From Calothrix sp. MO_167.B42 (GTDB taxonomy: Bacteria > Cyanobacteriota > Cyanobacteriia > Cyanobacteriales > Nostocaceae), in the NCBI GenBank assembly GCA_030065255.1, contig JASJCX010000035.1, positions 1 through 33,053 on the forward strand: 33,053 bases of DNA, written 5' to 3'. A model generated the notes under the pieces. It had not been told where the DNA came from, did no database searches, and worked only from the letters and a program-made list of their open reading frames with translations. The position numbers were made by a program, and so were the translations under genes. This document shows, one piece after another, positions 1 through 33,053 of the stretch (position 1 is its first letter; the number at the start of each line of letters is the position of its first letter).

Positions 1-196
1 GGCGTTGCTGAATCCAGGAATGAATTAAGTTCGCGCAAAGACGCATTAGACGCGAAGCGGTAAGCCATTGCGGTGGACGGGTTTCCCGGCATAAAGCAAC
101 TGGCGCAACCCGGAGGGCTTTCCGCAGGATAGGCGCAAAGAATGGTTCTTCAATAATATCGAAAAATGTAAATTCATACTTCCATTCAGCAACGCC
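1..196. mobile_element. MITE-like element with terminal inverted repeats
   Basis: The first 13 bases (GGCGTTGCTGAAT) are the exact reverse complement of 184-196. The match continues imperfectly to about 26 bases per end. The interior holds palindromic GC-rich sequence (GACGGGTTTCCCGGC and related) of a kind common in Nostocales repeats, and no reading frame. This is the shape of a non-autonomous element mobilised by a transposase elsewhere. The left flank is outside the window, so a target duplication cannot be checked. The family assignment is inference. Confidence 0.6.
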
Positions 197-398
197 TAAA
201 ATAGAATCCATCATTTAAATTGCTAAAAATAATTGCAAACTGCTAATTACGAACTGTAAAAATATTACCATTGATTTATATATAGAATTAATTATGCTTA
301 ATTTAAGCAATATTTACTAGCTCAGGACAAAAGCTGCGTGTCACAACCTGTGGTTAGTGAGTGAGACAATAACCGTATTTTACTATGGCATTATCACC

Positions 399-2804
399 AT
401 GAAAGCCGAGGCAATCAGAGTTCGCGGTACTGTACAGGGAGTAGGTTTTCGTCCTACAGTTTACCGTTTAGCAAAAGCTTACGGTTTGTGCGGTGATGTT
501 TGCAACGATGGAGAAGGAGTATTAATTCGGGTATGGGGGAGCGAAGAATCAATTACAGAATTCGTCATTAAATTACAGCAAGAATGTCCACCCCTAGCAA
601 AAATTACTCAACTGACACGTCAACCTTACCAAAGTGACTTAAAATTCGATGATTTCGTCATTACTCCCAGCATCAGCAGCCAAGTAAAAACCGACATATC
701 CCCCGATGCAGCTACCTGTCCCCAATGCCAACAAGAAATATTTAGCCTTTACAGTCCCTACTACCGCTATCCCTTCACAAATTGTACCCATTGCGGTCCT
801 CGTTTAAGTATTATCACAGCCATTCCCTACGATAGATGCAACACCAGTATGGCAGCCTTCCCCATGTGTGAAAAATGCACCAAAGAATACCAAGATATAG
901 AGAATCGCAGATTTCACGCCCAGCCCACAGCATGTCATATTTGTGGGCCCCAAGCATGGTTAGAAAGAGCAGATAGTAAACCCATCACAGCATCAATGTT
1001 TTCCATGTTAGACGACGTAGATGCAGTATGTACCCTCTTACAAAAAGGAGAAATAGTCGCCATCAAAGGAATTGGCGGCTTCCACCTAGCCTGTGACGCA
1101 ACCAACCATACAGCAGTACAAAAACTACGCCAGCGCAAACATCGCCACCACAAACCCTTCGCCCTCATGGCGAGAGACATAGACATAATTGCAGCATACT
1201 GTCACATTAGCCACCAAGAAAAACAACTACTCACCAGCCCCGCAGCCCCCATAGTATTGCTACAAAAAAGACAATTCCCATCCATTACATCCCCAACAAA
1301 CAACCCATCCGTTACATCCGCTACAACATCCGTTGCCAACTTGTGCCCCTCCATCGCCCCCCAGCAAACCACCCTCGGCTTCATCCTACCCTACACCCCC
1401 CTCCACCACCTAATCCTCAAGCGGATGAACCGCCCCATAATCTTCACCAGTGGCAACCTATCCAACGAACCCCAAAGTATAGATAACAACGAAGCCAAAA
1501 ACAAACTAAGTAAAATAGCCGACTACTTCCTCCTCCACAATCGAGACATCATCAACCGAGTAGATGATTCAGTAGTTAGAGTAATTAACAACCAAATCCA
1601 GATTATCCGTCGCGCCAGGGGATATGCACCAGCACCCATCAACCTACCACTAGGATTTAGCAACACACCGCCAGTATTAGCCATGGGTGGAGAACTAAAA
1701 AATACCTTCTGTTTATTAAAAGATGGACAAGCAATTTTATCCCAACATTTAGGGGATTTAGAAAACCTTACAGCCTTCAGAGCCTATCAACAAACCCTGA
1801 ACTTATACCTAAATTTATTTCAGCATCAACCAGAAATAATAGCCACAGATAAACATCCAGAATATTTATCTACCAAATTAGGAAAACAACTAGCAACAGC
1901 CAATCAAATCCCCATTGATAAAATTCAACATCATCACGCCCATATTGCTGCTTGTATGGCAGAAAACAATCTACCATTAAACTCACCACCCATCCTTGGT
2001 ATCGCTTTCGATGGCTTGGGTTATGGAGAAGATAAAACTTTCTGGGGAGGGGAATTTTTATTAGCAGATTATCAGCAATTTCAACGGCTGGCAAAATTTA
2101 AACCAGTAGCAATGATTGGTGGTAGCAAAGCAATCAAAGAGCCTTGGCGCAATACCTATGCCCATCTCATCTCCGCATTTAATTGGGATAAATTAACACA
2201 AAAATATAGGGATTTAGAAATAATTAAATTTTTACAAACTAAACCACTTACACTTATTGATAAACTTTTAGAACAGCAAATAAATTGTCCTCCTACTTCC
2301 TCCGTCGGGCGTTTATTTGATGCAGTAGCCGCCGCGATTGCTATTTGTCGAGAAGAATGTAGCTATGAAGGGCAAGCAGCCATAGAAATGGAGAATTTAG
2401 TTAAAACTAATGCCTTAAATAATGGTGAAGAAACACTAAGTTATTCTTTTAATCTTACCATTTCAGATAATATTTATTGTATAGATCCCAGTTCCATGTG
2501 GCAAGAATTGCTTGATGACTTAGAACAACAAGTATCACCGGCAATTATTGCAACTAAATTTCATCATGGTTTAGCAAAAACAATTGTGAATACAGCACAA
2601 AAATTATGTCAAGAAAATGGTATTAATCAAGTTGCACTGACAGGAGGAGTCTTTCAAAATACTATTCTTCTAGAAAAAGTAAAAATAGGGTTAGAAAATT
2701 CGGGTATTAAAACTATAACCCATAGCTTAATTCCAGCAAATGATGGTGGTTTATCCCTCGGACAAGCAGTAATTGCGGCAGCAAAATTAATTATAGGTAA
2801 ATAA
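399..2804 (+). CDS. hypF: Carbamoyltransferase HypF, hydrogenase maturation
   Basis: HypF makes the thiocarbamate on the C-terminal Cys of HypE from carbamoyl phosphate and ATP, the first step in making the CN ligands of NiFe hydrogenase. All expected domains are visible: acylphosphatase at the N-terminus (RGTVQGVGFRP), two zinc-finger motifs (CPQC...CTHC and CEKC...CHIC), a YrdC/Sua5-like domain (GEIVAIKGIGGFHLACDA), and a Kae1-like carbamoyltransferase domain with HHHAHIAAC, FDGLGYGED and TGGVFQN. I chose ATG 399 because the acylphosphatase domain begins there; GTG 357 would add 14 residues and neither start has a clear Shine-Dalgarno. From 399 the protein is 801 residues, slightly long for the family. 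Residues about 294-316 (PSITSPTNN through VANLC) are a Ser/Thr-rich stretch encoded by a dispersed repeat (see findings). It heads the hyp cluster and ends 2 bp before hypC. Confidence 0.96.
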   Translation: MKAEAIRVRGTVQGVGFRPTVYRLAKAYGLCGDVCNDGEGVLIRVWGSEESITEFVIKLQQECPPLAKITQLTRQPYQSDLKFDDFVITPSISSQVKTDISPDAATCPQCQQEIFSLYSPYYRYPFTNCTHCGPRLSIITAIPYDRCNTSMAAFPMCEKCTKEYQDIENRRFHAQPTACHICGPQAWLERADSKPITASMFSMLDDVDAVCTLLQKGEIVAIKGIGGFHLACDATNHTAVQKLRQRKHRHHKPFALMARDIDIIAAYCHISHQEKQLLTSPAAPIVLLQKRQFPSITSPTNNPSVTSATTSVANLCPSIAPQQTTLGFILPYTPLHHLILKRMNRPIIFTSGNLSNEPQSIDNNEAKNKLSKIADYFLLHNRDIINRVDDSVVRVINNQIQIIRRARGYAPAPINLPLGFSNTPPVLAMGGELKNTFCLLKDGQAILSQHLGDLENLTAFRAYQQTLNLYLNLFQHQPEIIATDKHPEYLSTKLGKQLATANQIPIDKIQHHHAHIAACMAENNLPLNSPPILGIAFDGLGYGEDKTFWGGEFLLADYQQFQRLAKFKPVAMIGGSKAIKEPWRNTYAHLISAFNWDKLTQKYRDLEIIKFLQTKPLTLIDKLLEQQINCPPTSSVGRLFDAVAAAIAICREECSYEGQAAIEMENLVKTNALNNGEETLSYSFNLTISDNIYCIDPSSMWQELLDDLEQQVSPAIIATKFHHGLAKTIVNTAQKLCQENGINQVALTGGVFQNTILLEKVKIGLENSGIKTITHSLIPANDGGLSLGQAVIAAAKLIIGK
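1278..1337. repeat. In-frame copy of the GGCAACGGAT repeat inside hypF
   Basis: The sequence consists of tandem variants of CATCCGTTA/CATCCGCTA, the reverse complement of the array at 4859-4945. Its last 31 bases (1307-1337) match 4904-4934 exactly in inverted orientation. It is read in frame by hypF as a Ser/Thr/Asn/Pro-rich segment between the YrdC-like core and the conserved LPYTPLHHL motif. Confidence 0.8.
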
Positions 2805-2806
2805 AT

Positions 2807-3067
2807 ATGTGTTTGGGAATCCCCGGTAAAATTATCGAAATTACTGACATTAATCACAAACTAGCAATTGTTGATATTGCTGGAGTCAAACGTCAGGTAA
2901 ATATTGCTTGTATTGTAGACGAGGAACATCCACCGGAATCCTGTTTGGGAGATTGGGTATTAGTTCATGTCGGTTTTGCCATGAATCGCATTAACGAGCA
3001 AGAAGCCGCCGAAACATTAAAACTACTAGAAGAAATAGTTGCCGCACAAACAACAATTAGTAATTAA
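2807..3067 (+). CDS. hypC: Hydrogenase maturation chaperone HypC
   Basis: An 86-residue HypC/HupF-family chaperone. It holds the Fe(CN)2CO group with HypD and escorts the hydrogenase large-subunit precursor. The diagnostic start MCLGIPGKIIEI is present, with Cys2 as the iron-binding residue, followed by a small OB-like barrel and a C-terminal helix (INEQEAAETLKLLEEI). It starts 2 bp after the hypF stop, so the two are almost certainly co-transcribed and perhaps translationally coupled. Its length is normal for cyanobacteria. Confidence 0.96.
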   Translation: MCLGIPGKIIEITDINHKLAIVDIAGVKRQVNIACIVDEEHPPESCLGDWVLVHVGFAMNRINEQEAAETLKLLEEIVAAQTTISN

Positions 3068-3115
3068 CATTTGATATTTTGGAATTATAAAAAATCGAAA
3101 ATATTAACCTCTTAT

Positions 3116-3144
3116 TCTCTGCGACTCCGCGCCTCTGCGTGAGA
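3116..3144. repeat. Dispersed 'CTCTGCG..GCGTGAG' repeat, copy 1
   Basis: This short sequence in the hypC-hypD gap has CTCTGCG direct repeats ending GCCTCTGCGTGAGAT. The same core recurs at 4374-4391 in the next gap, and a reverse-complement relative (CGCAGAGACACAGAGG) occurs at 6099-6114. It matches a repeat family widespread in filamentous cyanobacteria. No function is evident. Confidence 0.6.
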
Positions 3145-3188
3145 TATAAAATTTAGATCATATTATAGACAATATCACTCTACCAATT

Positions 3189-4328
3189 ATGAAATACGTC
3201 GATGAATTTCGAGAACCGGAAAAAGCCCAAGCCCTACTCAAAGAAATTACAAAACTGAGCTTACATGCCCCACTGAAAATCATGGAAATATGTGGCGGAC
3301 ATACCCATTCCATCTTTAAATATGGCATTGAAGAAATTCTCCCCCAAAACATTGAATTAATTCATGGTCCCGGTTGTCCAGTATGTGTAATGCCCAGGGG
3401 TAGATTAGATGATGCTATTTACATCTCCCAACAACCCAACATTATTTTGACCACCTTTGGAGATACCATGAGGGTTCCTGGCTCCACCACCAGCCTCCTC
3501 CAAACCAAAGCCACTGGTGCAGATATCCGCATGGTTTACTCACCCTTAGATAGCCTAAAAATTGCCAAAGAAAACCCCAATAAACAAGTAGTATTTTTTG
3601 CTCTCGGCTTTGAAACCACCGCCCCCAGCACAGCTTTTACCATTCTCCAAGCCGCCACAGAAAATATTCATAACTTTAGTATGTTTTCCAATCACGTCCT
3701 TGTGATTCCCGCCTTAAAAGCATTATTAAATAATCCCGATTTACAACTAGATGGATTTGTGGGCCCCGGCCATGTAAGTATGGTAATAGGAAGCAAACCA
3801 TATGAATTTATCGCTGAAAAATATGGTAAACCAATCGTTATTTCTGGCTTTGAACCTTTAGATATTCTCCAATCTATTTGGATGCTATTAAAACAGATAT
3901 CAGAAAATCGCTGCGAAGTAGAAAATCAATATAACCGATTAGTTCAACCAGAGGGCAATACAGTTGCCTTAAATGCAATGAATCAAGTATTTGCAGTGCG
4001 AGATAATTTTGAGTGGCGTGGCTTAGGCGATATTCCTAATTCTGGACTAAAAATTCGTCCCGAATATGCTCAATTTGATGCTGAAATTAAATTTACCTTA
4101 CCCAATCAAAAAGTAGCAGATAATAAAGCTTGTCAGTGTGGAGAAATACTGAAAGGAGTATTAAAACCTTGGCAATGTAAAGTATTTGGTACCGCTTGTA
4201 CTCCCGAAAATCCCATCGGTACCTGTATGGTTTCTTCCGAAGGTGCCTGCGCCGCTTATTATAAGTATGGTCGTTTTTCTCAAATTAATAAACAAAATAC
4301 CACTAAAAACTCCAAAGTCACAGCATAA
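3189..4328 (+). CDS. hypD: Hydrogenase maturation protein HypD
   Basis: HypD is an iron-sulfur scaffold that, with HypC, assembles the Fe(CN)2CO unit and supplies reducing electrons. Key family residues are visible: Cys35 in EICGGHTHSIFKYG, Cys63 and Cys66 in GPGCPVCVMPRGRLD, GFETTAPST in the middle, and the C-terminal [4Fe-4S] cysteines (CQCGEILKG, CKVFGTACTPENPIGTC, GACAAYYKYG). At 379 residues it is full length. About 120 bp separates it from hypC; that gap holds only a dispersed repeat, so co-transcription with hypFC is likely but not shown. The last dozen residues (NKQNTTKNSKVTA) are low complexity and probably dispensable. Confidence 0.96.
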   Translation: MKYVDEFREPEKAQALLKEITKLSLHAPLKIMEICGGHTHSIFKYGIEEILPQNIELIHGPGCPVCVMPRGRLDDAIYISQQPNIILTTFGDTMRVPGSTTSLLQTKATGADIRMVYSPLDSLKIAKENPNKQVVFFALGFETTAPSTAFTILQAATENIHNFSMFSNHVLVIPALKALLNNPDLQLDGFVGPGHVSMVIGSKPYEFIAEKYGKPIVISGFEPLDILQSIWMLLKQISENRCEVENQYNRLVQPEGNTVALNAMNQVFAVRDNFEWRGLGDIPNSGLKIRPEYAQFDAEIKFTLPNQKVADNKACQCGEILKGVLKPWQCKVFGTACTPENPIGTCMVSSEGACAAYYKYGRFSQINKQNTTKNSKVTA

Positions 4329-4362
4329 ACTCAAATCCTTCATCTCTTAATCTCTTCACCTG

Positions 4363-4391
4363 GAGCGCCTGGAGCGCCTCTGCGTGAGATA
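4363..4391. repeat. Dispersed 'CTCTGCG..GCGTGAG' repeat, copy 2
   Basis: This sequence in the gap downstream of hypD has tandem CTGGAGCG units followed by GCGCCTCTGCGTGAGAT, the same core found at 3128-3144. It appears to be part of the dispersed repeat family that occupies several gaps of this hyp cluster. Confidence 0.55.
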
Positions 4392-4463
4392 CTTCCTATC
4401 AGTAGTTGAAGTCAACTTAAGGGTATGTTAGCTTACTTGCAGACTGCAACACCCAACCCAATT

Positions 4464-4859
4464 ATGGTAACTGATAAAAAATATAGCCTAGGAAATATTA
4501 GTCCCTTAATCCCTGCTGGTGATAGTGTGGAAAAAGCGATCGCATTTTATGAACAAAGTTTAGGTTTTACTAAGATTCATCACGAAGGAAACCCCATGCA
4601 TATGGCAATTGTTCAGCGAGATGAAGCGCAAATATTCTTAATTAAAAATAGCGATTCTCAATTAGCATCGTCCACAGCATTAAGGATTTATGTCAATAAT
4701 ATTGAACAATATTATACTGAATTACAAGGGAAGGAAGGAGAGATTATTCACCCCAATGGCAAACTAGAAACTAAACCTTGGGGAATGAAAGAATTTGCAG
4801 TATTAGATCCTGCTGGTGTGTGTTTAACATTTTATGAACCAGCAAATGTAAGGGGATAG
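4464..4859 (+). CDS. VOC/glyoxalase-fold family protein
   Basis: A small protein of the vicinal oxygen chelate (glyoxalase/bleomycin resistance) fold. It shows a typical beta-alpha-beta start (ISPLIPAGDSVEKAIAFYEQSLGF), a central strand pair (HMAIVQRDEAQIFLI) and a C-terminal VOC strand (GMKEFAVLDPAGVCLTFYEP) ending in the metal-ligand type Glu. Substrate and reaction cannot be deduced. ATG 4464 gives 131 residues and fits the domain start; ATG 4425 in the same frame would add 13 residues. It sits inside the hyp cluster on the same strand but has no known role in hydrogenase maturation, so it may simply be a co-transcribed passenger. Confidence 0.8.
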   Translation: MVTDKKYSLGNISPLIPAGDSVEKAIAFYEQSLGFTKIHHEGNPMHMAIVQRDEAQIFLIKNSDSQLASSTALRIYVNNIEQYYTELQGKEGEIIHPNGKLETKPWGMKEFAVLDPAGVCLTFYEPANVRG

Positions 4860-4945
4860 GCAACGGATTAGGCAACGGATGTTGTAGCGGATGTAGCGGA
4901 TTAGGCAACGGATGTTGTAGCGGATGTAACGGATGTAACGGATTA
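4859..4945. repeat. Short tandem repeat 'GGCAACGGATGTTGTAGC'
   Basis: This is a tandem array built from 9-base variants (AACGGATGT, AGCGGATGT). Two longer units begin at 4871 and 4904 with GGCAACGGATGTTGTAGCGG. It fills most of the gap between the VOC gene and hypE. Bases 4904-4934 occur as an exact 31-base inverted copy inside hypF at 1307-1337. Confidence 0.85.
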
Positions 4946-4991
4946 TCTGTGTTCTAAAATTTAAAATTTAAAATCTAAAATCTAAAATTGC

Positions 4992-6083
4992 ATGACAAAT
5001 ACACCACAAAACCCCCTATTTCAAAAAATAGAACAGCTCCGCCGTCGCCCGGGTAAGGTAGGCGATGCTAACATTAACTTGGCACATGGTAGCGGTGGTA
5101 AAGCCATGCGGGATTTAATTGATGATATATTTGTGAGCAATTTTGATAACCCCATTCTTTCACGATTAGAAGACCAAGCGAGCCTGAGTTTATCTAGTTT
5201 AATACAACAGGGAGATAGACTCGCTTTTACCACTGATTCCTATGTTGTTGATCCTTTGTTTTTTCCCGGTGGAAATATTGGCGAATTAGCTATCAATGGC
5301 ACAATTAATGACTTAGCAGTGAGTGGTGCTACGCCTTTATATCTTACCTGTAGCGTGATTTTAGAAGAAGGTTTACCCATCACAACCCTCAGAAAAGTTA
5401 CCCAAAGTATGCAAATGGCGGCGCAAAAAGCTGGAGTGCAAATTGTCACTGGTGACACTAAGGTTGTACACCGTGGTGCAGCAGATAAATTATTTATAAA
5501 TACGGCGGGTATTGGGGTAATTCCCACTGGAGTCAATATTTCTGCTCACAATATTCAACCAGGAGATGTGGTAATTGTGAATGGGGAATTAGGTAATCAT
5601 GGTGCAGCAATTCTAATTGCTCGTGGGGAATTAGCATTGGAAACTAATATAGAAAGTGACTGTCAACCTTTAAATAGTTTAGTAGAAAATATTCTGCAAG
5701 TTTGTCCCCATGTTCGTGCTATGCGGGATGCTACGCGGGGTGGTTTAGCAACGGTATTAAATGAATTTGCTCTTAGTTCTGATGTTGGAATTCGTCTTGA
5801 CGAACAGTCTTTACCTATTCGTGAAGAAGTGCAAGGAATTTGCGAAATATTAGGTTTAGATCCACTGTATTTGGCTAATGAAGGTAAGTTAGTATTGGTG
5901 GTAAAAAAGGAGGATGCACAAGCGGTTTTATCTGTGATGAAATCCCATCCTGGGGGGAAAGATGCTTGTATAATTGGTGATGCGATTCCTTCTCCTTCTG
6001 GTGTGGTTTTGCTGAAAACTATTTTTGGCTCGGAGCGAATTGTCGATATGTTAGTAGGGGAGCAATTACCACGTATTTGTTGA
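4992..6083 (+). CDS. hypE: Hydrogenase maturation protein HypE
   Basis: HypE takes the carbamoyl group from HypF on its C-terminal cysteine and dehydrates it to a thiocyanate, the CN donor for the NiFe site. The protein ends in the diagnostic PRIC, with Cys363 last. The PurM/AIR-synthase-like ATP-binding features are present: AHGSGGKAMRDLI near the N-terminus, then FTTDSYVVDPLFFPGGNIGELAINGTINDL split across the first domain, and MRDATRGGLATVLNE. At 363 residues it is normal length. It follows the repeat array at 4859-4945 and precedes hypA by 83 bp. Confidence 0.96.
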   Translation: MTNTPQNPLFQKIEQLRRRPGKVGDANINLAHGSGGKAMRDLIDDIFVSNFDNPILSRLEDQASLSLSSLIQQGDRLAFTTDSYVVDPLFFPGGNIGELAINGTINDLAVSGATPLYLTCSVILEEGLPITTLRKVTQSMQMAAQKAGVQIVTGDTKVVHRGAADKLFINTAGIGVIPTGVNISAHNIQPGDVVIVNGELGNHGAAILIARGELALETNIESDCQPLNSLVENILQVCPHVRAMRDATRGGLATVLNEFALSSDVGIRLDEQSLPIREEVQGICEILGLDPLYLANEGKLVLVVKKEDAQAVLSVMKSHPGGKDACIIGDAIPSPSGVVLLKTIFGSERIVDMLVGEQLPRIC

Positions 6084-6098
6084 TTTTTTTTAATAAAC

Positions 6099-6144
6099 CG
6101 CAGAGACACAGAGGGCGCGGAGGAAGAGAGAAGAGAGAAGAGAG
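6099..6144. repeat. Dispersed repeat and purine-rich tract between hypE and hypA
   Basis: CGCAGAGACACAGAGG is followed by GCGCGGAGG and three AAGAGAG units. The first part is a reverse-complement relative of the repeats at 3116-3144 and 4363-4391. The reading frame is open through it into hypA, but the encoded residues (RHRGRGGREKREE) are not part of the HypA fold. Confidence 0.5.
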
Positions 6145-6166
6145 TATTTTAGCAATAAATTATTTT

Positions 6167-6508
6167 ATGCATGAATTAGGTATCACTCAAAATATTGTGG
6201 CCATTGTATCGGAACATGCCCAAGGTGTGAAAGTACAGCGAGTATTATTAGAAATCGGTAAGCTTTCTGCTATTATGCCCGATGCTGTACGCTTTTGTTT
6301 TGATGTTTGCTCCCAAGGTACTGTTTTAGCAGGTGCTAAATTAGAAATAGTAGAGATTCCCGGCTTAGGGAAATGTTGTCAATGTGGTGCGGAAATCCCT
6401 CTAGAACAGCCCTTTGGTAAATGTGAGTGTGGGAGTACGCAACTGAATTTAATAGCTGGTGAAGAATTAAAAATTAAAGAAATAGAGATAGAAGAATTAT
6501 GTGTGTGA
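6167..6508 (+). CDS. hypA: Nickel metallochaperone HypA
   Basis: HypA delivers nickel with HypB to the hydrogenase large subunit. The start at 6167 gives the invariant MHELG, whose N-terminal amine and His2 bind Ni; an upstream in-frame extension reaching 6077 is repeat-derived and would bury this motif, so I reject it. The zinc site is visible as Cys70-X2-Cys73 and Cys86-X-Cys88 (the second pair is one residue closer than the common CX2C, a variant worth noting). The product is 113 residues, normal for the family. Its 3' end overlaps hypB by 10 bp, so the two are translationally coupled. Confidence 0.95.
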   Translation: MHELGITQNIVAIVSEHAQGVKVQRVLLEIGKLSAIMPDAVRFCFDVCSQGTVLAGAKLEIVEIPGLGKCCQCGAEIPLEQPFGKCECGSTQLNLIAGEELKIKEIEIEELCV

Positions 6509-7368
6509 CCTGTGGATGTTCTGATGATAATAATACCAAAATTGTTAATCCTGACACTGATTTAGAAACAGAAGTTAATCACAATCATGATACTCCCCAT
6601 CATCATACGCACACCTTAGCAGATGGGACGATAATTACCCATACTCACAATCAAGAATATAGTCATCAACACAGCCATGAAACTGCGAAACTTCATGCCA
6701 ATATTCATAGGACTACTATATCTTTAGAGCAGGATATTTTAGCTAAAAATGATTTAGTAGCAGCCCAGAATCGCGGATGGTTTAAAGGTAGAAATATAGT
6801 AGCATTAAACCTCATGAGTTCCCCCGGTGCGGGTAAAACAACCCTATTAACTCGGACTATTCATGATTTAAATAACCAGTTATCTATTAGTGTAATTGAA
6901 GGTGACCAAGAAACTATTAATGATGCTCAAAAAATTCAAGAGACAGGCTGTAAAGTTGTGCAAATCAATACAGGTACGGGCTGTCATTTAGATGCATCAA
7001 TGATAGAAAGAGGGTTAGAAAAACTCAACCCTCCTCTCAATTCATTAGTGATGATTGAAAATGTGGGCAATTTAGTTTGTCCGGCTTTATTTGATTTAGG
7101 AGAAAATCTTAAGGTAGTAATTTTATCTGTAACTGAAGGGGAAGATAAACCAATTAAATATCCCCATATGTTCCGTGCTAGTGGAGTTATGATTCTCACT
7201 AAAATTGATTTACTACCTTATGTCCAATTTGATGTGCAAAAATGCATGGAATATGCCCAACAGGTAAATCCTGACATCAAAATCTTTCAAGTTTCTGCCC
7301 AAACTGGAAGTGGTTTAGATAGTTGGTATGAATGGTTATCTTATCAAGTTATCTCATCAAGTAAATAA
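6499..7368 (+). CDS. hypB: Hydrogenase nickel incorporation GTPase HypB
   Basis: HypB is the GTPase that drives nickel insertion. The N-terminus has Cys2, Cys5 and Cys7 (MCVTCGC), a high-affinity Ni site type, then a histidine-rich region at about 28-70 (with HHHTHT and HTHNQEYSHQHSH) likely to store nickel. The SIMIBI GTPase domain has a P-loop at 107-115 (SSPGAGKTT), EGDQET, the switch/metal-binding GTGCHLD around 158-164, ENVGNLVCP with Cys194, and TKID (234-237) for guanine specificity. At 289 residues it is complete. It overlaps hypA by 10 bp and is the last gene of the hyp cluster, facing sodC tail to tail. Confidence 0.96.
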   Translation: MCVTCGCSDDNNTKIVNPDTDLETEVNHNHDTPHHHTHTLADGTIITHTHNQEYSHQHSHETAKLHANIHRTTISLEQDILAKNDLVAAQNRGWFKGRNIVALNLMSSPGAGKTTLLTRTIHDLNNQLSISVIEGDQETINDAQKIQETGCKVVQINTGTGCHLDASMIERGLEKLNPPLNSLVMIENVGNLVCPALFDLGENLKVVILSVTEGEDKPIKYPHMFRASGVMILTKIDLLPYVQFDVQKCMEYAQQVNPDIKIFQVSAQTGSGLDSWYEWLSYQVISSSK

Positions 7369-7386
7369 TTTGAAAATGGGGTAAAT

Positions 7387-7440
7387 ATAACAATGGACAT
7401 ATTGGTTAGGACAGTATTGTTGGACTCAACAACTGTCAAC
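7387..7440. repeat. Dispersed 54-base repeat, copy A
   Basis: The segment starting CAATGGACATATTGGTTAGG and continuing to AACTGTCAAC recurs with roughly 85-90% identity at 13689-13742. Both copies run into short tandem CAACT-type heptamers. It has no coding potential. Confidence 0.7.
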
Positions 7441-7471
7441 TGCCAACTGCCAACTATCAACTGTCAACTAT
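7428..7471. repeat. Short tandem heptamers between hypB and sodC
   Basis: These are tandem variants of CAACTGT/CAACTGC/CAACTAT, a short tandemly repeated repetitive (STRR) sequence typical of heterocystous cyanobacteria. They lie between the convergent hypB and sodC genes. Confidence 0.75.
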
Positions 7472-8028
7472 CATCGAATTACTCCACAAGCAACCCGCGC
7501 ACCACCGCCACCCAAAGGTTCGGGGGTATCTGAAAAATTATCGCCGTTCATGTGAATTATAAAAGAGCGATTTCTTACCTTGCGAACCCGCAAACGTGGT
7601 GCAAGTACTGGAATCGTTGCTGTACCCTCATCAATGACAAATAGGGGTGGTAAATCTCCCAAATGTCCTCTTCCATAGGGTCCTTCATGTTTTCCAGTAC
7701 CACGGGGATCGAAATGTCCCCCCGCAGCTAATGCAGCAACTTTCTGGCCATTTCTATCTGCAGGCTCGCAAGAGGGATTTTCATGGACGTGAAATCCATG
7801 AACTCCCGGTTCTAATTCTTCCAAGTCTGGTGTCAGTAAGAGTCCAAATCTTGTGTTTTGCAGTTTAACTGTACCGATTTCCCGTCCCGTACCATGATTA
7901 TCGACTAAATGTATGGGAGTCGATATAGTCTTATTCCTATATCCTGCCAAGGCTATATTGGGACTGACTACGATAATAAGTCCAATCATCAACCCAAATA
8001 TTAACCATAAGGGTTTGGCAATCTTCAT
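7471..8028 (-). CDS. sodC: Cu/Zn superoxide dismutase, exported
   Basis: Periplasmic or outer-surface enzyme that dismutates superoxide. ATG 8028 is chosen because GGAGG lies 9 bases upstream; an in-frame ATG further out lacks this. The 185-residue precursor has a signal peptide (basic MKIAKPLW, hydrophobic core to about 27, ending NIALA). The metal site is intact: His78 and His80 (GFHVHENPSC), zinc ligands His105, His114, His122 and Asp125 (GGHFDP, GKHEGPYGRGHLGD), and His159 (IIHMNGDNF). Cys87 and Cys181 would form the family disulfide, and the end has GGGGARVACGVI. Cu/Zn enzymes are less common in cyanobacteria than Fe or Mn types. It is monocistronic and convergent with hypB. Confidence 0.93.
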   Translation of the reverse strand: MKIAKPLWLIFGLMIGLIIVVSPNIALAGYRNKTISTPIHLVDNHGTGREIGTVKLQNTRFGLLLTPDLEELEPGVHGFHVHENPSCEPADRNGQKVAALAAGGHFDPRGTGKHEGPYGRGHLGDLPPLFVIDEGTATIPVLAPRLRVRKVRNRSFIIHMNGDNFSDTPEPLGGGGARVACGVIR

Positions 8029-8220
8029 AATTTTTACCTCCATCAATTTTGTTGTGATGTATGCATTCCTACAGAGGTGAAGTATTTATTTACGGTAATT
8101 AAACAATTTATACAAAGCTGCACTCGAAGATAGCACCCAGTTATGGCGATGAAAGAAGCAATCTCATGGACTCAAGCTACTACAAAAGAATGCAACTAGG
8201 TATAATTTTAGATTAAGACC

Positions 8221-8260
8221 TTGACGTACTCCCTGGGATAAATCCGCAGGGATTATCAAA
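8221..8260 (-). mobile_element. IS200/IS605 right-end hairpin remnant
   Basis: TTGACGTACTCCCTGGGATA continues into a stem-loop: TCCCTG-GGAT pairs with ATCC-CAGGGA around an AA loop and a single bulged G (8230-8252). This is the usual form of the right end of cyanobacterial IS605-type elements, located just past the 3' end of tnpB. It lies 62 bases beyond the decayed tnpB stop on the same strand, in the position where the omega-RNA scaffold of an intact element would end. Confidence 0.6.
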
Positions 8261-8321
8261 GGATATTACGAGGCAGGATGAATCCGTGCCTCTCCACCTT
8301 TTTTCGGAGCTTCTTAGACTC

Positions 8322-8820
8322 TTAAATAGACTGTTGCCAGTCCCCGTCAGAACGTTTCCACAGGCAATTTGCTCCACGCTGCGTCCTGTACGCGTTGATT
8401 TCTCGATTGCGAATCACTTGTGCTGCTGCTACATCTGTTATGGGTTGTGTAGCCGCATGATTGACAATAATGAATCCTGTCTTTTAACTGTTTTTTCCGG
8501 TGTGAGCATTGCATTGGGGGCAAACTTGGGATGTGTAGTCTTTATCCACTTTGGCAAAGTATACACCCCGCTTCCAACATACTCATTGCAAGATTGAAAC
8601 AAATTGCCCAAATCCAGCATCAAGGGTGTGTTTGAAAACACGCCCTAGCCCATATACGAAAATCAATATCCTCAACAAAAATCATTCGGTGTGTAATCGC
8701 AAAGTTTATGAGCTAATTTAAAATGCCAGTCTTTACGACTATCACAAATGCGTTGATGCAATCTAGCAATCTTTCGATTTAATTTGTGTCTATTTTTTGA
8801 ACCAAGGGGTTCTTACCTTC
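8322..8820 (-). pseudogene. tnpB: Decayed RNA-guided transposon nuclease TnpB, 3' part
   Basis: Translating the minus strand in shifting frames gives TnpB pieces in the right order: HKLNRKIARLHQRICDSRKD, then HFKLAHKLCD, MIFVEDIDFRIWAR, FAKVDKDYTSQVCPQC (first zinc-finger half), a frameshift to KKQLKDRIHYCQSCGYTTH (second half), and a further shift to DVAAAQVIRNREINAYRTQR ending at 8322. At least three frameshifts and in-frame stops disable it. The N-terminal half, including the first RuvC Asp, is not seen. The reading frames that remain open here (for example 8286-8597 plus) are shadows. It has no adjacent tnpA. Confidence 0.75.
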
Positions 8821-8917
8821 CCATTATGTTTTGATAGACACCAAGAAAATCAACCATGTAACAAAATTTAAAATCCTCAAAATCTTTAAAATCCCTGAAA
8901 TTCTTAAATTTTCTGCC

Positions 8918-10738
8918 TTAACCTTCCATAACCATCAATCGCATTGATTCTAAGCACACATACCAAGGTAAGGGTTTATCTCTAATTGCCATCCATTTTT
9001 CTTTGAAGACTTCTGCTTGCAGATGATAATCCTGGGAATTATTCGGGGGAGAATGTAATTTAAGAAACAGTGTCATGCGATGGGGTGTTTCACTGCTTCT
9101 GACTAACCAACAGGGAAAGGTGTTTTCTCGTTCTGGGTTATCGGTAAAGGAGATTTGGTGGGCGCGAATACCTATATAAATTGCCAATGAATCAGGAATA
9201 GGTTCTCTCACTCGCAAATGACAATCCCAATCAATAGCTTCCACTATTTGAGATGCTTGACTAGAGGCGCGGGAGACATTTTTACAACCAGTTAGTTGAG
9301 CAACACTGACGGTATTGGGATGCTGAAAAACCTCATACCTGGAACCATGATGTACTTCCCTACCCTGTTCCATGACTAACAAATTTGGACAAACACGGTA
9401 AGCTTCTTCCATATTGTGAGTCACAAATAGGGAAATACCCTGATATTCCCTTAAAATACCGATCATTTGTTGCTCTAATTGGCTGCGTAAATGGGTATCC
9501 AGGGCGGAGAATGGCTCATCTAGTAATAGGGCTTCCGGTTGGGAAGCCAAAGCCCTGGCTAAAGCTACCCGTTGCTGCTGTCCTCCAGAGAGTTGATGGG
9601 GATAGCGATCGCCTAATCCTTCCAATTGCATTACAATTAATTGGGATTCTATCTCTTGCTGGATGGCGAGTTTTGATAGCTGTTTGGGTAAACCAAAGGC
9701 AATATTCTGTGCCACGCTCATGTGGGGAAACAGAGCATAATTCTGCACTAATAATCCCACACGGCGATCGCGACTAGGTAAGTTAATTCCCCGTTGGGAA
9801 TCAAATAATACTCGCCCATTGAGGATAATTTGACCTTTAGTTGGTGTTTCTATGCCAGCAATGCAGCGTAAAATCATACTCTTGCCCGCACCAGAACCAC
9901 CCAATAATCCTAAGGTTTGGTTGTCAGTTGCAAAACAAACTTGTAAATCAAACCCTGGTAGTTTTTTCTCGATGTCTACAATTAATCCAGTATGGGTATG
10001 GGATAAATGAACGGGGTTAATTAATACACACTCGTTTACTGTGTTTCTGGCTTTATATTTGCTTTTGCCTTTCCTTCTCTTCTGTCGTAATTCTTGCCAA
10101 AAATTAACCCCGATAATCCCTGATAAGGAAGTGACCATAATTACCACAGACCAGAACCAAGCTTCATCCATGGCTCCTGACTCCACAGCAAAATAAATTG
10201 CCATGGTAATTGTCTGGGTTTGTCCGGGAATATTACCCGCCAGCATTAAAGTTGCACCAAATTCACCCAAAGCACGGGCAAAAGCCAAAGTCGTTCCGGC
10301 CAAAATTCCCGGAAGTCCTAGGGGAAAAGTCACTCGCCAAAACCCAACCCACTCGGAAGCTCCCAAGGTTCTCGCTACCTGGAGCAACTTCGGATCGATT
10401 TGCTCAAAGGTTCCCAGGGCAGTTTTGTACATCAAAGGGAAGGATACCACAATAGCAGCGATCGCAGCACCGTACCAAGTAAAAACAATACTCAAGTTCA
10501 AAGGTTCTACGAGTTTACCCACAGGGCCGTTTCTACCGAAAAATAATAGTAATAAAAAACCAACTACGGTAGGTGGCAAAATTAAGGGTGCAACGAAAAT
10601 ACCTTCAATTAAAGATTTAGCTTTGCCACGGTATATCAGCATCCAGTAAGCAGTACTAATACCGAGGAAAAAGGTAAAAAATGTAGCTAAAAAAGCAGTT
10701 TTCAGAGATATCCACAAAGGGGAAAAATCGGCAGGCAT
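8918..10738 (-). CDS. modBC: Molybdate ABC transporter ModB-ModC fusion
   Basis: One 606-residue polypeptide joins the molybdate permease to its ATPase, a fusion known in cyanobacteria. Residues 1-215 are ModB: about five membrane segments and the EAA loop that contacts the ATPase (ALGTFEQIDPKLLQVARTLG). A basic linker follows (about 219-240, RQKRRKGKSKYK). Residues 250-606 are ModC with P-loop GGSGAGKS (280-287), Q-loop VQNYALF, signature LSGGQQQR (383-390), Walker B ALLLDEP (403-409) and H-loop FVTHN. The C-terminus carries only a degenerate extension, not a recognisable Mop domain. ATG 10738 is the start; a TTG frame from 10810 would translate heptamer repeats. It follows modA by 74 bp. 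Confidence 0.94.
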   Translation of the reverse strand: MPADFSPLWISLKTAFLATFFTFFLGISTAYWMLIYRGKAKSLIEGIFVAPLILPPTVVGFLLLLFFGRNGPVGKLVEPLNLSIVFTWYGAAIAAIVVSFPLMYKTALGTFEQIDPKLLQVARTLGASEWVGFWRVTFPLGLPGILAGTTLAFARALGEFGATLMLAGNIPGQTQTITMAIYFAVESGAMDEAWFWSVVIMVTSLSGIIGVNFWQELRQKRRKGKSKYKARNTVNECVLINPVHLSHTHTGLIVDIEKKLPGFDLQVCFATDNQTLGLLGGSGAGKSMILRCIAGIETPTKGQIILNGRVLFDSQRGINLPSRDRRVGLLVQNYALFPHMSVAQNIAFGLPKQLSKLAIQQEIESQLIVMQLEGLGDRYPHQLSGGQQQRVALARALASQPEALLLDEPFSALDTHLRSQLEQQMIGILREYQGISLFVTHNMEEAYRVCPNLLVMEQGREVHHGSRYEVFQHPNTVSVAQLTGCKNVSRASSQASQIVEAIDWDCHLRVREPIPDSLAIYIGIRAHQISFTDNPERENTFPCWLVRSSETPHRMTLFLKLHSPPNNSQDYHLQAEVFKEKWMAIRDKPLPWYVCLESMRLMVMEG

Positions 10739-10741
10739 AAT

Positions 10742-10780
10742 TAAGTAATAAGTAATAAGTAATAAGTAATAAATAATAAG
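10742..10780. repeat. Tandem TAATAAG heptamers between modA and modBC
   Basis: About five copies of GTAATAA with one degenerate unit directly precede the modBC start codon. On the coding strand they read as TTACTTATTACTTA up to the ATG, so no Shine-Dalgarno is left at the usual distance. Confidence 0.85.
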
Positions 10781-10812
10781 TATTTTGGCTATGACAAAGG
10801 TTTCCAACAACT

Positions 10813-11610
10813 TTATTCAGCTAATTTGAATCCCTGGCTTGCAAATATAGTTTTGGCGCGTTCTTGAGAAAGAAACTCAATTAAATCTTGGGCTGCTTGG
10901 ACATTTTGACTTTTTTTGACCACAGCAATGGGATACAATACCGTTGAGTGACTACCTGCTGGTGCAGTAGCAACAATTTTTACCTGGGAAGAACTCTTAG
11001 CATCGGAAAGATAAACAATACCAGCATCCACATTACCAGTTTCCACATAATTTAAGGCTTGGCGCACATCCCTAGCAAAAACAGCTTTGGGTTTGACTTG
11101 CTGCAAAATTTTCAAAGTAGTCAACACTTGTTGGGCATATTGTCCAGCAGGAACACTTTTAGGTTCTCCCATGGCAATTTTTCCCATGGTGTCCCTAGTT
11201 AAATCTGCAAAATCCCTAATCCCAGTTGCTTTTCCTTGAGGTACAATTAAAACTATCTCATTTCTTAACAGGTTTTTGCGGGTATTATCCAACAGTAAGC
11301 CTTGTTTTTCCAAAGTATCCATTTTGTCAGTTGCAGCTGAGATAAAAACATCAACTGGAGCACCTTGTTCAATTTGTCGTTGCAGAGAGCCAGAACTACC
11401 AAAATTATAAGTAAGTTTAATATTCGGCTTTTCCCGGTGGTACAAAAGCTTAATTTCTTCCATCCCATTTTTGAGACTAGCCGCTGCGGAGATAGTTAAA
11501 TTTACAGACTCAGCAGCAGAATTGGTATTAGAAGTTGGACTACAAGCAACAATCAAGATTAAGGACAAAAACATCCAACCTAGAAATGAAAATATGTTTC
11601 TGTTGCTCAT
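10813..11610 (-). CDS. modA: Molybdate-binding lipoprotein ModA
   Basis: Periplasmic solute-binding protein that captures molybdate (and tungstate) for ModBC. The 265-residue precursor has a lipoprotein signal peptide: hydrophobic WMFLSLILIV then Cys23 in VAC-SPTS. The mature protein begins with the ModA signature LTISAAASLKNGMEEI, with GSSGSLQRQIEQGAPVDVFISAA supplying the oxyanion-binding residues, and EPKSVPAGQYAQQVL and GIVYLSDA later. Length is normal. It is the first gene of the modA-modBC unit and is transcribed away from the RHH-Mop gene at 11701, with a 90-bp shared regulatory gap. Confidence 0.94.
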   Translation of the reverse strand: MSNRNIFSFLGWMFLSLILIVACSPTSNTNSAAESVNLTISAAASLKNGMEEIKLLYHREKPNIKLTYNFGSSGSLQRQIEQGAPVDVFISAATDKMDTLEKQGLLLDNTRKNLLRNEIVLIVPQGKATGIRDFADLTRDTMGKIAMGEPKSVPAGQYAQQVLTTLKILQQVKPKAVFARDVRQALNYVETGNVDAGIVYLSDAKSSSQVKIVATAPAGSHSTVLYPIAVVKKSQNVQAAQDLIEFLSQERAKTIFASQGFKLAE

Positions 11611-11646
11611 CAGAAATTTTTTGTAGAGGACTTATGCCTTGCCAGC

Positions 11647-11695
11647 TTGGTAGGATTGTACCAGTACCAACCCCTAATTACCAACTATTTTGGTA
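11647..11695. promoter_or_regulatory. Candidate operator: two inverted TTGGTA/TACCAA pairs
   Basis: TTGGTA at 11647-11652 faces TACCAA at 11665-11670, and TACCAA at 11679-11684 faces TTGGTA at 11690-11695. A further near-copy, TACCAG, is at 11659. All lie in the 90-bp gap between divergent modA and the RHH-Mop gene. Ribbon-helix-helix dimers bind short paired half-sites of this size. Operator function is inference. Confidence 0.45.
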
Positions 11696-11700
11696 AAAGT

Positions 11701-12135
11701 ATGCCCAGAAAAGAACAAGGATGGATTACATTTCAAACCTCGGAGGAGGAGCGGAAGTTGTTGGAGGAATTCTGTCAACTTTCCCAGCGCACGAAAACAG
11801 ATATTTTACGGGAACTTGTGCGGGGACTTAGTCAGGACTCTTCACCATCGCCCATACCAACCAAACCAGAAGAATCAAAAGTCGAAAAAACTGCTGAGTT
11901 AGGAACTGCTCAACAAAAAAAGCCTTTGAAGGTGAGCTCTCGCAATCTCCTCAAAGGTATAGTCACAAAAGTTAGGAAAGGAGAAGTTAGTAGTCAAGTA
12001 ACTTTAAAGGTTGTTCATGAAGTAGAGTTAACTTCAATTATTACCACATCCTCTGTGGAAGATTTGGAATTATATGAAGGAACAGAAGCCTATGCAGTGA
12101 TTAAATCCAGCGATATTGCCATTGCTAAGGATTGA
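11701..12135 (+). CDS. Ribbon-helix-helix protein with C-terminal Mop (TOBE) domain
   Basis: A 144-residue two-domain protein. Residues 1-46 fit a CopG/Arc-type ribbon-helix-helix: a short strand (GWITFQT), helix 1 (SEEERKLLEEFCQLSQ) and helix 2 after RTKT (DILRELVRGL). A Ser/Pro/Lys linker (about 47-77) leads to a molbindin-type Mop domain (SSRNLLKGIVTKVRKGEV... to YAVIKSSDIAIA) of the type that binds molybdate or tungstate at subunit interfaces. The arrangement, DNA-binding head plus oxyanion sensor, parallels ModE but with a different DNA-binding fold. ATG 11701 is preferred; an upstream frame from 11647 runs through the candidate operator. Divergence from modA suggests it regulates molybdate uptake in response to Mo; this is inference. 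Confidence 0.8.
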   Translation: MPRKEQGWITFQTSEEERKLLEEFCQLSQRTKTDILRELVRGLSQDSSPSPIPTKPEESKVEKTAELGTAQQKKPLKVSSRNLLKGIVTKVRKGEVSSQVTLKVVHEVELTSIITTSSVEDLELYEGTEAYAVIKSSDIAIAKD

Positions 12136-12255
12136 AACAAAGTTAGGAGTTAAATCTTGCTGTAAATTGGTAATAGTATTTTTATGATGTCGGTATCCTA
12201 ACTGTTTCATTTACCTAGGGTCATCTGAATAGCTGAAAAATATTGATTTATCAAT

Positions 12256-12289
12256 TTACTTATTACTTATTACTTATTACTTATTACTT
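12256..12289. repeat. Tandem TTATTAC heptamers
   Basis: About four copies of ACTTATT in tandem in the gap after the RHH-Mop gene, the same heptamer family as 10742-10780 in the other orientation. The rest of 12136-12416 is AT-rich and shows no gene. Confidence 0.85.
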
Positions 12290-12416
12290 GCGCGTAATGC
12301 TACATACACCAAAAACAACAAAATCCCCTTACTCATAATAGGGGGACTTGAGGATATGAGAATATTGAGTAATTATCATTTATCTGTAGCGACCATTTGA
12401 ATTTGAATCACTAGAG

Positions 12417-12785
12417 TTAAAACCAATCTCTGTACATAGAGATTTCATTGACTCGGATTTCAAACGGTGCACCATTTTCTGGAGGGGGACAAACGCGAAT
12501 TTTTGCGCGATTGGCGAACCTTTGTAGCCTATTTCCTAATTGGGAAATATCGCTGATAATATTCCAGTAGGTAGGCATATCAGGGCATTCAATAATCAGG
12601 ATGGGAGGCCCAAAATTTGTGGTTATATGCCACTGACACATTGACAATAACACCTGGGTGATGCGATCGCAAGCTTCATAAAAGCATCTAGAAGTTGATT
12701 GCTCTAGTTCTCGACGCAATATTCCATCAGCTTGAGTTGTCTGGCTAGGAGGCATATCATCGGGAGGAAGGAATGGTTTATGCAT
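12417..12785 (-). CDS. Unrecognised small protein
   Basis: I do not recognise this gene. The 122-residue product starts with a proline-rich segment (HKPFLPPDDMPPSQTT), has a helix-prone middle (RRELEQSTSRCFYEACDRITQVLLSM), a strand-rich section (HITTNFGPPILIIECPD) and an amphipathic helix (NIISDISQLGNRLQRFANRAKIRV), ending EISMYRDWF. No signal peptide or membrane segment is seen. ATG 12785 is chosen; GTG 12797 in the same frame would add four residues. The gene has sharp codon structure and no antisense competitor. It could be a conserved cyanobacterial hypothetical. Confidence 0.6.
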   Translation of the reverse strand: MHKPFLPPDDMPPSQTTQADGILRRELEQSTSRCFYEACDRITQVLLSMCQWHITTNFGPPILIIECPDMPTYWNIISDISQLGNRLQRFANRAKIRVCPPPENGAPFEIRVNEISMYRDWF

Positions 12786-13044
12786 AGGATCGAGCACCTA
12801 TTGGTTGTATGTAGCACATCAAATTGTTCGCCTGCAGAGATAACAAAATTAGGAGGAGGATTTGAGCGCCAATGTGCCGAGATTTTATTTGTTCTGTTAG
12901 GTGGAAATATTTTTTGCTTTGGTTAGTTGCTGATATTCAGTCGTGCTTACAGCCAAAGTCTAGAAGCTGGGAAAAAGAAGGATTGCTTTACTTCCAATTC
13001 CAGATAACTAAGGGAAGCGCAAAGGGCTATATCACTCCTTTTTT

Positions 13045-13383
13045 TTATGCTGTAAGCAAATGCAATTCTAACCACAGGCGCGGATCTGATCGCTTCAGTT
13101 TCGACATCGGATCGCGCAAAAGCCTTGTAGCATTGAGGAATACTACCTGGGTTAACCCCATATTCTCTGCGATTTCTCTGAAAATATGTTGATGGGCTTG
13201 TATATCGTCGATCATTTTTCCAGAGCAATAAATCCCTATGTATTGTAGATGATTTTTCGCTTTTCTTCCCCACTGACCGCGAATGACTTTTACATGACAA
13301 TACTTCAATAATTCTCCAACTTGGGGATAATATTCCCTCACAATTCTGGTGAATTCTCTAGCTAGGATGTCTTCAGTTAACAT
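13045..13383 (-). CDS. Unrecognised small protein
   Basis: A 112-residue predicted cytoplasmic protein of unknown function. It opens with an amphipathic helix (TEDILAREFTRIVREYYPQVGELLKYC), then a basic strand (HVKVIRGQWGRKAKN), a helix with several His residues (DDIQAHQHIFREIAENMG), and a strand (TQVVFLNATRLL). The basic patches could suggest nucleic-acid contact, but that is speculation. ATG 13383 is used; GTG directly upstream is an alternative. The overlapping frames at 12872-13192 plus and 12947-13300 minus look like shadows. Positions 12786-13044 hold nothing I can name. Confidence 0.55.
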   Translation of the reverse strand: MLTEDILAREFTRIVREYYPQVGELLKYCHVKVIRGQWGRKAKNHLQYIGIYCSGKMIDDIQAHQHIFREIAENMGLTQVVFLNATRLLRDPMSKLKRSDPRLWLELHLLTA

Positions 13384-13573
13384 CACAAAATATCTATATT
13401 GTCGAACTATTCACCATTTTAATATAACATAGATTTGTTAAGCTTACATAACAAGAAAAGATTTTTTTTATTCTTGATAATTTTCGTTCTATAAATGGCT
13501 AATATTTTAGCAATTTTGTTGGTAATATTTTCCAAATAATTTAAGATATTCAATCCTAATAAATACTAATTAA

Positions 13574-13594
13574 CCGACTGATTAAATCAGTCGG
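13574..13594. repeat. Perfect palindrome CCGACTGAT-TAA-ATCAGTCGG
   Basis: Nine-base arms with a three-base loop stand in an AT-rich, gene-free stretch (13384-13944). There is no T-run on either side, so it is more likely a repeat-type palindrome than a terminator. Confidence 0.6.
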
Positions 13595-13688
13595 CTGATG
13601 AAAATTTTGTGAATCATTTAAAATACTTAATTTTCTAAAAATATTAGCGTTGATAATTTGTAATTATGCCTATAATACTTTTTTAAGT

Positions 13689-13742
13689 ATAGCAATGGAC
13701 ATATTAGTTAGGACAATATTGTTCTACTCAATAACTGTCACC
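13689..13742. repeat. Dispersed 54-base repeat, copy B
   Basis: Second copy of the sequence at 7387-7440, starting CAATGGACATATTAGTTAGG. It differs at about half a dozen positions, and the downstream part diverges into a short GC-rich insert before heptamers resume. Confidence 0.7.
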
Positions 13743-13784
13743 GAAGAGGCACCGGAGCAGGGGAAGTGAGGGGAGTGTGGGGAA

Positions 13785-13931
13785 GTAATGAGTAATGAGT
13801 AATGAGTAAGTTTCCTTAATACCATCAACTGCTCGCACTGAGCTTGTCGAAGTGTCAACTATCAACCATCAACTATCAACTCTTAACTCTTAACTCTTAA
13901 CTCTTAACTCTTAACTCTTAACTGTCAACTG
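13785..13931. repeat. Cluster of tandem heptamers
   Basis: Three GTAATGA units at 13785-13809, then after a short unrelated segment with CGCACTGAGCTTGTCGAAG, CAACTAT-type units and at least six TTAACTC units to 13931. These are STRR repeats. They lie immediately downstream of the gene at 13945. Confidence 0.85.
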
Positions 13932-13944
13932 CTATATAATAAAT

Positions 13945-14256
13945 TCATCTAGCAGATCGTTCAGAAATTATTACTTCTCCAATTAGGTGGGGTAGACTTT
14001 CGAGATCGATATATCCTTCACCACCAGGGACAGGAGAGGTAAACGTATAATTAGGGTCACACTCCCCAGTATCATAGACTTGAATAAACCAGCGATCGGC
14101 AAATCCAGCTATTCCTAATTCCACGATATACCAGCTTTCACCAAGCAACCGAGAACTGATAATAACAAACCAATCTTTGTCATTTTCTGGAATATTCCAC
14201 TCAGCTAAAATAAAATCTAAAGCGATGTTTCCAGCATCAGTTGATGTCAATTGCAT
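13945..14256 (-). CDS. Small unrecognised protein, second of a pair
   Basis: A 103-residue soluble protein. The start at 14256 is supported by AGGAG 8 bases upstream. Features include an N-terminal helix (TDAGNIALDFILAEWNIPEND), aromatic strands (WFVIISSRLLGESWYIVELGI), and GFADRWFIQVYDTGECDPNYTF. The alternating strand pattern around WYIVELG and RWFIQVYDTG resembles small immunity-type or YrhB-like folds, but I cannot assign a family. It starts 3 bp after the stop of the gene at 14260, so the two are an operon. Confidence 0.65.
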   Translation of the reverse strand: MQLTSTDAGNIALDFILAEWNIPENDKDWFVIISSRLLGESWYIVELGIAGFADRWFIQVYDTGECDPNYTFTSPVPGGEGYIDLESLPHLIGEVIISERSAR

Positions 14257-14259
14257 CTA

Positions 14260-14535
14260 TTACTCCTGATTGGGAATTTGAGGATAAAGTCCTAATTGTT
14301 TAGATAATTCACGGGCAATATGAATTAAAAACTCTGCACCTTCGGAATTTCCTTGGTGTGCGAATGCTGCTGCAACTTGAAGTGTGGTATGGATAAAACC
14401 AGCATCTAGTAATTCTGGTTCAGCTTCTAAGGTTTCTGGTTCTTGGCCATTAGGACATTTCATTAACCGATCGATCAGACCAAAGTATAAATTTTGGCGT
14501 TCTTCTGTAATAGTAATCTTCTGTTCTTCTGTCAT
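14260..14535 (-). CDS. Small helical protein, first of a pair
   Basis: A 91-residue acidic, helix-rich protein. It opens EEQKITITEERQNLYFGLIDRLMKC in two stretches and continues with LLDAGFIHTTLQVAAAFAHQGN and EFLIHIARELSKQLGL. The GFIHTTLQVAAAFAHQGN...AEFLIHIARELSKQLG pattern resembles a module seen in cyanobacterial TPR/CHAT-type proteins, where it appears as one helical hairpin; here it stands alone. Function is unknown. It is followed with a 3-bp gap by the gene at 13945. Confidence 0.65.
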   Translation of the reverse strand: MTEEQKITITEERQNLYFGLIDRLMKCPNGQEPETLEAEPELLDAGFIHTTLQVAAAFAHQGNSEGAEFLIHIARELSKQLGLYPQIPNQE

Positions 14536-14739
14536 GTTTTTGGTTTAGGGATAAAGTTGGTAAAAATTCTATTTTCATCAGAGGTAATAGCTCCCCGAAT
14601 TTTAAATAAGTCAGAGATTTAAATACCCACGAATCGCGAGAATTAATGAAACAAATTACTAGAGCATAAATCCAGACATATGGATTGGGGAAAAATGCTA
14701 TTGGGTGAATGAATTAGGGAGTTTTCATCACTAGATTTT

Positions 14740-15015
14740 TTAGCTTTGTTCCCATAATCTTTCTAGCATTGTCACTTGTTTTTGCAGCGCCAAAATATGA
14801 TTATTCCTAGATTTGTGATACCCAATAACGAATAATTCTAGACAAATAGGAATCAAAAAGAGTAGCCAATGTACTGTTTTAATTGTATGGTTTTGTTCGC
14901 CCAAAACTATTTTTAGATGTTCTTGCCAAACCACACTACATACTAATAGCGCAGGATAAATAACTATTACAGTAACTAAACATACTGTCAGCAAGTTACA
15001 TAGCTTGAGCCTCAT
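14740..15015 (-). CDS. Small two-helix membrane protein
   Basis: A 91-residue protein from ATG 15015, chosen because GGAGGG lies 10 bases upstream; an in-frame extension to 15105 runs through this ribosome site and is rejected. Two membrane segments are visible: LCNLLTVCLVTVIVIYPALLV (shown in part, roughly residues 5-25) and TVHWLLFLIPICLELFVIG (about 48-66). A short basic loop and a coiled tail (HILALQKQVTMLERLWEQ) follow. It has no recognisable family. The tail could mediate protein contact at the membrane; that is inference. Confidence 0.6.
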   Translation of the reverse strand: MRLKLCNLLTVCLVTVIVIYPALLVCSVVWQEHLKIVLGEQNHTIKTVHWLLFLIPICLELFVIGYHKSRNNHILALQKQVTMLERLWEQS

Positions 15016-15147
15016 TTCAACGATTCCCTCCTGGATAATAAATAGGGGCAAAAATAGTGTTTTACATAACTGAAATAATTGATTTGTGGAGCTATTTTCA
15101 TACAACTATTAATAGCGGCTAAATTCTCAAATCTCTTCTAATTAAGA

Positions 15148-15192
15148 AGTCCCCCCTCGGTTCCAAGTTTTCACTTGAGAATCTAGGGGGGT
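15148..15192. repeat. Inverted repeat CCCCCCT / AGGGGGG
   Basis: CCCCCCTCGG and TCTAGGGGGG flank about 26 bases, giving a long hairpin. It is part of the 760-bp gene-free stretch 15016-15776, which is otherwise AT-rich with another palindrome at 15486. Confidence 0.55.
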
Positions 15193-15485
15193 AGAGGGGA
15201 ATCTCTGCGTAAATCCTATAAGTTTTATATCAGAAGCTTTATTTGATTGTGGTTATAGCCAAGCAGATTGAAATGATTAAATTAATTAAAGTTGTACTCA
15301 AATGTGCAATCCTTTTACCCATAGACATTTCAAAAAAACATTGGGTGTTAGGGTCTGGTATTTTCAGTAGGGGGTACTAGTGTTGAAAATGTGGGGGACT
15401 AGCATTTATGCACTCATGAATTAGGGTAAGGTGACATTAAAGAAAGCTCAAACATGCCAAAAAACAAAATATCCAGTAGGGGCAC

Positions 15486-15518
15486 AGATCCCCGACTTCT
15501 TTAAAAAGTCGGGGATCT
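15486..15518. repeat. Perfect inverted repeat AGATCCCCGACTT
   Basis: Thirteen-base arms at 15486-15498 and 15506-15518 around a seven-base loop. It belongs to the GATCCCCGACTT palindrome family common in Nostocales intergenic DNA. No T-run follows, so a terminator role is unsupported. Confidence 0.8.
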
Positions 15519-15776
15519 AAACACTCGCGATTCGTCAAAATTAATGTGGTCGAGTACTAGTTTTAAAAAACTGTCACTTCACGAGAATATAAATTTATCG
15601 ATACGGAATTTAATGTTTGGCAACAAATAGTTGTAGCGGAACATATATTTATGTTTATTTTGGAGATATTATTACTAATTCCCTTCAATTAAGTAAAGAT
15701 ATTCCCATAAAATAAACAATTACCCACAACCATATTTCGTAAAAGAATTTCTACAGATATTTTTAGGAGTTGGCTG

Positions 15777-16724
15777 ATGCAAATAGCTGCTAATGTTACA
15801 GAACTAATTGGAAGAACTCCTTTAGTTAAACTGAATAAAATTCCCCAGTCAGAGGGATGTGTTGCCGAGATTGTGGTTAAACTCGAAGGAATGAACCCAG
15901 CAGCTTCAGTCAAAGACAGGATTGGGGTAAATATGGTGCTGGAGGCGGAAAAATCGGGTTTGATTCAGCCAGGGAAAACTATTTTAGTGGAACCAACTTC
16001 AGGTAATACAGGTATTGCTTTAGCGATGGTAGCCGCAGCTAAGGGTTACAGTTTAATTTTAACCATGCCAGAAACCATGAGCACCGAACGCCGTGCCATG
16101 TTGCGTGCTTATGGTGCTAAGTTGGAGTTAACACCGGGAAGCCAGGGGATGAAAGGGGCAATTAGCAAGGCTGAAGAAATAGTAGGGAGTACAGCTAATG
16201 CATATATGTTGCAACAGTTCCGCAACCCTGCTAACCCCCAAATTCATCGACAAACTACCGCCGAGGAAATTTGGGCGGATACGGATGGCAAAGTTGATAT
16301 TGTAGTCGCTGGGGTGGGTACTGGTGGTACAATCACCGGCATTGCTGAAGTACTCAAACAACGTAAAGAAACATTAAAAGCGATCGCAGTAGAACCAAGC
16401 AATAGTCCAGTTCTATCCGGTGGTGAGCCTGGTTCCCATAAAATCCAAGGAATTGGAGCTGGATTTATACCGGAAGTTCTACGTACAGATTTAATTGACG
16501 AGGTGGTGACAGTTAAAGATGAAGAAGCTATGGCTTTAGGCAGGCGTTTGGCCAAGGAAGAAGGGTTATTATCTGGGATATCCTCTGGTGCAGCTTTGGG
16601 TGCAGCCATACAGGTAGGAAAACGTCCAGAAAATCAAGGTCGTTTAATTGTTATGATTCAGCCTTCCTTTGGTGAGCGTTACCTGAGTACTCCCATGTTT
16701 CAAGACTTAGCTGAAGTAAAATAA
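15777..16724 (+). CDS. cysK: Cysteine synthase (O-acetylserine sulfhydrylase)
   Basis: PLP enzyme making L-cysteine from O-acetylserine and sulfide. The 315-residue protein has the PLP lysine Lys46 in [11 protein letters not shown], the substrate/phosphate loop TSGNTG (74-79), [10 protein letters not shown] (about 179-188) gripping the PLP phosphate, and GIQGIGAGF-like [19 protein letters not shown] eight bases upstream supports the start. Length is normal. It is monocistronic, about 2.2 kb past the fdxH end. A role in sulfur supply for nitrogenase Fe-S assembly is possible but is only inferred from position; housekeeping cysteine synthesis is equally likely. Confidence 0.94.
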
Positions 16725-16760
16725 AGCAAAGGGTAAGGTGGACTTATTAGCCCCCTAAAT

Positions 16761-16810
16761 CCCCCAATTCTGGGGGAATTTGAAAATTCTTGTTCCCCCA
16801 AAATTGGGGG
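16761..16810. repeat. Two G/C palindromes downstream of cysK
   Basis: CCCCCAATTCTGGGGG (16761-16776) and CCCCCAAAATTGGGGG (16795-16810) are near-identical hairpins. Together they can also pair with each other. They could slow transcription after cysK, but there is no T-run. Confidence 0.6.
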
Positions 16811-16883
16811 TTATATCATGTCCGCTAAATTAGTTACGATATTGCCATCTATGCAAAAATCATAAAAACTCTTCTCCCCCCTG

Positions 16884-16930
16884 CACCCGTTCGGACTTCG
16901 GCGTGAGCTCAGTCGAACGCTGAGCTCACG
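16884..16930. repeat. Palindrome CGTGAGCTCAG / CTGAGCTCACG
   Basis: Eleven-base perfect arms around TCGAACG, with outer TTCGG/CCGAA pairing, make a strong hairpin in a GC-rich patch between cysK and the PEP-CTERM gene. It is a repeat-type element and has no gene. Confidence 0.65.
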
Positions 16931-17002
16931 GCCGAAGCCTGCCCCCTGCCCCCCTGCAGTCTTAATGATAAGTCTTTAACCGGACATGATATTAGGGGGC
17001 GT

Positions 17003-17854
17003 TCAGGCACGGATGCCTGAACCACGCTTGACAACGGAAACCACGCCGAAAGCCCCAACTAATAAACCCAACATAGAACTAGGTTCAGGTACTCGACGTT
17101 TGCGGGTATAGTTCAAGTTGGTAACTGCACCACTTCCAGGTAAAGTGAGTTCTAATTTTGTCACATCCTTATCAAAATCGAACTCATACTTTCTCAGGGA
17201 GTTATCCTTCTTCAGTGGATCCCCATCCCATGTTTGACTTAAAAGAGTAACGCGATCGTCATTTTCATCCGCATCCTCCCCAAAACTTAATTCTTCAACA
17301 GTCCCATCCAGAAAAGTGAACTTAAATACTGGGTCATTAGGTTCGTCAAAATCTAACAAACTAATATCATGAAAATCGACTCCCAACTCATCAGTGAAAT
17401 CGAAAGTAATTGTAGCACCACCGGCTAAATCATCTGGAGCTCCATCATTTTCCTGAACAATTAGGACTTGCCCTTGAGCTTCTGAATCATAAGTATAGTC
17501 TTGGCCATTCTTCTTATAAGAACCTTTACCTGTAGCTAAATCTCGATCGCCACCAGTACATTTATTTTCAAATCCATCTTCGGATACACCGTTACCGGGT
17601 TTACAGCTACTGTCATACAACCATAATTCTTTTTTATTAGAATCCATATTTAAACCATAATCAGACCAAAGATTGTCTAATTTAGGTCCACCATCTAAAG
17701 GGTTGTCACCAACACCAACATTTTCATCAAAGTTGATATGGGTTGGTTCAGATACAAAATTAGCTGCTGCTGCTTGGCCAGGATTTAAACCGATATTACC
17801 GACGGTTGTAGTCACTGCGATCGCAGTTGCTATAGATAATTTTTTTAGGCGCAT
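17003..17854 (-). CDS. PEP-CTERM sorting-domain exported protein
   Basis: A 283-residue exported protein. It has an N-terminal signal peptide (MRLKKLSIATAIAVTTTVG, cleavage near QAAAA) and a classical C-terminal PEP-CTERM signal: VPEPSSMLG, then a hydrophobic helix (LLVGAFGVVSVV) and basic KRGSGIRA. Such proteins are handled by exosortase and anchored or released at the cell surface, often with exopolysaccharide. The middle is acidic (ENVGVGDNPLDGGPK, DFDEPNDPVF, EDADENDD) and strand-rich with two Cys-containing loops, suggesting a calcium-binding or carbohydrate-binding beta fold, which is not shown. No partner genes are beside it. Confidence 0.85.
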   Translation of the reverse strand: MRLKKLSIATAIAVTTTVGNIGLNPGQAAAANFVSEPTHINFDENVGVGDNPLDGGPKLDNLWSDYGLNMDSNKKELWLYDSSCKPGNGVSEDGFENKCTGGDRDLATGKGSYKKNGQDYTYDSEAQGQVLIVQENDGAPDDLAGGATITFDFTDELGVDFHDISLLDFDEPNDPVFKFTFLDGTVEELSFGEDADENDDRVTLLSQTWDGDPLKKDNSLRKYEFDFDKDVTKLELTLPGSGAVTNLNYTRKRRVPEPSSMLGLLVGAFGVVSVVKRGSGIRA

Positions 17855-18460
17855 ACATTATATATTTTTTTAAATTGAATCAACTGTGTAATCCCTTAAT
17901 TCAATTTATAACCTGCTGCATTTCTCAGTAGTTAAACTAATCAGTAAATATCTATTAAATTCCTATATAAATTAATTAAAGTATAAATAAACTTTCTATG
18001 TAAAAATATCCAGAACGAATAAATTAATAGAGAGTTTAGAATTAATCAAAGCTCATTCTTTTCTCAGTATAACATAAAAATTATACTAGCAACTATCAGT
18101 ATTACTTTATCTCTTGTACCCAGGTTTAATGGGATAATTATTCTTTGTAATCCTGATTAAATAGTCGATTAAGTACTACCCATTTTACTGTTTCACCCTG
18201 AAGAATATGAAAGCAAAAGTATTATATTTAACAGTAACATCTGTTGAAACCTAACCCCCTAGTAGGAGAGAGGTTTACCACCAGAGGTTATTGTTTAAAA
18301 ATTTTGACTTCATACAAGAAACTCTACAGCTTTCTCAACTCTGACAAAATATCTAAATTAGCAAACAGTTAATTATGAACAAAATCTGAAGAAAATCCTT
18401 AACATTATCCTAGATTGATAAGATTTGGGATGTAAAAAATACTAAATCTCACAAGTAAAT

Positions 18461-18670
18461 ATGAAAATTAGTGCTCGTAATAATATCAAAGGTAAAATTA
18501 AGAAAATTATTCCTGGAATTGTCAGTACGGAAGTGACAATAGAAGTTGCTCCTGGTATAGAAATTGTCTCAGTAATTACCAAGTCCTCATCTGATAAGTT
18601 ACATTTGACCATAGGCAAAGAAGTTTATGCCGTGATGAAAGCTACTGAGGTTATGGTTGCTGTTGAATAA
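18461..18670 (+). CDS. mop: Molbindin (single Mop domain protein)
   Basis: A 69-residue protein made of one Mop/TOBE domain: SARNNIKGKIKKIIPGIV, VTIEVAPGIEIVSVITKSS and IGKEVYAVMKATEVMV. Molbindins form hexamers that store molybdate or tungstate. The domain is clearly related to the C-terminus of the protein at 11701 (SSRNLLKGIVTKV, LYEGTEAYAVIKSSDI). Its place next to the nif genes fits a buffer for Mo going to FeMo-cofactor. It is convergent with fdxH. The 606-bp gap 17855-18460 upstream is AT-rich and shows no gene. Confidence 0.88.
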   Translation: MKISARNNIKGKIKKIIPGIVSTEVTIEVAPGIEIVSVITKSSSDKLHLTIGKEVYAVMKATEVMVAVE

Positions 18671-18729
18671 AGTAAGTTGTTTTTGATACAAATTAATCTA
18701 TTTTTAATTGCAATATCCTCACCGAAAAC

Positions 18730-18808
18730 CTCACCCTGTCCTGACGGACATCCCTCTCCTTATTAAGGAGAGGGAAAGATTCTTGCATTGCAAAAAGCGA
18801 GGGTGAGG
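18730..18808. repeat. Nested inverted repeat between mop and fdxH
   Basis: Outer arms CCTCACCCT and AGGGTGAGG enclose an inner palindrome CCCTCTCCTTATTAAGGAGAGGG. The nested design is that of a small folded repeat element of the sort frequent in cyanobacterial gaps. Confidence 0.65.
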
Positions 18809-18878
18809 TAATTATTTTATTGATTGAAAGATAGGAGTACCTTCAGACATTGTGAGGTTTGTAATGGAATTTGATCTG

Positions 18879-18911
18879 AAAAAAACGTCGTAGCTGACTA
18901 CCAGCTACGAC
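18879..18911 (-). terminator. Rho-independent terminator of fdxH
   Basis: Read on the minus strand: GTCGTAGCTG, a five-base loop, CAGCTACGAC, then a run of seven T (18885-18879). The stem is ten perfect pairs, 35 bp past the fdxH stop. On the plus strand there is no T-run, so it serves the nif side. Confidence 0.85.
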
Positions 18912-18945
18912 TCCAATACTATTGCCTAAAGGCAGAAATAAAAAA

Positions 18946-19245
18946 TTAGACGAGATAAGGTTCTTGATGGGTTTTAATTGTGCAATTAGAGCGTGGATAA
19001 GTAACACAAAGTAGAGCAAACCCTTTTTCTACCTGCTCGTCATCTAAGAAGTTTTGGTCAGATTGATCGATTTCACCTTCAACCACCTTACCAACACAAC
19101 TAGAGCAAGAACCGGCGCGACAAGAAGAAGGTAAATCAATACCGCTTTCTTCTGCTGCTTCTAAGATAGTAATTTCTTCGTCTACCTCAATGGTGGTGTC
19201 GAGATTCTCTTTTTTGCTGATGAGTCTGACTTGATAAGTTGCCAT
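18946..19245 (-). CDS. fdxH: Heterocyst-type [2Fe-2S] ferredoxin FdxH
   Basis: Plant-type ferredoxin that passes electrons to nitrogenase reductase in heterocysts. The 99-residue protein has the [2Fe-2S] ligands Cys42, Cys47, Cys50 (CRAGSCSSC) and Cys80 ([13 protein letters not shown]). The C-terminus [11 protein letters not shown] and the segment [19 protein letters not shown] match my memory of Anabaena FdxH closely. GAGGAG nine bases upstream supports the start. It ends the nif cluster and is followed by a strong terminator. Confidence 0.93.
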
Positions 19246-19320
19246 TTTCCGATTCTCCTCAAACTTAATAGAGTTAGGTTGGATAAAGCTACTCCCTTCC
19301 CGGTGGAAGATTTCCTATAA

Positions 19321-19389
19321 CGTAGGTTGGGTTAAACGAAGTGAAACCCAACACAGACGTTGGGTTTCGTTCCTCAACCCAACCTACAA
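19321..19389. repeat. Inverted repeat GTAGGTTGGGTT / AACCCAACCTAC
   Basis: Long hairpin-forming element between hesB and fdxH: the outer arms are perfect over 12 bases, and inner AAACCCAAC/GTTGGGTTT adds a second stem. This folded repeat is common in cyanobacteria. It may stabilise or separate the fdxH part of the transcript. Confidence 0.75.
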
Positions 19390-19462
19390 TTTTTCGGTAA
19401 TCTTAGAGCGTAATGGGAGTAATAGCTTTTAAGTGGGTAAATGCAGACTTGCGGTACTAACT

Positions 19463-19834
19463 TTAGCTGCAAGGTACACCTGGGGAATTACAGTCACTGG
19501 TTTTAAATGATTTGCCACAACCGCAAGTATCAGTAGCATTGGGATTGGTAAATTTAAAGCCGCTATCCATTACACCATCAACAAAATCAATCACCACTCC
19601 TTCTAGTAAGGGGGCACTTTTTGCATCAACATAAAGTGTCACCTCACCTTGCTCAATCACCAAATCATCTGGCTGCGGTGTACTAGTAATATCCATGCCA
19701 TACTCGTATCCACTGCAACCACCATCTTTAACAGAGATGCGGATACCCTTAGTTTTGCCATTAGTATTGGAAACAGAATTCCCTAGAAATGTTTGTAGCT
19801 GAAATTCTGCTTTTTCTGTTAAAGTAACAGTCAT
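19463..19834 (-). CDS. hesB: HesB/IscA-family Fe-S assembly protein
   Basis: A-type Fe-S carrier of the nif-linked HesB type. The three conserved cysteines are Cys40 (KDGGCSGYEYGM), Cys104 and Cys106 (DTCGCGKSF). The extra C-terminal tail with DCNSPGVPCS is often found in the heterocyst HesB. The 123-residue length fits. AGGAGG six bases upstream of ATG supports the start. It lies between hesA and fdxH as in other heterocyst-formers, separated from hesA by 376 bp that contain only short repeats (AAAATCT/AAAATCC units at 20167-20196). Confidence 0.92.
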   Translation of the reverse strand: MTVTLTEKAEFQLQTFLGNSVSNTNGKTKGIRISVKDGGCSGYEYGMDITSTPQPDDLVIEQGEVTLYVDAKSAPLLEGVVIDFVDGVMDSGFKFTNPNATDTCGCGKSFKTSDCNSPGVPCS

Positions 19835-20210
19835 TCGACCTCCTGAATCTTTGGGATGATGAATATTGATACCAAGTTGAAAAATCCAACATGGTATTAG
19901 AAAAAAGTTGGTTGTTTGTCAAAAAAGGCAAAGGAAAAGCCTGATAGGTGTAGATTTTTGGCAATGGGGTTATTAGCAAAATATGCTCTCCCCCACTCCC
20001 TATCTTTCTTTCCCTCTACTTCTTCGGTGATGGTTAATGGAAAAGCAAAAATAATTAGTAGTTCCTTAGCAACAGCAAAATAACTGAGGCTTAACTTAAT
20101 ACCAATTTGAAAAATGATTGCGACAGATGGAAAAGAAGAAAAACTTATATATAAGCTCTTTCACAATCCAAAATCTAAAATCTAAAATCCAAAATGGTAT
20201 AGCTAAAGAA

Positions 20211-21011
20211 CTATTGGGAGTAATTGCTAGTTGTTTCCATTGAATTGGATTGGGAATATCGCCAGGGAGCATTATTACCACAAACTGGGCAGGATCGATC
20301 GCGGTGAGAACGGCGTTTAGCAAATTCCATCCGCGCCAAGTCTATTGTCAACAGTTGGGACAGCAGGGGTTGACTAAAACCGGTAATTAGCTTGACAGCT
20401 TCTATGGCTGTTAAACAAGCCAATGTCCCAGACACAGCACCCAGTACGGAAAAAGCCCGTCGATCCCAATCAGGTTTTTCTGGAAACAAACAAGATAAGC
20501 AAGGAGTTACCCCGGGAATAATCGTAGTTAGGTAAGCCTCCATCCCATCCATTGCTGCTTCTACCATTGGCTTGCGCCAACGCACGCAAGCCTCATTTAA
20601 TAAGTTGCGCTCGTCAAAATTGTGGGCACAGTCCAAAGCCATATCGGCTGACTGGACTAGGGAATCCACATTTTCAGGGGTGATATACTCATGAACTGCA
20701 TCTATGCGAACATCAGGATTGATAGCTTCAAGAGTTTCCTTAGCTTTGAAAACCCTTGGTTTACCTACCCAATCATCCGTCATGAGAATTTGGCGATTCA
20801 TGTCATCAAGTCGCAAATCACCACCCCGGACTAGAACCAGCCGCCCAACGCCTGCTACCGCTAGGTAGAGCGCAGCCGTACCGCCTAATCCTCCCACACC
20901 AGTAACTAGAACTGTCGCTGACTTCAATCGCTTCTGTGCTAGCTCACCAAAATTGGGGAGCATAATTTGACGACTATAACGTTCTAACTCGGTAGGCGTT
21001 AGGTTAACCAA
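20211..21011 (-). CDS. hesA: HesA, ThiF/MoeB-family adenylyltransferase-like protein
   Basis: E1-like enzyme of the MoeB/ThiF/HesA family. The nucleotide site is visible as VLVTGVGGLGGTAA (38-44 core), and RYSRQIMLPNFG is the family N-terminus. MNRQIL and DCAHNFDERNLLNEAC are also family motifs. Two CXXC pairs (CLSC and CPVC) would bind zinc. The 266-residue product starts at TTG 21011, with AGGAGG seven bases upstream and no ATG until residue 16. In heterocyst-formers hesA is co-transcribed with hesB and nifW. Its exact substrate is not known; a role in Mo/cofactor or Fe-S sulfur handling is usually assumed. Confidence 0.9.
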   Translation of the reverse strand: MVNLTPTELERYSRQIMLPNFGELAQKRLKSATVLVTGVGGLGGTAALYLAVAGVGRLVLVRGGDLRLDDMNRQILMTDDWVGKPRVFKAKETLEAINPDVRIDAVHEYITPENVDSLVQSADMALDCAHNFDERNLLNEACVRWRKPMVEAAMDGMEAYLTTIIPGVTPCLSCLFPEKPDWDRRAFSVLGAVSGTLACLTAIEAVKLITGFSQPLLSQLLTIDLARMEFAKRRSHRDRSCPVCGNNAPWRYSQSNSMETTSNYSQ

Positions 21012-21021
21012 TTTTTACCTC

Positions 21022-21339
21022 CTAATCAGAATTGATTTCTGTCAGCGTGACTACATTTTTCGGCTTATCATTAAACACCTTGAACAGCTTTTGTTCGTGG
21101 GGTGTTGATTCAATAAAAACCTGATATGCTTTTTCTAAAGCATCGCGATAATGGGTTAATTTATCTGACAATTTTAAGTCAGAATATTTCTCATCAATTT
21201 CTTGAATATATTGGGAAAATTTTTTCAATATATGTAAGCGATTGACATTCACAATTTCTTGCTCGTAGGGCATGTCAAAGAATTGAAAATATTCTTCTGC
21301 ATCTACAAGTTGTTGGAATTTTTCTATATCCCAAGTCAT
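21022..21339 (-). CDS. nifW: Nitrogenase-stabilizing/protective protein NifW
   Basis: NifW helps protect or mature the MoFe protein. The signature LVDAEEYFQFFDMPYEQEIVNVNRLHILKKFSQYI (in pieces: LVDAEEYFQFF, NVNRLHILKKFSQYI) matches the family. The 105-residue length is normal. Its ATG overlaps the stop of the preceding DUF683 gene by 4 bp, indicating translational coupling. The stop lies 10 bp upstream of hesA, so the three are one unit. Confidence 0.92.
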   Translation of the reverse strand: MTWDIEKFQQLVDAEEYFQFFDMPYEQEIVNVNRLHILKKFSQYIQEIDEKYSDLKLSDKLTHYRDALEKAYQVFIESTPHEQKLFKVFNDKPKNVVTLTEINSD

Positions 21340-21554
21340 TTTCCCTGCTCCATTTTTTTCAGTTGTTGCTTGAGGTCGTCCAACTGTTGATATATGTCAT
21401 ATGTTGCTTGGGCAACATCCATCAGGGTTTTATAATCTGTTGGTAGGCCCTCTGCTAAGTCATGCAGATCCATTTTCATTTGACCTGCTTTACTGTTAAG
21501 TCGCTTGATTTTTGTTTTTAGTTCTTCTATATTGGTTTGCTCTGTTTTAGTCAT
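21336..21554 (-). CDS. CCE_0567-family (DUF683) nif-associated metalloprotein
   Basis: A 72-residue helical-hairpin protein: IEELKTKIKRLNSKAGQMKMDLHDLAEGLP and TLMDVAQATYDIYQQLDDLKQQLKKM, each shown in part. This small family is found almost only in nif clusters of cyanobacteria and proteobacteria; the Cyanothece member was crystallised as a metal-binding antiparallel coiled coil. His26, in the first helix, could take part in metal binding. It overlaps nifW by 4 bp. Its function in nitrogen fixation is not known. Confidence 0.85.
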   Translation of the reverse strand: MTKTEQTNIEELKTKIKRLNSKAGQMKMDLHDLAEGLPTDYKTLMDVAQATYDIYQQLDDLKQQLKKMEQGK

Positions 21555-21559
21555 CTGCT

Positions 21560-21756
21560 GGCAACGGATAATTTGTTGGCTATTGTTTTAATCTTTGGTT
21601 TCCCATCTGGATGATTTTTCGTATTACCGGGGTTTGGCAACGGATAATCTGTTGGCTATTGTTTTAGTTTCTGGCTTTGGCAACGGATAATTTGTTGCTT
21701 ATTGTTTTAGTTTTGGGGTTCCTATCTGGATGATTTTTCGTATTACCGCAGTTTGG
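21560..21756. repeat. Composite direct-repeat block upstream of the DUF683 gene
   Basis: Three copies of a unit starting GGCAACGGATAAT and ending TATTGTTTTA (from 21560, 21636 and 21679) alternate with two copies of TCTGGATGATTTTTCGTATT (21607 and 21726). The unit head GGCAACGGAT is also the head of the repeat at 4859-4945. The block ends only a few bases before the gene start on the minus strand and must be transcribed with the nif operon. The rest of 21757-22131 is heptamers and AT-rich DNA. Confidence 0.8.
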
Positions 21757-22018
21757 TGAGTGTTTTGTACTGTTGGTGAAGTACTCAGAAATGGTGAGGA
21801 ATTAAGAGTTAAGAAGAAGTAATTAAGAATTAAACCCAATCGGTGATTGAAAACTGGAGTTTTTCTGTTAGGGGCACGGCATCTGTAAGATTTTCAATAT
21901 TCCCACATTGTTTGCTGTACCTTTTCACCTATGGAGCATTCGTCGTCAGCAAAAACTATGAGTTTCAAGATAGACGTAGTTGAATTATTCTATTTATTAG
22001 AATTAAGATTTATTTTTG

Positions 22019-22126
22019 TAATCTTAATTCTTAACTCCTAACTCTTAATTCTTAACTCCTAACTCTTCACTCTTAACTTTTAACTTTTAACTCCTACCTG
22101 TCAACTGTCAACTGTCAACTCTTAAC
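22019..22126. repeat. Tandem heptamers in the nif operon
   Basis: Runs of TTAATTC/TTAACTC/CTAACTC and then CAACTGT units. They lie directly downstream of the DUF269 gene, inside the nif transcription unit. Confidence 0.8.
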
Positions 22127-22131
22127 TTGTG

Positions 22132-22608
22132 TTAGATTTTTCCTACTTCTGGGAAACGTTTGGCTAAATCAAGACCTTTCTCAATGAATTTCCCCCCTTC
22201 TTCAGCTACTTTCTCTAAAGATTCAAAGCCAAATCTATGGGCATCGCGGAGAGATTTTTTTGCTAGTAATAATCGTCCAGAAAATACTAATGCCCAACCA
22301 AAGCCTTCATGGTTTAAGTCAATTACGACTTGTGAAAGTAAACCGGTTTCCTGTTCAATACAAGCGGCCACAGCTCGATAAAAAGCCATAATTCGCCCTA
22401 TGGTTCTGGGATCGACTTCTCCTTCTAAGGAGATTTCACGCTTTTGTTTTTTGCTGACTATGTAGGGTTTGAGAATTAATTCATCAGACCAATTACGATA
22501 AACACCATAAACATCTTGACCGCGAATTTGTTGAACTATCGCTTTAAGAAATGGTGAATTGATCGGTTCGTTTTTGGCTGTATCATTAATACTATTAGTA
22601 TTAGTCAT
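22132..22608 (-). CDS. NifX-associated nitrogen fixation protein (DUF269)
   Basis: A 158-residue member of the DUF269 family, nearly always found directly after nifX. Family motifs: SPFLKAIVQQIRGQDVYG, YRNWSDELILKPYIVSKK, GEVDPRTIGRIMAFYRAVA and GFGWALVFSGRLLL. It is thought to assist FeMo-cofactor assembly or trafficking, but the mechanism is unknown. ATG 22608 has GAGG nine bases upstream; a TTG immediately upstream is also in frame. The start is within 4 bases of the nifX stop, so translation is coupled to nifX. Confidence 0.9.
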   Translation of the reverse strand: MTNTNSINDTAKNEPINSPFLKAIVQQIRGQDVYGVYRNWSDELILKPYIVSKKQKREISLEGEVDPRTIGRIMAFYRAVAACIEQETGLLSQVVIDLNHEGFGWALVFSGRLLLAKKSLRDAHRFGFESLEKVAEEGGKFIEKGLDLAKRFPEVGKI

Positions 22609-22611
22609 CAA

Positions 22612-23016
22612 TTAATCCTCCAATTCTGCTTCTAATAAAGTCCCCCGATCTTTTTGCAAAGCTTTGCGTAACCAAGGGGGAGGATTGCCTTTCAAGGTTT
22701 GCACTAATTTATTTAAAACCGTGACAATTTCGTCACTATCTGATTTTGCTTTGACTGGAGTAACGCGTTTTTTTATCAGACGGGCTGCGGCAATACCACC
22801 AATAGCTGATACATAAACAATGGTACAATCATTGAGTGCATCAAGTTTTGGTACTAATTTGTCTTCCTTGCCATCTTGCTTTAAATCTCCATCAAATTTG
22901 AGAGTTTCTAGGAATTTATATCCTTCTGGAGAAACCTCATAAACATCAATTTCTTTCGCCCATCCAAAGTGAGCATTTATATGTACTCTATCGCTCGTAG
23001 TGAAAGCAATTTTCAT
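22612..23016 (-). CDS. nifX: NifX, FeMo-cofactor precursor carrier
   Basis: NifX binds NifB-co and the VK-cluster between NifB and NifEN. The 134-residue protein has the NifX/NifY-type fold: KIAFTTSDRVHINAHFGWAKEIDVYEVSPEGYKF (in pieces), KLDALNDCTIVYVSAIGGIAAARL and the family end KGNPPPWLRKAL. It is normal length. It lies 180 bp after nifN; the gap has no gene. The start has no clear Shine-Dalgarno, but no alternative start is better. Confidence 0.93.
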   Translation of the reverse strand: MKIAFTTSDRVHINAHFGWAKEIDVYEVSPEGYKFLETLKFDGDLKQDGKEDKLVPKLDALNDCTIVYVSAIGGIAAARLIKKRVTPVKAKSDSDEIVTVLNKLVQTLKGNPPPWLRKALQKDRGTLLEAELED

Positions 23017-23195
23017 TGTTGTAATGATAGTGAATAATTGTAGGCTAGTAAGTTTAATTAGCAGTCAATAAGGATTAATTGCAGATAAAATAAATTAGAA
23101 TTTACGCAACTGGCATATTTTTTGATGTAGGGTATGGGCATTTATTCTTTTGGTATACCCCACACCCCATGCCCTGTTCTCGGTTATCCTGTAAA

Positions 23196-24515
23196 TTACA
23201 AGTCACCATTAATATGTTTGGTTTTTGCTTCCTCTGCATCTAAAAATTTGTTACCAATATCAAATAACATCTGCATTGTGCCTTGGTAACCAACTCTGGT
23301 AACTTGACCATTACCTAAGCGGTCGAAAATTGGGAATCCGTGGCGATAAAGAGGGATATTTAAACGTTTGCCGATTGCATGGGTGTGGGAGTTGCCAATT
23401 AACAAATCCGAACCCTGGGCTAATTTTTCAAAGTCTTCGTAATCACCAATGGTAACGGTTTCTACTGATAGTTCTTCTAGTAAGGACGAACGAGTGGTGG
23501 TAACCGCAGTTTGAATTTCTGCTCCCATGGACTGGAGAAAATTAACCGTAGACCACAGTAAATCTGGTTCTAAAGCTAGAGATACTTGCTTGCGGCCAAA
23601 ATAGAAGTGGCTATCTAGCATGGCATCTTGTACTTGTCGGCGTAAGCGGTTATATCTTTCTGGGACATCATTACCGCTAATATCAGACAATGCCATGATA
23701 AATTCATCTACTGGCCTTAAACCTGTGAGTTCTCTAAACACCTCATGGGGTATACCAAATTGCTCTGACAAAATTTGCGCTGCACCCCGCATACTTTCAC
23801 CCAATGCTAAGGTAAAAGCGGAACTACCCATACTTTGTAGTTGTTCTACGGTAGTACCACCATTAGTAATGGGACTCCAACCATCATCTAAGTGTCCATC
23901 CATGGATAATGATAAATCGGGCACGCAAATAGGTGTAAGTCCAAAGCTAGAAATAATTTCTTTGATATGTTGAACATCCCCAGGGGTAAATGCTGAACCC
24001 ACTAACAGATTAATTTGTTGTGGTTTGGTGTCTCCTGGTTGGGGGAGTTCTCTCACCATACTCTCCACCGCAGCTGCATAACCATCTTGCAATGCACCTT
24101 TAAAATCTGGAGCGGAGACTAGTATGATGGGCAAATCATTGAGTTCTGGATGCTGCTTGCGAAAATCTTTGAGGATACCTTGCATATCATCCCCTCTGGT
24201 TTCCGTTAGTCCAGTGGTACACAAACCAATCACTTCTGGTTTGACTTTCTCTACCAAGGTGAGAATTGCCTGTTCCACATTATCCTCACCACCCAAAATG
24301 GTTGAAACTTCCGTCATCGCCGTAGTGGAAAGGGGAATTACTTCCCGGAAATGACGTACCAAAATGACTTTAGCAAAAGCCGTACAACCTTGAGAACCAT
24401 GCAACAGAGGCATCATTCCTTTTAGTCCTAGAAAGGCTAAGGTTGCACCCAAAGCTTGACTTTGTTTGAGAGGATTTACTACAACTGCTTTGTTGGGAGT
24501 GGTGACAATCGCCAT
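23196..24515 (-). CDS. nifN: NifN, FeMo-cofactor scaffold subunit
   Basis: NifN pairs with NifE in the NifEN scaffold on which NifB-co is matured to FeMo-cofactor. The 439-residue protein is complete: start NPLKQSQALGATLAFLG and HGSQGCTAFAKVILVRHF (Cys44, cluster ligand), GLCTTGLTETRGDDM, VSAPDFKGALQDGYAAAV, FGIPHEVFRELTGLRPVD and YRHGFPIFDRLG. It follows the nifE fragment by 192 bp; that gap is filled with repeats. It is intact although its partner gene is cut. Confidence 0.95.
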   Translation of the reverse strand: MAIVTTPNKAVVVNPLKQSQALGATLAFLGLKGMMPLLHGSQGCTAFAKVILVRHFREVIPLSTTAMTEVSTILGGEDNVEQAILTLVEKVKPEVIGLCTTGLTETRGDDMQGILKDFRKQHPELNDLPIILVSAPDFKGALQDGYAAAVESMVRELPQPGDTKPQQINLLVGSAFTPGDVQHIKEIISSFGLTPICVPDLSLSMDGHLDDGWSPITNGGTTVEQLQSMGSSAFTLALGESMRGAAQILSEQFGIPHEVFRELTGLRPVDEFIMALSDISGNDVPERYNRLRRQVQDAMLDSHFYFGRKQVSLALEPDLLWSTVNFLQSMGAEIQTAVTTTRSSLLEELSVETVTIGDYEDFEKLAQGSDLLIGNSHTHAIGKRLNIPLYRHGFPIFDRLGNGQVTRVGYQGTMQMLFDIGNKFLDAEEAKTKHINGDL

Positions 24516-24540
24516 ATTTTTACTTCAGAGATTGAGTAGA

Positions 24541-24707
24541 GTGAGGAGCAGGAAGAGGCAGGGAGCAGGAAGAGGCAGGGGAGCACCGGAGCAGGGGGGA
24601 TGAGGAAGTGATGGGATAAGAAAGATAAGTCTAAATTTCCTATTCCTTAACTGTCAACTGTCAACTGTCAACTAACAACTGTCAACTAACAACTGACAAC
24701 CATCAAC
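24541..24707. repeat. Repeat-filled gap between nifE fragment and nifN
   Basis: Purine-rich GGAGCAGGAAGAGGCAGGG direct repeats (24545-24590) are followed by CAACTGT and CAACTAA heptamers (24649-24707). Both types recur in other gaps of this window. They sit within the nif transcription unit without any coding function. Confidence 0.8.
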
Positions 24708-25541
24708 CTATTCCCAAGGTGCGGCTTGACGAATTTGCTCCCACACCGGACTATGAAGGGCTTCATCCAATTCCTTGGCCATTTCGATCATGCCGATATA
24801 ACCTGCATAACGATGATGGCGTTCTTGGTTAATATCTAGGAAAGGAATTCTGGCTTTGAGGGCGGTATACTGGTTACGACCCCCAGCAATCAGCATATCT
24901 GCATTTGTCTCACTGATAATTCGCAGAATTTCCTGGGGATTACCTTTCTCTAAGGTAATACCATCTTTGCCCAATAACTGCTTAATACGAGCTTTATCTT
25001 CCTCTGTACTCTTCTTGGTACTAGTAGCTACAACTTCCATGCCCAAGTCTTTCGCAGCAGACACAATTGACCAACTTTTCACTCCTCCGGTATAGATAAC
25101 TACTCGTTTACCCTTGAGGCGATCGCGGTAGGGAGCTAAAGCTATATCTAACTTTGCAGTTTCTTCGGCAATTAATTTCTCAGTCCGCCATTGTAAGTTA
25201 ATATCTCCAAACTGGAGGGCAATATTACGTAAACAACGGTTGACATCTTCTACACCATAGAAAGATTCTTCAATGTAAGGAATCCCATACTTTTCCTCCA
25301 TTTTTCTACCCATATTTAATAGGGCTTTGGAGCAAATCATCACATTCAGTTTGGCGCGGTGAGCCTGAGCTACTTCGTGGTAACGAGCATCACCGGTAAT
25401 TTTTGCCAAAACGCGAATCCCCAATTTTTGGAATAGGGGGAGGACGTTCCACATTTCCCCGGCAATGTTGTACTCACCAATCAAGTTAATATCGAAGGGT
25501 GTTGTAGTTTCCGGTTCTGCTAAACACTTACTACAACACAT
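24708..25541 (-). pseudogene. nifE: nifE, 3' part only (interrupted or truncated)
   Basis: This is the C-terminal 270 or so residues of NifE, which normally has about 450-480. From [18 protein letters not shown] onward everything is conserved: [19 protein letters not shown] (Cys70, equivalent to the cofactor-binding Cys of NifD), [37 protein letters not shown] and [16 protein letters not shown], ending PAPWE-like AAPWE. The first roughly 190 residues, including the N-terminal Fe-S cysteines, are missing. The nine residues before AEPE (MCCSKCL and neighbours) are not NifE-like and come from the adjoining DNA. Without the 5' part it cannot make a scaffold, so it is either a broken gene or one half of a gene split by an element that is removed in heterocysts. 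Confidence 0.9.
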
Positions 25542-25546
25542 TTTAT
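25520..25546. other. Junction between nifE and non-nif DNA
   Basis: NifE-like coding ends near GGTTCTGCTAAAC (plus strand) at about 25522. Beyond it the sequence no longer matches NifE. If this is an excision element, its core direct repeat should lie here. I see none of the core sequences I remember for the nifD (GGATTACTCCG) or fdxN (TATTC) elements. Confidence 0.5.
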
Positions 25547-26023
25547 CTATTGGTTATTAGTAGTCTCTTCTGGAGGCGATTCAACTTTTGGGTGTTCAGC
25601 TTTCATTTTCCATCCCAAATGTTCTTTTATGAAAGATATAGACCATTCATATGCACGTTCCAAGAACCGAACAAGGGGTTTGAATAATGCATAGGCAACT
25701 TCATCAAGATTGGGTTGTTTAATCTCCAGCCAATTCCGCAAATTCTGACCACTTTGAAAAGCAATACCCGACATCCAAATCGTTAAAGCAATAATTAAAG
25801 TCAATAAAAATAAAACAATAGCGAACAGTTGCTTGAGAATCTGCCAAGTTTTACCAGCAGCTTGCTGATAGGTAGCTATGGTATCTTTGTCTGAGAGAGT
25901 AGCCCATAGTTTTATTGCCCCTTGAATAGAGTTGTATTCTGCGGGTAAAAAATTTTCTTTTTTGTAGAGGACTGGAAAACAATCAGGGGAAGACGGAATT
26001 TGTTTGATCGAAGTTTCTGGCAT
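25547..26023 (-). CDS. Unrecognised single-pass membrane protein
   Basis: A 158-residue protein with a cytoplasmic-looking N-terminus (to about 60), one long hydrophobic helix ([19 protein letters not shown], roughly 66-84) and a soluble tail with amphipathic helices ([29 protein letters not shown]) and an acidic Pro-rich end. The start is ATG 26023. I do not recognise the family. Its stop is 5 bp before the nifE fragment's ATG, so any transcript of it would read into nifE. It could be the small membrane ORF that heterocyst-formers often keep between nifK and nifE, or belong to the CIS region; sequence alone does not decide. Confidence 0.65.
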
Positions 26024-26378
26024 CGTTTTTAGTTAACCTCGTAGGTTTATTACCATTAAGCTTAATTAATACTTACAACTTACATACTCACTTCAACAAA
26101 ATTAGGCAATATTGAATACAACTTGATATGCATAGAAAGATTAAATTCTGTTTAATTTTGTAACTATTTATGATGAAAATATTTGATTTATAAGTTTATC
26201 TGGAATGGTTCTTATTGACCGATATCTGTTGGTAATATTTTGGTAATTATTGACTTCAGCAGTGCCATCGGCTATGACATGACAAGTCTAATTTATTATA
26301 GAATTCATCATCAAAACAAAAATTGATACATTAGTTAAAAAATCAACCTGCCAACAAAATTAACTGTAAAATATTGTA

Positions 26379-26398
26379 CTCGTGCCACTGGGCGCGAG
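26379..26398. repeat. Hairpin CTCGTGCC-ACTG-GGCGCGAG
   Basis: An eight-base stem with one G-T mismatch, 63 bp before the ATPase start. It could be part of the untranslated leader of the CIS ATPase gene. The rest of 26024-26460 is AT-rich with no gene. Confidence 0.5.
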
Positions 26399-26460
26399 TG
26401 CTGAACCCCACAACTGTATAGATTAACGCCAATAAATAACGCACATAAGTAATAATTATC

Positions 26461-27831
26461 ATGGGTTTGTCAGATATCCATACCCTAGAAACAGCACTTA
26501 AATACTTAGCTGAGGTAATTCAGTATCGCTTGGATTCTTACTTTAATGAGCATGGACAGCCTCAGCAGCCAATGCCAAATCCACCAGAGCAATGGTTAAC
26601 TACACAGAGTCCTCTTGCCTGGTTTATTCACAAGTATAAATTGGATTATGCTGCCCAGTTAACTCTACTGATTGCCCTAGCCCCCCATTTACAACCTGAT
26701 TTTTTTGATCGAACCATAGTATCTCAATTACCTCAGGCTGGTGACTACCCCCAAATTGGTGGCTGGCGCGGCAAGTCCTATCGGGGATTCCTACCAACAG
26801 GGGAGACAGTTTTGTTTATTCTGGGAAGCAGCCAAGTTAGCAATACCCCTGCCGAATTAATTCACGAACGCCTGCTGCTTCAGCAAATTTTTAACGAAGA
26901 ACATCCCTTTGCCCGCAATCGTGTACTGTACTTGGAACCACCCCCAGAGGGTGAACCCATGATGAGCGGCAAACTAGTTATGACTCAGGACTATATCTCG
27001 CTGTTTACCCAAGGGCATTTTTCCCGTCCCCGTTTCAGTTTAGATTTTCCCGCCCAGCGCATCACCACTGAAATGGAATGGGAAGATTTAGTTCTCAATG
27101 CCCAGACTCTACAACAAATTCGAGACTTGGAGGGCTGGATTACTCACGGTTCAACCATTCTCTATGAATGGGGCATGAAAAGAAAACTTAAACTGGGATA
27201 CCGTGTCCTCTTTCATGGTCCCCCTGGTACAGGTAAAACCCTCACCGCTAGCCTTTTGGGCAAACACACTGGTAAAGATGTTTACAAAGTAGACCTATCG
27301 ATGGTGGTATCCAAATTTATCGGTGAAACGGAAAAAAACCTCGCTAATCTGTTCGCACGAGCAGAAAGTAAGGATTGGATTCTGTTTTTCGATGAAGCTG
27401 ATGCTTTGTTTGGCAAGCGTACCAATGTCCGTGATGCCCATGATAAATACGCCAATCAGGAGGTTAGCTACCTGTTGCAGAGGGTGGAAAACTACGATGG
27501 TTTGGTAATTCTCTCCTCCAATTTTAAGAGCAATATTGATGAAGCTTTCCTCCGCAGATTTCAATCACTGATTCAATTCCCGATGCCCAACCCCAAACAA
27601 CGGCTGCAATTGTGGAAAATGGCTTTCCCATCCCAGGTGAAGCTGACTTCTGAAGTAGACCTGGCTGAATTTTCCAGTACATATGAACTAAGTGGCTCTG
27701 ACATTATGAATGTAGTCCAGCACTGTTGCTTGCAAGCATTGCAGGGTGGTAATGCAGTTATTGATCGAGAAGGACTAATCAAGGCAATCAAGCGGGAATT
27801 TAGCAAATCTGGAAAGATTAGTAAGGGTTAA
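26461..27831 (+). CDS. CIS-associated AAA+ ATPase
   Basis: A 456-residue AAA+ ATPase like the one that accompanies extracellular contractile injection systems (Afp15/Pvc15 type). Residues 1-200 are a family-specific N-terminal region (LAWFIHKYKLDYAAQLTLLIALAPHL, GWRGKSYRGFLPTGET). The AAA+ core has Walker A GPPGTGKT (253-260), FIGETEKNL, Walker B WILFFDEADALFGKR (306-320), sensor 1 LSSN (351-354) and arginine finger FLRRF (363-367). In eCIS this ATPase is thought to act in assembly or recycling. It is separated by 938 bp from the next CIS gene, an unusually wide gap. ATG 26461 has no clear ribosome site. Confidence 0.88.
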   Translation: MGLSDIHTLETALKYLAEVIQYRLDSYFNEHGQPQQPMPNPPEQWLTTQSPLAWFIHKYKLDYAAQLTLLIALAPHLQPDFFDRTIVSQLPQAGDYPQIGGWRGKSYRGFLPTGETVLFILGSSQVSNTPAELIHERLLLQQIFNEEHPFARNRVLYLEPPPEGEPMMSGKLVMTQDYISLFTQGHFSRPRFSLDFPAQRITTEMEWEDLVLNAQTLQQIRDLEGWITHGSTILYEWGMKRKLKLGYRVLFHGPPGTGKTLTASLLGKHTGKDVYKVDLSMVVSKFIGETEKNLANLFARAESKDWILFFDEADALFGKRTNVRDAHDKYANQEVSYLLQRVENYDGLVILSSNFKSNIDEAFLRRFQSLIQFPMPNPKQRLQLWKMAFPSQVKLTSEVDLAEFSSTYELSGSDIMNVVQHCCLQALQGGNAVIDREGLIKAIKREFSKSGKISKG

Positions 27832-27979
27832 AGAAGAGGAAAAAGGACAGGAATAGTTTTATTTGGTTACAAAGTAATAAAGTAAAAATACATAGAATGA
27901 AAATATTTATTACATTTAGCCACATCAAAACGAAAAAAGTTTATTGTTTTTATTGAGTAGCACATAAAACAACATCTCG

Positions 27980-28101
27980 CTGTTACCGGTGTTGCTGATT
28001 AATGGGATAATTTTTATCTCACGCCAAGGCGTGAAGCCTCAAAAGAGCTATGTTTACTCTGGGCTAAAAATCTCAATTCATCCCGCATTTATGCAACGCC
28101 C
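27980..28101. repeat. Possible decayed inverted-repeat element
   Basis: GGTGTTGCTGATTAATGGGAT at the left (shown shortened elsewhere) and ATCCCGCATTTATGCAACGCC at the right are partly complementary, with 13 of 21 positions pairing. The interior includes CACGCCAAGGCGTG palindrome-like sequence. The ends resemble the GGCGTTGC ends at 1-196. I consider this a degraded small element. Confidence 0.35.
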
Positions 28102-28359
28102 CCCTGTTCCCTAAAGCTTTTGAGTTTTGTCACCATTTTTGGTGTCAATTTCCAGATATTTGTGCTGCAATAATCACTCTCATGCAACTGGACATTTTGC
28201 TTTGATTAAGTTTCATAAAGCTTAGGAGCATAATTGCCAAAACTTCTTTGTGAGAGTGAGTATGTATAGAAAGTCAATCAAGCTAGGTTTGGTTTCCCAT
28301 TGGCATTTGCACTTTGTTAGGCAGGAGGGTATTTATGAGGAGTTTTTGTCAGGTTATTT

Positions 28360-28375
28360 TGTATACAAGTATACA
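28360..28375. promoter_or_regulatory. Palindrome TGTATAC-AA-GTATACA, candidate operator
   Basis: Perfect seven-base arms with a two-base spacer in the AT-rich leader, 394 bp before the DUF4255 start. TetR- or LexA-like dimers bind sites of this form, but no regulator can be named. It is short enough to occur by chance. Confidence 0.3.
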
Positions 28376-28769
28376 GTAATTGAAAACTCCCTCAAAATTA
28401 AAAATTAACAATTTAGTTACAAATTAGCGAGTATCACAAAAGTATCAATATAAACTTCTTACAGAAGTGGATTTCGTTGGCTGAACCAGGGGAACCTAGT
28501 TGTTTAGTTATAGTATTTGCAGTTAAATTAAATACAAATAAAGTTAATAAAATTATGATTTTTAGGGATTTATATCTCACAATACTGTATTTAATTTAAG
28601 TGAAATAGCTATACTCATCAATGTGGAACTTTTGCAAGAAGTTTAATAATTTTTGGCAATAGAATGCTTTTGTGAATTGGTAAAACTTGGGTAACAGGTG
28701 GGTATTGCCATCAATTGCTGATGTTTTTCCGACGGCTATTTCTGCAACTCTTTAGCTCCCCGACTGACC

Positions 28770-29348
28770 ATGATCATTGATGCAATGAGGTTGATACAGG
28801 TTGCTTTGCAGCGCTATATTCTGGAAGTTGAGCCACAGCTTGCACCTGCTCAGGTTGTCATGATTGATAACATTGCCACTGCCGAAGAACTGGGTGGTTC
28901 TAATAATCAACTGAACGGACATGTGGTGATGAGTCTAGTTAACCTGCAGGAAGAAACTACGCTCAAAAATGGTTCTAATTATCGCTTGGAGAATGGTCGC
29001 ATAGTGTACCAAAATTCTCCAGTTCACCTGAACCTGTTTATTCTATTTTCAGTTCTGCACAATCAACACGAAACAGCTCTGCAATTACTGTCACGAGTAA
29101 TTGAGTTTTTTCAGTCACAAAGGGAGATCTCACCGTTCGCCACCCCTGGGACTGGGTTAATTGCACCAGATGTACGGGTAATTTTGGATCTCTACTCTCT
29201 GACATTCGAGCAGTTGAACCATCTGTGGGGAAGCCTGGGAGGTAAACAAGTTCCCTTCGCCCTTTATCGCGCTCGTTTGGTTGCCCTAGAAGCTGAAAAA
29301 CGGCAGGCAGAAGGACCTGTAATTACCGAAATCTATTTAAACGAGTAG
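28770..29348 (+). CDS. DUF4255 CIS protein (Pvc16/Afp16-like cap)
   Basis: A 192-residue DUF4255-family protein, the tail-terminator or cap component of extracellular contractile injection systems. Features include IIDAMRLIQVALQRYI at the N-terminus, VMSLVNLQEETTLKN, PVHLNLFILFSVLHNQHETALQLLSRVIEFFQ (in two parts, shown here shortened) and LDLYSLTFEQLNHLWGSLGGKQVPFALYR. These match the family pattern of SLVN.QEE and NLWG.LGGKY.PS..Y. The length is standard. It opens the plus-strand sheath operon and is followed with a 16-bp gap by the 407-residue gene. Confidence 0.85.
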   Translation: MIIDAMRLIQVALQRYILEVEPQLAPAQVVMIDNIATAEELGGSNNQLNGHVVMSLVNLQEETTLKNGSNYRLENGRIVYQNSPVHLNLFILFSVLHNQHETALQLLSRVIEFFQSQREISPFATPGTGLIAPDVRVILDLYSLTFEQLNHLWGSLGGKQVPFALYRARLVALEAEKRQAEGPVITEIYLNE

Positions 29349-29364
29349 GCTCACCGATTGGGTT

Positions 29365-30588
29365 ATGAAGATTTTGTACAAAAAAATCCTGAATTTGGAA
29401 CTTTGGCATGACTATTACATTGGTCAGCCCAATCCCCCCACCTTACCAGCTACTGATTATGAAATATCGGACATGCTGGCACTGGTGCCCACTGCCAATT
29501 GCCAACAGGTGCTGCAAAATCTACGCTGGGTCTTCCGTCCCCAACCTCGTGGAGGAAATATTTTTGCCTATGTAAAAGAAGTTAATCCTGGGGATGTCAA
29601 CACTGATTTTCAGACGCAGATAACAGTAGACCGTCCTTACCGATTGACATTTTGGTTGGTAGTGCGCGATCGCTACTTTGCTAATTACACAAATTTACCA
29701 CTGAGTCCACCTCCCCAGCAGATTTATTATTTCTCGAATCTATCAAATAATCAGGGTCATGCCCTATTTCTAACTCAACCCTTACCAGTTTACGCTGCTA
29801 ATACTCCCTATCAACTAGGACAATTGGTGACTTATGATGACAATACTCTAGAAGCATTGCGTAATCATACTTCTGTTAATGCAATACCTGATACTAGTAG
29901 TTGGGATTTTTTCCCCCGTAGCCAGTATGTTTCCCAGGGAGATTCGCTGCCGCACCAGGTATTATTCCGCACATATTCCATTGTAGGAGTCAATGCTGGC
30001 GATCGCTTTAGTTTCACCTTGGTAGATGCAAATGAGCAAGAAACCTTTGCCTTGGAAGTAACAGCCCCAGATAATCATACCCCTGGTGAGGCGATCGCTA
30101 CCAATCTCAATTTCTCTGAACAAATCCCTGGACGTTATCGCCTATATCTAGATGGAAGCCAGGTAGATGAGTTTGTCATTTTCGACCCAATGGCTGCTTC
30201 TAATGTTTTTGGGCTTGTGGAAATTGTTCTCAATCCGAACCTAGTACCACCAGCTTTCTCTGTGTTGCAATTTCAAAACGGAGATACCTTAATTCAACCG
30301 AAAACCTACGTTATTCACTTTAAAAACCGGGCTACCCATTGGCGATATCGCTACGAAAGACCCCATGGGTTCACGGAAGACGACTTACCCGACTTTGAAT
30401 TAAAAGATGACAAAACTTACTTTAGCAAGCGACCCCGGGGTTTACTGCGACAACCCGAGCGACTACTTACCGATGGTGACGACAATCTCCTACCAGCACC
30501 GGGAGTAATGCTGATTAAGCCAGAAACCCAAATTGATCCCGAAACTCAGTCAGGGGCGATCGCTATTTTTTCTGATATTCATTTGTAA
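29365..30588 (+). CDS. Unrecognised CIS-cluster protein
   Basis: A 407-residue protein of unknown function between the DUF4255 and sheath genes, with tight spacing (16 bp before it, 28 bp after it). It appears strand-rich and soluble: LELWHDYYIGQPNPPT at the start, LRWVFRPQPRGG, YRLTFWLVVRDRYF, then a segment PGRYRLYLDGSQVDEFVIFD, and near the end NRATHWRYRYERPHG and GAIAIFSDIHL. There is no signal peptide. Position suggests a structural part of the particle or an adaptor; I recall proteins with this start in eCIS clusters of Bacteroidetes and cyanobacteria, but I cannot confirm. Confidence 0.7.
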   Translation: MKILYKKILNLELWHDYYIGQPNPPTLPATDYEISDMLALVPTANCQQVLQNLRWVFRPQPRGGNIFAYVKEVNPGDVNTDFQTQITVDRPYRLTFWLVVRDRYFANYTNLPLSPPPQQIYYFSNLSNNQGHALFLTQPLPVYAANTPYQLGQLVTYDDNTLEALRNHTSVNAIPDTSSWDFFPRSQYVSQGDSLPHQVLFRTYSIVGVNAGDRFSFTLVDANEQETFALEVTAPDNHTPGEAIATNLNFSEQIPGRYRLYLDGSQVDEFVIFDPMAASNVFGLVEIVLNPNLVPPAFSVLQFQNGDTLIQPKTYVIHFKNRATHWRYRYERPHGFTEDDLPDFELKDDKTYFSKRPRGLLRQPERLLTDGDDNLLPAPGVMLIKPETQIDPETQSGAIAIFSDIHL

Positions 30589-30616
30589 CAAATAAATTAT
30601 TACCAACCACAAGACT

Positions 30617-32635
30617 ATGGCAAGTTCCTACAAAACTCCAGGCGTTTATATCGAGGAAATCTCTAAGTTTCCACCTTCGATTGCGGAAGTCGCCACCGCC
30701 ATTCCCGTTTTTATTGGCTATACCGAGCAGGCGATAGTCAGAGGTGTTGATTATCATAAACTTGCAGCAGATGCACAAAAAGCGGCAGAAGAAGCATCTG
30801 ACCTTATAGATGGTGTAGCAGATCCAACAAGCTTGGTAGACGCAGCAGTAACAGCGGTAGACGCAGCAGTAGCAGCGGTAAATGAAGCAAAAACAGCAGT
30901 AGACGCAGAACTAACAGATGCACAAACAGAAGTAGACGCAGCATTAGCAGCGGTAAATGAAGCAAAAGCAGCAGCAGATGCCGCAAAAACAGCAGTAGAC
31001 GCAGCAGTAGCAGCTCCAGAGGATGCAGCAGCACAAACAGCAGCAGACACAGCAGCGCAAACAGCAGCAGATGCCGCAAAAGCAGCAGCAGATGCCGCAA
31101 AAACAGCAGCAGATGCCGCAAAAGCAGCAGTTCCAGACGATGGAGCAGCAGATGCAGACAATTCAGCACAAGTAGCAGCAGCAGATGCTGTAGATGCAGC
31201 AAAAGTAGCAGTAGATGAAGCAGCAGATGCAGCAGCAAAAGCAGCAAAAGCAGTAGTAACAGAACCAGCAGATGCAGCAGCAGCAGCAGCACAAGCAAAA
31301 GCAGTGGCAGATGCAGCAAAAGTGGCTATACCAGTGAGGATTACTTCCTTATTAGAGTACGAGCAGTATTTTGGAACAACCGAACCTGAAACTGGAATTG
31401 TTGTCACCATTGAAGAAAAACTTGATAAAGATGGAAAGGTAACAGATCGTAAAGTATCTGGCAAGAACGAAACACCTTCTAACCACAATATGTATTACGC
31501 CATGCAGGCATATTTTGCCAATGGAGGGGGACCTTGTTATATAGTTTCCGTTGGTAAGATAAAGACTGCTGCTGGAATAATTACAGCTCAAGACCTTCAG
31601 GATGGGATTAAGCAAATTGCTAAAGAAGATGAAGTGACGCTATTTGTCTTTCCTGAGTCCCAGTCCTTAAGTTCTGCTGATAGAACGGGGGTTTTCGGTG
31701 ACGCAATCCAACAATGTTTTGATTTGCAAGATCGCTTTGCGATTTTCGATATGCAGGTGCCGGAAGAAGGGGAGACTATCTTGGCTGCCGCAGGAAAATT
31801 TCGGGATCTGAGTTTAAACCTCGATGCTCTTAAGTATGCAGCTGTTTATACGCCTAATGTGGAGACTATTTTTAATTATGAATATGACCAAGACGAGGTA
31901 ACACTGGTTCATTCGGAAACTCTCCATGATAGAACTGTTCAAGATGGTAAGTTTCATAATGAAAAAATGTCCGCTTTAGCTCCCGATAAGGATGATAAGG
32001 CAGCAGGAGATGCAATTTTGTTGAATTTGGTAAAAGCTGCAATCGATGCAATTCCAATCATTCTCCCACCCAGTCCGTTGGTAGCAGGGCAATATGCCTT
32101 TGTCGATAACACCCGGGGAGTATTTAAGGCTCCTGCCAATGTTGCACTCAGTTCGGTGATTAAGCCCACAATTAAAATTACTAACCTCGACCAGGATAAT
32201 CTCAATATCGACACATCTGGTAAGTCCATCAATGCCATTCGCGCTTTTACTGGCAAAGGTACATTAATTTGGGGTGCCCGTACCCTAGCAGGGAACGATA
32301 ACGAATGGCGTTATGTGCCAGTGCGTCGCTTTTTCAACATGGCTGAAGAATCGATCAAGAAAGGAACCGAGCAATTTGTGTTTGAGCCGAATGATGCCAA
32401 CACCTGGACTAAGGTGCGGGCGATGATCGATAACTTCCTCATCCTCCAATGGCGAGCGGGAGCATTGCAGGGAGCAAAACCAGAACAGGCGTTTTTTGTC
32501 AAAGTGGGACTCAACGAAACCATGACCGCCTTGGACATTCTCGAAGGTCGCATGATTATTGAAATCGGTATGGCTGTAGTACGTCCGGCTGAATTTATTA
32601 TTCTCAGATTCTCCCACATGATGGCAGAAAGCTAA
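30617..32635 (+). CDS. Contractile tail sheath protein with Ala-rich insertion
   Basis: Sheath subunit of a phage-tail-like injection system. It starts SSYKTPGVYIEEISKFPPSI, then IPVFIGYTEQA, typical of the family. The C-terminal half has NGGGPCYIVSVG, FVDNTRGVFKAPANVAL, GKGTLIWGARTLAG and RRFFNMAEESI, ending in the assembly arm region TALDILEGRMIIEIGMAVVRPAEFIILRFS (quoted here in part only). At 672 residues it is about 190 longer than expected because residues 46-237 are a low-complexity Ala-rich stretch with repeated AAKAAADAAKTAADAAK-type units. The stretch begins right after the first strand and ends where RITSLLEYEQYFG resumes the standard fold. The tube gene follows 95 bp later. Confidence 0.9.
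   Translation: MASSYKTPGVYIEEISKFPPSIAEVATAIPVFIGYTEQAIVRGVDYHKLAADAQKAAEEASDLIDGVADPTSLVDAAVTAVDAAVAAVNEAKTAVDAELTDAQTEVDAALAAVNEAKAAADAAKTAVDAAVAAPEDAAAQTAADTAAQTAADAAKAAADAAKTAADAAKAAVPDDGAADADNSAQVAAADAVDAAKVAVDEAADAAAKAAKAVVTEPADAAAAAAQAKAVADAAKVAIPVRITSLLEYEQYFGTTEPETGIVVTIEEKLDKDGKVTDRKVSGKNETPSNHNMYYAMQAYFANGGGPCYIVSVGKIKTAAGIITAQDLQDGIKQIAKEDEVTLFVFPESQSLSSADRTGVFGDAIQQCFDLQDRFAIFDMQVPEEGETILAAAGKFRDLSLNLDALKYAAVYTPNVETIFNYEYDQDEVTLVHSETLHDRTVQDGKFHNEKMSALAPDKDDKAAGDAILLNLVKAAIDAIPIILPPSPLVAGQYAFVDNTRGVFKAPANVALSSVIKPTIKITNLDQDNLNIDTSGKSINAIRAFTGKGTLIWGARTLAGNDNEWRYVPVRRFFNMAEESIKKGTEQFVFEPNDANTWTKVRAMIDNFLILQWRAGALQGAKPEQAFFVKVGLNETMTALDILEGRMIIEIGMAVVRPAEFIILRFSHMMAES
30755..31330. 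repeat. GCA/GCC-rich repeat tract inside the sheath gene
   Basis: Repeats based on GCAGCAGATGCCGCAAAA encode the Ala/Lys/Asp segment in the sheath. Reading frames on the minus strand (for example 30754-31488) stay open through it only because of the repeat composition. The tract is far richer in GCA than its neighbours. Confidence 0.85.
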
Positions 32636-32730
32636 TCAGTGGATACACTTACCGGCTGATGTGTTGAATTAGCCCACAACCACACTAATCAACGATTAAA
32701 AGTTACTAAATTAATTCATCGACTAATATT

Positions 32731-33053
32731 ATGGCTAACTATCCATTACCAAAGTTTCATTTCAACGTGGAGGCGGGGGAGCTCAAAGGGGGATTCTCCG
32801 AAGTTTCCGGACTGGATGTGGAAACCGAACCCATCGAATACCGCGAAGGTAATATGCCCCAATTTAGCAAGCTGAAAATGCCCGGTATGCAGAAATATAG
32901 CAATATTACGATGAAGCGGGGCACCTTCAAAAGTATTAATAATTTCTATGACTGGTGGAATAGTGCCGTAAAACAGGCTGACCACAGCCAGTATCAGCGC
33001 ACTTTGATTATCACTTTGTTGAATGAAAGTAGTGAGGTGGTGGTAACCTGGAC
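32731..33053 (+). CDS. CIS inner tube protein, partial (gp19/Hcp-like)
   Basis: This is the 5' part of a tube protein gene, cut by the window edge after 107 codons. ATG 32731 gives ANYPLPKFHFNVEAGELKGG, then FSEVSGLDVETEPIEYREGN, MPGMQKYSNITMKRGTF and NNFYDWWNS, the pattern of T4 gp19-type tube proteins in contractile injection systems. The tube is the hollow shaft driven out when the sheath contracts. The gene is too late in the window to show its C-terminus. A second tube gene is expected next, as in other eCIS clusters. Confidence 0.88.
   Translation, partial: MANYPLPKFHFNVEAGELKGGFSEVSGLDVETEPIEYREGNMPQFSKLKMPGMQKYSNITMKRGTFKSINNFYDWWNSAVKQADHSQYQRTLIITLLNESSEVVVTW

Follow-up and report, generated by a model that had tools for sequence, protein, structure and literature searches.

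The window analysed here is the whole of contig C49 (33,053 bases) from a draft genome of 5.5 Mb in 384 contigs, 80% complete with 2.11% contamination; Calothrix rhizosoleniae SC01 and two MAGs of Calothrix are members of the same genus. The C-terminal part of nifE lies on its minus strand (24708..25541), followed downstream on the same strand by nifN (23196..24515, TIGR01285) and by the rest of the nif block, which ends in fdxH (18946..23016). The initial annotation had described these downstream genes as intact. Indeed, nifN and fdxH, the latter named by family match, were matched over their full length; the genes between them are open reading frames whose names come from that annotation and from gene order. 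At the upstream end of the nifE part we found, also on the minus strand, a recombination core, GAACCGGAA (25509..25517), common to the split nifE genes of relatives, and next to it the attR arm of a putative nifE element (25518..25543), which codes for the first residues of the open reading frame, MCCSKCLA.

Beyond the arm the DNA is not nif, as had been noticed before. A 158-aa open reading frame with one hydrophobic stretch, judged by eye, comes first (25547..26023, minus strand); at E 0.001 neither Pfam nor NCBIfam gives a match for it, and its stop codon lies 3 bases from the attR arm. The plus strand then carries an AAA ATPase (26461..27831, Pfam AAA), a protein with a Pvc16_N domain of the tail cap type (28770..29348, PF14065, E 1e-38), a 407-aa protein whose position is taken by a similar ORF in both NIES-3974 and genome G012 (29365..30588), a tail sheath protein that contains a long insert rich in Ala and Asp (30617..32635, Phage_sheath_1C) and a gp19-like tail tube protein (32731..33051, Phage_T4_gp19), cut by the contig end that forms the right edge of the window at 33053. 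By these Pfam matches, sheath, tube and cap genes stand together in a contractile injection system locus. At 672 aa, the sheath protein of the window is longer than its counterparts in NIES-3974 (478 aa) and G012 (539 aa). The 1228-aa baseplate-side protein of the distal injection locus had no match in the window genome (80% complete).

The nifE part lacks about 184 codons at its 5' end and matches TIGR01283 from position 194 to the end of the model at 459, with the start of homology where the initial annotation had placed it. Neither a nifE 5' part nor an intact nifE was found among the 384 contigs of the window genome, an assembly 80% complete; the other three matches in this search were nifN and two nifD pieces. 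The latter, on contigs C257 and C297, had been considered as nifE pieces and were rejected, both being nifD. They mark two nifD junctions at codon 260 in this genome (G000; C257:4238-6234 and C297:31329-32864), each adjoining its own serine recombinase. Identity is 81% between the two recombinases and 91%, over 129 bases, between the nifD pieces; either nifD is present in two copies or the assembly combines two strains.

The remaining nifE half is under purifying selection. Compared with the intact SC01 gene, dN was 0.025 and dS 0.46; against two split copies of the same genus the values were 0.032 and 0.70, and 0.037 and 0.74, giving a dN/dS of about 0.05 for the three comparisons. Since dN is this low relative to dS against three same-genus copies, decay is unlikely, in line with the earlier view that the nif cluster is not in general decay.

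The break itself has a conserved structure. The codon at which nifE is split is identical in the window and in 16 further genomes, which also have core and arm in common (G023/G072, G003/G060, G002/G061, G034/G062, G015/G063 and G001/G073, which have equal coordinates, were each taken as one genome and counted once). From the 26 bases before the GAACC core in the 16 other split nifE genes we built an attR profile that excluded the window. The window arm scored 27.2 bits on this profile and the next best place in the window, on either strand, 11.7; the 16 profile arms, scored on a profile containing them, reached 19.6-36.7 bits. The arm consensus upstream of the nifE C half in relatives is AAAGGTGTTGTAGTAAGCGTTTATGT, followed by GAACC(N)GA. 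nifE HMM matches in relatives break near position 193, with variable alignment ends. In these relatives GAACC closes the N half, and the arm behind it looks like an inverted copy of the C-half arm; at the attL of G264, GAAC is kept and GAACC is not. A short repeat common to both junctions, as anticipated in the initial annotation, is thus present in relatives as the GAACC core (GAAC in the G264 attL). Exchange probably occurs at the GA (25517-25516) of GAACC, because the arms read as symmetric about this GA, and G264 agrees with it. In NIES-22, a stop codon just past the attL core is removed when the halves are joined. The DNA just inside attR differs between lineages, with the exception of the trio G006, NIES-2107 and FACHB-104 and of matches of up to 177 bases. 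On these sequence grounds, an interruption element of nifE has one of its ends, attR, in the window.

Joining the two nifE halves in silico at the core gave an open nifE in all 15 genomes tried. Where several GAACC pairs were possible, the pair with the longest frame was retained, and under this rule the joined frames measured 453-470 aa with the NifE motif in 14/14 genomes; G264, joined with core GAAC, gave 464 aa. The nifE 5' sequence has therefore not been lost in all relatives, since both halves were found and could be joined in frame in 15 genomes. A serine recombinase of 468 residues with Resolvase, Recombinase and zinc ribbon domains adjoins the nifE 5' half in 14 of the 15 joined genomes, about 40 to 320 bases past the end of the N half. 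A nifE-type recombinase was found in at least four of 388 genomes at E 1e-180; at most four candidates were scored per genome and the known carriers G002, G003, G015, G021 and G034, either undrawn or missed, were not among the four, so that this count is not a frequency. In NIES-267 the nifE recombinase (6956159-6957562) sits at the nifE-C end and not at the nifE-N end, as if the interior of the element had flipped. One assembly, G061, contains two nifE 5' halves (contigs C53 and C160), each with its own nifE-type recombinase.

The recombinase predicted in the initial annotation thus exists in relatives, of serine type and mostly beside the nifE 5' half; in the window genome (80% complete), a search with two nifE-type queries did not find it. 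Recombinases on C257, C297 and C291 were considered and rejected, being 38-43% identical to these two queries, as compared with 76-90% for the full-length nifE-associated recombinases of relatives (self match excluded); two of the three adjoin nifD pieces.

The explanation that best covers these data, to which we assign a probability of roughly 0.9, is that an interruption element of the serine-recombinase type is inserted in the window nifE at about codon 185/186, with its attR at the break. An assembly gap would hide the rest, located elsewhere in the chromosome: the 5' half of nifE, attL and the gene for the recombinase, presumably the same one as in relatives. As heterocysts differentiate, a timing taken from the known family, this enzyme would recombine attL with attR at the GAACC core, by excision or by inversion, and nifE would be remade in frame. 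The missing N half and recombinase weaken this case little, because the assembly is only 80% complete. Of the interruption element proposed at nifE in the initial annotation, the end at the break stands, with its conserved att site and in-frame joining in 15 genomes; a phage-tail-like locus in its interior and the missing half at its far end on the minus strand are possible but unproven.

If the injection locus does lie inside the nifE element, it would be cut out with it and heterocysts would be left without the locus, a form of the explanation to which we give nearly an even chance. About 3 bases separate the locus from the attR arm, and interruption elements range from 1.3 kb to nearly 1 Mb according to the available part of Hilton 2016 (PMC4874684); same-strand nifE halves lie 6 to 29 kb apart in NIES-22, B12, G021 and NIES-267. 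The relatives speak against it. No injection-system genes were found in the 22 nifE regions covered (queries including the sheath) or in 34 loci, which in draft genomes cover only part of the nifE element, and we rejected the idea that such genes are a regular part of nifE elements. Where relatives have a near copy of the locus, it is not next to nifE: it lies at 0.60 Mb versus 3.9 Mb for nif in NIES-3974, at 2.42 versus 5.98 Mb in G012, and about 53 kb beyond nifB in G006.

The AAA gene has copies 75-85% identical in G012, G023, G022, G006, G065 and G070, and near copies are placed at 0.60 Mb in NIES-3974, 2.42 Mb in G012, 1.53 Mb in G006 and 2.12 Mb in NIES-2107, on contig C99 in FACHB-104 and on contig C91 in G022. 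G023, G012, G022 and G006 likewise have the 158-aa ORF next to the AAA gene in divergent orientation. In G003 the 158-aa gene is on C93 and the distal injection genes are on C37; the DNA match to this genome starts at 25543, the outermost base of the attR arm. An ORF behind the 158-aa gene of G003 (C93 34426-35727) is presumably IscB-like, the name being given by its start. A near AAA copy occurs in 4/16 genomes, which are four of the opposite-strand ones described below; three of them belong to one lineage, so this coincidence is uninformative.

Nine genomes carry both nifE halves on one contig. The halves share a strand in four (NIES-267, NIES-22, the uncultured B12_bin-0982 and G021) and lie on opposite strands in the other five (NIES-2107, FACHB-104, G006, NIES-3974 and G264), so that the simple excision picture need not hold. 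As counted from the assemblies, the opposite-strand arrangement appears in three lineages. In the first, G006, NIES-2107 and FACHB-104 have one common arrangement (matching pieces of more than 280 bases are 87-97% identical), in which nifK-C and nifE-N are inverted as one unit; nifK is split at about codon 428 in G006 and NIES-2107, and the FACHB-104 stretch stops short of nifK-N. In NIES-22, a relative, nifK-C, nifE-N and nifE-C all run in one direction. In NIES-3974 and G264, the second and third lineages, the block from nifE-C to fdxH is inverted relative to nifE-N; we regard these as separate events because the DNA between the halves is unmatched, but for 129 bases close to the recombinase. 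In NIES-3974 nifE-N lies before 3914986 and nifE-C beside 3944017. Another member of that genus, G417, shows the N half of nifE only. A further split of nifK, near residue 160 and by about 1.9 kb, was seen in G072 (3910145-3913657) and G417 (C152:9978-13455), with pieces overlapping by 9-10 residues.

With attL and attR on opposite strands, their recombination would flip the DNA in between. In both G264 and NIES-3974, scripted inversion made nifE whole and placed nifN, nifX and fdxH downstream of it on the same strand; for G006, two scripted steps, first inversion at the nifK site and then removal of 12,983 bases by excision at the nifE site, yielded complete nifK, nifE, nifN, nifX and fdxH in order. 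No other nifE was found in a search of NIES-3974 and G264, and G006, NIES-2107 and FACHB-104 have another nifE-like gene above the cut-off and need not depend on the split one. An att core blind to orientation was set aside as the cause of inversion, its central GA being asymmetric. In NIES-2107, two inverted copies of a 153-base repeat, 82% identical, lie close to where the inverted piece probably ends, and may have caused the inversion there; this repeat has two copies in G006, one in the FACHB-104 stretch and none in the NIES-22 stretch.

The available part of Hilton 2016 calls seven opposite-strand cases likely mis-assembly and does not characterise them further (PMC4874684). The assemblies of NIES-2107 and NIES-3974 were checked with mate pairs according to the genome paper (PMC8634303), which gives the archive numbers DRA012644 and DRA012713 for the reads, and at the assembly level G006, NIES-2107 and FACHB-104, three assemblies, agree on one arrangement. 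Among the literature matches listed, no title or opening of an abstract dealt with nif genes remade by inversion, which is weak evidence of absence, as subscription journals lay mostly outside the scope.

For the window, the other form of the explanation would be that an inversion or rearrangement joined the injection locus to attR and that nifE is remade by the flip of a chromosome segment. This is a tentative proposal, somewhat short of even odds. The opposite-strand halves in three lineages, the restoration of nifE and of the operon order by virtual inversion, in G006 together with excision, and the variable DNA just inside attR argue for it. On the other hand, no inversion is visible in the window genome, four of the nine genomes have their halves on one strand, and the window keeps left-hand neighbours, cysK and a small Mop-like gene, that are also present in G060. 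Any inversion end on that side would thus lie beyond these two genes.

An assembly chimaera, in which the nifE end and the injection locus were falsely joined, appears improbable. The draft state of the genome, with its 384 contigs and 2.11% contamination, and our analysis at the assembly level would allow for it, but the two sides come from a single clade: nifE is 94% identical to that of Calothrix MO_192.B10 and the 158-aa ORF 80% identical to its counterpart in G003, which is taken as the same genome. Furthermore, the att arm is a true site, so that nifE would be split in any case. Simple deletion or decay of nifE with no element involved would fit the absence of the 5' half from the assembly, but is made highly implausible by a conserved att arm and core exactly at the break and by the dN/dS of about 0.05.

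The nifE interruption element has several known counterparts. XisF of the fdxN element is of the large serine recombinase type, and the target gene and core of that element differ from those of the nifE element. The nifE recombinase resembles this type in its Resolvase, Recombinase and zinc ribbon domains. The fdxN element is named in Hilton 2016, where nifE is also among the interrupted genes, with two elements and one variant (PMC4874684, in the part available). As described there, the interruption elements of heterocyst-forming cyanobacteria each have a serine or tyrosine recombinase, short direct repeats and xis near an element end, like the nifE elements of the relatives; opposite-strand cases were set aside there. 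In the SP-beta/spsM and skin/sigK systems of spore formers, a gene is likewise remade by recombination during development; the accounts available describe excision and no inversion, unlike what is proposed for nifE. The injection locus has the sheath, tube and cap gene set of the thylakoid-anchored contractile injection system of Anabaena, for which, in contrast to the window locus at attR, no interruption element is described in the part of that paper available (PMC8894136).

In conclusion, this kind of element is already known and the window alone is one more member of it. As far as we searched, two features are new: an injection locus fused to the element end, and the recurrence in relatives of halves on opposite strands, which points to inversion. 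The comparison weighs more than the window: opposite-strand split nifE was found in five assemblies and the joined genes are open; no other nifE was found in NIES-3974 or G264. It is conceivable, if still doubtful, that nif interruption sites serve as an inversion switch in several heterocyst-forming lineages, by which a segment including unrelated genes would be flipped and nifE, together with nifK where excision also takes place, would be remade with less or no loss of DNA; the window would be one more case, its attR-fused injection locus being inverted in heterocysts or severed from the surroundings that it has in vegetative cells. If this is true, surveys that discard opposite-strand split genes as mis-assembly miss inversion, and nitrogenase genes would be remade by programmed inversion and not by excision alone.
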